DNA from: an uncultured Acidobacteriia bacterium
GTDB taxonomy: Bacteria; Acidobacteriota; Terriglobia; Bryobacterales; Bryobacteraceae
Length of the DNA stretch: 57,591 nt
Direction: 5' to 3'
Assembly: GCA_903882645.1 (NCBI GenBank)
Contig: CAIRXZ010000018.1
Location: 1 to 57,591, forward strand
Numbering within the stretch: position 1 is the stretch's first letter; each line of letters begins with the position of its first letter. The notes under the pieces are model-generated. The model was not told the DNA's origin. It ran no database searches and was given only the letters and a program-made list of their open reading frames with translations. The translations under genes were made by a program, and so were the position numbers. Below, piece after piece: positions 1-57,591 of this stretch.

Positions 1-200
1 AGGAAAACCCACTGGGCGATTGTGGCCCTCGCAGGCCTCCCGTTGGTCGGCCTCAGAGTTCAAAAGCCTATCAGAAAGGAGACTCAGCGCCGGATCGCTT
101 CGCTCCCGGCTTCAGGCTCATCCTTCGATGAGAATATGCTTGTGCGCCCGAACCCCGGGAAGAGCACCCGTCCGCAAGACAAGCCGAACCCTTGTGAATC

Positions 201-274
201 GTCTTCTCCGCGACTCCGCGTCTCGGCGGTGTATCCTTGGCATTCCTCCGCGCCCCGCGTCTCCGCGTCGAATG
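201..274. repeat. Intergenic GC-rich repeat, GCGGAGACG family
   Basis: This stretch carries repeated words built on CTCCGCG and CCGCGTCTCCGCGTC. The reverse complement of its last part begins CATTCGACGCGGAGACG, which recurs exactly at 13940-13956 in the exporter operon. No convincing protein is encoded in bases 1-436. Short reading frames here have no recognisable domain and follow the repeat. The rest of 1-310 shows nothing else I can identify. Confidence 0.6.
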
Positions 275-310
275 TCCTCACCCAAGCCACCCCGTTCCCC
301 CCAACGCTGA

Positions 311-316
311 TATAAT
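311..316 (+). promoter_or_regulatory. Candidate -10 box upstream of phoH
   Basis: A perfect TATAAT lies 120 bp before the chosen phoH start, at the end of the repeat-bearing leader. No good -35 hexamer is visible 16-18 bp upstream, so this is only a candidate promoter for the phoH-ybeY-corC-era run. Confidence 0.3.
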
Positions 317-436
317 CGGACCAGATGGTTTTCAGCCGCCCGCGCGAGCGGGTTGTCGAAGGTCGGACCCGTTCCCATCCGGGCGTCCTACCTTGTCCCC
401 TTTTTCCCCAACTTGGAGGTACCCACTACCTACTCG

Positions 437-1468
<1,032 letters not shown>

Positions 1469-1478
1469 GCGCTTCCCC

Positions 1479-1952
1479 ATGTCTTCCCTTGAACGCAGTA
1501 TGGTCGTATTCCGGCGAGTCCCCGCGGACCTGCGTCGCCTCGCGATCCGGCGCTATGCGCGCAAACTCCAATCGCTCGTGGCCCGCGGCCGGCCTTTCGA
1601 TTGCCTGATCGCCGGCGACGCCGTGCTGCGCCGCCTGAACCGCGATTTCCGAAGCAGAGATTACGCCACGGACGTGCTGTCGTTTCCAGCGCCGCCGCCG
1701 GCCAGGAAGTCGCCCCCATCAAGAACCGCCACTCTCGGCGATATCGCCATCTCCCTGCCGCGCGCCCGCGCGCAGGCCATCCGGCTCGGACACCGTACCG
1801 AAGAGGAAGTCCGCATCCTCATGCTCCACGGCCTCCTGCATTTGCTCGGCATGGATCATGAAACCGATTCCGGCCGGATGGCGCGCGCGGAGAAGCGTTG
1901 GCGCGCCCGCCTGGGGCTGCCCGCCGGGCTTCTGGAACGGTCGCGGCCATGA
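1479..1952 (+). CDS. ybeY: Endoribonuclease YbeY
   Basis: Metal-dependent single-strand endoribonuclease needed for 16S rRNA 3'-end maturation and 70S ribosome quality control. The 157 aa protein has the family zinc motif H-x3-H-x5-H as HGLLHLLGMDH at about residues 117-127. The conserved LGDIAIS strand precedes it. A proline/serine-rich insertion (about residues 70-80) separates the SF strand from LGDIAIS. The stop overlaps the next start as ATGA (1949-1952), which suggests translational coupling with the CorC-like gene. Its place directly after ybeZ is the conserved arrangement. Confidence 0.93.
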   Translation: MSSLERSMVVFRRVPADLRRLAIRRYARKLQSLVARGRPFDCLIAGDAVLRRLNRDFRSRDYATDVLSFPAPPPARKSPPSRTATLGDIAISLPRARAQAIRLGHRTEEEVRILMLHGLLHLLGMDHETDSGRMARAEKRWRARLGLPAGLLERSRP

Positions 1953-3217
1953 CTCTTGTACTCGCCATCGCAACCGTCGCGGTCATTCCGCTCCTGGCGC
2001 TCGTCACCTTCGTGCAACTGCTCTATCTGGAAAGCTTGCGGCTGCGTCCCCGCGACCTCCCCTCGCTCGAGTTCTTCAAGGACTCGCTCGAAGAAAAGCT
2101 CGGCCTCAAGACCGAAGACGGCGCCGGCGCTTTCTCGGTCGTCAAACACACGCTCCTGGCTCTGCTGGGCGTGTTCTACCTGGCATGGTTCGCCGCCGGC
2201 GAATCAGTTATGTGGAGCCATTTCTGGCAGTCCGCTTTGGCGGCGTGGCTCACAATGGCCGTGGCGTCCTACGCCGTGCCCCAGTGGCTCTACCGGCGCA
2301 CGCGCGCCGGGTGGCTCGCGCCGCTGGTCCCGTTCCTTCGCGCGCTCGCCTGGATCGCGCGCCCCTGCGTGGCTCTGCTCTCGTTCTTTCAATCCCTGAT
2401 CGAGCTGGCCAATGACAGCCCCGCGGCCGAAGAAGCCCCCACGTCCGCCGAGAACATCGAGGCGCTGATTTCGGCCGGAGCCGAGGAAGGGCTGATCGAG
2501 GAACAAGACCGCGAGCTCATGCAGTCCGTCGTCGAATTCGGAGACAAAGTCGTGCGGGAAGTCATGACGCCCCGCAACAGCATCGTCGCCATCCCGGCCT
2601 CCGCCACGCTCGAGCAACTCCGCCAACTGGTGATCCACGAACAGTATTCCCGGATTCCGGTTTACGAGGGCAACATCGATGGCATCGTCGGGTTCGTGCA
2701 TGTGCGCGACATGTTCGAGCTCGAAGAGAGCGCCCGCGAGGGCCGCGCGGCTCGCGAGTTGCTCCGCCCCATTCCGTTCGTGCCGGAGACCAAGCCGGTG
2801 AGCGCTCTGATGCGCCAGATGCAGCAGGAAAACACCCACATGGTGATCGTGGTGGACGAGTACGGCAACACCGCCGGCCTGGCTACCATGGAGGACCTGC
2901 TGGAGGTTATCATCGGAGAGATCCGCGACGAACACGAGCCCGATAGCGACGTCGCCGAGGACGGGCCCGGCGGATACGTCGTCTCCGGCAGTTTCGATCT
3001 CGATCGCGTCGGCGGCCTGCTCGCGTCGTTCCACAAGCAGGAAGACATCGAATCCACCACCGTGGGCGGACTGGTCACCGAGTGGCTGGGCCGCGTTCCT
3101 AAACCCGGCGAATTCGTGGACCGCGCCGGCGTCCGCATCGAAGTGCTCGCCAGCGACGCTCTCCGCGTCGGCAAGGTTCGCATCGCCAAGTCTCAAACGA
3201 TTACCCATGAGTCATAG
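1949..3217 (+). CDS. CorC/HlyC-type CNNM and CBS-domain membrane protein
   Basis: Protein of about 422 aa with a CNNM-like N-terminal membrane part (hydrophobic segments near residues 1-25, 62-80 and 90-110), two CBS domains (from about 205 and 274) and a C-terminal CorC_HlyC transporter-associated domain (about 343-420). The CBS region contains VMTPRNSIVAIP and the second CBS has VDEYGNTAGL, both typical. Family members are linked to magnesium or cobalt efflux or resistance; the older name hemolysin is misleading. The start is ATG 1949, giving a 4 bp overlap with ybeY. A longer upstream reading inside ybeY is unlikely. It overlaps era by 11 bp. Confidence 0.88.
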   Translation: MTLVLAIATVAVIPLLALVTFVQLLYLESLRLRPRDLPSLEFFKDSLEEKLGLKTEDGAGAFSVVKHTLLALLGVFYLAWFAAGESVMWSHFWQSALAAWLTMAVASYAVPQWLYRRTRAGWLAPLVPFLRALAWIARPCVALLSFFQSLIELANDSPAAEEAPTSAENIEALISAGAEEGLIEEQDRELMQSVVEFGDKVVREVMTPRNSIVAIPASATLEQLRQLVIHEQYSRIPVYEGNIDGIVGFVHVRDMFELEESAREGRAARELLRPIPFVPETKPVSALMRQMQQENTHMVIVVDEYGNTAGLATMEDLLEVIIGEIRDEHEPDSDVAEDGPGGYVVSGSFDLDRVGGLLASFHKQEDIESTTVGGLVTEWLGRVPKPGEFVDRAGVRIEVLASDALRVGKVRIAKSQTITHES

Positions 3218-4121
3218 CTTCAAGTCGGGGTTCATTTCGATCATCGGGCGGCCAAACGCCGGAAAATCCACCCTGCTGAACGCGCTGGTCGGCCGGAAGC
3301 TGGCCATCGTCGCGGATAAGCCCCAGACCACCCGCACCACCATCCAGGGCGTGCTCACCTCGCCCGAGGCGCAGATCGTATTCCTCGATACGCCGGGCAT
3401 CCACAAGGCCGATTCGCCCCTGAACAAGCGCCTGATGAACGCCGTCCGCGCGGCCTTGGACCAGCGCGATCTGTTGCTCTTCGTGGCCGACGCCGCGCAC
3501 GGATTCGAGGAGCAGGATCGCCGCGCCCTCGATCTGCTGCGCAAGGCCGCCACGCCCGCCGTACTGGTCTTGAACAAGATCGACCTGCTGCGGGAAAAGG
3601 GCCTCCTGCTGCCCCTCATCGAAAGCTACAAGGCGGTCTATGAATTCGTCGAATGCGTCCCCGTCTCGGCCGTGAAGGGCGACGGTCTGGACGCGCTGCG
3701 CGGGGTGATCCTGGACCGCCTGCCCGAGGGGCCGGCCTACTTCCCCGACGATTACGTTACCGACCAGCCCGAGCGCTTTCTGGCCGCCGAGTTGGTCCGC
3801 GAGAAGGTCGTGCTGGCCACCCGCAAGGAAGTGCCGCACTCCGTCTCCGTGACCGTGGACCGCTGGGAGGAGGCCCCCAACATCACTCGCATCTACGCCA
3901 CCATCCGCGTGGAGCGTGAAGGCCAGAAGCCCATCGTCATCGGCGCGAACGGCTCGATGCTCAAGAAAATCGGGACCCTGGCGCGCAAGGAAATGGAAAA
4001 ACTGTTCAGCGTCCGGATCTACCTCGACCTGCACGTTCGGGTGCAGCCGGGTTGGCGCTCGAAGCCGGCCTTCCTTGACGCCCTCGACTGGCGTACAATG
4101 GCCGGTGAAGATGATACGTAA
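3207..4121 (+). CDS. era: GTPase Era
   Basis: Era is a membrane-associated GTPase that binds 16S rRNA and assists 30S assembly. The 304 aa protein has G1 GRPNAGKS (about 15-22), G3 DTPG, G4 NKID and G5 SAVKGD. The C-terminal KH domain carries IGANGSMLKKIG. Length and motif order are standard. The start at 3207 overlaps the previous gene, and the stop overlaps the BON-domain gene by 11 bp, so the run from ybeZ onwards is probably one transcript. Confidence 0.96.
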   Translation: MSHSFKSGFISIIGRPNAGKSTLLNALVGRKLAIVADKPQTTRTTIQGVLTSPEAQIVFLDTPGIHKADSPLNKRLMNAVRAALDQRDLLLFVADAAHGFEEQDRRALDLLRKAATPAVLVLNKIDLLREKGLLLPLIESYKAVYEFVECVPVSAVKGDGLDALRGVILDRLPEGPAYFPDDYVTDQPERFLAAELVREKVVLATRKEVPHSVSVTVDRWEEAPNITRIYATIRVEREGQKPIVIGANGSMLKKIGTLARKEMEKLFSVRIYLDLHVRVQPGWRSKPAFLDALDWRTMAGEDDT

Positions 4122-4416
4122 AGCCTGCATTCCGATCATGGTGGTTTTCGCCCTGGCCGTGGCGTGCCTGGCCAAGGAGAAGCAGCCCCTCACCGACGGG
4201 CTGATCACCGACAATGTCGCCATCAAGTTGGCCAACGACCCGGTCGTAAAGGGAGGCGCGCTGCAGGTGGACGTGAAACAGGGCGTGGTCACCTTGAGCG
4301 GTCAGGTCGAATTGGAGAAGCAGAAGGACAAGGCCGCGGTCGTCGCCAAGAAAGTGAAGGGCGTCAAGCAGGTGATCAACAACATCACCCTGCGCGACAA
4401 GAACGCCCCGCGATAA
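4111..4416 (+). CDS. Small exported BON-domain protein
   Basis: Protein of about 101 aa with an N-terminal signal-like hydrophobic segment (about residues 5-20) and a single BON domain from about residue 30 to the end. Conserved features include LxVDVKQGVVTLSGQV and a closing KGVKQVINNI. BON domains usually bind membranes or lipids in the periplasm. ATG 4111 is used; a GTG two codons earlier is possible. The gene starts inside the end of era. The lipid or partner bound is not shown by the sequence. Confidence 0.8.
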   Translation: MIRKACIPIMVVFALAVACLAKEKQPLTDGLITDNVAIKLANDPVVKGGALQVDVKQGVVTLSGQVELEKQKDKAAVVAKKVKGVKQVINNITLRDKNAPR

Positions 4417-4419
4417 CTC

Positions 4420-4941
4420 GTGCCGCGCGACGACCGCCGTTATCCCGTCCACCCGCTCGTCGGCGTGGGCGCCGTTATTCTGCGGCGCGATCGCATCCTG
4501 ATGGCGCGGCGCGGCAAGCAGCCGCTCAAGGGTTGGTGGTCGCTGCCCGGCGGTCTCCTGGAGATCGGCGAGTCCTTGGCCGGCGCGGTCCGCCGCGAGG
4601 TCCGCGAGGAGACCGGGCTGGAAATCCGGCCCGCCGGCATCCTGGAAGTTTTCGAACGCATCATGCGCGACGCGTCCGGCGCCCCCGAGTATCATTACGT
4701 GCTGATCGATTACATTTGCCGCGTCACCGGGGGGACGCTCCGCGCCGGCGACGACGTCTGCGCCGTGGAATGGGTGCGCCGCCGCGACCTCCCGCGTCTC
4801 CAAATCACCGAAGGGACCCTGCGAGTGATTGAAAAGGCGTTCAATGGGGCAGGCCTCCTGCCATGCCCAAGCGCCCGTTCCGGGCCGAGGGCGCGGAGAA
4901 CCGAGAAGAAGCAAAATATGGCCGCAGATGAACGCAGATAA
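4420..4941 (+). CDS. NUDIX hydrolase
   Basis: NUDIX-family pyrophosphatase of 173 aa with GTG start at 4420, 3 bp after the BON gene. The Nudix box runs from GLLEIGESL to REVREETGLEI (about residues 45-68), with all the conserved Glu, Arg and Gly. The core resembles ADP-ribose or nucleotide-sugar type hydrolases, but the substrate cannot be assigned. The last ~20 residues (after about 150) have no family character, and the final codons MAADERR plus the TAA stop fall inside an intergenic palindromic repeat (left arm 4916-4941). The native C-terminus may therefore have been replaced when the repeat arrived. Confidence 0.85.
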   Translation: MPRDDRRYPVHPLVGVGAVILRRDRILMARRGKQPLKGWWSLPGGLLEIGESLAGAVRREVREETGLEIRPAGILEVFERIMRDASGAPEYHYVLIDYICRVTGGTLRAGDDVCAVEWVRRRDLPRLQITEGTLRVIEKAFNGAGLLPCPSARSGPRARRTEKKQNMAADERR

Positions 4942-4989
4942 GAATCTTGTTTTGGATCCGCGTTTATCGGCGTTCATCGGCGGCTATAT
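4916..4989. repeat. Palindromic intergenic repeat (GATGAACGC family)
   Basis: Two 26-nt arms, 4916-4941 and 4964-4989, are inverted copies matching at 23 of 26 positions around a 22-nt loop. The core words are GATGAACGCAGATAA and its inverse. Similar short repeats are, to my knowledge, widespread in environmental bacteria and are often misread as tiny proteins starting MNADK. The left arm overlaps the end of the NUDIX gene. Confidence 0.75.
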
Positions 4990-5043
4990 TCTGTTCAGAT
5001 GTCCTAAGAGGTCGGCTTCCGACGAAACCCAAGAAGGTCCTGA

Positions 5044-7449
5044 TTGAAAACCAGCTCCGAAGTCCTCGAATTCGAATCCCTGCGGCGACTGCTGGGACGC
5101 TATATATCGAGCGATCTCGGCCGCCGCGAGCTCGAAAAGGTGCAGCCGCACGCCGACCGCGAGCGCCTCACCGAAGACCTGGCCGAAACCGGCGAGGCCG
5201 TGGAATACCTGCGCGCGGCCGCCCGGCCGCAGCCCGCCGCCCGCGGCGCCGCCATTCGCATCGATTTCGGCGGACTGCCCGATATCGAGCCTGCGGTCCA
5301 CAAGCTGCATATCGAAGGCGCCAGCCTCGATCCCCAGGAGATCTTCGGTCTCTTCACCTTCCTCGACCGCTCGGCCGACGCCAAGTCGTTGCTCACCGCC
5401 GTTGCCGAGCGCTTCCCGCGCCTCGGGCGGCGCGCGCAGAGCATCGGCGACTTCCGCGCGCTCCTGCGGGACCTGGAAGGCAAGATCCTGCCCGACGGCA
5501 GCGTGGCCGACAACGCCAGCGTCGCCCTCGCGCGCCTGCGCCGCGATATCGAGCGCCAGAAGAAGTCCATTCAGGCGTCCCTCGAGCGCTTCCTGCGCGC
5601 GCACCGCGAGGATGGCGTGCTCCAGGAGGAGTTCGTCGCCATCCGGAACGAGCGCTTCGTCGTGCCCATCGTCGCCGGGCAGAGGCGCAAGCTCGACGGC
5701 GTCATCCACGGCGCCAGCTCCAGCGGCCATACCCTCTTCGTCGAGCCGCTCGAAACCATCGACCTCAATAACGAACTGGCGCAGCTCGCCGACGAAGAAG
5801 CCCGCGAAATCCACCGCATCCTGCTCGAGATCACGGACCGCATGCGCTCCTACGGCGATTCCATCCGCCGCACCCTGGCGACCATGGCGGAGATCGAGCT
5901 TGTCTTCGCCAAGGCGCGCTTCGCCGCCGAGTTTAACTGCGTCATCCCAAGCTTCGGCGAGCGCCTGTTCCTCAAAGACGCGCGCCATCCGCTGCTTGAA
6001 GACGTGCTGAAGCGCCGCCGGAAATCGGCCGTGCCGGCGACATTGGAGCTGACCACGGACCGCCGTACGCTGCTCATCAGCGGGCCCAATACGGGCGGCA
6101 AGACGGTCACGCTGAAGACCGTTGGGCTGCTGAGCCTGATGGCGCAGTCCGCCCTGCCCGTGCCTGCCGCGGAAGCCGAGTTCCCGCTCTTCGCCCAGGT
6201 GCTCGCCGATATCGGCGACTACCAGTCGATTCAAGAAAACCTCAGCACCTTCTCCGCGCATGTCTCCCACATCCGCGAGATGGCGCTGGACGTAACGCCC
6301 GATTCGCTGGTGCTCATGGACGAATTGGGGTCGGCCACCGATCCCGAGGAAGGCGGCGCGCTGGGTGTGGCCATCGTCGAGCACTTTCGCGCCGCCGGCG
6401 CGTTCACCCTGGTTTCGACCCACCTGATGGCCCTCAAGATCTATGGCGCGTCCACCGTTGGCGTGGTGAACGGTTCCATGGGCTTCGACGAAGAGACCTT
6501 CGAGCCGACCTTCATCCTGCAATTGGGGCTGCCCGGCAAGTCCGCGGGCCTGGAGATCGCCACCCGGCTTGGGATGCCGGACGACATCATGCGGCGCGCG
6601 CGCCAGTCCATGAGCGATCGCGAACGCGACGTCACCCGCTTCCTGGGCGAGCTGCACCGGCGCATCGAAGAGACCCACGCGCTGGAACGAGGCCTCCGCG
6701 AACAGATCGAGCGGTCCGAGCGCCGCGAGAAGGACCTCGCCGCCGAGTGGGAGAAGCGCGAGACCGCCAAGCTGAAGGAGTTGGAGCGCCGCACCGAGCA
6801 GGCCCTGGCGCGCTTCGAGGAGGAGGCGCGCGAAGCCATCGGAAAAATGGCGGTGAGTTCCGACCGCCGTAAGGCGGACCAGGACGCGCAGCGCAAAGTC
6901 GCCAAGGCCAAGCGCGAGCTGCGCGAGGACTTTCAATCCACCGTCCTCTCCACCCAGGACGATTCACGCCAGGACCGCATTCAGCCCCTCCGGGTTCAGG
7001 AAGGCGCGCGCGTGCGCCTCAAGGACATCCGCGACCCGGCCCGCGTCCGCCGCCTGCTGGGCAACGACCGCATCGAGGTGGAGGCCGGCTTTATGAAGAT
7101 GCAGGTTTCGCTCGACGACGTGATCGAGGTGCTGCCCGAGGCCGCCGCTGGCCAGAAGCTCCCCAAGAACGTGAGTTACCGCCCCGCGCCCGAGCTTGCC
7201 CCCGCCCACCAGGAAATCAACGTCATCGGCCAGCGCGCCGAGGAAGCTCTCGACGCCGTAGACCAGTTCCTCGACCGCGCCGTAATGGCCACCGCCGCCC
7301 GCGTCCGCATCGTCCACGGCCACGGCATGGGCATCCTCAAGAAAGCCATTGCCGATCTCCTGGCCCGCCACCCCCACGTTGCCAAGTTCTACCCTGCCCC
7401 CCAGCAGGAAGGCGGAGCGGGGGCAACAATTGTAGAGCTGAAAGAGTAA
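5044..7449 (+). CDS. mutS2: MutS2 family ATPase/endonuclease
   Basis: MutS2 acts on recombination intermediates and, in some bacteria, on stalled ribosomes. The 801 aa protein has the clamp/lever region, an ABC-type ATPase with Walker A GPNTGGKT (about 347-354) and Walker B LVLMDELGSATDP (about 421-433), a long charged coiled segment (about 520-660) and a C-terminal Smr nuclease domain (about 722-801) with HGHGMGILKKAI. The usual DLRG at the start of Smr appears as NVIGQR. The start is TTG 5044, preceded by AGAAGG at 5032-5037 with 6-7 bp spacing. No ATG near the conserved start is available. Confidence 0.94.
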   Translation: MKTSSEVLEFESLRRLLGRYISSDLGRRELEKVQPHADRERLTEDLAETGEAVEYLRAAARPQPAARGAAIRIDFGGLPDIEPAVHKLHIEGASLDPQEIFGLFTFLDRSADAKSLLTAVAERFPRLGRRAQSIGDFRALLRDLEGKILPDGSVADNASVALARLRRDIERQKKSIQASLERFLRAHREDGVLQEEFVAIRNERFVVPIVAGQRRKLDGVIHGASSSGHTLFVEPLETIDLNNELAQLADEEAREIHRILLEITDRMRSYGDSIRRTLATMAEIELVFAKARFAAEFNCVIPSFGERLFLKDARHPLLEDVLKRRRKSAVPATLELTTDRRTLLISGPNTGGKTVTLKTVGLLSLMAQSALPVPAAEAEFPLFAQVLADIGDYQSIQENLSTFSAHVSHIREMALDVTPDSLVLMDELGSATDPEEGGALGVAIVEHFRAAGAFTLVSTHLMALKIYGASTVGVVNGSMGFDEETFEPTFILQLGLPGKSAGLEIATRLGMPDDIMRRARQSMSDRERDVTRFLGELHRRIEETHALERGLREQIERSERREKDLAAEWEKRETAKLKELERRTEQALARFEEEAREAIGKMAVSSDRRKADQDAQRKVAKAKRELREDFQSTVLSTQDDSRQDRIQPLRVQEGARVRLKDIRDPARVRRLLGNDRIEVEAGFMKMQVSLDDVIEVLPEAAAGQKLPKNVSYRPAPELAPAHQEINVIGQRAEEALDAVDQFLDRAVMATAARVRIVHGHGMGILKKAIADLLARHPHVAKFYPAPQQEGGAGATIVELKE

Positions 7450-7464
7450 GGTGGGGCGGGCCCT

Positions 7465-8274
7465 CTACGGCCGCTCGCCGCCCCGCTTCCGCGCAAAGGC
7501 AGCCGCGGCCAGCAGGCCCGCGCCCGTCAGCAGCAGGCCGGCCGGCTCGGGTGTGTCGTGCTCGTGCTGGTCGACAAAGGACCCGATCAGGTCCTGGTGC
7601 GCGCTGTCCGAGAATATCTGCCCCTGCCACAGCAGCCAATCGCCGCCGTCGAGTTGGATATCGGTGAATATGTCGAAGAAGCTGTTGGCGGGGATGCTGA
7701 AATCCGATATCGAAGTCCCCAACCCCGCGGGGTTGAACATCATGCTGCCCAGGGGGGTTTCCGTACCGCCGACGGAATAGGACGCATTGCCGATGTAGAT
7801 ACCAGTGGCCGACTCGTTGCTCATCGTCACGATGGCGGGACCGTCGCCGCCCGCCGGGACGACTTTGAAGCCGGGCAAGGGCACGAACCCGCCGATCTTG
7901 TTTCCGTCTTTGGTCCAGTAGGCCTGTTGGATATTGATGTTGTTCCAGGTCTGCTGCAGAAGTTCGAGCCCGATGTGGGTCGCGGCGCCGGCCGCGACGT
8001 TCCCGTCGGACCAGTCGTAGTTCTTCACCAGGGGATTGAAACCGGACTGGCCGTTGCTGAAGCTGCCGAAGGCGCCGTTGATACTGCTGACGAACGTGAG
8101 GTTCGAGTCCGAATAAGCATCGATGTGGAAGTCGTTGGCCAACTGGCCCGTGTTGTTGACAATGTCCCAATTGGCGGCGACCGTAATGGGCGTAATGGGG
8201 CCGGCGTGCGTTGGGGCGGGGCTCAGCAGGGCGACCATGAAAGTGACGAAACACACAGACACCATGTTTCGCAT
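7465..8274 (-). CDS. PEP-CTERM sorting-domain protein
   Basis: Secreted protein of 269 aa with an N-terminal signal peptide (about 1-24, ending near THAG) and a C-terminal PEP-CTERM tail: TPEPAGLLLTG, a hydrophobic helix, then ARKRGGERP. Such tails are recognised by exosortase/EpsH systems; no exosortase gene is in this window. The body is rich in Asn, Gly and Ser, has no cysteine pairs and has no enzyme motif I recognise. The start at 8274 has a strong Shine-Dalgarno, AGGAGGT (minus strand, 8278-8284). It is convergent with mutS2. Confidence 0.85.
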   Translation of the reverse strand: MRNMVSVCFVTFMVALLSPAPTHAGPITPITVAANWDIVNNTGQLANDFHIDAYSDSNLTFVSSINGAFGSFSNGQSGFNPLVKNYDWSDGNVAAGAATHIGLELLQQTWNNINIQQAYWTKDGNKIGGFVPLPGFKVVPAGGDGPAIVTMSNESATGIYIGNASYSVGGTETPLGSMMFNPAGLGTSISDFSIPANSFFDIFTDIQLDGGDWLLWQGQIFSDSAHQDLIGSFVDQHEHDTPEPAGLLLTGAGLLAAAAFARKRGGERP

Positions 8275-8484
8275 AACACCTCCTCGCCAGGATTTCCGAC
8301 TTGGCTTCCTGGCCTGGTCGATTGTACACCCAACCGCCTAAATTGGCGCCACCTTATTCACCTGATCCCCGTTACGGGAAACCCCGGACGCGTCTGATTT
8401 GAGTGCTGCGGTGCACCACAACGTACTCCCCAAAAGCCGCCGCGCCGAATGGCCGGTAGATCACAGCCGTCGTCTCGCAATCCC

Positions 8485-10536
8485 CTACCACACCCTGCAC
8501 GCGTTCGCGCTTCCCATCGGCTGCGTCGCCTGGCACGAAAACGCTTTCTGAAACTCCGGCATGTTCACCAGCACCCCGTTCACGCGGAACTTCGGCGGCG
8601 AGTGCGGGTTGGTCTGAACCATCAGGCGCGCCGCCTCCTCGCGGGTGTTCTCGCACCACACCTGGCCGAACGAAAGGAACAGACGCTGGTCGGGGGCGAA
8701 CCCGTCTATCTGCTTCCGGTCGTTGCCAATCGTGTTCAGCAAGGCCATCAGCGCGACGCGCAGGCCGCCGTTGTCGGCGGTGTTCTCTCCGAGCGTCAGC
8801 TTGCCGTTGACATTGGCGCCCGGCGCTACCGAGAATTTCGAGTACTCATTCACCAGGCAGGCCGTGCGGCTCTCGAACTCCTTGCCGTCCTCCGGCGTCC
8901 ACCAGTCCCGCATGTTGCCCTGGGCGTCGAACTGCCGGCCTTCGTCGTCGAAACCGTGGGTCAGCTCGTGGCCGATCACCATCCCGATGCCGCCGAAGTT
9001 CACCGCGTCGTCCATCCTGTTGTCGTAGAACGGCGGCTGCAGGATGCCCGCCGGAAAATTGATGTTATTCATCAGCGGGTCGTAGTAGGCGTTCACGGTC
9101 GGCGGCGTCATGTCCCACTCGCCGCGGTCCACCGGCTTGCCGATCTTGTGCAACTGCCGCTCGAATTCGAACTCGTCGGCGCGAAACCCGTTGCCGATCG
9201 CGTCGTCGCGCTTGACGGCCACGCTCGAGTAGTCGCGCCACTTGTCCGGGTAGCCGATCTTGTTGGCGATCGCCTTCAGCTTTTCGAGGGCCTTCTGCTT
9301 GGTGGCGGGCGTCATCCAGGCGAGCCCCTGGATATCCTGGCCGAGCGCCTTTTCGAGCGCGTCCACCATCTTCAAAGTGCGCGCTTTGCCTTCCGCTCCG
9401 AAGGTGCGCTCCACGAACTTGCGGCCCAGCGCCTCGCCCAACTGGTTATCCGTGTAATCCGTGCAGCGCTTCCAGCGCGGGCGCATTTCCTTGGCGCCGG
9501 TCAAGGTCCGGCCGTAAAACCCGAAGTTCTCTTTCACGAACGCCGTGGGCAGAAACGGGATTTCGGAGTGGACCAGATGCCAAGTCAGATAGGTCTTCCA
9601 TTCATCCAGGCTGACGCTCCGGATTTCCGCGTTCAGGGCCTTGAAGAAGTCCGGCCAGGCGACGTTGAGGTTCTGGAACGCCGGCGCGCCGCTAGCTGTG
9701 ATGTAGAGGTTCCAGCGGAAATCCGGGTCCAGCGCCGCCAGCTCCCGGCTGGTCGTCTTGTGGTAGACCTTCTCGGGATCGCGCCGCGATACCAGGTCGA
9801 GCGCGCCCTGCGCCAGGCCGGTTTCGATCTTCATGACGATCGCCGCATCGGCCTTGGCCCGCTCCGGCTTCTCGCCCGCCAGCTCGAAGATGCGCTCGAC
9901 GTGCGCCACGTACTTCTGGCGGAGCTCCACGGATTTCGCGTCGGTCTTGAGGTAGTAATCGCGGTCGGGCAGCCCGAGGCCGCCCTGGTCCGCCTGCGCG
10001 ATCACCTCGCTCGAGTTCTTGAAGTCCTGGCCCGAAGAGAATTCGAAGAGCGCCGCGACCCCGTTGCGGTGCAAATGCGCAACCTCCTCGGCAAGCTGCG
10101 ACTTATCCTTCAGATTGCGGATGCGGTCGAGCTCCGGTTCGAGCGCCGCCAGGCCCTTGGCGTCGATGGCTTTTTCGTCCATGCAGGCGGCGTAGTAATC
10201 GCCGATCTTCTGCGTCGCGGAGTCGCGGTTCGCCGCGGGCTTGGCGGCATCCTCGAGGATTTCGTGAAGCACTGCGCGGTTGCGCTCCGCAAGATCCTCG
10301 AACGTGCCCCACCGCGATTGATCGGCCGGGACGGGGTTGTTCTTGAGCCAACTCCCGCAGGCGTACTGGTAAAAATCGGCGCAAGGGTTCACGGACGGGT
10401 CCATCTTCTTGACGTCGAAACCGGCGCTGGCGGCCGAGGCCGCGCCCGCCGCAGGCTGCGCGTTACTCTTCGGAGGCGCCGGCGCCTGCGCAAACAGAAC
10501 GGAAAAGCCCATCAGGGCGAAAAGGGTTGTTTTCAA
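8485..10536 (-). CDS. M13-family zinc metallopeptidase (neprilysin-like)
   Basis: Exported zinc endopeptidase of 683 aa. It has a signal peptide (about 1-17), an Ala/Pro-rich spacer, the M13 N-terminal domain starting near NPCADFYQYACG (about 51-62) and the C-terminal catalytic domain. The zinc site is GHELTHGFDDEG (HExxH) with the third ligand in GENTADNGG. Substrate-binding NAYY and the terminal ACRVW are also family hallmarks. The start is TTG 10536, supported by AAGGAG six or seven bases upstream; the next ATG (residue 9) would cut into the signal peptide. It lies divergently from the TetR gene. Confidence 0.95.
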   Translation of the reverse strand: MKTTLFALMGFSVLFAQAPAPPKSNAQPAAGAASAASAGFDVKKMDPSVNPCADFYQYACGSWLKNNPVPADQSRWGTFEDLAERNRAVLHEILEDAAKPAANRDSATQKIGDYYAACMDEKAIDAKGLAALEPELDRIRNLKDKSQLAEEVAHLHRNGVAALFEFSSGQDFKNSSEVIAQADQGGLGLPDRDYYLKTDAKSVELRQKYVAHVERIFELAGEKPERAKADAAIVMKIETGLAQGALDLVSRRDPEKVYHKTTSRELAALDPDFRWNLYITASGAPAFQNLNVAWPDFFKALNAEIRSVSLDEWKTYLTWHLVHSEIPFLPTAFVKENFGFYGRTLTGAKEMRPRWKRCTDYTDNQLGEALGRKFVERTFGAEGKARTLKMVDALEKALGQDIQGLAWMTPATKQKALEKLKAIANKIGYPDKWRDYSSVAVKRDDAIGNGFRADEFEFERQLHKIGKPVDRGEWDMTPPTVNAYYDPLMNNINFPAGILQPPFYDNRMDDAVNFGGIGMVIGHELTHGFDDEGRQFDAQGNMRDWWTPEDGKEFESRTACLVNEYSKFSVAPGANVNGKLTLGENTADNGGLRVALMALLNTIGNDRKQIDGFAPDQRLFLSFGQVWCENTREEAARLMVQTNPHSPPKFRVNGVLVNMPEFQKAFSCQATQPMGSANACRVW

Positions 10537-10637
10537 GAAGGACTCCTTAACCTACCTTACCAATGTAGCCTTTTTGGACCCGCCCAAAGCGCGGTCAAAA
10601 GACGTTCCCTGCCCCCCAAATTCAGGTATTTACCGGA

Positions 10638-10666
10638 TTGCGTGACTGCGTATTCATTCGTATGAT
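10638..10666 (+). promoter_or_regulatory. Candidate promoter of the TetR-exporter operon
   Basis: TTGCGT (10638-10643) and TATGAT (10661-10666) are separated by 17 bp, matching sigma-70 geometry with 3/6 and 5/6 consensus bases. The predicted start of transcription falls within the adjacent palindrome. Confidence 0.5.
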
Positions 10667-10696
10667 TCAACTATTAGATTGAATCTAACAGTTGAA
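10666..10696. promoter_or_regulatory. TetR-type operator palindrome
   Basis: A 31-bp palindrome has 15-nt arms (10666-10680 and 10682-10696) around a single central G, with one mismatch. The core TTAGATTGAATCTAA is perfect. It lies just downstream of the candidate -10 box and ends 8 bp before the tetR ATG, so bound repressor would cover the start of transcription and the leader. Autoregulation is the natural inference. Confidence 0.75.
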
Positions 10697-10704
10697 GTAG
10701 TCGA

Positions 10705-11337
10705 ATGAGTGACACGAAGTGCAAGATCTTGGACGTGGCTGAGCGACTGTTTGCCGAACAGGGATATGCGGCCACGTCGCTGAGGCACATCATCGCCGAG
10801 GCGGGGGTCAACCTGGCGGCGATCCACTACCATTTCGGGTCCAAGGAAGAGCTGCTGGACGGACTGGTTGCGCGGATCGCAGTGCCGGTGAATGCGGACC
10901 GAATCGCGCGGCTGGACCGTCTGGAAGCGGAGGCGGGCGATGCGATGCCGGCGGTGGAGGCGATCCTGGAGGCGTTTCTGATGCCTGCGGCGGAAATGGC
11001 TCGCCAGCATCCGGAATCCGGCAAGATGATGGGACGGCTGCACGCCGAGGGTCTGGCGCCCACCCTGGTGGAACGCCATTTCAAGCCCACGGGAAAGCGG
11101 TTTGTGGAGGCGTTGCGCCGGGCCGTGCCGGATCTGCCGGACCGGGAGTTTCAGTGGCGCGCCGAGTTCATGATCGGCGCCATGGCCCACAGCATGGTCC
11201 ATGCCCACGTGTTCGGGCCGGACGCCGTGCCGGACCCGCACGACTGGAACCGCATGAGCTGCCTGATTGTTTTTCTAAGCGGCGGATTTCGCGCGCCGGC
11301 GACGATGGCGGAGGAGAAGGTCGAGGTATCGAAATGA
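10705..11337 (+). CDS. TetR-family repressor of the exporter operon
   Basis: Transcriptional regulator of 210 aa. The N-terminal helix-turn-helix spans about residues 5-50, with GYAATSLRHIIAEAGVN and the hallmark YHFGSKEEL. The C-terminal ligand domain is of the kind found with MDR-type exporters. The gene is first in a run with TolC, HlyD and ABC genes and overlaps tolC by 4 bp (ATGA). The organisation parallels E. coli cecR-ybhGFSR, but the ligand cannot be read from the sequence. Probable self-repression through the palindrome directly upstream. Confidence 0.9.
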   Translation: MSDTKCKILDVAERLFAEQGYAATSLRHIIAEAGVNLAAIHYHFGSKEELLDGLVARIAVPVNADRIARLDRLEAEAGDAMPAVEAILEAFLMPAAEMARQHPESGKMMGRLHAEGLAPTLVERHFKPTGKRFVEALRRAVPDLPDREFQWRAEFMIGAMAHSMVHAHVFGPDAVPDPHDWNRMSCLIVFLSGGFRAPATMAEEKVEVSK

Positions 11338-12668
11338 AGCTGATTTGGATATTGCCGGCGGCGGCGTTGCTCGCGTCAGCCCAGGCGCCGGAGCGCGGGC
11401 CGCTGCGGTTGAGCATGAAGCGCGCGGTGGAAGTCGCTACCGCGCCCGAGGGGAGCGCCAAGATCCAGCTTGCCGAAGAAGCGTTGAAGCAGGCCCAGGC
11501 GCGGTCGGCGGAGGCCCGGGCTTCGCTGCTGCCGGACCTCGAATCCTCATTCCAGTATCGGAGCCAGACCATGAGCCTGGCGGGGATGGGACTCAGCAGC
11601 GCCTTCCAGATCCCCATCCCCGGTTTTCAGCTTCCGTCGCTGATCGGGCCGTTCGACGTGATGGACGCGCGAGCCACGGCACAGCAAAGCATCTTCGACT
11701 TCAGCTCGATCCGGCGATTCCAGGCGTCCAAGGTGGGGATCACGGCGTCGAAATCCGATCTCGAAGCGTCGTCGGAGCAGGTTGCCGCCCAGGTGGCGCG
11801 GGCCTACCTGGCGGCGGTGAAGGGCGATACCGACGTCGATACCGCCGAAGCGAACGTTACGCTGTCCCAGGCGACGCTGACGCAGGCGGAGAACCAAAAG
11901 AACGCCGGAACCGGCACTGGAATCGAGATCACGCGCGCCAAGGTGCAACTGGCCAACGACCGGCAGCGGCTGGTGGCGGCCCAGAACGCACGGCGCGCCG
12001 CGCACCTGCAACTGCTGCGCGCCATGGGAGTGCGGCTCGACACGGACGTGGAACTGACGGATCGGCTCCAGTACGTTCCGGTGGACGCGGTCACCCTCGA
12101 TGCGGCCAAGGCGCAGGCTTTGAAGGAGCGGCCCGACTACCAGGCGCAGCAGCAGAGAGAATCGAACGCACGTCTCTCGGCGAGCGCGACCACGCTCGAG
12201 CGTCTGCCCACGCTATCGGCGGCGGCCGATTACGGTTCGATCGGGCCGGGGCTGAACAACGCGCTGCCGACGCGCACGTATGGGATATCGATTCGCGTGC
12301 CGGTCTTCGATGGCGGGCGGCGCGACGCCCGCCGGGTGGAATCGGACTCGCAATACCGCGCCGAGAAGGTGCGCACCAACGATCTGAAGGAACAGATCGA
12401 GCTGGACGTGCGGCTTGCGCTGGACAGTCTCGGCTCGGCCGCGGAAGAGGTCCAGGTGGCCAAGGACGGGCTGGGGCTGGCGGACAACGAGCTGACCCAG
12501 GCGAGGCGCCGCTATGAGGCCGGCGTGGCCAACAGCCTGGAGGTGACCGACGCGCAGACGCGTCTGGAGCGCGCCCGCGACAACCAGACCGGCGCGCTGT
12601 ACGCCTACGGTTTGGCGCGGATCGACCTCGCGCAGGCGATGGGCAGAGTGAGGAGCATGGTGCAGTAG
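11334..12668 (+). CDS. TolC-family outer-membrane efflux protein
   Basis: Outer-membrane channel component of about 444 aa, starting at ATG 11334 (overlapping the tetR stop). It has a signal peptide (about 1-17) and two OEP repeats of long amphipathic helices rich in Ala, Gln and Glu. Family features include the second-repeat segment ARRRYEAGVANSLEVTDAQ and the earlier QNQKNAGTGTGIEITRAK-like counterpart. It gives the operon its own exit duct, so the cluster can encode a complete path across both membranes. Confidence 0.9.
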   Translation: MKLIWILPAAALLASAQAPERGPLRLSMKRAVEVATAPEGSAKIQLAEEALKQAQARSAEARASLLPDLESSFQYRSQTMSLAGMGLSSAFQIPIPGFQLPSLIGPFDVMDARATAQQSIFDFSSIRRFQASKVGITASKSDLEASSEQVAAQVARAYLAAVKGDTDVDTAEANVTLSQATLTQAENQKNAGTGTGIEITRAKVQLANDRQRLVAAQNARRAAHLQLLRAMGVRLDTDVELTDRLQYVPVDAVTLDAAKAQALKERPDYQAQQQRESNARLSASATTLERLPTLSAAADYGSIGPGLNNALPTRTYGISIRVPVFDGGRRDARRVESDSQYRAEKVRTNDLKEQIELDVRLALDSLGSAAEEVQVAKDGLGLADNELTQARRRYEAGVANSLEVTDAQTRLERARDNQTGALYAYGLARIDLAQAMGRVRSMVQ

Positions 12669-12675
12669 CAGGCAT

Positions 12676-12729
12676 TGTGGGGCAGGCGCTTTCGCCTGCC
12701 GGCGGCGGGCCGAAAGGCCTGCCCACTGG
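12676..12729. repeat. Palindromic repeat between tolC and hlyD genes
   Basis: The element contains a perfect 8-bp hairpin, GGCAGGCG-CTTT-CGCCTGCC (12681-12700), and ends GGCCTGCCCACTGG. The outer ends resemble the TGGGGCGGACCTCC/CCCACTGG repeat family found at 27743-27846. It sits inside the operon and could attenuate or process the transcript. Confidence 0.55.
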
Positions 12730-12739
12730 AGACGGACTC

Positions 12740-13915
12740 ATGAAGAAGAAAATCATAATCATCCTGCTGGTGCTGGCCGCTGCCGGCGCGGGAGCGTACG
12801 CATATTTCGGCGGCTTCGGCCGCACCCCGGACAACCGCATCATGGTCTCCGGCAACATCGAACTGACCGAGGTGAACATCGCCTTCAAGACGGCCGGGCG
12901 GCTCATCGAGCGCGACGTCGATGAAGGCGACACGGTGAAGAAGGGGCAGATTGTGGCGCGCCTCGACCGCGATCAACTGACGGCGCAGCGCGACCGCGAG
13001 GCGGCCGGGCTGGCCTCGGCGGAGGCGCAACTTACGCAGGCGGAGACGGCGCTGGAGTGGGAGAAAGCCACGCTGACCGGCGATGTGGAGCAACGCAAGG
13101 CGGATTTGGCCTCGAACGAGTCCCGCCTGGCGGAGCTGAAGAACGGTTCGCGGCCGCAGGAGATACAGGAAGCCCGCGCCGCCGTGGAATCCGCGCAATC
13201 CGAACTCGACCGCGCCAAACGCGATTGGGACCGCTCGCAGACGCTTTACAAGAACGACGACATCTCCACCGCGCAATACGATCAGTACCGCAACCGGTGG
13301 GAATCCGCCGATGCGGCGTTGAAACAGGCTAAGCAGCGCGGCGCGCTGGTCGAGGCCGGTCCGCGCGCGGAGGTGATCGACGCCGCCGCCGGGCAGGTGG
13401 AAAAGGCGCGCGGGGCGTTGAAAATGTCGGAGGCGAACACGCTCGAGATTCAGCGCCGGGCGCAGGAACTCGTCCGGCTTCGGGCCGAAATCGCGCGCTC
13501 CAGGGCCAGCGTGGCGCTGATCGATTCGCAGCTCGCCGACACCATCGCCTATTCGCCGGTGGATGGCGTGGTGCTGGTAAAATCCGCCGATCCGGGCGAG
13601 GTGCTGGGCGTGGGTACGACGGTGCTGACCGTCGGCGATATCGATCATCCGTGGCTGCGCGGCTATATCAACGAAACGGTCTTGGGGAAGGTGAAGGTCG
13701 GCTCGAAGGCGCGGGTGACTACGGATTCCTACCCTGGAAAGACCTACGAGGGCAAAGTGACGTTCATCTCCTCGGAGGCTGAGTTCACGCCCAAGCAGAT
13801 CCAGACGCAGGAAGAGCGCGTAAAGCTGGTGTACCGCATCAAGATCGAGCTGGACAACCCCCGCCGCGAGCTGAAATCCAATATGCCGGCCGACGCGGAG
13901 ATCGTGTTGGATTAG
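12740..13915 (+). CDS. HlyD-family periplasmic adaptor (membrane fusion protein)
   Basis: Adaptor of about 391 aa. It has one N-terminal membrane anchor (about 4-24), a biotinyl-lipoyl-like half (GRLIERDVDEGDTVKKGQ), a long coiled-coil hairpin (about 75-260), the second lipoyl half (YSPVDGVVLVKSADPGEV) and a beta-barrel domain. The domain order matches YbhG-type adaptors. ATG 12740 has a GGAGACGG-type ribosome site; an upstream in-frame extension would translate the intergenic repeat and is rejected. It should link the ABC permeases to the TolC protein encoded just upstream. Confidence 0.92.
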   Translation: MKKKIIIILLVLAAAGAGAYAYFGGFGRTPDNRIMVSGNIELTEVNIAFKTAGRLIERDVDEGDTVKKGQIVARLDRDQLTAQRDREAAGLASAEAQLTQAETALEWEKATLTGDVEQRKADLASNESRLAELKNGSRPQEIQEARAAVESAQSELDRAKRDWDRSQTLYKNDDISTAQYDQYRNRWESADAALKQAKQRGALVEAGPRAEVIDAAAGQVEKARGALKMSEANTLEIQRRAQELVRLRAEIARSRASVALIDSQLADTIAYSPVDGVVLVKSADPGEVLGVGTTVLTVGDIDHPWLRGYINETVLGKVKVGSKARVTTDSYPGKTYEGKVTFISSEAEFTPKQIQTQEERVKLVYRIKIELDNPRRELKSNMPADAEIVLD

Positions 13916-13939
13916 TTGTGAGGCAAATGAGTCAAATCT

Positions 13940-14158
13940 CATTCGACGCGGAGACGAGGAGGCGCGGAGAAACACGCGGAGCAAGCGGGACAGGCAGGAG
14001 TCTGCGATCTCCGCTAGCTCAGCGGCCGGTCTCGGGGTTCCTGGGAACCTCGCCGATTATCTCGCCCCCGTGGCCGGCGCGCGGAGTAAGCGGAGAACGC
14101 AGACATCGCAAATGCCGTATGGTATTCTCCGCGCCGGACTCCGCGTCTCCGCGTCGGA
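13940..14158. repeat. Repeat-bearing gap in exporter operon
   Basis: The 298-bp gap between hlyD and the first ATPase gene holds two inverted pieces of the GCGGAGACG family. One is at 13940-13970; the other, at 14125-14158, reads TCCGCGTCTCCGCGTCGG. The first 17 bases match the reverse complement of the element near 241-274 exactly. No gene or promoter is evident between them. Confidence 0.6.
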
Positions 14159-14213
14159 GTTGCAGGTTTTCGGTCTGAGGCAGAGCCTCACTAGGCCGAG
14201 CCTGAAAGGAAGC

Positions 14214-14957
14214 ATGGAGCCGATCATCGAAACCCGCGATCTTACCCGCCGCTTCGGCGAGCTGACGGCGGTGGACCGCTTGAACCTCGCCATTGCCCCG
14301 GGAGAGATCTTCGGGCTGGTGGGGCCGGACGGCGCGGGGAAGACCACCACTCTGCGCATGCTGTGCGGCCTGGTGAGCCCGACCGAAGGCAGCGCGCGGG
14401 TGGCCGGCCACGATGTCGTCAAGGAATCGCAAGCGGTCAAGGACCAGATCGGCTACATGGCGCAGCGGTTCGGCCTGTACCTGGATCTGACCGTCGAAGA
14501 GAACATGTTCTTTTACGCGGACCTGTTCGGCATCCTGGGCGAGGAACGCCGCGAGCTGACCGCGCGGCTGCTGCGCATGACCCGCATGGAGCCTTTCCGC
14601 GGCCGGCAGGGCGGGAAGCTTTCGGGGGGCATGAAGCAGAAGCTGGCGCTCATGTGCACGCTGCTGCACCGGCCCCAGATCCTGTTCCTCGACGAACCGA
14701 CCAACGGCGTGGACCCGGTCTCCCGCCGCGATTTCTGGACGATTCTCTATCAACTGCTGAAAGACGGAATCACCATTTTCATGACCACTGCCTACCTGGA
14801 CGAAGCCGAGCGCTGCAATCGCGTCGGCCTGATGCACAAAGGGAAGCTGATTCGCTGCGACACGCCCGAGCGGTTGAGGCTCGCGGCCGGCGCGGAGAGC
14901 CTGGAGGCGGTGTTCGTGCAGACGATTCAAGCGGTGGAAGCCATGGGGGCCCGATGA
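14214..14957 (+). CDS. ABC transporter ATPase with variant H-loop
   Basis: Nucleotide-binding subunit of about 247 aa. Walker A is GPDGAGKTTT (D replaces the more common N), the Q-loop region YMAQRFGLY follows, the signature is LSGGMKQK and Walker B is ILFLDEPTNGVDP. The switch histidine is missing: the H-loop reads TTAYLDEAE where the partner protein has TTHYMDEAE. This resembles the first half of E. coli YbhF-type double ATPases. ATG 14214 follows AAAGGA (14205-14210). It overlaps the second ATPase gene by 4 bp. It probably forms a heterodimer with that protein, with one degenerate site. Confidence 0.92.
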   Translation: MEPIIETRDLTRRFGELTAVDRLNLAIAPGEIFGLVGPDGAGKTTTLRMLCGLVSPTEGSARVAGHDVVKESQAVKDQIGYMAQRFGLYLDLTVEENMFFYADLFGILGEERRELTARLLRMTRMEPFRGRQGGKLSGGMKQKLALMCTLLHRPQILFLDEPTNGVDPVSRRDFWTILYQLLKDGITIFMTTAYLDEAERCNRVGLMHKGKLIRCDTPERLRLAAGAESLEAVFVQTIQAVEAMGAR

Positions 14958-15895
14958 GCGAGTGGGCGGTCGAGATCGACAACCTGGTGAGGAGCTTCGG
15001 CGCGTTCGTGGCGGTGGACCACGTCTCGCTCAAGGTGCCCAAAGGCGAGATCTTCGGTTTCCTGGGCCCCAACGGAGCGGGGAAATCCACCACCATCCGG
15101 GTGCTGTGCGGCCTGCTGTCTCCCACCTCGGGGCGCGCGCTGGTGAACGGCTACGATGTGGCTTCCGACCCGGAGGCGGTGAAGCGAAGCATCGGCTACA
15201 TGTCGCAGAAGTTCTCGCTCTACGACGACCTCACCGTGGAAGAGAACATCGACTTTTTCACGGGCATGTACGGCGTGCCGAAGGAGCGCCGCCAGGAGCG
15301 CAAAGACTACGTCCTCGGGATGGCCAACCTCATGGAGCGCCGGGACAGCCCGGCCGGCACGCTCTCGGGAGGCTGGAAACAGCGGCTGGCGCTGGGCTGC
15401 GCGATTCTGCACGATCCGCCGGTGGTGTTCCTCGACGAGCCGACCTCGGGGGTGGACCCCATCGCCCGCGCCACGTTCTGGGACCTGATCGGAGAGCTTT
15501 CGCGCACGGGACACACGGTTTTCGTGACCACGCATTACATGGACGAGGCCGAGTACTGCCACCGCCTGGCGCTGATGTACGGCGGCAAGGTGATCGCGCT
15601 GGGCGCTCCAGGCGAATTGAAACGGGACCTGACGGAGCATAACCTGCTGCGCCTGGAGACGGCGGCCGCGCTCGACACGATGCGGGCCATCGAGCGGGAA
15701 GAGGGCATCCTCGAGGTCGCCGTGTTTGGAAGCGGGCTGCACGTGGTGGTGGACAATGCGGATGCGGCGATGGGCCGCATTCGCAAGTCGCTGGCCGCGC
15801 AAGGCATCGAAATCCGGCGGCTGGAGCAGATCCAGCCCTCGCTCGAAGACGTGTTCGTGGCGCTGATCGAGGCCGAGGAGAGGAAGGCCGCATGA
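14954..15895 (+). CDS. ABC transporter ATPase (canonical partner)
   Basis: Second ATP-binding subunit, about 313 aa. It has Walker A GPNGAGKSTT, signature LSGGWKQR, Walker B VVFLDEPTSGVDP and an intact H-loop TTHYMDEAE. The extra C-terminal ~80 residues end in the DRA-like motif SLEDVFVALI common in multidrug ABC ATPases. Together the two ATPases (247 + 313 aa) equal the fused YbhF in size. It overlaps its neighbours by ATGA on both sides, indicating coupled translation. Confidence 0.94.
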   Translation: MSEWAVEIDNLVRSFGAFVAVDHVSLKVPKGEIFGFLGPNGAGKSTTIRVLCGLLSPTSGRALVNGYDVASDPEAVKRSIGYMSQKFSLYDDLTVEENIDFFTGMYGVPKERRQERKDYVLGMANLMERRDSPAGTLSGGWKQRLALGCAILHDPPVVFLDEPTSGVDPIARATFWDLIGELSRTGHTVFVTTHYMDEAEYCHRLALMYGGKVIALGAPGELKRDLTEHNLLRLETAAALDTMRAIEREEGILEVAVFGSGLHVVVDNADAAMGRIRKSLAAQGIEIRRLEQIQPSLEDVFVALIEAEERKAA

Positions 15896-17025
15896 GCTAC
15901 CGCCGCACCCGGGCGATGTTTGTGAAAGAGCTGCGCCACATCGTGCGCGACAAGCGCAGCCTGGGCCTGGCGCTCGCCATGCCGGCCATGATGCTGCTGC
16001 TTTACGGGTTCGCGCTGAGCCTGGACGTGGACCACATTCCGGTGCTGATCTACGACCAGGACGGCACGTCGGCCAGCCGCAACGTGGCGCGCCAGTTCGA
16101 GGGATCGCGCTTCTTCGACGTGAAGGGCATGGCGGCCGACTATCGCGCGGTTGAGCGCGGCATCAACCGCAACGACATCCTGATGGGCATCGTGATCCCG
16201 CGCGATTTCGGCAAGGACCTGACCGCCGGCCGGAGCGCGGCCGTGCAACTTCTGGTGGATGGAAGCGACTCCAACACGTCCGCTATCGCCATGGGTTACG
16301 CCGAAAGCGTGGTGCAAGGGTACTCGATGGAGGCGCGCTCAGAGATTCTCAACCTCCGGGGCGTCAAGCTTCCGCCGCCCGCCGTCGCGGCGCAAGTGCG
16401 CGTGTGGTACAACAGCTCGCTGGAATCGAAGAACTTCGTGGTGCCGGGCTTGATCGCGATCATTCTCATGATGCTCACCGGGCAGTTGACGACCCTCACG
16501 ATCGCGCGCGAGTGGGAGATGGGGACCATGGAGCAGATCCTCTCGACGCCCCTCAGGCCGTCTGAGATGGTGATTGGGAAGATGCTGGCGTATTTCGTGG
16601 TAGGGCTGGTGGACGCCATCCTGGCGTTCGTCTCGGGAGTGACGGTGTTCGCGGTGCCATTCCGTGGCAGTCTTCTGCTGCTGACGGTTTCGACGTTGAT
16701 CTTTCTTTGCGGGGCGATGCTCTGGGGCATCTTCATTTCGGCGGGCGCCAGGACGCAGGTGATGGCGTACCAGATGGGCATGCTGACCACATTCCTGCCG
16801 GGGTTCCTGCTTTCGGGTTTCGTGTTCTCCATCGACACCATGCCGAAATGGATCCAGGTGATCAGCATCGTGGTGCCTTCGCGCTATTTCATTACGATAC
16901 TCAAGGGACTGTTCCTGAAGGGAATCGGCCTGGGGATCGTTTGGCCGCAGCTTGTTTACCTGTCGATATTCGCGGGCATCGTATATTTTCTCGCGGTGCG
17001 GAGACTAAGCCGGAAGGTGGCGTAA
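15892..17025 (+). CDS. ABC-2 type permease 1 (YbhS/YbhR-like)
   Basis: Inner-membrane subunit of 377 aa. There is one N-terminal transmembrane helix (about 22-44), a large extracytoplasmic domain (about 45-175) with the typical DQDGTSASRNVARQF segment, then five membrane helices from about 180 to the end. The hinge REWEMGTMEQILSTPLRP after the second helix is characteristic of ABC-2 drug or lipid exporters. It starts at ATG 15892, overlapping the ATPase stop, and is followed 3 bp later by its homologue. Confidence 0.93.
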   Translation: MSYRRTRAMFVKELRHIVRDKRSLGLALAMPAMMLLLYGFALSLDVDHIPVLIYDQDGTSASRNVARQFEGSRFFDVKGMAADYRAVERGINRNDILMGIVIPRDFGKDLTAGRSAAVQLLVDGSDSNTSAIAMGYAESVVQGYSMEARSEILNLRGVKLPPPAVAAQVRVWYNSSLESKNFVVPGLIAIILMMLTGQLTTLTIAREWEMGTMEQILSTPLRPSEMVIGKMLAYFVVGLVDAILAFVSGVTVFAVPFRGSLLLLTVSTLIFLCGAMLWGIFISAGARTQVMAYQMGMLTTFLPGFLLSGFVFSIDTMPKWIQVISIVVPSRYFITILKGLFLKGIGLGIVWPQLVYLSIFAGIVYFLAVRRLSRKVA

Positions 17026-17028
17026 CCC

Positions 17029-18192
17029 ATGTGGGAAAGAATCTGGGTCATACTGCGGAAAGAGTTCATCCAGTTGTTCCGCCTGCCGGGCATGCGCGCC
17101 ATGCTGTTCGTTCCGCCGCTGCTACAGCTCATCATCTTCGGCTACGCGGTCACGCTCGACGTGGACAATGCGAAGATCGCCTGGATGGATAATGACGGCA
17201 CGCCCGAGAGCCGGGCGCTGCTGGCGCGCTTCAAAGGGTCGGGGCGGTTCCAGGTGGTCGCCACTCCCGGCAGCGAGGCGGAGGTGCAGAGCATTCTGGA
17301 CCATGGCGACGCGCACGCCGTGGTGCGCGTGCTGCCCGGCTTTGCGCGCGACCTGGCGCGTCAGCGGACGGCTCAGGTGCAGGTGCTGCTCGACGGGACC
17401 AACTCCAACACCGCGTCGCTGGTTTCGGCTTACGCCGCGGGCGTAATCGCGGACTTCTCGAACGATGTCGCGCCGAATCAGACCAAGAACGACCAGACCA
17501 TCAAACTGATGGCGCGAAGCCCGGGATCCATGCCGGTGATGGTATCGGCGTCGGCCGCGCCGAGCACCCGCGTCTGGTTCAATCCGGATCTGAGGAGCCG
17601 CAATTACTTCGTCCCGGGCGTGGCGGTCAACATTCTGTTCATGGTGACTTTGATGCTTACCGCGCAGGCCATCATCCGCGAGAAGGAGATCGGCACCATG
17701 GAGCAGTTGATGGTCACGCCGATGCGGCCGATCGAACTGATGCTCGGCAAGACGATCCCCTTCGCGCTGGTGGGACTGGCGGACCTGGTCATGGTGACTG
17801 CGGGCGCGCTGCTGATATTCCACGTGCCTTTCCGGGGCAGCTTTCTGGTGCTGCTGTTCAGCGCGACCATATTCCTGCTCACCAGCCTGGGGGCGGGCCT
17901 GTTTCTGTCCACCATTTCGCGCACCCAACAGCAGGCCAACATGATGTCCTTTTTCTTTGCCAGCCCGGCGTTCATGCTCAGCGGCTTCAACTTCCCGATC
18001 CGCAACATGCCCACGGTGGTGCAGTACCTGACCTATCTCAACCCGGTGCGCTACTTTATGGAGATCGTGCGCGGCGTGTTCCTGAAAGGCGTGGGCGTGG
18101 CAGTCCTCTGGCCGCAGATGCTGACATTGCTGGTCTACGGCGCGCTGATCCTGAGCATGAGCGCCCTGCGGTTCCACAAGAGTCTGGATTAG
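17029..18192 (+). CDS. ABC-2 type permease 2 (YbhS/YbhR-like)
   Basis: Paralogue of the preceding gene, 387 aa, with the same topology. An N-terminal helix (about 22-43) is followed by an extracytoplasmic domain with WMDNDGTPESRALLARF, the hinge REKEIGTMEQLMVTPMRP, and five C-terminal helices. The two permeases presumably form the heterodimeric channel served by the two ATPases. It is the last gene of the operon and converges with the minus-strand gene ending at 18199. Confidence 0.93.
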   Translation: MWERIWVILRKEFIQLFRLPGMRAMLFVPPLLQLIIFGYAVTLDVDNAKIAWMDNDGTPESRALLARFKGSGRFQVVATPGSEAEVQSILDHGDAHAVVRVLPGFARDLARQRTAQVQVLLDGTNSNTASLVSAYAAGVIADFSNDVAPNQTKNDQTIKLMARSPGSMPVMVSASAAPSTRVWFNPDLRSRNYFVPGVAVNILFMVTLMLTAQAIIREKEIGTMEQLMVTPMRPIELMLGKTIPFALVGLADLVMVTAGALLIFHVPFRGSFLVLLFSATIFLLTSLGAGLFLSTISRTQQQANMMSFFFASPAFMLSGFNFPIRNMPTVVQYLTYLNPVRYFMEIVRGVFLKGVGVAVLWPQMLTLLVYGALILSMSALRFHKSLD

Positions 18193-18198
18193 GGGCGG

Positions 18199-18987
18199 TC
18201 AGGGCGCGATCCACCCCAGCAGCTTCCCCGCCAACTCCGGCCCGACGGAAAGCGTCGCGTGGACGGCGAGGCCTTCGCGCTCCACTTGAACGGAACGGAG
18301 CAGGTCCGCGAGGGCGCGGTCGCGAGATACGCCCGCGGCGGCTAGCGAGAAGGACGCGCGCAGGGTTTCTTCGAGATGCTGGGCGGACTCCGGGGTGCGG
18401 CCGGCGCCCACGGCTTCGAGCCGGATATCGGGATCGAGCCTGACCGCGATGGAAGCGTACTCGACGAGGCGCAGAAACTGGTTCAAGTTCGCGGCGTTCC
18501 CGCTGAGCGGGTACGCGACGCCGCCTCGAGTGGCCGCCCAGATCGGACTCGCGGCCGGGCCGGCCGCGCGCTCGAGAAGCCAGCGCGCCCCGGTTTGGCC
18601 CGTCTTGCGCTGCGCCGCCGCAACGCGCACGGCTTCGGGGGATCCCGAGACGGCCAAGTCCTTCGCGAGCAGGACCGCCCCGGCGGGCGGCTCGCGGAAC
18701 GTCCCGCGCGCGATGGCGAGAACGTCCTTTCCGTTCCAGGCGAGCAACAGATACGAAGCGTCGCGCAGCGGCTCCAGAAACGGCGCCGCTCCCGGCGGAA
18801 GCTTCCGGTAGAGCGCCGACGCGCGCAATTGTTCGAGGTTGACCCCCGCCAAAGCGAGCGCGTCGGAAGGGACGCAGGATGCCAGGGCGGGATCGATCGC
18901 CGCGGCCGGGGTGGATTGGCGGCACGAGACCGCCAGCGCAATGGTCGCGGCAGCCGCGGCGGCGAAACTCGCGCAAGTCGGTTGCAT
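18199..18987 (-). CDS. Exported hypothetical protein
   Basis: A 262 aa protein not assigned to a family. It begins with an Ala-rich signal segment ending in AVSC, which is a weak lipobox, so it may be a lipoprotein anchored through Cys22. The body is Ala/Leu/Arg rich, with a recurring LxASALYRKLPPG region near residue 55. It looks like an alpha/beta soluble domain without obvious catalytic motifs. It converges with the exporter operon and is divergent from the PEP-CTERM gene. Coding signal is reasonable, with GC-rich third positions; function unknown. Confidence 0.6.
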   Translation of the reverse strand: MQPTCASFAAAAAATIALAVSCRQSTPAAAIDPALASCVPSDALALAGVNLEQLRASALYRKLPPGAAPFLEPLRDASYLLLAWNGKDVLAIARGTFREPPAGAVLLAKDLAVSGSPEAVRVAAAQRKTGQTGARWLLERAAGPAASPIWAATRGGVAYPLSGNAANLNQFLRLVEYASIAVRLDPDIRLEAVGAGRTPESAQHLEETLRASFSLAAAGVSRDRALADLLRSVQVEREGLAVHATLSVGPELAGKLLGWIAP

Positions 18988-18997
18988 TTCCGTTTAA

Positions 18998-19031
18998 GTG
19001 GGGCGGACCTCGTGGTCTGCCTTCTTATCTG
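18998..19031. repeat. Half copy of the GGGGCGGACCTC repeat
   Basis: The segment reads GTGGGGCGGACCTCGTGG followed by TCTGCCTTCTT. It matches the left arm of the palindromic element at 27743 with one substitution. The right arm is missing here, so this is a solo or decayed copy within the divergent promoter region. Confidence 0.65.
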
Positions 19032-19131
19032 CAAGCGGGATCCGAGCGAGTCGCCCGCATTTCCTGTCCGATCATTCTCTGGAACTACAGTTTATCCCGA
19101 TACCAGCCGATAGAGGTTCCGGGGTTGAAAA

Positions 19132-19818
19132 ATGGGACGAAAGCGCATTCCGATCGTTGGACTGTTGCTCGCAGCCGGGTCGTTGACGGCGGCCGCGGAC
19201 CCGCTGGTGATGTCCGGTTTAGGCAATGGGCTCGGGTGGAACGACGGCTCCTACTATACCGGTTACGTAACCCTTACATTCGACGGCGGAAACTATGCAG
19301 CCCTGTGCGTTGACGCCCTGCACGACACCTTCGGGAATTCGTGGAACGCGGTGTACATCCCGCTGACCGACGCGGCGGACCTCGCCAAGGTCATGCAGGC
19401 TTATTTCTCGATCACCGACCCCGCCATCTATCTGCCGAAGCTCTACGCCGACGTGATAGGCTGGGCGGAGCTGAGCGCGGGCGTGGCCGAGACGGTCAAC
19501 AACAACATACAACACTCCGTTTGGGCGCAGTTCGATCCCAGCCAATACGCGGATACGAGCCAGCTTTACCAACTGGCCCAGATCGCGGCGCCCAACGGCT
19601 ATGGTTCCATTCCGAACCCGACCGGCGGGCAGATCCCCATCAACCTCGACAAGTTCGGCTTGCTCGTGGACGCCAACTACGCCAATGGCGGGCAACTGGA
19701 ACAGGCCTTCCTGATCGATGGTCCGCCGGAGACGCCGGAACCCGCTTCGCTGGCGCTGGCGGGCGCGGGACTGGGCGGATTGGCGCTGCTTCTGTTCCGG
19801 CGCCGAAGAGCGGCGTAA
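19132..19818 (+). CDS. PEP-CTERM sorting-domain protein
   Basis: Secreted 228 aa protein with a signal peptide (about 1-22) and a C-terminal PEP-CTERM tail: TPEPASLALAG, a hydrophobic helix, then RRRRAA. The N-terminal part has the pattern LCVDALHDTFGNSWNA (C-x-D-x3-H with G-x2-WNA), seen in a common class of PEP-CTERM proteins. No enzymatic motif. It is unrelated in its body to the PEP-CTERM protein at 7465-8274. It lies just before the GH3 gene but with a 166 bp gap. Confidence 0.85.
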   Translation: MGRKRIPIVGLLLAAGSLTAAADPLVMSGLGNGLGWNDGSYYTGYVTLTFDGGNYAALCVDALHDTFGNSWNAVYIPLTDAADLAKVMQAYFSITDPAIYLPKLYADVIGWAELSAGVAETVNNNIQHSVWAQFDPSQYADTSQLYQLAQIAAPNGYGSIPNPTGGQIPINLDKFGLLVDANYANGGQLEQAFLIDGPPETPEPASLALAGAGLGGLALLLFRRRRAA

Positions 19819-19984
19819 GATCCGCCCCTGGCGCGGTCGCCGCCGCCGCATTCGCCCCAGCGGATTCCGTTTGCGTCCCAAGAACACCAGCGCGCCCCTG
19901 ATGGAATGGGCTTACCATGGCTGGTTGTCGGGAGTTCAAGAGCTTGAGCGGCGCCGGGAGCCGGCGCGCCATAAGGAGAGCGGA

Positions 19985-22177
19985 ATGAGACCACGAATCG
20001 CACTGATCGCACTCACCGCAGGGGCGGCGGCGCTGGCGATAGCCGTCGTCTGCGCGCAGCAGCAACCGTTGCAGCAATATCCGTTTCAGGACCCGAAGCT
20101 GCCCATCGAGCAGAGGGTGAACAACATCGTCTCCCTGCTGACGCTGGACGAGAAAATCGGCTGCCTGGGGACGAATCCGAGCGTGCCGCGCCTGGGCATC
20201 CGCGGGACCAGCCACTCGGAAGGGCTGCACGGGTTGGCTCTGGGCGGGCCCGGCGGGTGGGGCCGTCCGACCCCCATCCCGACCACGCAGTTCGCCCAGG
20301 AAATTGGAATGGGCGAAACCTGGGACCCCGAACTCGTCCGCCTGGCTGGCGGGGTTGAAGGCTACGAGGCCAGATACATCAACCAGAGCGAGAAGACCCA
20401 TCGAGGCAGCTTGATGATCCGCGCGCCCAACGCGGACCTGGGCCGCGATCCGCGCTGGGGACGGACCGAAGAGTGCATGGGCGAGGACCCATATTTCAAC
20501 GGCAAGATGGTCGTGGCCATGGTTAAGGGTCTCCAGGGCGACGACCCGAAGTACTGGCTGACGGGGTCGCTCATGAAGCACTTCCTGGCCAACAGCAACG
20601 AGGACGGCCGCGGCGGATCGTCCTCCGATTTCGATGCGCGTCTCCTGCGCGAGTATTACTCGGTTCCCTTCCGCATGGGCGTAATCGAGGGTGGTTCGCG
20701 CGCCTACATGGCGGCCTACAACGCCATGAACCACGTTCCCATGACCGTGAACCCCATTCTCAGGGAAATCACCATGAAAGAGTGGGGGCTGGACGGCATC
20801 ATCTGCACCGACGCGGGTTCCCTCCGCAACATGGTGAATCCGCAACTGCACAACTACTACAAAACCAACGCGGAGGGCCTGGCGGGAGCCGTGAAAGCGG
20901 GCATCAACCAGTTCCTGGAGAGCGCCATGCTCTACCGCCCGGCCGCCCAGGAAGCGCTGCAAAAGGGCCTCCTGACGGAGAAAGACATCGACGACGTGAT
21001 CAAGGGCGAGTTCCGGGACATGATCCGGCTGGGATTGTTGGACCCGCCGGAGTTGGTCAAGTACACGAGCATCAAGGGCGATGACGAAGTGTGGAAGCGA
21101 CCCGAGCATAAGGCGATCGCGTTGCGCGTGGCGCAGGAATCGGTGGTGCTGCTGAAGAACGCGAACAACTTCCTGCCGCTCAAGAAGGAGGCCCTGAAAT
21201 CGATCGCGGTTCTGGGCCCGCTGGCGGACGTGGTCGCCCTGGATTGGTACAGCGGAACCCCGGGGTACGTGATCACGCCGTTGGAAGGCATCCGGAACAA
21301 GGTGGGCAGCGGCGTCACGGTGAACTTCCTCCCCAAGGACGCCGATGCGGCCGCGGCGGCGGAAGCCGCCAGGAAATCCGATGTGGCCGTGGTGTTCGTC
21401 GGCAACCACCCCACGTGCGATGCCGGTTGGGCCAAGTGCCCGACGCCGAGCGACGGCAAGGAGGCGATCGACCGCAAGGCTATCAACCTGGAGCAAGAGG
21501 AGTTCGTCAAGCGGATCTACGCGGCGAATCCGAAAACGGTGGTTGTGCTGCTGGCCAGTTTCCCGATTGCGATCAATTGGAGCCAGGAGAACGTCCCAGC
21601 CATCCTCCATATCACGCACAACGCGCAGGAGGAGGGAGCCGCCATCGCCGACGCCTTATTCGGCGACGTCAATCCGGCCGGCCGCCTGGTGCAGACCTGG
21701 CCGAAATCGCTGGACCAGGTTCCGCCCATGATGGATTACAACATCCGCCACGGCCGGACGTACATGTATTTTAAGGGCGAGCCGCTATATCCCTTCGGCT
21801 ACGGCTTGAGCTACACCACGTTCAAGTACTCGAACTTGAAACTCAGCGCCGCGCGCCTCGGAAAAGCCGGCAGTCTCACGGTCAGCGTGGATGTGAAGAA
21901 CACCGGCAGCCGGAAAGGCGACGAAGTGGCGCAGCTCTACGTTTCACATCTCAACTCCAAAGTGGAGAGAGCCAAGGAGGAGCTGAAGGGTTTCCGGCGG
22001 ATCACTCTCCAGCCGAATGAGACCAAGACCGTCACACTGCCCGTAAAGGCGGAGGACCTGGCCTATTGGGATGAAGCGCGGAACAAGTGGGTCGTGGAGG
22101 CCGACAAGGTGAAGTTCTCGGTCGGAGCCTCTTCGGCCGATTTGAGGCTGGAAAAGACCATCGTCGTGGGACAGTAA
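19985..22177 (+). CDS. Glycoside hydrolase family 3 (beta-glucosidase/xylosidase type)
   Basis: Exported GH3 enzyme of about 730 aa. It has a signal peptide (about 1-24), a TIM-barrel domain with NADLGRDPRWGR and KHFLANS, and the nucleophile segment IICTDAGS (D in place of the usual SDW context). The alpha/beta sandwich domain follows, then a C-terminal fibronectin III-like domain beginning VDVKNTGSRKGDEVAQLYV. The architecture matches beta-xylosidase and beta-glucosidase members; specificity is open. ATG 19985 has AAGGAG at 19973-19978, 6 bp away. Followed by GH95. Confidence 0.92.
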   Translation: MRPRIALIALTAGAAALAIAVVCAQQQPLQQYPFQDPKLPIEQRVNNIVSLLTLDEKIGCLGTNPSVPRLGIRGTSHSEGLHGLALGGPGGWGRPTPIPTTQFAQEIGMGETWDPELVRLAGGVEGYEARYINQSEKTHRGSLMIRAPNADLGRDPRWGRTEECMGEDPYFNGKMVVAMVKGLQGDDPKYWLTGSLMKHFLANSNEDGRGGSSSDFDARLLREYYSVPFRMGVIEGGSRAYMAAYNAMNHVPMTVNPILREITMKEWGLDGIICTDAGSLRNMVNPQLHNYYKTNAEGLAGAVKAGINQFLESAMLYRPAAQEALQKGLLTEKDIDDVIKGEFRDMIRLGLLDPPELVKYTSIKGDDEVWKRPEHKAIALRVAQESVVLLKNANNFLPLKKEALKSIAVLGPLADVVALDWYSGTPGYVITPLEGIRNKVGSGVTVNFLPKDADAAAAAEAARKSDVAVVFVGNHPTCDAGWAKCPTPSDGKEAIDRKAINLEQEEFVKRIYAANPKTVVVLLASFPIAINWSQENVPAILHITHNAQEEGAAIADALFGDVNPAGRLVQTWPKSLDQVPPMMDYNIRHGRTYMYFKGEPLYPFGYGLSYTTFKYSNLKLSAARLGKAGSLTVSVDVKNTGSRKGDEVAQLYVSHLNSKVERAKEELKGFRRITLQPNETKTVTLPVKAEDLAYWDEARNKWVVEADKVKFSVGASSADLRLEKTIVVGQ

Positions 22178-22187
22178 TGCCAGGAAC

Positions 22188-22260
22188 TGCTCTCTGACGC
22201 GGCGCGGCTCTGTGCGCAGCCGTGTGCGTCATTCAGAGCCGCGACCGTCAGGGAGCGGTC
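22188..22260. repeat. Palindromic repeat (GAGCCGCGACCGT family)
   Basis: An imperfect palindrome lies between GH3 and GH95. The right part, CATTCAGAGCCGCGACCGT followed by AGGGAGCGGT, matches the right arm of the element at 46305-46385 with a few substitutions; the left arm is degenerate. Read as protein it gives IQSRDR, an artefact that would wrongly extend the GH95 gene upstream. Confidence 0.7.
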
Positions 22261-22284
22261 TTTGGCGCGTTGGAGAAACATCGA

Positions 22285-24735
22285 ATGCGAGAGGCTACTC
22301 GACGGGAATTGCTCCAGGGCGCCGGCATGGCGCTCGCCATTTTGCCCGCGCGGGCGCAAGGACAGAGCGCCGCGGCGGCCCCTGAAGCCAGTCCGCTGAC
22401 CCTCTGGTTTCGCGAACCGGCCAAGGTCTGGACCGAAGCGTTGCCCGTAGGCAACGGCAACCTGGGCGCCATGGTGTTTGGCGGAGTGGACCACGAGCGC
22501 ATTCAGCTCAACGAGCACAGCGTGTGGTCCGGGCGCCACGTCGAAAGCGACAATCCGCAGGCGCTCGAGCAGATCCGGCAGATCCGCCAACTGCTGTTCG
22601 ACGGCAAGTTCGCGGAGGCCAATTCGTTTGGACGAGGCGGGGCCGGCGGAGGCCGCGCGCCGGGCGCTCCACAGGCCGCGGCGGCCAACGCTCCAAGAGC
22701 AGCCGCGCGCACGTCGTACGAAACCCTGGCCGACCTGCTGCTCGATTTCCGTCACGACAGCGCAACTCCGGAAGCTTATCGCCGCGAGCTCAACCTCGAC
22801 ACCGGCATCGCTCGCGTGGAATATCGTATCGGCGGCGTCCGCTTCACGCGGGAGATATTCGTTTCGCATCCCGACCAGGCCATCGCCGTCCGCATTTCGG
22901 GCGACAAACCCGGCAGCATATCCTTCGCCGCGCAATTGAAGCGCGAAGCCGGCGCGAAAGCCGAATCGGCCGAGAACCGCATCGTGCTGCGCGGTGAGAC
23001 GGTCAACGGCGGCGTGATTTTCGAATGTCGTTTGGAGGCGCGCGCCGAGGGAGGCCAGGCGAAGGCGACTCCCGAAGGTCTGAGCGTCGAAGGCGCCAAC
23101 GCGGTTACGCTGCTGATCGCCGCCGGGACGAACTACAAGCTTCACTACCCCGACTACAAAGGCGACGACCCAACCGGTGGCTGTCAACTGCGGCTGGCGG
23201 CAGTGGCGGCCAAGCCGTATGCCCGCGTCCGGGAAGCGCATATCGCGGATCACCGCCGCCTCTTCCGGCGCGTCGAGCTCGATCTCGGCGGGCCGGACCG
23301 CTCGGCGATTCCAACCGGCGAGCGCCTGGCGGCCGTGCAACAAGGCGGCGACGATCCCCAGTTGCTGGGCATCTATTTCCAGTACGGCCGTTACATGCTG
23401 ATGGGCAGTTCGCGCCCGGGAGGGTTGCCGGCGAACCTGCAAGGCATCTGGGCGGAGGGTCTGACGCCGCCCTGGTCGGCCGACTACCACATCAACATCA
23501 ACATCCAGATGAACTACTGGCCTGCGGAAGTGTGCAACCTTTCCGAGTGCCACGAGCCATTGTTCGATTTCATCGACATGCTGCGGCAACCGGGCCGCAA
23601 GTCCGCGGAAATCTCGTACGGCTGCAAGGGCTGGGTCTCACACTACACGACCACCGTTTGGGGGCAGACGGCGCTGCAAAGCCCCAACGGCATCAGTCTG
23701 TGGCAAGGCTCTTCCGGGTGGCTGGCGCAGCACCTCTGGGAACGCTACGCTTTCACCGGCGACCGCAAATTCCTGCGCGAGCGCGCTTGGCCGGTGGTGA
23801 AGGAAGCCGCGGAGTTCTATCTCGATTACATGTCCGAAGATCCGCGCACTGGCAAACTGGCGGCCGGGCCGGCGTCTTCTCCCGAGAACAGTTTCACGGC
23901 GCCGGATGGGTCGCGCGGCCAGGTGGACATTGCGCCCGCCATGAGCCAGGAGATCGTCTACGACGTGCTGACCAACGTCATGCGCGCGTCGGAGATTCTC
24001 GGCGCGGAGCCGGAGTTCCGCCAGCGGGCTTCCGAAGCCAGGGCGCGCCTGCTGCCGCTCAAGATCGGAAAGTACGGGCAGATCCAGGAGTGGTCCCAGG
24101 ATTTCGATGAGCCCGAGCCCGGCCACCGCCACATGTCGCAGCTCTTCGGTTTGCATCCGGGCAGGCAGATCACCGTACACGGGACGCCCGAATTGGCGGA
24201 AGGCGCGCGCAAGACGCTGGAGCGGCGCCTGGCCAACGGCGGCGGCCACACCGGCTGGAGCCGCGCCTGGATCGTCAACTTCTGGGCGCGCCTGGAAGAC
24301 GGCGAGCAGGCGCGGGATCACGTCATGCTTCTGCTGCGCAACTCGACCCTCTCGAACCTGTTCGACACGCACCCGCCGTTCCAGATCGATGGCAACTTCG
24401 GCGGCTGCGCCGGCATCGCCGAGATGCTGTTACAGAGCCACGACGGCGAAATCGCGCTTCTGCCCGCCCTGCCCAAGGCGTGGGCGAACGGCAGATACAA
24501 AGGCCTGCGCGCCCGTGGCGGCGTCGAAGTCGAGATCGCCTGGAAGGCCGGCAAGCCCGGGGCCGCCACCCTCACCGCATCCGTCGACGGCAGCCACAAG
24601 CTGCGTCCGCCAAAAGGGTCGAAGATCGCGGCGGTGACCTCGGGAGGCGCGCGCGTGCCGGCTTCGGCTGGGGCGGATGGGACAGTGCAGTTGGCGGTCA
24701 GGAAGGGGCGGGCGTACCGGGTATTGTTCGCGTAG
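22285..24735 (+). CDS. Glycoside hydrolase family 95 (alpha-L-fucosidase type)
   Basis: Exported inverting glycosidase of about 816 aa. The N-terminus [10 protein letters not shown] looks like a Tat leader. The GH95 N-terminal beta domain starts with [19 protein letters not shown]. The catalytic (alpha/alpha)6 domain contains [14 protein letters not shown] (the paired Asn), SSPENSF (the proposed acid Glu) and FQIDGNFGG (conserved Asp). A Gly/Arg/Ala/Pro-rich insert, [15 protein letters not shown], interrupts the N-terminal domain at about residues 115-145. ATG 22285 is preferred because the sequence upstream is a repeat. Likely removes alpha-1,2-fucose from xyloglucan or pectin side chains; some GH95 members act on galactose. 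Confidence 0.92.
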
Positions 24736-24795
24736 TTCGAAGAAACCGGCCGCATGCAGAGGGCGGTATTGAAGGACTTTGGCGCGGGAAATCTC

Positions 24796-25500
24796 TCAGC
24801 AGCCGAAGCGCGGCTCCAGATATAGCACACAGAGAACGTGTACGCATTCCGTGGCATGGCGATATCCCTGCACGAGTACGTCTCTCATAAATCCTCCCAC
24901 CTGCTGCTCAACGCTCGCACCCGGGAGATGTCTTGAAAATGCGGATGCGGCAATCTCACCTGCAAAACGGAGCTGAGGTGGGCGAGGAATATTGTGCTCA
25001 TCATACTTGATTTCGATTTTGCACATTGTCCCCGGGCTCAGATTGGGCACCGCGTAGATGGCCACCTTGGCGCCAAAGTGTCCCCCGATATCGTTCCGAA
25101 CGTCCTTGATGAGCTGCCCCTTCGACTTAAAGAAGTCCACAGCTACATTCCACTGCGCCGCGGTCTCGCCGTCAAAAGCAGCCGTCACCCAGGCAAAATC
25201 GGGGCATTCCGCAAGCAAGTGCAGCCCTTCTGCGAACTCATACAGCGTGCCAATGGATCGCCGCAGAAAGTAGTTTCGACGATACATGCCAACATTCTTG
25301 AACTCCGCGTTCTCTTCTAGCGGGTCGAGAACGTCGAGGCTCGGAATGCTGTCAGCGCCGATGGCGGCCAATTCGATCCTGAGGTCCTCGTACAGGACGC
25401 ACAAGCGTGCGACATAGGCGTCAACCAGACGCTTTTCGTCAGACCTGAAGACGCGTCTTAAGTCAGCTACCAGCGTTTTTGAGCGCAGCCGCCGTGACAT
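24796..25500 (-). CDS. Hypothetical protein with RNxxxxH motif, possible HEPN-like
   Basis: A predicted 234 aa protein, mostly helical. Start ATG 25500 is uncertain; in-frame starts upstream would overlap the neighbouring MNT-type gene. I do not recognise the family. It contains YRRNYFLRRSIGTLYEFAEG and, near residue 130, VRNDIGGHFG, an R-x5-H pattern of the type used by HEPN ribonucleases. It faces a decayed MNT/HepT locus, which makes a toxin or immunity role possible but unproven. Base composition looks lower in GC than the flanking CAZyme genes, consistent with acquisition. Confidence 0.6.
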   Translation of the reverse strand: MSRRLRSKTLVADLRRVFRSDEKRLVDAYVARLCVLYEDLRIELAAIGADSIPSLDVLDPLEENAEFKNVGMYRRNYFLRRSIGTLYEFAEGLHLLAECPDFAWVTAAFDGETAAQWNVAVDFFKSKGQLIKDVRNDIGGHFGAKVAIYAVPNLSPGTMCKIEIKYDEHNIPRPPQLRFAGEIAASAFSRHLPGASVEQQVGGFMRDVLVQGYRHATECVHVLCVLYLEPRFGC

Positions 25501-25588
25501 ACCCGAAAAGTCCGTTGTATCACTTTCCGCGCGTCGCATGCACGGGTCGCAGCCAGCGTTGGTTAGCGATTTGTCGCACAATGGAGGC

Positions 25589-25877
25589 GTGGTCACCCTG
25601 GACGCTTTGCGCGCGGAACGGCGGGCTGAAATCCTCCGGCTCGCAGAGCGGCGCCCACAGCCTGCGCGTGTTTGGTTCCGTGGCCCGCAGCGAAGCGAAT
25701 GAGAACAGCGACCTCGATCTGTTGGTAGCCTGGAAGCCCGGCCGGAGTTTGCTGGATCATGCTGGGCTGGTTCAAGATCTCCAGGAGTTGCTCAAGATCA
25801 AGGTCCACGTCGGCACCGAGAATTCGCTCCACTGGTACGTGCGCGACAGGATCCTTCGCGAGGCCACGCCTCTGTGA
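25589..25877 (+). pseudogene. MNT-type nucleotidyltransferase (MntA-like), frameshifted
   Basis: Minimal nucleotidyltransferase with the signature FGSVARSEANENSDLDLLV. Such proteins are antitoxins that AMPylate HepT. The conserved N-terminal helix (VTLDALRAERRAEILRLAERR) is encoded from GTG 25589 in a different frame from the catalytic part. The frames must be joined by a shift near 25650-25660, within the bases encoding LAERR and GAHSLRVFG. If spliced, the product would be about 97 aa, the normal size. An alternative ATG at 25581 reads through in the catalytic frame but gives an atypical N-terminus. Most likely a decayed antitoxin; a sequencing error is the other explanation. Confidence 0.7.
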
Positions 25878-25900
25878 AAGATGACCGGCTGCCGAGCCGC
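25874..25900 (+). pseudogene. Remnant of hepT (DUF86 HEPN toxin) start
   Basis: GTG 25874 overlaps the MNT stop as GTGA, the usual MntA/HepT coupling. It starts MKDDRL, the typical first residues of HepT proteins. The resemblance stops after about eight codons; what follows (RQRVRKMAAPRS) is unlike any HEPN domain and runs into a repeat-like stretch. The toxin gene seems to have been lost by deletion or replacement. Confidence 0.55.
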
Positions 25901-25930
25901 CAGAGGGTGCGGAAGATGGCGGCGCCGCGA

Positions 25931-25990
25931 TCTTTCGCCCCTCCGGGGCTTTGTGAATTTCGCGGTTCCCCATGGCTCACGCCATGGGCC
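25931..25990. repeat. REP-like hairpin stretch in toxin-antitoxin islet
   Basis: The gap between the hepT remnant and vapC holds a perfect 8-bp hairpin with a 4-nt loop, CCCATGGC-TCAC-GCCATGGG (25969-25988). A smaller inverted pair, GCCCCTCCGGGGC, sits at 25938-25949. The structure resembles REP-type elements. No gene is visible at 25900-26049. Confidence 0.5.
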
Positions 25991-26049
25991 AATTTCTTCC
26001 GCTCTTACGAGCTTCAACCCGGAGCATTCCCCCCGCGGCAGCCGGCTTG

Positions 26050-26442
26050 TCACACCACTACACGAAGGCCGAGGTGCTGGGCGAACGGATCGAAGTCCCT
26101 GTCGTTGTGCAGCAGGTCGAACCCGCTCTCGATGCACCTGGTGGCGATCACCGTGTCGATGGTCTTGCGAACGGTTACGCCGAGGTTGCGCAGCGCCCGG
26201 AAGTTTCTCGCCGCTTGAATCGCGATTTCCCGTCCGCCCAACTCTACGACCGTCAACGCAGCCAGCATTTTCCTGGCTTGGTTGAAGTCGCGTTCGTCCG
26301 CGAAGCCTTGCAGGACCTCAGTCAGAATCAGGTCGCCGATGGCCAAAGGTTCGTGGCCAAGCAGACTATCGAGTTTCTCGGTCTGCGCGGTGATCGTTCC
26401 CTTGAAGTAATCGATCCACACACTGGAATCGACAAGAATCAA
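26050..26442 (-). CDS. vapC: VapC-type PIN-domain toxin
   Basis: PIN-domain ribonuclease of 130 aa. It has the first acidic site in LVDSSVWIDYF (Asp5), a middle Glu in LTEVLQGF, a conserved Asp in TIDTVIA and the terminal cluster HNDRDFDPFA. The start is TTG 26442, which overlaps the antitoxin stop as TTGA. VapC toxins cleave tRNA or rRNA. It is paired with the upstream VapB and sits in the small toxin-antitoxin islet between GH95 and lacI. Confidence 0.9.
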   Translation of the reverse strand: MILVDSSVWIDYFKGTITAQTEKLDSLLGHEPLAIGDLILTEVLQGFADERDFNQARKMLAALTVVELGGREIAIQAARNFRALRNLGVTVRKTIDTVIATRCIESGFDLLHNDRDFDPFAQHLGLRVVV

Positions 26443-26633
26443 CCGTCGCTCCTCATCGCGTTGAGATCGCCCTGCCAGTCCAGTTTGCCGCGGAGCCGGC
26501 GGATCTTCGCCTGTCTCCTTAGGCGTAGCAAGGTCCGCAGAGCCTGGTCGACGGCCGCACGCTTGGTCTTCAGGCCGGTTGCGCGAAGCGCGTCCCGCAT
26601 CAGTTTGTCGTCAATCACGATGTTCGTCCGCAT
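26439..26633 (-). CDS. vapB: VapB-type antitoxin
   Basis: Antitoxin of about 64 aa with a ribbon-helix-helix-like N-terminus (MRTNIVIDDKLM), the helix KTKRAAVDQALRTLL and a C-terminal toxin-binding tail, LRGKLDWQGDLNAMR. ATG 26633 is the best start; a longer in-frame version exists but adds non-family residues. Overlaps vapC by 4 bp. Confidence 0.88.
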   Translation of the reverse strand: MRTNIVIDDKLMRDALRATGLKTKRAAVDQALRTLLRLRRQAKIRRLRGKLDWQGDLNAMRSDG

Positions 26634-26672
26634 CGATGTGTATCTCAATAGATAATTATACACACTGCGCCA

Positions 26673-27695
26673 TCACGCCGCGGCATTCCTCCGCGTCGAA
26701 GCGCGCGCCACCAGCTTGGGTTGCAGGATGATGCTCTTGGGGCGGGTCGATCCCTTCGCGCCAATCAGGCTCAGGGCCAGCTTTCCGGCGCGTTCTCCCA
26801 TCACGGTGCAACGCTGATCGATGCTGGATAGCGGGACCCGCAAGGAGGCGCCGTAGCGCACGTTGCCGCAACCGATTATCGCGATGTCTTCGGGAATGCG
26901 GAGGCCGGCCTCCAGGATGGCATTCATGGCTCCCACGGCGGTTGGGTCGTTGTAGCAGAAGACGCCGTCGGGCGGCGGGTCAACGCGCAGCAGTCTCTGC
27001 ATCGCCGCCCTGCCGCGCGCTTCGGACTCATCGTCCCCGGCCACTGCCTCCGGAACGTAGTGGACCGGCGCCCTCAGATCGCGGCGCGCCAGGGCCCGCC
27101 TGTAACCGGCGAGCCTTCCCAAACCGGTGCTCACTTCCGGCCCGCGGATGTGAGCGATCCGCCGGTAGCCGGCCGCGATGAGGTGACCGGTGGCCAGTTC
27201 GCCGACCAGTTCGTCATCCACGCCCACGAAGTTCGCCACAAGCCCCGCGAACCGGCGGTCGACGAGTATGTAGGGCGTTTTCTGCTCTTCGATCAGGCGA
27301 AAGCTGGCAACCGTCCATTGCGCCGACGCGATGACCATGGCGTCCAGCCGCCGCGCCAGCAGCCGGGAAATCTCCTGCGCCTCCAAGTCGGGATCCTCCT
27401 CGGAAGAGGCGATGATCAGGCTGTATCCCGACTTACGTAAGATCGAGGAGAGGCCCTTGGCTACTTCGGCGAAGAAAGGATGCACGAGGTCCGGAACCAC
27501 AAGCCCCACCGTGTAAGTCCGCCCGGTCACCAGGGCGCGGGCAGTCAGATTGGGCTGGTAGTTGAGCTCCCTGACGCGCTTGAGCACGCGCTGGCGGGTT
27601 TCGTCGCCGATGTCGCTGTGGTTACGCAGGACCTTCGATACCGTGACAACGGAAACCCCGAGATCCCGCGCGATGTCCTTCATGCGGACTGGCAT
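26673..27695 (-). CDS. LacI-family transcriptional regulator
   Basis: Sugar-responsive regulator of 340 aa. The N-terminal HTH (about 4-50) contains MKDIARDLGVSVVTVSKVL, and LTARALVTGRT is the hinge. The periplasmic-binding-like core contains VGLVVPDLVHPFFAEVAKG. A strong ribosome site, GGAGG, lies 8 bp upstream of the start. It sits downstream of the GH27-GH43-CE1 operon, separated by a palindromic repeat, so it is the obvious regulator of the two divergent sugar operons. Two operator-like sequences with central CG lie at 31881-31894 and 32046-32059. Confidence 0.94.
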   Translation of the reverse strand: MPVRMKDIARDLGVSVVTVSKVLRNHSDIGDETRQRVLKRVRELNYQPNLTARALVTGRTYTVGLVVPDLVHPFFAEVAKGLSSILRKSGYSLIIASSEEDPDLEAQEISRLLARRLDAMVIASAQWTVASFRLIEEQKTPYILVDRRFAGLVANFVGVDDELVGELATGHLIAAGYRRIAHIRGPEVSTGLGRLAGYRRALARRDLRAPVHYVPEAVAGDDESEARGRAAMQRLLRVDPPPDGVFCYNDPTAVGAMNAILEAGLRIPEDIAIIGCGNVRYGASLRVPLSSIDQRCTVMGERAGKLALSLIGAKGSTRPKSIILQPKLVARASTRRNAAA

Positions 27696-27742
27696 ATCTC
27701 ATCCTCCGGGCGCCGCCGCCGGCGGGCGTGGGCATTCACTGT

Positions 27743-27846
27743 CCAGTGGGGCGGACCTCCTGGTCTGCCTTCTTTCCGCGGCCGCGGCGGTTCTCGACAG
27801 CGCCGCCGGGAAGCAGAAGGGCAGACGGGGAGGTCCGCCCCACTGG
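27743..27846. repeat. Palindromic repeat (GGGGCGGACCTCC family)
   Basis: Two perfect 18-bp inverted arms, 27743-27760 (CCAGTGGGGCGGACCTCC) and 27829-27846, bracket a partly self-complementary core with TCTGCCTTCT-like words on both sides. The element fills almost the whole gap between the esterase and lacI genes. A single-arm copy lies at 18998. As RNA it would fold into a long hairpin between the two genes. Confidence 0.8.
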
Positions 27847-27851
27847 CAATC

Positions 27852-30183
<2,332 letters not shown>

Positions 30184-30200
30184 TCGTCAAAATCTCCATT

Positions 30201-31829
30201 TCAAAATCCGCCGCGTCCAGCCGCGATGGAGACCCTGAGGAGGACGACCCCGTGCGCCGGAACCGTGGCGGCGTAGTCGTCGCCGGCGACGGAAATCGCC
30301 TCGTGTTTCCAGAGGTCGCGCGCCTGCAATCTGCGGAAACCATAAAGCCCCGTGTCGAATTTCAGGGCGTCCCACCGGAAGCCGATCTCGGCCGGCTTGT
30401 CTCCGCGGTTGAACAGCCCGACCGCGAAGGCGTTGCCGCCGAGGGGCCGCACCAGCACCTCGGATTTTCCCGCCACCGAGAGCCGCTGCACCGGTTTCGC
30501 GTCCCGGTCCTGGTCGATGGCGATCGCGTCGGGATTCATGAGGATGGATTTCGTCTCCTCCGTCATGGTTCGCAGATCGTTGCCCGCCATCAGCGGCGCT
30601 GACAACAGACACCAGAGGCTCATGTGCGTCCGGTACTCGTCGGCTGCCATCCCGCCGTTGCCGACTTCGAGCATGTCCGGGTCGTTCCAGTGCCCCGGCC
30701 GGTTGTACGGGGCGATATCGATGTTGGCGAACCCGATGCGCTCCATGGAATCCCATCGATCGGCGATATCGCCCGTGGTGCGCCAGAGATTGCCGCCCGT
30801 CTTGGCTCCCCACTTCCACACGTCGTGCGAGCCGTACTGGCAGAGACTGTAGACGATGGGGCGTCCGGCCTTCAGCAGGGCTTCGCCCATTTTCTGATAG
30901 GCGCCCCGATTGTCCTCGGTGGTGTTTGAATAGACGCCGCCGGCGCTGCACCAGTCGTACTTCAGGTAGTCGCAGCCCCACTCGGCGAAGGTGATGGCAT
31001 CTTCCTCCTCGTGCCCGAAGCTGCCCTGGTATCCGCCTCCCATTTTTCCGCTGCAGGATTGGGGCCCGGGCGAAGAGTAGATCCCGATTTTCAGGCCCTT
31101 GGAATGGACATAATCGGCCAGCGCCTTCATGTTGGGGAACTTGCCGTTCCCAACGATTTTGCCGCTGGCGTCGCGCCCGCTCGTCCAGCCCTCGTCCACG
31201 ACGATGTAGGTGTAACCGGCCTTGGCCATGCCGCTCGACACCATGGCATCGGCCATCCCACGGACCGTGGCGTCGTCGAACACGTCCTGGAACTTGTTCC
31301 AACTGTTCCAGCCCATGGGAGGCGTGCGGACCAAGCCGTTGTCCGGCACGTCCCGCAGATCGGGGGGCGGAATCCGGGTGGGATAGGCCTCTTCGCGCGT
31401 CACCCGCTCGAACGTTCCCTTCAACGGATCGCGGCCTGTGGCTTGCATGGTGACGGCAATCCGGTTGGCGTTATCCACTACGCCGTCATAGACCGTCTGA
31501 GGCGGCTGTCCGGAAGCTGCGCCCCGGCCCGCGCCCGCCGCCGGAGGTTGGGCGGGCATGCTGAACGTCGCGGCAAGATGCAGCTTGCCGTCTTTCAGCG
31601 TTCCGGTGAGCGTTCCTCCGCGGCCCCCCCGGCCAGCGGGCGCCACGCTTGCGACGGCATCGCCCGTCTGCTGGAACTGGAAGAAGTTCACGCCGCCGTC
31701 CTTGACGCGGAAGGCCCAATAGCCGGTCATGTCGGTCTGCGCCCAGAGGACCAGCGCGCCCAGGGACGCCAGAAGGGCCGCCAGGCACAAGATTCTCCAG
31801 GGGCGGGAATGAAAAACTGAGGGTTTCAT
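30201..31829 (-). CDS. Glycoside hydrolase family 27 alpha-galactosidase
   Basis: Exported enzyme of about 542 aa. A membrane-type leader (about 10-30) precedes a small N-terminal beta domain (about 31-165) with GRGGRGG and GAGRGAASG inserts. Next comes the GH27 barrel, starting TPPMGWNSWNKF. The nucleophile Asp is in DYLKYDWC and the acid/base Asp in HWNDPDMLEVGN. The C-terminal beta domain ends AAGRGGF. It releases alpha-linked galactose, or arabinopyranose in some members. The start at 31829 has AAGAGGAGAG upstream. It is the first gene of the minus-strand operon, 52 bp from a LacI-type operator candidate. Confidence 0.93.
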   Translation of the reverse strand: MKPSVFHSRPWRILCLAALLASLGALVLWAQTDMTGYWAFRVKDGGVNFFQFQQTGDAVASVAPAGRGGRGGTLTGTLKDGKLHLAATFSMPAQPPAAGAGRGAASGQPPQTVYDGVVDNANRIAVTMQATGRDPLKGTFERVTREEAYPTRIPPPDLRDVPDNGLVRTPPMGWNSWNKFQDVFDDATVRGMADAMVSSGMAKAGYTYIVVDEGWTSGRDASGKIVGNGKFPNMKALADYVHSKGLKIGIYSSPGPQSCSGKMGGGYQGSFGHEEEDAITFAEWGCDYLKYDWCSAGGVYSNTTEDNRGAYQKMGEALLKAGRPIVYSLCQYGSHDVWKWGAKTGGNLWRTTGDIADRWDSMERIGFANIDIAPYNRPGHWNDPDMLEVGNGGMAADEYRTHMSLWCLLSAPLMAGNDLRTMTEETKSILMNPDAIAIDQDRDAKPVQRLSVAGKSEVLVRPLGGNAFAVGLFNRGDKPAEIGFRWDALKFDTGLYGFRRLQARDLWKHEAISVAGDDYAATVPAHGVVLLRVSIAAGRGGF

Positions 31830-31880
31830 ACGTCTGACTCTCCTCTTGGACTCCCGAAACGAGCGGGGCTTCCTCTCGCA

Positions 31881-31894
31881 GTTAACGTTAAAGT
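31881..31894. promoter_or_regulatory. Candidate LacI-family operator 1
   Basis: GTTAACGTTAAAGT contains the perfect palindrome TTAACGTTAA with the central CG usual for LacI-family sites. It lies upstream of GH27 on the minus strand. A 12/14 match occurs at 32046-32059, in front of the divergent GH35 gene. Confidence 0.55.
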
Positions 31895-32045
31895 GAACAC
31901 CTATCCTATGGCCACTCGGAATCCGCGTCAAGGGCGCGCGAACTCCATCGGAATCAAACGATTGAAAACATTGAGCAAATTCACTCTGGGAGGGGCGTGC
32001 GATAGCCCCTTGCGAGAGTCGCGCTCGTGCGCCGGCCTGCAAATA

Positions 32046-32059
32046 GTTATCGTAAAAGT
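32046..32059. promoter_or_regulatory. Candidate LacI-family operator 2
   Basis: GTTATCGTAAAAGT differs from operator 1 at only two positions, and the two changes (A to T and T to A) are symmetric about the CG. It lies just upstream of a TACAAT -10 candidate (32073-32078), where bound repressor would block the -35 region of GH35. Confidence 0.5.
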
Positions 32060-32072
32060 TCGCGCATTCCGC

Positions 32073-32078
32073 TACAAT
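32073..32078 (+). promoter_or_regulatory. Candidate -10 box for GH35 operon
   Basis: TACAAT lies 43 bp before the GH35 ATG. The -35 region is weak and would overlap operator candidate 2, as expected for a regulated promoter. The rest of 31830-32121 has no gene. It also has a CG-centred near-palindrome TCAAACGATTGA at 31954-31965. Confidence 0.4.
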
Positions 32079-32121
32079 GTCACTCTTCGCCGATTGAAAC
32101 CGGCGCAAGGAGACTGGAATC

Positions 32122-33966
32122 GTGAAAACTTGTTGCTTCATCGCCGCCGCTTGCTTTGCGGCGGTGGTTTTGGCGCCCTGTTACGGCCAGACAACCACGG
32201 GCATCCCCCACCTTCGGAAACAAGGCTCCGCGACGCAGTTGATCGTGGATGGCAGGCCGTTCCTGGCGGTGACGGGAGAGTTGGGGAACAACTCCGCTTC
32301 GAGCCTGGAGAACATGCAGGCGATATGGCCGAAGCTCGTATCGGGTAATCTGAATTGCGTGCTGGCCGCCGTATCGTGGGCCCAACTGGAGCCCGTGGAG
32401 GGCAATTATAAGTTCGCCCTTGTGGACGGCCTCATCGAGCAGGCCCGGAAGAACAATCTGAAGCTGGTCTTTCTGTGGTTCGCCAGTTGGAAGAACGGCC
32501 TCTCGAGCTACGTTCCCTACTGGGTCAAGGCGGACTTCAAGCGCTTCCCGCGCATTCAGATCAAGGGAGGCAAGAGCATCGAACTGGTCAGCACGTTTGG
32601 CGACGCCACGCGCGATGCCGACGCCCGCGCTTTCGGGGCGCTGATGCGCCACATCAAGTTGGTCGACGGCCTGCAGCACACCGTCCTGATGATCCAGGTG
32701 GAGAATGAGGTGGGCGTGTTGCGAGACTCGCGAGACCGCTCGCCCGCCGCCAACCAGGCCTTTGCGGCCCCCGTGCCGAAGGAGCTTATGGACTACCTTC
32801 AGAAGCACAAGGACACGCTGGCTCCCGAGCTTCGCGACCTGTGGGCCGAGAACGGCTCCAAGACGTCCGGCGCGTGGGAAGAGGTGTTCGGTCCCGGCAA
32901 GCCCGACAGCGTGGACATGCCGATCCAGACCAATAGTCCGCCGATGAGCCGGGAGGAGCACGACACCGCCTGGCGGAAACTGCGCTGGCCGGTGGATGAG
33001 ATTTTCATGGCGTGGAACTACGCGCGCTACCTCGACAAAGTGGTGGCGGAGGGCAAAGCCGGGTATCCGATTCCCATGTACGTGAACGCCTGGCTGCAGC
33101 AGCCGAACATGGCGTGGCCTGGAACCTACCCGAGCGGCGGGCCGCTGCCGCAGGTTCACGACATCTGGCGCGCGGGGGCGCCGAACATCGATGTGCTCGC
33201 GCCCGATCTGTACCTGGAGTATTTCGACGAGGTATGCGAAAGGTTCACCCGCAACGGAAACCCGCTGTTCATCCCCGAAACGTCATCGAACCCGGTCAAC
33301 GCCATCAATGCGTTCGTCAAGTTCAACGCCATAGGGTACTCGCCGTTCTACATTGAACGGGGCGTGGGGCCGGACACGAATCTTGCTGCCGCGTACCGCC
33401 TGATTACGAGCATGGCGCCCGCCATTACGGCGCAGCAGGGCAAGAACAGGATGGCAGCGGTGCGCATCAATCGAGGCGACCCGCCGCTGAAGGTCAGCCT
33501 CGGCGAGTACACGCTCAACCTGACGGGCATGGGCGCGGGCCGGATCCCGATCGCTCCGGAGCCTGCTGCCGCTGCGCAGCCGGGCGGCCAGCCGGGTCTG
33601 CAAGCCCAGGGGGCGCCGCAAGGCGGCCGAGGCCAGGCGGGCCAGCAGCCGGCTCAGGCACAGCCGCAGGGCGGACGCGGCCAGGCAGGCCAGCAGCCGG
33701 CCGCCGGCCTGGACGTCGCCATCTTCATTGCCGCCGGCCCGAACGAGTTTTACATGAGCGGCAACAACGGCAATATCCGGGTCGCCTTCACGCCGAACAC
33801 GCCCGGCCCGCAGACGGTGGGACTCGGGGACGTGCAGGAAGGCAAATTCGTAGATGGCAAGTGGGTGGTTGTCCGCCAACTGGGCGGAGACGACACCGGC
33901 CAGGGCGAACTCCTTACGCTGCGCCCCAACACCCTGATGCGCGTGACGGTGTATCGTTACGAATAG
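32122..33966 (+). CDS. GH35-type beta-galactosidase (DUF5597 group)
   Basis: Exported enzyme of 614 aa. It has a signal peptide (about 1-22), a barrel with LVFLWFASWKNG, the acid/base Glu in MIQVENEVG and the nucleophile Glu in FIPETSS. The C-terminal beta domain is split by a Gly/Gln/Pro-rich insert (33559-33711) that contains a tandem repeat. The group resembles CjBgl35-like enzymes active on galactosyl side chains of xyloglucan. It starts the plus-strand operon of the divergent pair. The ribosome site AAGGAGA precedes the ATG. Confidence 0.9.
   Translation: MKTCCFIAAACFAAVVLAPCYGQTTTGIPHLRKQGSATQLIVDGRPFLAVTGELGNNSASSLENMQAIWPKLVSGNLNCVLAAVSWAQLEPVEGNYKFALVDGLIEQARKNNLKLVFLWFASWKNGLSSYVPYWVKADFKRFPRIQIKGGKSIELVSTFGDATRDADARAFGALMRHIKLVDGLQHTVLMIQVENEVGVLRDSRDRSPAANQAFAAPVPKELMDYLQKHKDTLAPELRDLWAENGSKTSGAWEEVFGPGKPDSVDMPIQTNSPPMSREEHDTAWRKLRWPVDEIFMAWNYARYLDKVVAEGKAGYPIPMYVNAWLQQPNMAWPGTYPSGGPLPQVHDIWRAGAPNIDVLAPDLYLEYFDEVCERFTRNGNPLFIPETSSNPVNAINAFVKFNAIGYSPFYIERGVGPDTNLAAAYRLITSMAPAITAQQGKNRMAAVRINRGDPPLKVSLGEYTLNLTGMGAGRIPIAPEPAAAAQPGGQPGLQAQGAPQGGRGQAGQQPAQAQPQGGRGQAGQQPAAGLDVAIFIAAGPNEFYMSGNNGNIRVAFTPNTPGPQTVGLGDVQEGKFVDGKWVVVRQLGGDDTGQGELLTLRPNTLMRVTVYRYE
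33619..33702 (+). repeat. In-gene tandem repeat in GH35
   Basis: Two units coding QGGRGQAGQQPA (33619-33654 and 33667-33702) are separated by the four-residue spacer QAQP. Bases agree well between units but not perfectly, so the expansion is not brand new. It forms a low-complexity loop before the last beta domain. Confidence 0.85.
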
Positions 33967-33993
33967 ATGTGGAGAAATGCCGAAGCAGTGTAG

Positions 33994-34013
33994 GGGCCGG
34001 GCATGCCCGGCCC
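33994..34013. repeat. 20-bp perfect palindrome between GH35 and GH29
   Basis: GGGCCGGGC-AT-GCCCGGCCC has 9-bp arms with only AT between them. There is no T-run after it, so it is not a classic terminator. It could stabilise the upstream mRNA or be a small repeat element. Confidence 0.6.
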
Positions 34014-34066
34014 GAAGCGTTAAGCGACAAACCTAACGGTCGTCGTACCAGTACGGGAGTGATCTC

Positions 34067-35629
34067 ATGATAACCAGACGAAATGCCCTCGCATTGCTGG
34101 CGGGAGGCGTTCCCGCATTGAACCTTGCCCGCGCGGCCGGCGAACTGCCCCAAATTGCGGCCGGCCCCTTCAAGGGCACGCGCGAGTCGCTTAAGGATTA
34201 CCGCGTCCCCGACTGGTTTCGCGACGCCAAGCTCGGCCTCTGGGCCCATTGGGGACCTCAGTCGGCGGCCGAGTACGGCGATTGGTACGCCCGCAACATG
34301 TACATACAGGGCCAGCGGCAATACGACTATCACGTCAAGACCTATGGTCACCCGTCGAAGGTCGGCTTCAAGGATGTTATCGCTACCTGGAAGGCTGATA
34401 AGTTCGATCCAGACCATCTCATGCAACTTTATAAGAAGGCCGGCGCGAAGTACTTTTGCAGCATGGGCGTGCACCACGACGGCTTCGACCTGTGGAACTC
34501 GAAGTATCAGCCACGCTGGAACGCGGTGGCCTCGGGACCGAAGAAGGACGTGGTCGGACTTTTCCGGAAGGCGGCGTTGAAGCAGGGGCTGAAGTTCGCG
34601 GTCAGCGAGCACCTGTCGAACAGCTATAACTGGTTCGCCACCTCTCACATGAGCGATAAGACAGGACCGTTGGCCGGCGTGCCGTACGACGGGATGGACT
34701 CCGCATACGCGGATCTCTACCACGACCTGCCGAAGGATTATCCGTACGCAAACGTTTCCAGGACCGCCATGAGCCGCACTGCGCCAGACTCCTGGAAGCA
34801 GCTCTACTTCAACCGGATCAAACAGTTGGTGGACGACTACCAGCCCGACCTGCTCTACACAGACGGCGGGATTCCCTTCGAGGAATACGGACTTGGACTG
34901 GTAGCGCATCTTTATAACACCAGCGCGAAACGGCACGGTGGAATCCCAGAGGCCATTTATACCAGCAAGACGCCGCAGGATTGCCAGGCAGGGACCTGCG
35001 TCCTGGACCTGGAGCGCGGCGTCGCCTCGGGAATTCCGGCCGACCCGTGGCAAACCGATACATGCATCGGCGACTGGCACTATAACCAGGAAGCCCGGAG
35101 CAGGTATAAGACTCCCAAGAGAGTCATCGACATGCTGGTCGATATCGTAAGCCGCAACGGCAACTTGATGCTGAACTTCCCCTTGCCGAACAGCGGCGCG
35201 CTGGACGCGGAGGAGCTGAAGATCCTGGACGAGATCACCAGGTGGATGGCGGTCAACAGCGAGGGCATCTACGGGACCCGGCCGTGGAAGATTTACGGCG
35301 ATGGTCCGGTGGCGTCCGCTCCTGTTGCAGCGGGGCGCGGCGGCGGCTTCAACGAGCAAACTCGCAAGGACTTTACCGCCGAGGAGATGCGCTTCACGAC
35401 GAAGGGCAGCGTCTTGTACGCCTTCGCGATGGGTTGGCCGGATAAGCAGGCCGTGATAAAGCCCCTGGCAACCAATAGCAGCGTGGCGCAGTTCAAGGTG
35501 AGGAATGTCGAACTGCTGGGCTTCAAGGGCAAGGTGAAGTGGACCCAGGATGAGAAGGGCCTGACGGTGCAGATGCCGGAGCAGAAGCCCTGCGATCACG
35601 CGATCGCGCTGAAGGTAGCCGGCGCCTAG
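34067..35629 (+). CDS. Glycoside hydrolase family 29 alpha-L-fucosidase
   Basis: Exported retaining fucosidase of 520 aa. A Tat-like leader ITRRNALALLAGG is followed by the GH29 barrel, with GLWAHWGPQSAAEYGDWY, MGVHHDGFDLW and the nucleophile Asp in LLYTDGGIPF. The C-terminal beta domain carries a short VAAGRGGGF insert. Length is normal. The start at 34067 has GGGAG 7 bp upstream. It releases fucose from oligosaccharides, complementing GH95 nearby; second gene of the plus operon, 100 bp after GH35. Confidence 0.93.
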   Translation: MITRRNALALLAGGVPALNLARAAGELPQIAAGPFKGTRESLKDYRVPDWFRDAKLGLWAHWGPQSAAEYGDWYARNMYIQGQRQYDYHVKTYGHPSKVGFKDVIATWKADKFDPDHLMQLYKKAGAKYFCSMGVHHDGFDLWNSKYQPRWNAVASGPKKDVVGLFRKAALKQGLKFAVSEHLSNSYNWFATSHMSDKTGPLAGVPYDGMDSAYADLYHDLPKDYPYANVSRTAMSRTAPDSWKQLYFNRIKQLVDDYQPDLLYTDGGIPFEEYGLGLVAHLYNTSAKRHGGIPEAIYTSKTPQDCQAGTCVLDLERGVASGIPADPWQTDTCIGDWHYNQEARSRYKTPKRVIDMLVDIVSRNGNLMLNFPLPNSGALDAEELKILDEITRWMAVNSEGIYGTRPWKIYGDGPVASAPVAAGRGGGFNEQTRKDFTAEEMRFTTKGSVLYAFAMGWPDKQAVIKPLATNSSVAQFKVRNVELLGFKGKVKWTQDEKGLTVQMPEQKPCDHAIALKVAGA

Positions 35630-35667
35630 TGCAGTGCGGCGTTCAGATTGACAAATATCCGACGCCC

Positions 35668-35775
35668 GTGGAGTGGGCCTCCAGGCCTGCAATGCCGGCT
35701 TTCCGGCCGGCATGTCTTGAAGAGACGTCGGCAAGGACGCCGACGTGGCAAGCTGAAAGCTCACTCCACGGTTGC
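35668..35775. repeat. Palindromic repeat (GTGGAGTGGGCCTCC family)
   Basis: The element starts CGTGGAGTGGGCCTCC and ends CTCACTCCACGG. Inner hairpins include GCCGGCTTTCCGGCCGGC. The outer ends match, inverted, those of the element at 39601-39713, so both belong to one family. The rest of the 266-bp gap before the oxidoreductase (35776-35883) has no gene. Confidence 0.7.
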
Positions 35776-35895
35776 GTCCGAGCGAGCGGTCGCGACTGGA
35801 TAATGCGCGTTATTGGCGCCGCAGACCACTGGTCTCCGGGACGGAAGGCCGGGTTCAATGTTCGCCCCAAGTTCGATCGGGCGAGGAGGTTAACG

Positions 35896-37329
35896 ATGCA
35901 ACGCCGGGAGTTTCTGAAGACATCCACGGGCGCGGGAATCGCGGCATGGACAGCCGCGTCGGCCGCCCAAGTGCGGGGAGCCAACGACAGGTTGCGCATT
36001 GGTTTGATCGGATGCGGAGGCCGCGGCACGCTCGATGCGCGCAACATGCGCGGCACGCTGGAGGACATCCAGGCTGTGGCGCCCGGGAACTATCACGGCG
36101 GCAATCTGGATCCGCGGCTGAAAGAGCCGCGCAACGTGGAAATCGCCGCGGTGTGCGACGCCAACACGGCCAAAACCGGCGCGGCGAAGCGATGGGCGCC
36201 GCAAGCCACGGCGTACGACGATTTCCGCAAACTGCTGGCGGACCAGAGCATCGACGCGGTGATCATAGCCACGCCGGACCCCTGGCACGCGCAGATGATG
36301 ATCCTGGCGTGCGAGGCGGGCAAGGACGTTTACCTGGAAAAGCCCGTGATGTACCGCCTGGCCGAGGCCACGGCCATGCGCGAGGCGGTGCGCCGGACCA
36401 GGCGCATTGTGCAGATTGGCTCGCAACACCGCTCCGCGGACCACATCGCGGAGGCCGCCCGGATGGTGCAAAGCGGCAAGATCGGCGATGTGAAATTCGT
36501 CCGCGTGTGGAACTACCAGATCGAGCCCGCCGGCCCGCCGGTTCCCGACAGCGAGCCCCCGGCCGGCCTGAACTGGGACGCATGGCTGGGACCGTCGCCC
36601 AAAGTGCCCTTCAACACCAGCCGGCTCTATTACCGGGCTTTTATGGACTATACCAACGGGCTTATCAGCGACTACGGGAACCACCGCTTCGATTCGGTAC
36701 ACCAGATCATGGGCGTCGATAAGCCGCTGAAAGTCTCCTCCGCGACGGCCATGCTCAACCGGCGGAAGGCCGGTAACATCGTCGACTTCCAGCAGGCTAC
36801 CTACGAGTATCCGGGTTTCATCCTGGGTTACGAGGGGTCGGTATACAACAGCCACGGCCTGGGCGGCCGAACGGAGGGCATGCGCTATTACAACGCGCGG
36901 GGGACGGACGACCGCCCGCACGGCATGGCCTTCTACGGAACCGAGGCGGCCCTTTTTGTGGACCGCATCGGGATGGAGCTGTACCCGGAGAGTAGGGGCG
37001 GAGGCCGTGGCGGGATGGGCCGCGGTGGACCGGCGCCGGCGGCCGCGGCGGCGCCGCCGGTCGAGCGGATGCACATGAACGAGGACGAGCCCTCGGCGCT
37101 GCACGCCAAGTATTTCGTCGACTTCGTACGCAGCCGCAAGGAGCCCTTCGCCAACATCGAAACGGAAGTACGCGCCACGGCCGTCGCATGCATGGGCAAC
37201 GTGGCCGCCTGGACCGGGCGCAAGCTGACGTGGGACGACGCCTCCTGGCAGTTCCCCGGCGACGCGGAGGCCAACAAGTACCTGTTCCGCGAGTATCGTA
37301 AGCCCTGGGACCTCGTGAAGTTCGCGTAG
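35896..37329 (+). CDS. Gfo/Idh/MocA-family oxidoreductase with Tat leader
   Basis: Predicted exported NAD(P)-dependent dehydrogenase of about 477 aa. A strong Tat motif RREFLK (about 3-8) is followed by the Rossmann fold with IGLIGCGGRG. Then come the EKP-type motif YLEKPVM and a C-terminal alpha/beta domain with DYGNHRFDSVHQIMG. A Gly/Arg-rich insert, RGGGRGGMGRGG, followed by an Ala run, lies near residues 367-390. Members oxidise or isomerise sugars and related polyols; many acidobacterial ones are periplasmic. The start at 35896 has a perfect AGGAGGT. Third gene of the sugar operon. Confidence 0.9.
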   Translation: MQRREFLKTSTGAGIAAWTAASAAQVRGANDRLRIGLIGCGGRGTLDARNMRGTLEDIQAVAPGNYHGGNLDPRLKEPRNVEIAAVCDANTAKTGAAKRWAPQATAYDDFRKLLADQSIDAVIIATPDPWHAQMMILACEAGKDVYLEKPVMYRLAEATAMREAVRRTRRIVQIGSQHRSADHIAEAARMVQSGKIGDVKFVRVWNYQIEPAGPPVPDSEPPAGLNWDAWLGPSPKVPFNTSRLYYRAFMDYTNGLISDYGNHRFDSVHQIMGVDKPLKVSSATAMLNRRKAGNIVDFQQATYEYPGFILGYEGSVYNSHGLGGRTEGMRYYNARGTDDRPHGMAFYGTEAALFVDRIGMELYPESRGGGRGGMGRGGPAPAAAAAPPVERMHMNEDEPSALHAKYFVDFVRSRKEPFANIETEVRATAVACMGNVAAWTGRKLTWDDASWQFPGDAEANKYLFREYRKPWDLVKFA

Positions 37330-37397
37330 AGTGACTCGATCCCGGCGAAGCAGCCCCGATGCCGGCCAGCCGATAACGACAGCGCCCTGAGGCGCCA

Positions 37398-38450
37398 ATG
37401 CCAGACCTGAGCCCTAGTTACGACGACTCCGCGGCCGGTTGCGGGGAACCAGTCGACCCAACCCTGGTCCCCAAAAGGAAGCTGTATACCGGCGCGCTTA
37501 TGCCGGCGATCGGCTTAGGGACCTTTGGTTCCGATCATGCGCCGCCCGAGGAAGTAGCGGCGGCTGTGAAGGGCGCAATCCTGGCGGGTTACCGTCACCT
37601 GGATTGCGCCTCGGTGTACGGCAACGAGGATCGCATCGGCGCCGCGCTGGAGGAGGTCTTCCATCGGGGAATCCGCCGCGAGGAGCTTTGGGTGACTTCC
37701 AAGCTCTGGAACGACAAGCACGGGGAAGACGAAGTAATCGCTTCCTGCAAAAAGTCACTGGCGGACTTACGGCTGGATTACTTGGATATGTACCTGGTCC
37801 ACTGGCCGTTTCCGAATTTCCATCCGCCGGGGTGCAGCGTGGATTCGCGCAGTCCCGGCGCCAGACCCTACATCCACGAAAACTTCATGAAGACATGGCG
37901 GCGTATGGAGCGGCTGGTGGAGTTGGGACTCGTACGGCACATCGGGACGTCGAACATGACGATTCCGAAACTGAACTTACTCCTCCGGGACGCTTCGATC
38001 AAGCCGGCGGTCAATGAGATGGAGTTGCACCCGCACTTTCAACAGCCGGAGCTGTTCGATTTCGTGCGCGGCAATGGGATCGAACCCATCGGCTATTGCC
38101 CCGTCGGTTCGCCGGGACGGCCGCAAAGGGACCGCACTCCCTACGACACCGTGGACATCGCGGACCCGGTCATTGTGGAGATCGCCCGAAGGCTGGGCGT
38201 ACACCCGGCGGCGGTTTGCGTGAAATGGGCCGTCCAGCGCGGTCAAACCCCGATTCCCTTCTCTACCAAGCCCCGGAACTATGTGGCGAACCTGCGGTGC
38301 GCCGTCACCGAACCGCTTGCCGAGCCGGATATGCGGGCGATCGCTCGAATCGACAGGAATTGCAGGCTCATCAAGGGACAGGTATTCCTGTGGAAAGACA
38401 ACCAGAGTTGGGAAGACCTTTGGGATATTGATGGAGAAATCAGGACATGA
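37398..38450 (+). CDS. Aldo-keto reductase
   Basis: NADPH-dependent reductase of 350 aa, cytosolic (no leader). It has GLGTFG, the catalytic tetrad in LDCASVYGNE (Asp, Tyr), TSKLWN (Lys) and LVHWPFP (His), and the cofactor segment in PIPFSTKPRN. It overlaps the alcohol dehydrogenase gene as ATGA. In this context it may reduce or oxidise released sugars such as fucose or galactose; the substrate is not shown. The N-terminal ~25 residues are longer than usual. Confidence 0.92.
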   Translation: MPDLSPSYDDSAAGCGEPVDPTLVPKRKLYTGALMPAIGLGTFGSDHAPPEEVAAAVKGAILAGYRHLDCASVYGNEDRIGAALEEVFHRGIRREELWVTSKLWNDKHGEDEVIASCKKSLADLRLDYLDMYLVHWPFPNFHPPGCSVDSRSPGARPYIHENFMKTWRRMERLVELGLVRHIGTSNMTIPKLNLLLRDASIKPAVNEMELHPHFQQPELFDFVRGNGIEPIGYCPVGSPGRPQRDRTPYDTVDIADPVIVEIARRLGVHPAAVCVKWAVQRGQTPIPFSTKPRNYVANLRCAVTEPLAEPDMRAIARIDRNCRLIKGQVFLWKDNQSWEDLWDIDGEIRT

Positions 38451-39508
38451 TGAAAGGCGCCTATTTACCGGGTAACAGCACCGTCGAGATGCGTGATATT
38501 CCCGTCCCCGAGCCGGGTCACGGCGAGGCGCTGCTGCGCATGAAATCGTCGACCATCTGCGGCTCCGATATCAGGTGCATTTACCACGAGCACCTGGGCA
38601 AGGGACCGGAAGGCTACCAGGGCGTGGTGGCGGGGCATGAACCTTCCGGCCGGATCGTGAAGACCGGGCCGGGCTGCCGCCGTTTCGGCGTTGGCGACCG
38701 CGTGATCGTTTACCATATCTCCGGTTGCGGGGTCTGCAACGATTGCCGGCGCGGCTATATGATCTCCTGCACCAGCGAGAAATACCGGCGCGCTTACGGA
38801 TGGCAGCGCGACGGCGGCATGGCGGACTACCTGCTGGCCGAGGAAAAGGACCTGATCCACCTCCCCGACGAGCTGACTTACACGGACGGCGCACAGGTTG
38901 CCTGCGGTTTCGGTACGGTGTACGAAGGTTTGCAGAAGATCGGCGTCAGCGGCAGCGACGCCGTCCTGATTACCGGTCTCGGCCCCGTGGGGCTGGCCGC
39001 CGGCGCGCTCTGCCGGAAACTCGGCGCCAGAAAAATCATCGGCATCGACGTGGTGGAAGAGCGAATCAAGCTCGCGCTGGATCTGGACGTCTGCGACGAA
39101 GCGCTGCGTAGCGGGCCCGACAACGTGTCCGAGGTCCGGAAACTGACATGCGGGTACGGCGTGGAACGCGCCGTCGATTGCTCCGCCAGCGAAACCGCGC
39201 GCGCCACCGCCATACGGGCCACGCGCAAGTGGGGCCGCATCGTGATGCTCGGCGAGGGCGGCCGGGTCGAGTTCAATCCCTCCCCGGATATCATCCACGA
39301 CCAGAAGACCATCCACGGGTCGTGGGTGACTTCGACGTGGCTGATGGAGGAACTCGTGGAACGGCTGGTCTGTTGGAACCTGCACCCCGCGGATTTGGTA
39401 ACGCACCGTTTCCCGCTCGAGAGCGTGGGAGACGCGTACGCCGTAATGGCCGCCGGGAAGTGCGGAAAGGTCGCCGTCTGCTTCGATGAGGAACTGACGG
39501 CGGGCTGA
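38447..39508 (+). CDS. Zinc-dependent alcohol/polyol dehydrogenase
   Basis: Medium-chain dehydrogenase of 353 aa. The catalytic zinc residues are in STICGSDI and VVAGHEPSG. The structural zinc cysteines are in CGVCNDCRRGYMISC (C-x2-C-x2-C-x7-C). The NAD-binding GLGPVGLAAGAL follows at about 180. It resembles sorbitol, L-fuconate or threonine-type dehydrogenases; specificity unknown. Translation is coupled to the aldo-keto reductase by a 4 bp overlap. Last gene of the plus-strand sugar operon. Confidence 0.92.
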   Translation: MMKGAYLPGNSTVEMRDIPVPEPGHGEALLRMKSSTICGSDIRCIYHEHLGKGPEGYQGVVAGHEPSGRIVKTGPGCRRFGVGDRVIVYHISGCGVCNDCRRGYMISCTSEKYRRAYGWQRDGGMADYLLAEEKDLIHLPDELTYTDGAQVACGFGTVYEGLQKIGVSGSDAVLITGLGPVGLAAGALCRKLGARKIIGIDVVEERIKLALDLDVCDEALRSGPDNVSEVRKLTCGYGVERAVDCSASETARATAIRATRKWGRIVMLGEGGRVEFNPSPDIIHDQKTIHGSWVTSTWLMEELVERLVCWNLHPADLVTHRFPLESVGDAYAVMAAGKCGKVAVCFDEELTAG

Positions 39509-39518
39509 GGGGATTTGC

Positions 39519-39596
39519 CAGCGCCAGTGGAAGACCACCGGCTTAAAGCCGGTGGATTCGGGACGAGCTGAAAGCCGCCTGAAGGGCGGCTGGCGC
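39519..39596. repeat. Double-hairpin intergenic repeat
   Basis: Two neat hairpins occur in tandem: CCACCGGCTTAAAGCCGGTGG (39536-39556) and GCCGCCTGAAGGGCGGC (39575-39591). They are framed by GCCAGCGCC and GGCTGGCGC, so the whole is also an inverted repeat. It follows the dehydrogenase stop and may end or stabilise the operon transcript. Confidence 0.65.
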
Positions 39597-39600
39597 GTTT

Positions 39601-39713
39601 GTGGAGCGAGCCTCCGGCTTGCCATGCCGCCATTCCTGGCGGCATTCTCGTAGCGGCTGGCGGATGCCCGCAAGAAAGCGGGCATGGCAGGCCGGAGGCC
39701 CACTCCACGGAAG
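39601..39713. repeat. Palindromic repeat (GTGGAGTGGGCCTCC family), second copy
   Basis: It starts GTGGAGCGAGCCTCCGG and ends CCGGAGGCCCACTCCACGG; inner words GCCATGCCGCC and GGCATGGCAGG are inverted. It shares its ends with the element at 35668-35775. Bases 39714-39805 hold no gene I can see. Confidence 0.72.
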
Positions 39714-39805
39714 CGGAATAGAAGCCTGCTGGAAGCTGACCGCCCGAAAAGTGGTGGGTTTGGACCTGGAGGTGGGAGCTATATGGCGCTCAGGCGCTGT
39801 TTGCT

Positions 39806-41443
39806 ATGATTATCGCCATGTTCGATTTTCGTCTTAGCAGGGCTTCCATTGGAATTCTTCCACTGGCGCTGTTGTCGCTCGCGCTGGCCGCGCCAGGGGC
39901 GCTAGCGCAGGGCCGCGCGCAGTCCCAGCCCGCGGCGCAAACGCCGGCCCCGGCGCCCGCCACGCCGGCCGTGCCCGGTGGGCGCGGCCGCGGCGGCGTG
40001 TCCGGCCCCGGCCCGACCGTGGGCGGCGAGGTCGACGAAACGCCGGTCGTAACGCATCATTCGATCAACGTGGGCGGCAAGGCCATTAACTACACGGCGA
40101 CGGCGGCGCAGATGCCGCTCAAGGATTCGTCGGGCGAGACCGAGGCGCACATCTTTTACGTGGCCTACACGCTGGACGGCGTCAGCCAGACGTCGCGCCG
40201 GCCGCTCACGTTCTGCTTCAACGGCGGGCCTGGATCGGCGTCCTTTTGGGTGCACATGGGCGGCATGGGGCCGCGCAGTCCCAAACTGCTGCCCACCGGC
40301 GGCATGCCTCCGCCGCCTTTCGAGCTGAAGGACAACCAGGACACGTGGCTGGATTCGACCGATCTGGTCTTCATCGACGCCGTGGGGACCGGCTACAGCC
40401 GCGCCAAGACGGTGGAAGTGGCGCGGCGCATGAACGGCGTGCAGGGCGACATTCAGTCCGTGGGCGAGTTCATTCGCATGTACGTCACGCGCAACAGCCG
40501 GCAGCTTTCGCCGCTGTTCATCGCCGGCGAAAGCTACGGCACGCTCCGCGCGGCGGGCCTGGCGGGCTACCTGGTGGATCAGGGAATCGCGTTTAACGGG
40601 ATCGCGCTCATCGGCACCGTGCTCAACCTGGGGACCCTCTCAAACAGCAACGGCGACACGACCTACGTGCTGCTGCTGCCCACCTGCGCCGCCGACGCCT
40701 GGTATCACAAGAAGGTGGCGGCCGATCTGGCCCGCAAGGATTTGAAGTCGTTCCTCAAGGAAGTGGAAGGCTTCGCGCAAGGCGAATACGCCTCGGCGTT
40801 GAGCAAGGGCGACGAACTTCCCCCAGCCGAACGCAAGTCGGTAATCGACAAGCTGGCGCGTTACACGGGGCTGGACGCGCGCTATATCGACGAAAGCAAC
40901 CTGCGCTTGGACACCGCGCACTTCACCCGGCAACTGCTGCGCGACAAGCACGAGACCATCGGCCGTTTGGATGGCCGTTTGACAGGGCCTTCCAGCCTGA
41001 ACACCGGGGAGACCAGCGAATACGACCCTTCGAACACGCTCATCACGCCGCCCTTTATGGCCGCCTTCACCAACTATGTTCGCGAGGAGCTGGGATACAA
41101 GACCGACCTCTATTACTACCCGAGCGGCGGCATTCAGCCCTGGGACTACGGCGTGCAGGAGGGCTTCGGCGACACGACCAGTATGTTGCGCACCGCCATG
41201 GCCCGGAACCCGTACATGAAGGTGATGGTAGCGGCGGGCTATTACGACCTGGCCACGCCCTATTTCGCCGCCGAGTACACCTTCAACCACATGGGCCTGA
41301 ATCCGGAAATGCACGCGCGCATGACCTGGGATTTCTATCAGGCGGGCCACATGTTGTATATCGATAGCGACCAGCACGCAAAGTTGAAACACGACTTCGC
41401 GGAGTTCATGGCCGCCGCCTTGCCCAAGCCGGACGCGCCGTAG
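39806..41443 (+). CDS. S10-family serine carboxypeptidase
   Basis: Exported peptidase of up to 545 aa (start at 39806, or Met5 at 39818). It has a signal peptide ending near PGALAQ, then an Ala/Pro/Gln-rich linker with [14 protein letters not shown]. The S10 catalytic domain has [10 protein letters not shown], the nucleophile Ser in FIAGESYGT, the Asp in [10 protein letters not shown] and the His in YQAGHMLY. It cleaves C-terminal residues from peptides. It stands alone between repeats and the copper genes. Confidence 0.93.
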
Positions 41444-41499
41444 GCCGGCCGCCCGCGAGCCGGAAGAGTGTGAACGCGGCAGACAAGGGGCTTTTAGGT

Positions 41500-41715
41500 A
41501 TGGCTCTCCAGACCACCATCATGACGATACGCGGAATGACCTGCGGCAACTGCGCGCGCGGGGTCGAGCGGAAGCTTTCCGTCACGCCGGGCGTGACCAA
41601 GGCCGCGGTGGACCTCCACGGCGGCAGCGCCACGGTGGAATACGACGCGGAGAAAGTGAAGCCCTCGGTTCTGGCAGACGCCGTGCGCCAGCTCGGCTAT
41701 GTTGTGACGGCATGA
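41500..41715 (+). CDS. copZ: Copper chaperone CopZ-like HMA protein
   Basis: Small cytosolic metal-binding protein of about 71 aa with one HMA domain and the copper-binding [10 protein letters not shown] 41500 fits the family; a GTG at 41470 would add 10 residues. It overlaps copA by 4 bp (ATGA) and presumably delivers Cu(I) to it. Confidence 0.88.
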
Positions 41716-43784
41716 GCGCGGCGCGGCTCGAGCGCGTGGATCTTCCGGTCTCGGGGATGACGTGCGCCGCCTGCGCCCGCGCCATCGAGGGCGCGCTCGG
41801 GGGCGCGTCGGGCGTGGAGCGCGCCCGGGTCAACCTGGCCACCAACACCGCAACCGTCGAGTACGACCCGGCCCGCGCGCGGCCGGGCGATTTCGTGCGC
41901 GCGATCGAGGACCTGGGCTACGGCGTGCCCGAAACCGAGATGGGTTTCGTGGACTCGGCCGAGCCGGAGTACCGCCGCAGGCTCCTCGTCGCGGCGATCT
42001 TCTCGGCGCCTGTCCTGGTCCTGGGTATGTCCCACGGCGCGCTGGGCGGGCGCTACTCGCCGTGGATCCAGCTCGCGCTGACCTTGCCGGTGATCTTTTA
42101 CTCGGGCGCGCCGTTCTACAAGGCCGCGTGGACCGCCCTGCGCCACCGCTCGGCCAATATGAACTCGCTGATCGCGCTGGGCACGGGCGCGGCGTTCCTC
42201 TACTCGCTCTACGAAACCGCGCGCGGCGGCCACCAGGTGTACTACGAAGCCGCGGCGGTTATCGTCGCGTTGATTCTCACGGGCCGCATGCTGGAGGCCC
42301 GCGCGCGCGGCAAGGCTTCCTCGGCGATCCGCGGCCTGATGGATCTTCAGCCGCCCACGGCGCGCGTGCTGCGCGGCGAGGTGGAGGCGGAGATCGCGGT
42401 GGCGGAGGTGCGCGCCGGGGACATGGTTGTGGTGCGGCCGGGCGAACGCATCTCCGTGGATGGGACCGTGATCGAGGGCGAATCGGCGGTGGATGAATCC
42501 ATGCTGACCGGAGAGAGCATGCCGGTCGACAAGCGCGCCGGCGCGCCGGTGTACGCGGGAACCATCAACCGTTCCGGCGGTTTCCGATTCCGGGCGACCG
42601 CCATCGGCCGCGGCGCCGTCCTGCAGCGCATGATCGAAATGGTGAAGCAGGCGCAAGGATCGCGCGCTCCGGTGGCGCGGCTGGCGGACGTAGTGAGCGG
42701 CTATTTCACCGTGGGGGTCCTGCTGGCGGCGCTGCTTACGTTCGCGGGATGGCTGTTCTTCGCGCCATTCGCCACGGCCATGGTGAACGCAGTGGCCGTC
42801 CTGATCATCGCCTGCCCGTGCGCCCTGGGACTGGCGACGCCCACCGCCGTCATGGTGGGGACCGGACGCGGCGCCTTGCGCGGCATCCTGATCAAGGGCG
42901 GCGAAGCGCTGGAAATGGCTCACAAGATCGACACGATTCTCTTCGACAAGACCGGCACCATCACCGAAGGCAGGCCGCGGGTGACTCGGATCGCGCCCGA
43001 GGCTGGGTTTACCGAAGCGGAAGTGCTGCGCCTGGCGGCGTCGGCCGAAGGTTACTCCGAGCATCCGTTGGGAAAGGCGATTGTGGAAGCCGCCGCGGAA
43101 CGCGGAATCGCCGCCGATGAGACAAGCGCCTTTGCTGCGCTGGCCGGACACGGAGTCCGCGCGATGGTGGCGGGCCGCGAGGTGCTGGTGGGCCGCGCCG
43201 AGGGCCGCGCCGGAGTGAGCGTGACCGTCGATGGCGCGCCCGCAGGCGCGATCGAGATCGCCGATACCGTCAAGCCCGGCGCGGCTGAAGCCGTGCGCCG
43301 CTTGCGTGCGATGGGGATCGAGGTCTGGATGATCACCGGCGACAACCGCGCTACGGCCGAAGCGGTGGCGCGCGAAGCCGGCATCGGCCGCGTCTTGGCG
43401 GAAGTTCTCCCGGAGGAGAAGGTGGCGCAAGTAAAGCGCCTGCAAGCCGCGGGCAGGCGCGTCGCCATGGTGGGCGACGGCATCAACGATGCCCCCGCGC
43501 TGGCCCAGGCCGATCTGGGCATCGCCATGGGCTCCGGCACTGACATCGCCATGGAAGCGGGCGGCATAACCCTGATGCGCGGCGACCTCGGCCGCGTCGC
43601 CGAGGCCATCGAGCTTTCGCGGCGCACCATGCGCACGATCCGGCAGAACCTGTTCTGGGCCTTCGCCTATAACGCCGTGGGGATTCCGGTGGCGGCCTTG
43701 GGCCTGCTCTCCCCCATGTTGGCCGCGGCCGCGATGGCCCTTTCCAGCGTGACGGTAGTGACCAACAGCCTGCGGCTGAAGTAG
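41712..43784 (+). CDS. copA: Copper-translocating P-type ATPase CopA
   Basis: P1B-type ATPase of 690 aa. It has a single N-terminal HMA domain (GMTCAACA), membrane helices, the actuator TGES, the copper motif CPC in [15 protein letters not shown], phosphorylation site DKTGT, SEHPLG and the hinge [14 protein letters not shown]. These show Cu(I) export from the cytoplasm. No copper regulator is seen next to it. Confidence 0.95.
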
Positions 43785-43842
43785 GACTGCTTGGCAGCGC
43801 AAATTACTCGGTGGAGCGTTGTTGTATCATAGGGTTTTCTTC

Positions 43843-44694
43843 ATGAAGGCCTTACTGGAAGCGATTGAGGCGGGCTGCGAAGACTGGGATCTCGCGCAGG
43901 CGATCGACCCCGCGCGGCTGCCCGAGCACGTGGCGATCATCATGGACGGCAACGGCCGCTGGGCTCGCCGGCGCCGGTTGCCCAGGATCGCCGGCCACCA
44001 GGCGGGCATCGCCGCCGTGCGCTCGACCGTGGAAACTTGTGCGCGCCTCGGTTTGAAGGTGCTCACGCTGTATGCGTTCTCCGTCGAGAACTGGAAACGG
44101 CCCAGGGTGGAGGTCGAAACCCTGTGGCGGCTACTGCGGTACTACCTGAGGCAGGAGCTTCCCGAACTCCAGAAGAACGACATTCGCTTGCAGGCCATCG
44201 GCCGGCTGGACGCCCTGGCGCCGCAGGTGCGGCGCGAGCTGGACGCCGCGGTGGAAGCCACCTCCGCCAATCGCGGGCTGGTATTGAACCTGGCCATCAA
44301 CTACGGCGGGCGCGCGGAAATCGTGGATGCCATGAACGCCGTCCTGGACATGGCGCGCCTGGACGGCAGACTCCAGTCCCTGAAGTTCGACGAGGACTTG
44401 ATCTCCACCAGCCTCTACACGGCCTCGTGCCCGGACCCCGACCTGCTGATCCGCACATCCGGCGAGATGCGCATCAGCAACTTCCTGCTGTGGCAGATCG
44501 CCTATGCGGAGCTTTACGTCACCGAGACGCTGTGGCCGGACTTCTCGCGCACGGACCTGCTGCGGGCCGTGCTGGAGTACCAGAAGCGCGACCGGCGCTA
44601 CGGCGGGCTGAGCGGCTCGCCCGATGCGGCCCCCATCAACGGCTCCGCCCAGTCCGGCGATCCAAGCTTCGTTGAAGCGCTCCGCCCGTCATGA
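43843..44694 (+). CDS. uppS: Undecaprenyl diphosphate synthase
   Basis: Cis-prenyltransferase of about 283 aa that makes the C55 carrier for peptidoglycan. It has IIMDGNGRWA with the catalytic Asp, SVENWKRP, INYGGRAEI and the C-terminal LLIRTSGEMRISNFLLWQ. ATG 43843 is preferred over an upstream TTG at 43819. The C-terminal ~25 residues after YGGL are extra and low in conservation. It overlaps cdsA by 4 bp. Confidence 0.95.
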   Translation: MKALLEAIEAGCEDWDLAQAIDPARLPEHVAIIMDGNGRWARRRRLPRIAGHQAGIAAVRSTVETCARLGLKVLTLYAFSVENWKRPRVEVETLWRLLRYYLRQELPELQKNDIRLQAIGRLDALAPQVRRELDAAVEATSANRGLVLNLAINYGGRAEIVDAMNAVLDMARLDGRLQSLKFDEDLISTSLYTASCPDPDLLIRTSGEMRISNFLLWQIAYAELYVTETLWPDFSRTDLLRAVLEYQKRDRRYGGLSGSPDAAPINGSAQSGDPSFVEALRPS

Positions 44695-45461
44695 AGCGGA
44701 TACTGACTGCCGCGGCGCTGATCCCGGTCGTTGTCTACGTGGTCCTGTTCGCCAATTCCTGGGTCTTCCTTAGCGTTCTGATCGTGGCGGCGCTGCTGAG
44801 CTATCGCGAATACGACGGCATCGCGGCGGCGTATGGCTTCGGGGCGCCCGGCCCGATGGGTTACGGGTTCGGCCTCGCGCTGCTGCTGTGGCCGGGAGAC
44901 GCCTGGATCGTGGCGCTGGGCGCGGCGCTGGTTGCGCTCGCCCTCGCGATGCGCGCGGACAGCCTCGGCAAGACGCTGCCCCGCGCCGCTCTTCTGCTCC
45001 TGGGCGTGGTGTATGTCTTCGGCTGCTGGAAGTGCGCTCTGCCGCTGCGCGAAACAAACCCGCACTGGCTCATGTTCGCGCTGCTGGTGAACTGGACCGG
45101 CGACGCGGGAGCCTACTATGTGGGCCGGGCGTTCGGCAGGCATAAGATGGCCCCGCGCGTGAGTCCCAAGAAATCGTGGGAAGGCGCCGCGGCTTCCATC
45201 GCGACTTCGATTCTTATCGCCGGCGGGTACCTGGTCTACTTCACCGGAACCGGAGCGCTGCGGGCCGTTGCGCTCACGGCCGCCGCGAATGTGGCGGGGC
45301 AGCTCGGCGACCTCACGGAGTCCGCCATGAAACGCGGCGCCGGAGTGAAGGATAGCGGCGCGATCCTGCCCGGTCACGGAGGCTTCCTGGACCGCGTGGA
45401 CAGCACCCTGTTCTCGCTGCCGGTCGTCTACGCGTACCTGAAGCTGATGTCGGTGGGGTAG
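44691..45461 (+). CDS. cdsA: Phosphatidate cytidylyltransferase
   Basis: Membrane enzyme of 256 aa making CDP-diacylglycerol for phospholipid synthesis. It has about seven hydrophobic segments and the family signature SAMKRGAGVKDSGAILPGHG followed by GFLDRVDS. Coupled with uppS. In many bacteria dxr and rseP follow; here a minus-strand fabG lies next instead. Confidence 0.94.
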   Translation: MKRILTAAALIPVVVYVVLFANSWVFLSVLIVAALLSYREYDGIAAAYGFGAPGPMGYGFGLALLLWPGDAWIVALGAALVALALAMRADSLGKTLPRAALLLLGVVYVFGCWKCALPLRETNPHWLMFALLVNWTGDAGAYYVGRAFGRHKMAPRVSPKKSWEGAAASIATSILIAGGYLVYFTGTGALRAVALTAAANVAGQLGDLTESAMKRGAGVKDSGAILPGHGGFLDRVDSTLFSLPVVYAYLKLMSVG

Positions 45462-45508
45462 GCCTCCCGGCCTGCCCTCGCGCCGAAGGCGCGCGTGGCC
45501 CCACTGCG

Positions 45509-46243
45509 CTACATGTACATTCCGCCGTTGACGGCCAGCACGTGACCCGTGATGTAAGCGGCGTCGTCGCTCACCAGGAACTTGACGGCGTTGGCCACGT
45601 CGGCGGGCGCGCCCATGCGGGCGAGCGGGATCGAGGCGAGCATCTTCTGCTTCAGTTCCTCCGGAAGGCCCGCGGTCATGTCCGTGCCGATGTATCCCGG
45701 CGCTACCGCGTTCACCGTGATTCCGCGGCTGCCCACCTCCTGCGCCAGCGCCTTGGTCATGCCGATCAAGCCCGCCTTGGAGGCGGCGTAGTTGGCTTGG
45801 CCGGGGCTGCCGGCCTGTCCCACCACCGATGCGATGTTGACGATCCGCCCCCAGCGGGCTTTCATCATGCCCTGGAGGACCTGCTGCGTGGCATAGAACG
45901 CGCCGAACAGGTTGATCTTCAGCACCAGTTCCCAATCCGCCGGTTTCATGCGCACCGCCAGGCCGTCCCGCGTGATTCCGGCGTTGTTAACCAGCACGTC
46001 CACGCGCCCTTTTTCGCCGATCACTTTGGCGAAGCCTTCCTTCACGGATTCGTGCGAAGAAATGTCCAGGTCCAAGGTCATAGCCTCGCCCCCCGACGCC
46101 CGGATTTCGGCGGCGACTTTCTCGTTGTTCTCGACTTCGGGTGAGGCGACCACGATGAACAGACCGGTACGCGACAGTGTGAGCGCCGTCTCCCGGCCGA
46201 TTCCGCGGCTCGAACCCGTGACGAATGCGACTCGATCGGACAT
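45509..46243 (-). CDS. fabG: 3-oxoacyl-ACP reductase (FabG-type SDR)
   Basis: Short-chain dehydrogenase of 244 aa. It has TGSSRGIGRE, NNAG, catalytic Ser in IASVVGQAGSPGQANYAASK (with Tyr and Lys) and the FabG-like APGYIGTDMT. It reduces 3-oxoacyl-ACP in fatty-acid synthesis, although close SDR relatives have other substrates. ATG 46243 has AAGGAGAAG upstream. It is alone, without other fab genes nearby. Confidence 0.88.
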   Translation of the reverse strand: MSDRVAFVTGSSRGIGRETALTLSRTGLFIVVASPEVENNEKVAAEIRASGGEAMTLDLDISSHESVKEGFAKVIGEKGRVDVLVNNAGITRDGLAVRMKPADWELVLKINLFGAFYATQQVLQGMMKARWGRIVNIASVVGQAGSPGQANYAASKAGLIGMTKALAQEVGSRGITVNAVAPGYIGTDMTAGLPEELKQKMLASIPLARMGAPADVANAVKFLVSDDAAYITGHVLAVNGGMYM

Positions 46244-46304
46244 TTCTTCTCCTTGCGGCGTTTTTGTATCCAACACTCAATGATAACTTGTGTGGCCGAA
46301 GCCC

Positions 46305-46385
46305 AAGAACCGCTCCCTCACGGTCGCGGCTCTGAATGAGGCACACGGCTGCACACCGAGCCGCGACCGTGAGGGAGCGGTTCTT
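46305..46385. repeat. Palindromic repeat with 27-bp perfect arms
   Basis: The arms 46305-46331 and 46359-46385 are perfect inverted copies of 27 bp (core CCGCTCCCTCACGGTCGCGG), with a 27-nt loop. A diverged copy lies at 22188-22260. It sits between the divergent fabG and ubiD genes. A transposase is not visible; the shape suggests a MITE-like or REP-like mobile element. Confidence 0.85.
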
Positions 46386-46427
46386 TGCGCGGGCGCCGCT
46401 TTGCCCGCGGGCGCATAATTGTTACGT

Positions 46428-47873
46428 ATGGCCTACCGCGACTTGCGCGAGTTCATTCGGGCGCTCGAAGAAAACGGGGAGCTGAAGCGCATCCCCTTCG
46501 AAGTGGACCCTATCCTTGAAATCACCGAGTTCGCCGACCGGTCGGTCAAGAGCGGCGGCCCGGCGCTGCTGTTCGAAAAGCCCAAGGGTTACCAGACTCC
46601 GGTGATCGTCAACGCGTTCGCCTCCGCGCGCAAGATGGAGATCGCGCTCGAGGTGGAGTCGGTGGAACAGGTGGCGCGGCGCATCTCGGAGTTCCTCGAA
46701 ATGCGCGCCCCGGAGGGCCTCATCGGCAAGCTCAAGATGCTGCCGAAGCTGGCGGAGATGGGGTCGTTCTTTCCGCGCACGGTCTCAAAGGGAGCGTGCC
46801 AGGAGGTGGTCCGCGCGGACGGGTTCTCGCTGTTGAATCTGCCGGCGCTGAAGTGCTGGCCGGAGGACGGCGGCCGCTTCATCACCCTGCCGCTGGTCTT
46901 TTCGCGGAATCCCGACACGGGCAAGCGCAACTGCGGCATGTACCGCATGCAAATCTTCGACGAGCGCACGGCGGGCATGCACTGGCAAACCCACAAGCAG
47001 GGTGCCGAGCACTACCGCCGGATGCGGCATCACGGCCAGACCCGCATGGACGTGGCGGTCGCCATCGGCGCCGATCCCGCCACCATGTTCTCAGCGATTC
47101 TGCCGCTGCCGCCCGACCTCGACGAAATGATCGTGGCCGGCTTCCTCCGCCAGAGCCCCGTGGAGATGGTCAAGTGCCGGACTTCGGACCTCGAAGTGCC
47201 GGCCAACGCCGAAATCGTGCTGGAGGGCTACGTCGAGTTGGGCGAGTTGCGCACCGAAGGCCCCTTCGGAGACCACACCGGCTTTTACTCGCTGGCCGAT
47301 GAATACCCCGTCTTCCACGCGACGTGCATGACGCACCGCGACCAGCCGATTTACGCGGCCACCATCGTGGGGCCGCCGCCCATGGAGGATTACTTCATGG
47401 GCAAGACCATCGAGCGCATATTCTTGCCGCTCATGCGCCTGCAATTGCCGGAGGTGCGCGACATCGCCATGCCCGCCGAGGGGGTGTTCCACAACCTGAT
47501 CCTGGTCTCCATCCGCAAATCGTATCCCGGCCACGCGCGCAAAGTGATGCACGCGATCTGGGGCCTCGGGCAGGCCATGTTCTCCAAGTGCATCGTCGTG
47601 GTGGACGAAGACGTGGATGTTCAGAACGTCCGCGAAGTGGCCTGGAAGGCGCTCAACAACATCGATCCGGAACGCGACATCCAATTCGTGATGGGCCCGG
47701 TGGATTCGCTCGACCACTCGAGCCGCCTGCCCAATTACGGCTCGAAGATGGGCGTCGACGCCACCCGCAAATGGCCCGGCGAGGGGTTCACCCGCCCGTG
47801 GCCCGGCGTCATCGAGATGACCCCCGAAGTGAAGCGGCGGGTGGACGAGCTGTGGAAGAAGGCGGGGCTATGA
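46428..47873 (+). CDS. ubiD: UbiD-family prenylated-FMN decarboxylase
   Basis: Decarboxylase of about 481 aa, with full-length UbiD regions: YRDLREFIRALEENGEL, RNCGMYRMQIFD, the EGPFGDHTGFYS segment and a C-terminal YGSKMGVDATRKWPGEGF. The family acts on aromatic acids with prFMN; in quinone synthesis it removes the carboxyl of polyprenyl-hydroxybenzoate or a futalosine-pathway intermediate. The UbiX partner is not in view. ATG 46428 was chosen over a TTG at 46419. It converges with vapC, the stops overlapping by 6 bp. Confidence 0.9.
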   Translation: MAYRDLREFIRALEENGELKRIPFEVDPILEITEFADRSVKSGGPALLFEKPKGYQTPVIVNAFASARKMEIALEVESVEQVARRISEFLEMRAPEGLIGKLKMLPKLAEMGSFFPRTVSKGACQEVVRADGFSLLNLPALKCWPEDGGRFITLPLVFSRNPDTGKRNCGMYRMQIFDERTAGMHWQTHKQGAEHYRRMRHHGQTRMDVAVAIGADPATMFSAILPLPPDLDEMIVAGFLRQSPVEMVKCRTSDLEVPANAEIVLEGYVELGELRTEGPFGDHTGFYSLADEYPVFHATCMTHRDQPIYAATIVGPPPMEDYFMGKTIERIFLPLMRLQLPEVRDIAMPAEGVFHNLILVSIRKSYPGHARKVMHAIWGLGQAMFSKCIVVVDEDVDVQNVREVAWKALNNIDPERDIQFVMGPVDSLDHSSRLPNYGSKMGVDATRKWPGEGFTRPWPGVIEMTPEVKRRVDELWKKAGL

Positions 47874-48311
47874 GGGTTGAGGCTGATCGAGCGGGTTGAG
47901 AATCCGGAGCCGCGGGAATCTGGCGAAGCCGCGGTCATTGGTGCATAGCGTGGCTCCGTGTTCGATGGCGAGGGCGGCCAGGTGTGCATCCGGAACGAGG
48001 CGGCCGCGGCACTGAGCGCCGCATAGGAGATCCCGCAAGATGGTCCAGTGGCGTTCGCCGGGAGCCGGGACAATCACATTGGGAGACGCAAGCCATTCCT
48101 CCACGATGTCGGCGGCTTCCTGGACGAGAAGCGGTTGCTCCCAGATCTGGGGGCTGGTAGCAATCCGAAGAAACGCCAGGAGACTGTTCCACGGCAGCAG
48201 GACCGGCATGGGACCAGAGAGCATCTCCTCCAGCCATCGCCGGGCGGCCGCATGCTGGGGCGTTGAGGGATCATACGCGTACAAGAGGAGATTGGCGTCG
48301 ATCAGCATCAT
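47868..48311 (-). CDS. VapC-type PIN-domain toxin (second locus)
   Basis: PIN-domain protein of 147 aa. It has the acidic start MLIDANLLLYAYDPSTPQH, a central LAFLRIATSP, and the closing acidic VPDAHLAALAIEHG and CTNDRGFARFP. This is a probable RNase toxin. It starts at ATG 48311, overlapping the antitoxin stop as ATGA. Confidence 0.9.
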   Translation of the reverse strand: MMLIDANLLLYAYDPSTPQHAAARRWLEEMLSGPMPVLLPWNSLLAFLRIATSPQIWEQPLLVQEAADIVEEWLASPNVIVPAPGERHWTILRDLLCGAQCRGRLVPDAHLAALAIEHGATLCTNDRGFARFPRLRILNPLDQPQPS

Positions 48312-48553
48312 CGGTGAAGCGGCCCTTCCACTTGATCCAGCAATTCCGAGATGCACTCGAGTGAGAACCCTCGGCGCAGCCCCATCTTCCGAGGCCGCAC
48401 GACAAAGCGCTTGGCGGGTTTCATTCCGGCCCGAGCGTTCAATCCCAGCCGCAGACTCTCATTCACGATTTCTTTGAACGACTTGCCGCTACTGCGCGTT
48501 TCCCGGTCCAGCTTGGCGCGGACGTCGTCGTCAAGGGTCAATGTAGTACGCAC
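48308..48553 (-). CDS. VapB-type ribbon-helix-helix antitoxin (second locus)
   Basis: Antitoxin of 81 aa with N-terminal MRTTLTLDDDVRAKL and the helix SGKSFKEIVNESLRLGL, typical of RHH antitoxins. The C-terminal tail should bind the PIN toxin. Unrelated in detail to the VapB at 26439. Confidence 0.87.
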   Translation of the reverse strand: MRTTLTLDDDVRAKLDRETRSSGKSFKEIVNESLRLGLNARAGMKPAKRFVVRPRKMGLRRGFSLECISELLDQVEGPLHR

Positions 48554-48604
48554 ATCTTGATGCTAGCACATGAGCATCATGATGCGCAATGCGTACCGGC
48601 GGGG

Positions 48605-49090
48605 TTATCTTGCCCGCGCGGCCTGAGACATCATCCATTCCAGGTACGCCGCCACGCCCGGCTCGCCCTCCCTGGGCGCCCAGGCCGCGAAATCCTTGTC
48701 GTTGGACGCCGAGTACGGCCCCGGCTTCACTTCGTAGCAAACCGCGTGCGGCGAAAGGACCGCGAGCGTGTGCCACATCCCCGGCTGAATATCGATCCCG
48801 GTCGCGTCGCCGCCCAACACGTGCATCGAGGCGATCCCGCCCGCATCGTCGAACGTGAAGAACGCGAGCCGGCCTTCCAGGACCAGGAAAGACTCCGCCT
48901 TGGGAGGATCCAGGTGCCGGTGCGGCGCAATGTATGTGCCGCGAATCATGACGTTCAGGAACCGGTGCGGGTTTTCTTCCATGGCGGCGTGGAAGTTGTG
49001 ATTGGTTCGCAGCCGTGGCGACCGGCGCGCGCGCTCGATCAGGGACCGGATCAGCGCGGAATCGAGGATCTGAATGCCGGCGTCCCGCAT
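48605..49090 (-). CDS. WbuC-family cupin metalloprotein
   Basis: Protein of about 161 aa. The opening helix ILDSALIRSLIERARRSPRL is followed by cupin motifs TYIAPHRHLDPPKAESFLVL and WHTLAV, with EVKPGPYSASNDKDFAAWAP at the end. These match WbuC-type cupins, often near sugar or cell-surface genes. ATG 49090 fits the family; longer versions look artificial. Exact role unknown. Confidence 0.8.
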   Translation of the reverse strand: MRDAGIQILDSALIRSLIERARRSPRLRTNHNFHAAMEENPHRFLNVMIRGTYIAPHRHLDPPKAESFLVLEGRLAFFTFDDAGGIASMHVLGGDATGIDIQPGMWHTLAVLSPHAVCYEVKPGPYSASNDKDFAAWAPREGEPGVAAYLEWMMSQAARAR

Positions 49091-49187
49091 CCCTCCATCA
49101 TCGGCGCGGCCGGTGCGTTTGCGCAACCCGTCTTCTCTCCGGCGCCCCGTGAAACGACATTTGCCGCCGCGCCCGATTTGATGGATC

Positions 49188-49511
49188 ATGGAAGAAATCA
49201 TCCGTAGATCGATTTCCGCTCTATTGCTGTTATTGCCTCTCGATCTGACCGCGATGAGCGTGGCCTTCTACGAAGCTCTTGGGCCGGAAAAGTCGCCCTT
49301 GGCCTTTTCGGGCGGGCGGGACGTGACGCACCACAGCGCCTACGAGCTGGCTAAGTGCATGGTGGAAGGCGTCCGCGCGAACAAACTGGAGCTCGCGCGG
49401 CGCCTCCTGGAGGACTACAAGCCGTTCGATCCCGCGCATCCCGATCCGCCGGAGGCATTCGACGTTCCCGCCAGCCCCGGAAGATCGAACGTTGCGCCGC
49501 GGGGTAATTGA
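49188..49511 (+). pseudogene. C-terminal fragment of CE12-type rhamnogalacturonan acetylesterase
   Basis: The 107 aa reading frame matches the tail of SGNH esterases of the CE12 type. It has LDLTAMSVAFYEALGPEKSP, then DVTHHSAYELAKCMVEGVR, which contains the catalytic Asp and His, and KPFDPAHPDPPEAFDVP at the end. The N-terminal two thirds with the GDS serine block are absent, and the wbuC-like gene occupies that place. It is followed 23 bp later by GH28 pectinase, a natural partner. Probably a deleted gene, though a short expressed protein cannot be excluded. Confidence 0.7.
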
Positions 49512-49534
49512 AAACTGAGTACCGAGGCAAAGCG

Positions 49535-50848
49535 ATGCGAAGAATCGTTTCAGTAGTTCCGGCGGTGATACTGGCGGCCGCCGCGGCGGCGCAGAGCGGC
49601 GGCGAATTGCCGAAGCGTTTCGTCATCTCCGATTTCGGGGCCGTGGCGGACGCCAAGACGGTCAATACGGCAGCCATTCAGGCAACCATCGACAAGTGCG
49701 CGGCCTCGGGTGGCGGCGTTGTCGTCGTGCCGAAAGGAACCTTCCTGAGCGGGGCGATCTTTCTGAAGCAGGGCGTGAATCTCTACGTCGAGAAAGACGG
49801 CGTTCTCAAAGGGACCACCAACATCGACGATTACCCGATGATCCAAACCCGATGGGAAGGAACCGAAGAGCCATGGACCTCCGCGTTCGTCAATGCGGAA
49901 GGCTTGACGGACCTCGATATCTCGGGAGAGGGAACCATCGACGGATCCGGTGAAGAGTGGCTGCGGAACAGTCCGCCCAGGGCCGCCGCCGGCGGCAGGG
50001 GGGACGCCGCCGCAGGGGAAAATCGGGCCGCTCCGGCGCCGCCATCGCCGCCGAGGCGCGGGCGGCCGCGTCTGATCGGCATCCAGAATTCCAAACGCGT
50101 GCGCGTGGCCGGCCTGAATCTGCACAATCAGGCCGTGTGGTGCCTGTTCTTTCTATATAGCGAAGACGTCCTGGCGGAGAACCTGAGGATCACCGCCGAG
50201 CACAACATACCGAGCTCGGACGGCATCGATATCGATTCCTCCAAACGCGTGCGCGTCGACAACGTGTACATCGATGTCGACGACGATTGCATCTCGATCA
50301 AGTCGGGAAAGGACGCCGACGGTCTGCGGGTCAACCGGCCCGCCGAGGACATCGTCATCGAGAATTCCCACTTCGCCTATGGACATGGAGGCGTCGCGAT
50401 GGGCAGCGAGACATCCGGCGGCATCCGCAACGTCGAGGTCAGGAACTGCGTCGCCGATTCCGGCAACTGGGCTCCCATTCGGTTCAAGACCCAGCCCAGC
50501 CGCGGCGGCGTGGTCGAAAACATCGCGTATCGGGACATCGCGCTGCACGCAACCAGGCAGGCCTTTGAATTCAATCTCGAATGGCGCATGGTTCCGCCCA
50601 TCGCGCCGCCCGCGAAGGTGCTCCCGGTTGTCCGCAATGTCAAAATCGTCAACGTGTCCGGCGACGTGGATTCGGTCGGCGTCATTCACGGTCTGACGGA
50701 CAGCCCGATTCGAGACATTCACTTTGAGAACTGCCGGATCTCGGCGCAAAAGGGTTTCAGGCTGGACCATGCGCGAAACGTGGATCTTTCCGGTCTGAAA
50801 CTGGACGTGAAAGACGGCGAGCCGATCACAAAAACGGATGTGCAATAG
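49535..50848 (+). CDS. Glycoside hydrolase family 28 (polygalacturonase-like)
   Basis: Exported pectin hydrolase of about 437 aa. It has a signal peptide (about 1-20), an N-terminal FGAVADAKTVNTAAIQ, and a beta-helix with SSDGIDIDSS, DDDCISIKSG, YGHGGVAMGSE and IRFKT, covering the four GH28 motif blocks. A Gly/Arg/Ala/Pro insert near residues 148-180 carries AGGRGDAAAG. ATG 49535 has GAGG 7 bp upstream. Confidence 0.92.
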   Translation: MRRIVSVVPAVILAAAAAAQSGGELPKRFVISDFGAVADAKTVNTAAIQATIDKCAASGGGVVVVPKGTFLSGAIFLKQGVNLYVEKDGVLKGTTNIDDYPMIQTRWEGTEEPWTSAFVNAEGLTDLDISGEGTIDGSGEEWLRNSPPRAAAGGRGDAAAGENRAAPAPPSPPRRGRPRLIGIQNSKRVRVAGLNLHNQAVWCLFFLYSEDVLAENLRITAEHNIPSSDGIDIDSSKRVRVDNVYIDVDDDCISIKSGKDADGLRVNRPAEDIVIENSHFAYGHGGVAMGSETSGGIRNVEVRNCVADSGNWAPIRFKTQPSRGGVVENIAYRDIALHATRQAFEFNLEWRMVPPIAPPAKVLPVVRNVKIVNVSGDVDSVGVIHGLTDSPIRDIHFENCRISAQKGFRLDHARNVDLSGLKLDVKDGEPITKTDVQ

Positions 50849-50854
50849 CGCCCC

Positions 50855-50915
50855 GCCTCCGGCGTGGCGCAGACTCCCAGTCTGCCGCGTCCCGACTCTT
50901 CGGGACGCGCTTTGG
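50855..50915. repeat. Short hairpin repeat after GH28
   Basis: It contains CGCAGACTCCCAGTCTGCCG and CGTCCCGACTCTTCGGGACG, two small hairpins in tandem (about 50869-50911). No T-run follows. It may be a repeat or end the GH28 transcript. Confidence 0.5.
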
Positions 50916-50952
50916 AACCCGCCCGGCGCCGCTGTAGAATCGGAGGACTGAC

Positions 50953-51741
50953 ATGCCCATTCGCACATTTCGCGCCGGGAACCTCGAAGTTCGGATTCAC
51001 GCGACCCGCGCGGAAATGGGGGAGGCCGGCGCAGCCGCCGTGGAGCGCGCCATTGCGGAGATCCTTCAGCGCCGCGATACGGCGAGGGTCGTCTTCGCCT
51101 GCGCGCCTTCCCAGAATGAGTTTCTGGCTTCGCTGCGCGCGAGCCGCGAAATCGACTGGCCGCGCGTCGAGGCGTTTCACCTGGACGAGTACGCGGGCTT
51201 GCCCGCCGGCCATCCCGCGTCGTTCCGCCGGTTCCTCAAGGACCGGCTGACCGGTCGCGTACCGATCGGCGCGTTTCACGAGCTTCGCGGCGATGCGGAG
51301 GACCCGGACGCGGAGTGCATCCGCTACGCGGCCCTGTTGGACCGCGCCAAACCGGATCTGGCTGTGGCGGGGATCGGCGAAAACGGTCACCTGGCGTTCA
51401 TTGATCCGCCGGTGTGCGACTTCGCGGACCCCCGGGACGTCCGCGTCGTCGATCTGGACGCGACATGCCGCATGCAACAGGTACATGACGGCGCGTTCGC
51501 CCGAATCGAAGATGTCCCGAAGCGGGCCTTGTCGCTGACGATTCCGGTCCTGATGCGCACGCCGCGCTTGGTGGTCCTGGTTCCGGGGGGCACCAAGCGG
51601 CGCGCGGTTCGGGCGGCGGTGGAAGGCCCGATCCACGAAGCGTGTCCGGCTTCCATCCTCCGGCGCCACCCCTGCGCAACGCTGTTTCTGGATACGGAAT
51701 CGGCCGCGCTGCTGGCGGCGCCCCGCGGCAGCCGCGACTGA
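50953..51741 (+). CDS. Glucosamine-6-phosphate deaminase-like isomerase
   Basis: NagB-family protein of 262 aa. It has FHLDEYAGLPAGHPASFRRF, GIGENGHLAFIDPP and the late ALSLTIPVLM. The Asp, Glu and His positions of the family are kept, with Asn before the active-site Gly-His as in several Gram-positive NagB proteins. It probably converts an amino-sugar phosphate; the alternative is a 6-phosphogluconolactonase-like role. Stand-alone gene. Confidence 0.83.
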   Translation: MPIRTFRAGNLEVRIHATRAEMGEAGAAAVERAIAEILQRRDTARVVFACAPSQNEFLASLRASREIDWPRVEAFHLDEYAGLPAGHPASFRRFLKDRLTGRVPIGAFHELRGDAEDPDAECIRYAALLDRAKPDLAVAGIGENGHLAFIDPPVCDFADPRDVRVVDLDATCRMQQVHDGAFARIEDVPKRALSLTIPVLMRTPRLVVLVPGGTKRRAVRAAVEGPIHEACPASILRRHPCATLFLDTESAALLAAPRGSRD

Positions 51742-51780
51742 CCCGTCCCGGGCCGCGGGGATCGTGAGATAATTCTCGGC

Positions 51781-52689
51781 ATGTACACCGCCAAGATGCT
51801 GTGCGGCTTCGCCGCGTTCGCGTTCGCCGGCGCGATCTCCGGCCAGGCGCCGGGCGATCCGGGCGACTTCATCAAGCAGGGCCAGGCTCTGGCGCGTCAG
51901 GGCAAGCCGGACGACGCCCTCACGATGTACCGCAACGCGCTGACCCTGGCGCCGAATTCTTACGGGGCCAACAGCGGGGCCGGCGTAGCGCTCGATCTGA
52001 AGGGCGATTACGCGGAGGCGCGCAAGTACTTCGCCAAGGCCATCGCGGCGGCGCAACCCGCGGAAAAGATCCGGGCGCTGCGGGACATGGCCATCTCATA
52101 CGGCTTCGAAGGCAACTGCAAGAGCGCCTCCACGTATGCCCGGCAGGCCTACGATTTGGAATTGGCCGCGAAGGACTTTTACAACGCCGGCGAAGTGGCC
52201 GACGAGGTGGGGCGCATCTGCATCGACGCCGGCGACCTCGATGCGGCCTACGACTGGTACCGGATTGGACACGACGCCGGGCTGCGCGAGCCGGACATCA
52301 AGCCCGATCGTAAGGACCTGTGGGAGTTCCGCTGGGAACATGCGCAGGCGCGCGTGGCCGCCCGCCGCGGCGACCAGGCCGGCGCGAAGAACCACGTGGA
52401 AGCCGCCAAGGTCATCCTGGCGAAGGGCGACAACCCGCAACAGGAGCAGTTCCTGCCCTACCTGGCGGGCTACGTCGCGTTTTACGGCGGCGATTACAAA
52501 GCCGCCTTGCAACAGTTCCAGCAGGCCAACCAGAACGACGCGTTCATCCTGTGCATGATCGCCCAAACCTGGGAGAAGCTGGGCCGCGGGAGCGACGCCA
52601 TGGATTACTACCGGAGGGCCTTCGCGTTCACCACGCACAATCCAACGGTGGCCTACGCGCGGCCATTGGCAAGGAAGAAGGTGGGGTAA
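51781..52689 (+). CDS. Exported tetratricopeptide-repeat protein
   Basis: Protein of 302 aa with a signal peptide (about 1-22) and several TPR-like helical pairs. Examples are QGKPDDALTMYRNALTLAPN, LKGDYAEARKYFAKAIAAA, GDLDAAYDWYRIGHDAG and YGGDYKAALQQFQQANQ. It is probably a periplasmic scaffold. No enzyme domain or partner is evident. Confidence 0.85.
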   Translation: MYTAKMLCGFAAFAFAGAISGQAPGDPGDFIKQGQALARQGKPDDALTMYRNALTLAPNSYGANSGAGVALDLKGDYAEARKYFAKAIAAAQPAEKIRALRDMAISYGFEGNCKSASTYARQAYDLELAAKDFYNAGEVADEVGRICIDAGDLDAAYDWYRIGHDAGLREPDIKPDRKDLWEFRWEHAQARVAARRGDQAGAKNHVEAAKVILAKGDNPQQEQFLPYLAGYVAFYGGDYKAALQQFQQANQNDAFILCMIAQTWEKLGRGSDAMDYYRRAFAFTTHNPTVAYARPLARKKVG

Positions 52690-52728
52690 AGGGCTGAGGG
52701 CTTACAGCCGATAGTTTCATTGTGTTAC

Positions 52729-53577
52729 ATGCCTAGTCCAATAGACGAACACAATGCGACGCTTCGGGAGTTGCAGCAGCTCCCGCAGTTCCCGGCCATC
52801 GCCACCAAAGTGCTGCGCGTCCTGTCTCACGAAGACGGCAACGTGCGCGAGATTTCCGATCTCATCCGCGCGGACGCGGCGCTCGCCGCGGGGCTGCTGC
52901 AGGTCGCCAATTCCGCGCTTTATGCGTTTCCCGCTCCTATTACCAGCATCCAGCAAGGTCTGATGATGCTGGGGTTCGAGGAGGTGCGGCGTTTTGTCCT
53001 GACGTTCTCGACGAGAGCGGTTTTCCAGGCGTCCCTGCGGCTGGACCTGCTGCGCGGCATGTGGCGCCACAGCTTGGCCTGCGCCTGGATTTCGGAGGAA
53101 CTTTCCGCGGTTTGCTCCACGGTCCAGGGCCGCGGCGACCTGGCTTATACGGCGGGTCTATTGCACGACATCGGCCGGCTCGGCCTGTTCGTTCTGCATC
53201 CCAGGGAATACGCCGCCCTGCTTTCCGAGGCGGACGCCGGGCGGAGCATTCCGGAGCGCGAACGGGAGCGCTTCGGCATCGACCACTGCGAAGCCGGCGC
53301 CTGGCTTGCGAAGCGCTGGGCCCTGCCTGAGGATGTCGGGAGGGTGGCCGGCGATCACCACGGCCCGCCCAAAGAGGGCGAGTTCGATCTGGTGGAGCTG
53401 GTGCGGGTGGCGGTCCTGCTGGCCGGCAATCTTGGGTTCGACGTGACGCCTCCCGGCCGGTCGCCCACCCTGCCGGAGATCCGGGCGATGCTGCCCCACG
53501 CGGCCCAGTATCGCTTCGACCCGGACCCGGTCACGATGAAGTCGCGGATCGCTTACAGGCTCGACGCCTTCGATTAA
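52729..53577 (+). CDS. HDOD-domain signalling protein
   Basis: Protein of about 282 aa. The HDOD domain starts [19 protein letters not shown] and contains [20 protein letters not shown] and an HD in [18 protein letters not shown] proteins relay signals, often with c-di-GMP. ATG 52729 was chosen over an in-frame TTG at 52720. It converges with the pckA remnant and toxin-antitoxin locus. Confidence 0.87.
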
Positions 53578-53589
53578 GCCGGCGCCTGT

Positions 53590-53684
53590 TGTGGCGTATG
53601 CTGATGCGCTTGCCGATGCCGAACGGGCCGCCGGTCCATCCGGTGTTGACCAGCCAGCAGGTGGCGGCCAACCGGAGCAGTCGG
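53590..53684 (-). pseudogene. Fragment of pckA
   Basis: Bases 53590-53661 are identical over 72 bp to 54518-54589 within pckA, in the same orientation. The next ~23 bases match at roughly 70-80%. On the minus strand it reads [18 protein letters not shown] in the pckA frame. No other part of pckA is found here. It seems to be a remnant of a second pckA copy, or a duplicated piece captured with the neighbouring toxin-antitoxin genes. Confidence 0.85.
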
Positions 53685-53708
53685 AACCGGCGCCGCGGTT
53701 CCCATGTG

Positions 53709-53921
53709 TCATGCGACTGAAGCTAGATTCGCGGTTTGCCTGTCCAACTGAAGTAGGAGACGCTGAATCGTCTTCACCTCATGTTCCTCGAAATACGGCT
53801 CACCGCATTGGCCGCATACCCAGGCGGGAACTGCTTCCAATGACAGATGATACCCCTTGCGGTCAATATGAAAAGGCGCCCGAGCTTTCCTCATTTTCCC
53901 TTGGCAGTGCATGCATCTCAC
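53709..53921 (-). CDS. YgiT-type zinc-finger antitoxin-like protein
   Basis: Small protein of about 70 aa with paired cysteines (CMHCQGKM and [11 protein letters not shown]) typical of YgiT/MqsA-like zinc-finger domains. A C-terminal helix ends [13 protein letters not shown]. The GTG 53921 start overlaps the upstream stop as GTGA and gives the normal size; an ATG further upstream adds unrelated residues. Likely antitoxin of the DUF4258 gene. Confidence 0.8.
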
Positions 53922-54247
53922 GATCGTCTCCTGATTCTGAACCCCGAATCCCATTCGTCCGATTCCGGGACGTACGCGGTAATGATGGCAAGGTAGTCCC
54001 CCCTGGGAGCGCAGACCACGTGGATCTTTCGGCCGCCTTCGCCCGTTCCCAACATAAGGCAGCTATGGCCGCGCGCGTCCTCCGGATAGTCCTCAACGAT
54101 CTCTCCCCGCAAGACAGCGTGCCGCACCTCTTGCACACTGATCATTCTATCCGGGCGAGACATTTGTCTGACGGCGTGGGGAAGGAAAAGCAATTTCTTC
54201 CGAGCGGCAGCGTTGACTAGGGGCGCGATTTCGCTCAAGGCTTTCAA
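53918..54247 (-). CDS. DUF4258-domain protein, toxin-like partner
   Basis: Protein of about 109 aa with LPHAVRQMSRPDRMI, EVRHAVLRGEIVEDYP, a central GHSCLMLG and VVCAPRGDYLAIITAYVP. This is the DUF4258 pattern related to RelE-like toxins. Start TTG 54247 or TTG 54238; no ATG fits. It begins 10 bp after pckA and is probably co-transcribed with it. Confidence 0.8.
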   Translation of the reverse strand: MKALSEIAPLVNAAARKKLLFLPHAVRQMSRPDRMISVQEVRHAVLRGEIVEDYPEDARGHSCLMLGTGEGGRKIHVVCAPRGDYLAIITAYVPESDEWDSGFRIRRRS

Positions 54248-54257
54248 GACTCCCGGC

Positions 54258-55901
54258 TCACCCCCTCCGCGGCCCCGCCTTCACCACCTCGCTCGGACAC
54301 CCATCCGCCATCAGCTTGAAGTTCTCGATGAAGCGCGCGGCCAGGGCCTGGTACTTGTGGTCGTAATCGGCGCGGTTCGACCAGGTGTTGGCGGGATGTA
54401 GGATCTCGGATGGAACGCCCGGACACTCGGCGGGCACTTCGAATCCGAAGACCGGGTCCGCGCGAAAGGCCACTTTGTGCAGCTTGCCGGTGAGGGCCGC
54501 GGCCAGCAGCGCGCGGGTGTGGCGTATGCTGATGCGCTTGCCGATGCCGAACGGGCCGCCGGTCCATCCGGTGTTGACCAGCCAGCAGGCCGCGCCCAAC
54601 TGGAGCAGCCGCGCTTTCAACATCTCCGCGTAGGCATACGGGCGGTGCACCATGAACGGACCGCCGAAGCACGTGCTGAACGTGATTTCCGGCTCCGATC
54701 CCAGACCGATCTCGGTGCCGGCGATCTTGCTGGTATACCCGGAGATGAAATGATAGATGGCCTGGTCCGGCGTGAGGCGCGCGATGGGCGGCATGACGCC
54801 GCTGGCGTCGCAGGTCAGGAAGATGACGTTGCGCGGATGGCCGGCCATCTTGGACGGCAGGTGGTTATCGATGTAATCGAGCGGATAGGCGCAACGCGTA
54901 TTCTCCGTGAGGGAATCGTCGTTGAGGTCGAAGCGCCGGGTCTGCGGATCGACGGGCACGTTTTCCAGAATTGTGCCGAAACGGCGCGTAACGGCGTAGA
55001 TCTGCGGCTCGGCCTCCTCGGAAAGGCGAATCACCTTGGCGTAGCAGCCGTCCTCGAAATTGAAGATGCCGTTGGCGCTCCAGCCGTGTTCGTCGTCGCC
55101 GATCAGGTGGCGCGACGGATCGGCCGAAAGGGTGGTCTTGCCGGTGCCGGAAAGGCCGAAGAAGAGCGCGACGTCGCCGTCCGCCCCGACGTTGGCGGAG
55201 CAGTGCATGGGCAGCACGCCCTCCCTGGGCAGGAGGTAGTTTAGGACCGTGAAGATGGTCTTCTTGATCTCGCCGCCGTAGTTGGAGCCTCCGATGATCG
55301 CCAGACGCTGGGCGAAGTTGATGATGATGAACGTTTCGGTGCGCGAGCTATCGATGATGGGCGAGGCTTGGAACGAGGGCGCGCAGATGACGGTAAACTC
55401 CGGAACGTGGTGCTTGAGATCCTCGACGGCGTGGATCTTCATGAACATGGTGCGCGCAAAGAGGCTGTGCCAGGCCTTTTCCGTGACGATGCGGATGGGC
55501 ATGCGGTAATCCGGGTCGGCCCCGGCGTGGCAGTCCTGCACGAACAGGTCGCGGCCTTGCAGGAAGCCCTGCATGCGCGTGAGGAGCGCGCTGAACTTCT
55601 CGGCGCTGAACGGGCGGTTGTACTCGCCCCACCAGACATGGTCCTCGGTGGATTGCTCGCGGACGATGAACTTGTCGGCCGCCGCGCGGGCGGTGTGCTT
55701 GCCGGTGGTAACCGCCACCGGGCCAAGGTGCGCAATGCGGCCCTCGCCGCGGAAGACGATTTCTTCGTACAGCGACGCGCTCGACAGGTTCCAGTACGCG
55801 CGGCGCAAATTCGTCAAGCCGTGATTCTGCAGGCCGTAGACGCTGGCCAATCTGCCGGCTTCGGCTTGCGCGGGAGTGGGAATATCGAGGTAGGGGCTCA
55901 T
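54258..55901 (-). CDS. pckA: ATP-dependent phosphoenolpyruvate carboxykinase
   Basis: Gluconeogenic enzyme converting oxaloacetate and ATP to phosphoenolpyruvate. The protein is about 547 aa, normal length. It has GGSNYGGEIKK, the kinase loop GLSGTGKTTLSADP, IGDDEHGWSANGIFNFEDGC and [19 protein letters not shown] near the C-terminus. ATG 55901 overlaps the aminotransferase stop (ATGA). A longer upstream reading would lie in that gene. A 72 bp piece is repeated downstream at 53590. Confidence 0.95.
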   Translation of the reverse strand: MSPYLDIPTPAQAEAGRLASVYGLQNHGLTNLRRAYWNLSSASLYEEIVFRGEGRIAHLGPVAVTTGKHTARAAADKFIVREQSTEDHVWWGEYNRPFSAEKFSALLTRMQGFLQGRDLFVQDCHAGADPDYRMPIRIVTEKAWHSLFARTMFMKIHAVEDLKHHVPEFTVICAPSFQASPIIDSSRTETFIIINFAQRLAIIGGSNYGGEIKKTIFTVLNYLLPREGVLPMHCSANVGADGDVALFFGLSGTGKTTLSADPSRHLIGDDEHGWSANGIFNFEDGCYAKVIRLSEEAEPQIYAVTRRFGTILENVPVDPQTRRFDLNDDSLTENTRCAYPLDYIDNHLPSKMAGHPRNVIFLTCDASGVMPPIARLTPDQAIYHFISGYTSKIAGTEIGLGSEPEITFSTCFGGPFMVHRPYAYAEMLKARLLQLGAACWLVNTGWTGGPFGIGKRISIRHTRALLAAALTGKLHKVAFRADPVFGFEVPAECPGVPSEILHPANTWSNRADYDHKYQALAARFIENFKLMADGCPSEVVKAGPRRG

Positions 55902-57118
55902 TGCCAGTCCCTCATCAATTTGCGGTTGCCCAGGTACAGCTCGTTGGGAGCGTTCGGATCGAGCGCCCATTTGATGCGCTCGATGCCCTCGGTGATGTCC
56001 TTGGCCGTCCCGCAGAAACTCATGCGGAGGTGGCCCTCCCTGCCGAACTCGCGGCCCGGGACGGTGACCACGCGGACCTTGTCGAGAAGGTAGCGGGACA
56101 GTTTCTGGGAGTCCTTCTCATAGGCGCTGAAGTCCGGAAAACAGTAGAAGGTTCCGCCGGGCTTCACGGCTCTCACGCCCGAGAAGGCCGCCAGGCGGCT
56201 CATCATGACGTTGCGGTTGTTCTCGAGCGTGAGGCGCAGGCTTTCGATGCACGATTGCACGCCGTTGAGGGCGCCCACCGCGGCCCATTGCGAAGGCGCG
56301 GCCGGCCCGGAAGTCTCCTGCGACTGGATGTTGGTCATGGCTCGAATCAGATCCTTGGCGCCGACCGCCCAGCCGATGCGGAAACCGGTCATGGCGTACA
56401 TTTTCGACACGCAGTTGATCACCACGAGCTTGGAACTGTCGATGGTGAGGTCCTTGCTGAAGCGATAACAATTGCCCGGGACGCGGCCGTCGAAGACCAG
56501 ACGGTTGTAGGTGTCGTCCATGATCAGGTACAGGCTCCGCTTTTCGCACAACTCCACCACGCCGGCGACGAACTCGTCGGAGTACACCACGCCGGAGGGG
56601 TTGTTGGGGCTGTTGAGCATGACGGCCTTGGTGTAGGGGCCCACGGCATCGGCGATCTCCTGCACGGTCGGCTCGAAGCCGCCATCGAGGGCGGTCACCG
56701 GGACGGGCACGCCGCCGGCGATCTTGACCATCTCCGGATAGCTGACCCAGTAAGGCGCGGGGAAGATGACTTCCTCCTTGGGATCGAGGATGGCGTGCAG
56801 CAGCACCATGATGGACTGCTTCGCGCCGCTCGAGGCGATGACGTGATCGGGCGACACGAGGCGGCCATAGTGCTCTTCGGTGTAGTGAATGATGGCCTTC
56901 TTCAGGGCGGGAATCCCATCCGCCGGCGTGTACTTCACATCGCCGGTATTGAGAAGCGAGGCGCAACCCACGATCGCGTCGATGGGCGCCTTGCTTCTAG
57001 GCTCGCCCCCTCCCAGGTGGATCACCGGTTCGCCCTTGTCCCGGAGCAGAGCCGCGGTTTCGTTCAGCTTCAGGGTGGGCGATTCGGAAATGGATCTTGC
57101 CAGTTGACTTAAGCTCAT
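55898..57118 (-). CDS. Class I aspartate-type aminotransferase
   Basis: PLP-dependent aminotransferase of about 406 aa. It has LGGGEPRSKAP at the N-terminus, MLNSPNNPSGVVYS, the PLP lysine in SKMYAMTGFRIGW and a closing HLRMSFCG. It resembles the Bacillus/Thermus-type aspartate aminotransferases that make oxaloacetate, the substrate of the next gene. ATG 57118 is chosen; a long upstream extension has no family features. Translation is coupled to pckA. Confidence 0.9.
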   Translation of the reverse strand: MSLSQLARSISESPTLKLNETAALLRDKGEPVIHLGGGEPRSKAPIDAIVGCASLLNTGDVKYTPADGIPALKKAIIHYTEEHYGRLVSPDHVIASSGAKQSIMVLLHAILDPKEEVIFPAPYWVSYPEMVKIAGGVPVPVTALDGGFEPTVQEIADAVGPYTKAVMLNSPNNPSGVVYSDEFVAGVVELCEKRSLYLIMDDTYNRLVFDGRVPGNCYRFSKDLTIDSSKLVVINCVSKMYAMTGFRIGWAVGAKDLIRAMTNIQSQETSGPAAPSQWAAVGALNGVQSCIESLRLTLENNRNVMMSRLAAFSGVRAVKPGGTFYCFPDFSAYEKDSQKLSRYLLDKVRVVTVPGREFGREGHLRMSFCGTAKDITEGIERIKWALDPNAPNELYLGNRKLMRDWQ

Positions 57119-57591
57119 CGGCGAATTGTGCGTCCTTGTGAATAGACTGGTCCCCCGCGGTTCCACTGGGGATTGAAACCAGTATATAAGATTTTGGGGA
57201 TGGGCAAGAAGCGTATGCGGAGGCGAGGGTCCGTAAGGAAGATGAGGAGCGGCGCCGGGGAACGGCCTTAGATCCGGGCGGCATCGACCTGAGGCCCGGC
57301 ATGAGAAGAATGGACCGGGAAGTCTATTGCAACTTCCGTCCATATCGCCGATAAGTAAGAACAGGAGGATGATGCCAACATCTCTAAAGACGCTCGGCGA
57401 GACGGTGTGGGACCTGCCGCCCCTGATCCTGCACCCGTTCAACGAACGGGTGCCTGGAGTTTCTACATTTTCCCCGCGGTTTGTTTTGATTCGATTGCCC
57501 CCAGCGGAGATCCGCGGTCCCCAAAGTGAGTCTGTCTATATTGAGTTCTATTGACAGACCGGCCCCAGTATGGCATCCTGTTCTTAGCCCA
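57119..57591. other. Upstream region of the aminotransferase-pckA operon
   Basis: No convincing gene is seen in this 473-bp stretch; the short frames lack family features and ribosome sites. It contains a perfect 10-bp hairpin GCACCCGTTC-AAC-GAACGGGTGC (57431-57453) and a 7-bp inverted pair, GTCTGTC and GACAGAC (57530-57559), flanking an AT-rich core. The promoter of the aminotransferase should lie here, and either inverted repeat could be an operator or a terminator. Confidence 0.5.

Follow-up and report, generated by a model that had tools for sequence, protein, structure and literature searches.

In the window, by which we mean the whole 57,591-nt stretch of DNA analysed here, a GH27 alpha-galactosidase gene and a GH35 beta-galactosidase gene are transcribed away from one another across a divergent gap of 292 bp that extends from the GH27 start (31829, minus strand) to the GH35 start (32122, plus strand). 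An earlier note on this DNA had picked out two similar sequences in the gap, and the question that the locus raises is whether these are operators and, if so, for which protein. We consider it very probable, from the comparisons described below, that they are the operators of the LacI protein encoded at 26673-27695, which would then act as a local repressor of a fucoside-utilisation island. For this reading the presence of the sites, their motif match, their conservation and their position were computed, and binding, repression, the transcript starts and the effector are what we infer.

Gene content on either side of the divergent gap

The regulator and the genes of the two divergent units are the following.

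26673-27695, minus strand: LacI-family regulator, 340 aa, proposed binder of both sites (PF00356 (LacI) 59.1 bits, PF13377 (Peripla_BP_3) 110.3 bits)
27743-27846, no strand assigned: inverted repeat between the esterase gene and lacI (27-nt arms, 93% complementary)
27852-29057, minus strand: CE1-like esterase (Pfam Esterase 81.5 bits)
29077-30183, minus strand: GH43-like protein, weak match (PF04616 E 0.0047, 16.7 bits against a cut-off of 32.2)
30201-31829, minus strand: GH27 alpha-galactosidase, first gene of the minus-strand unit (Pfam Melibiase_2 206.9 bits)
32122-33966, plus strand: GH35 beta-galactosidase, first gene of the plus-strand unit (NCBIfam NF051902 619.1 bits, cut-off 500)
34067-35629, plus strand: GH29 alpha-L-fucosidase (Pfam Alpha_L_fucos 290.9 bits)
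35629-39508, plus strand: GFO/IDH oxidoreductase, aldo-keto reductase and zinc dehydrogenase genes (Pfam)

The minus-strand unit is thus read in the order GH27, weak GH43-like gene, CE1-like esterase gene and then lacI. Of the GH27-GH43-CE1 labels previously given to it, GH27 and the CE1-like esterase are upheld by Pfam and the GH43 label is weak, with PF04616 below its cut-off; the solved-structure matches of the GH43-like protein, to beta-fructosidase, are also weak (E 0.005). The earlier note had put lacI at the far end of this first operon, and lacI is indeed last, after the esterase gene, with its membership in the operon uncertain. An inverted repeat lies in the 156 bp that separate lacI from the esterase gene, and it belongs to a family spread over the genome (18 nt of one arm are found at 132 genome places at up to 2 mismatches, against 1 in the reversed control), so that co-transcription of lacI with GH27 is not assured. 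The inverted repeat is REP-like. Directly downstream of lacI, at 26050-26630 of the window, there is a type II toxin-antitoxin pair made up of a VapB antitoxin-like gene and a PIN-domain gene.

The regulator carries an N-terminal LacI helix-turn-helix and a sugar-binding periplasmic-type domain, both over cut-off, and passes as a LacI-family protein by this test; it is, as had been claimed, the single LacI gene that Pfam detects in the window. In its own genome (5.27 Mb, 366 contigs) two LacI genes exceed the Pfam cut-off, and one weak partial match falls short of it. A LacI match is present in 181 of 200 family genomes, the best besides the protein itself (79%) being in G037, a genome of the same genus.

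Two CG-centred sites in the gap

The two sites and the promoter elements near them are listed here, the sites being called from motif rank and from conservation in G037.

31879-31894, plus strand: site 1, predicted operator facing GH27, 16-mer CAGTTAACGTTAAAGT; its 14-mer GTTAACGTTAAAGT occupies 31881-31894
31903-31931, minus strand: predicted GH27 promoter TTGACG-17-TAGGAT (the only promoter match in 31830-32140; shuffle mean 0.2)
32044-32059, plus strand: site 2, weaker predicted operator at the GH35 -35 position, 16-mer TAGTTATCGTAAAAGT; its 14-mer GTTATCGTAAAAGT occupies 32046-32059
32073-32078, plus strand: proposed GH35 -10 hexamer TACAAT (found by eye, absent from the promoter scan)

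Both 14-mers were found where the earlier note had placed them, on the same strand and identical at 12/14 positions, and the central CG that it described is present in each. Its statement that the two differences are symmetric about that centre does not hold, because the CG centre falls between positions 6 and 7 and the differences are at positions 5 and 9 of 14, 1.5 and 2.5 bases away from it. Around its CG, site 1 forms a perfect palindrome of 10 bp; in the 16-mer of site 2, 3/8 symmetric positions pair around the central CG. The site centres are located about 57 bp before the GH27 start codon and about 70 bp before that of GH35, within the 30-140 bp range typical of LacI-family operators.

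The classic operator pattern WAANCGNTTW was tried and rejected, with 2 window matches, both elsewhere, against 1.0 expected, as were counts of exact CG-centred 10-bp palindromes in lacI loci, which were uninformative.

An operator motif learned from lacI orthologues

We derived an operator motif from the regulator side by an expectation-maximisation search of the DNA upstream of lacI orthologues, with the two sites withheld and with the window and G037 excluded. The first training used 36 of 40 upstream regions (the window, L056, L092 and L093 were omitted), reduced to 27 cluster representatives after de-duplication. The best palindromic motif from the 36 upstream regions was CG-centred, and the motif from the 27 representatives, nMKKWAWCGWTWMMKn, scores 55.1 compared with at most 39.4 in 12 shuffled sets. 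Over the 57,576 positions of the window this first motif scores site 1 at 18.0 bits, the top rank, and site 2 at 13.9 bits, the third, rank 2 being at 49539; site 2 violates one of its nearly invariant positions. The gap is A+T-richer, and among 1,000 column-permuted motifs 45 likewise match best within it, 3 of them reaching the second rank as well. Runs for a non-palindromic motif were near noise after de-duplication (73.6, where 6 shuffled sets gave up to 69.5), and the first such motif put site 1 at rank 5 in the window and did not return site 2 among its best ten.

A held-out set was then obtained from 80 lacI loci taken from genome contigs, of which 46 were kept and 34 dropped for overlap with the first training loci. 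With the best 15 matches per locus retained, 48 matches in the 46 loci score at least 13 bits, whereas 60 permuted motifs give 13.5 on average and never more than 29. By gene calls made with a simple script rather than a gene finder, 34 of these 48 are intergenic (the gap share being 10.5%); for the top 48 of the permuted motifs the average is 10.5 and the highest count 23. An earlier scan had given 37 of 52 matches as intergenic with training loci included, and the two window sites were missing from its intergenic list; the held-out count is the clean one, because the 37/52 figure includes training loci and because the upstream extension of the GH27 frame covers the window sites. A second motif, nMKTWAnCGnTWAMKn, learned from the held-out 46 upstream regions alone (39 clusters), ranks site 1 first (19.7 bits) and site 2 second (17.1) in the window, and ranks the G037 sites 1 and 2 within their locus.

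A further motif match lies inside the GH43-like gene at 30077-30092 (12.1 bits and rank 6 with the first motif, 16.5 bits and rank 3 with the second), and could be an auxiliary operator or chance.

Upstream of lacI itself no motif was found in the window (2.1 bits) or in G037 (3.5 bits). Genome-wide consensus searches for a wider regulon performed no better than reversed controls. Since the consensus MKTWANCGNTWAMK occurs at 7 places in the window's own genome and its reversed control at the same number, there is no sign of a wide regulon there, and the regulator looks local. In the same genome, overlapping intergenic matches of 14.1 and 11.5 bits (G000:C239:1974; L156 1973-1994), in a count not above background, precede a gene that has a sub-threshold Melibiase_C match and stands in one run with an enolase-superfamily gene; we treat this place as no more than a candidate target. 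Elsewhere in this genome (G000:C307, L154 617-2438) there is a CRISPR-associated Cas2 gene together with a Cas4 gene whose frame also takes in the beginning of a Cas1 domain.

Conservation at GH35 promoters of relatives

In G037 the sequences GTAACCGTTAAAGT and GTAATCGTAAAAGC are found upstream of the GH35 orthologue. Each core is identical to its window counterpart at 12/14 positions and the flanks at 7 to 13 of 30, which makes the sites conserved islands, and site 2 keeps the same distance from a TANNNT hexamer. The two sites are 165 bp apart in the window compared with 69 bp in G037, where the gene divergent from GH35 is of the epimerase family and not GH27. When the two promoters were aligned globally, site 1 was placed and the second half was not, so the comparison was anchored at each site.

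The site is absent in 14 of 14 other GH35-orthologue promoters (window and G037 excluded), none of which scores above 7.8 bits, some of their gene starts being extrapolated from alignments; the GH35 promoter of L138 was unscored because the gene start is off the contig. No lacI was seen in those other GH35 loci. The earlier note's expectation that the site would recur before orthologous genes in related genomes is therefore borne out in G037 and upstream of lacI orthologues, and not at any of these 14 promoters. Two of the genomes without the GH35-promoter site, G155 and G144, carry LacI orthologues of 72% and 71% elsewhere in the genome, and in G123 (same genus, about 81% complete) no LacI match exceeds 64%. 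As G037 and the window have both the sites and a close, linked lacI, and G155, G144 and G123 are without, the sites appear to accompany such a lacI, a pattern seen in two genomes alone.

G123 retains the GH35-GH29-GFO run and GCTACAAT upstream of its GH35 orthologue, with a best motif score of 0.4 bits in the 350 bp upstream, and since GCTACAAT is kept there without such a site the GH35 promoter does not need site 2. This bears on an alternative in which site 1 alone works as an operator and site 2 is a conserved GH35 promoter element that resembles the motif. The few pairing positions of site 2, its lower score in the first motif and its fixed distance from the -10 hexamer in the window and G037 would all fit such an element; against that, site 2 is ranked second by the held-out motif and the G123 promoter is independent of it, and we regard the alternative as unlikely.

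Predicted promoters and a proposed mechanism

On the preferred reading, in which both sites are operators of the window LacI, their positions can be set against the predicted promoters. The GH27 promoter predicts a transcript start near 31896 on the minus strand, so that site 1, just downstream of this promoter, would be centred near +10, and TACAAT predicts a GH35 start near 32085 on the plus strand, so that site 2 would be near -33. The placement given previously, with site 1 facing GH27 and site 2 covering the GH35 -35 position, agrees with this. With these predicted starts, both would be classical places for a repressor.

In the mechanism that we propose, a LacI dimer bound to site 1 in the absence of inducer would keep the predicted GH27 transcript from being initiated; at site 2, the weaker of the two, a dimer would cover the GH35 -35 position and prevent polymerase from binding. 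A substrate-derived sugar, most likely L-fucose or a derivative, would free both sites, and their release would turn on the two divergent units jointly. The idea of one LacI-type regulator over both units, put forward in the earlier note, is favoured by the motif from orthologue upstream regions, which picks both sites, and by the conservation of both in G037.

The two predicted operators might in addition have to be joined by a DNA loop for repression, which is compatible with the main reading and was scored separately; the earlier note had suggested looping at a set helical spacing. Paired motif matches do recur in divergent promoters of relatives, but their spacing is not conserved, at 83, 116, 128 or 144 bp in other promoters besides the 165 and 69 bp given above, and the window LacI is without the E. 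coli-type tetramer tail, having 9 residues beyond the aligned core where E. coli LacI has 34. Because of the varying spacing and the missing tail looping is unsupported, though a loop might form by other means, and we judge a required loop to be quite unlikely.

The assignment to the window LacI could also be wrong if another regulator with a similar motif binds the sites, and the genome does have a second full LacI gene. We hold this to be very unlikely, since the motif was derived from the upstream regions of orthologues of the window LacI, whose DNA-binding segments its own closely resembles, and the second LacI has a different helix-turn-helix sequence.

The mutual likeness of the two sites is by itself weak evidence, because 61 of 400 dinucleotide-shuffled versions of the gap contain a 12/14 pair in either orientation and because near-copies are no commoner in the genome than background (31 places within two mismatches, counting the two sites, where the reversed pattern has 37). 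When 5,000 shuffles of the gap were scored with the lacI-orthologue motif, none reached both scores, one came up to the score of site 1 and 39 to the score of site 2, and it is the comparative evidence that raises the two predicted sites above chance. A chance resemblance, for all that shuffling yields equally similar pairs, is extremely improbable in view of these 0/5,000 shuffles, the two separately learned motifs and the conservation in G037.

Motif targets in relatives and the candidate effector

The genes that adjoin motif matches in relatives are GH29 genes (L060, L062 and L086), a run of aldo-keto reductase, dehydrogenase, GH29 and lacI (L088), another aldo-keto reductase (L196), fucose pyrophosphorylase genes (L065 and L072), a GHMP kinase divergent from lacI (L207) and a protein with sub-threshold fucose-isomerase matches (L087). 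Matches are also found with GDP-mannose-dehydratase-like epimerases (L056, L057 and L059), outer-membrane barrels (L073, L079 and L088) and MFS transporters (L085 and L216), and next to lacI itself in many loci. Non-fucose neighbours comprise elongation factor G, myo-inositol oxygenase, a cytidylyltransferase, an aminotransferase, a sulfatase, a GH2 enzyme and a TPR protein. Since fucosidase, fucose pyrophosphorylase and lacI genes are among those that follow the motif in relatives, the likeliest candidate for the effector is L-fucose or one of its derivatives.

A further fucose-pyrophosphorylase gene of G037 has a near copy of the GH35 promoter including its site 2, the site scoring 6.1 bits. 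This gene (G037:C499, L160 about 3640-3660) stands beside a short LacI remnant of 35 residues, 69% identical, and promoter copy and remnant together suggest a promoter duplication.

More broadly, and with a little less than even confidence, we propose that the regulator may be one of a widespread group of Acidobacteriota LacI proteins, so far undescribed, whose common ACTTWANCGNTWAAGT-type operator governs L-fucose release and metabolism; in this genus it would recently have taken over the GH27/GH35 island. The targets of such a group would be GH29, fucose pyrophosphorylase, GHMP kinase, aldo-keto reductase and outer-membrane barrel genes, and the GH27/GH35 island would be reached through one strong operator and one conserved asymmetric operator.

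Discussion

The lac system of E. coli has a LacI-family repressor whose main operator lies just downstream of the transcript start and whose operators are imperfectly symmetric, as the sites are here. The window system differs from it in having two divergent promoters, no tetramer tail and another recognition helix and motif.

According to the main text of a study of LacI-family factors (PMC4052901), which has no mention of Acidobacteria or fucose, 1173 of 1303 factors have CG-centred even palindromes and more than 75% of sites are at 30-140 bp before the start codon. With the local regulons that this text describes from comparative genomics the window system shares the CG-centred even palindrome, the site distance of 30-140 bp, the placement of the regulator near its targets and the occurrence of more than one site in divergent promoters (PMC4052901). 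The factors described there are mostly autoregulated (72%), whereas the window lacI is without an upstream site of its own.

Literature searches on LacI regulons of Acidobacteriota turned up no paper on such a regulon. The kind of system is known, and its mechanism as such is textbook, and the motif and the fucose link look undescribed for Acidobacteriota in the literature searched. Gene control in these bacteria, which are abundant and hard to grow, seems little charted, and the regulator, its motif and the fucose-centred targets together give a testable account of how they may sense fucosylated glycans.
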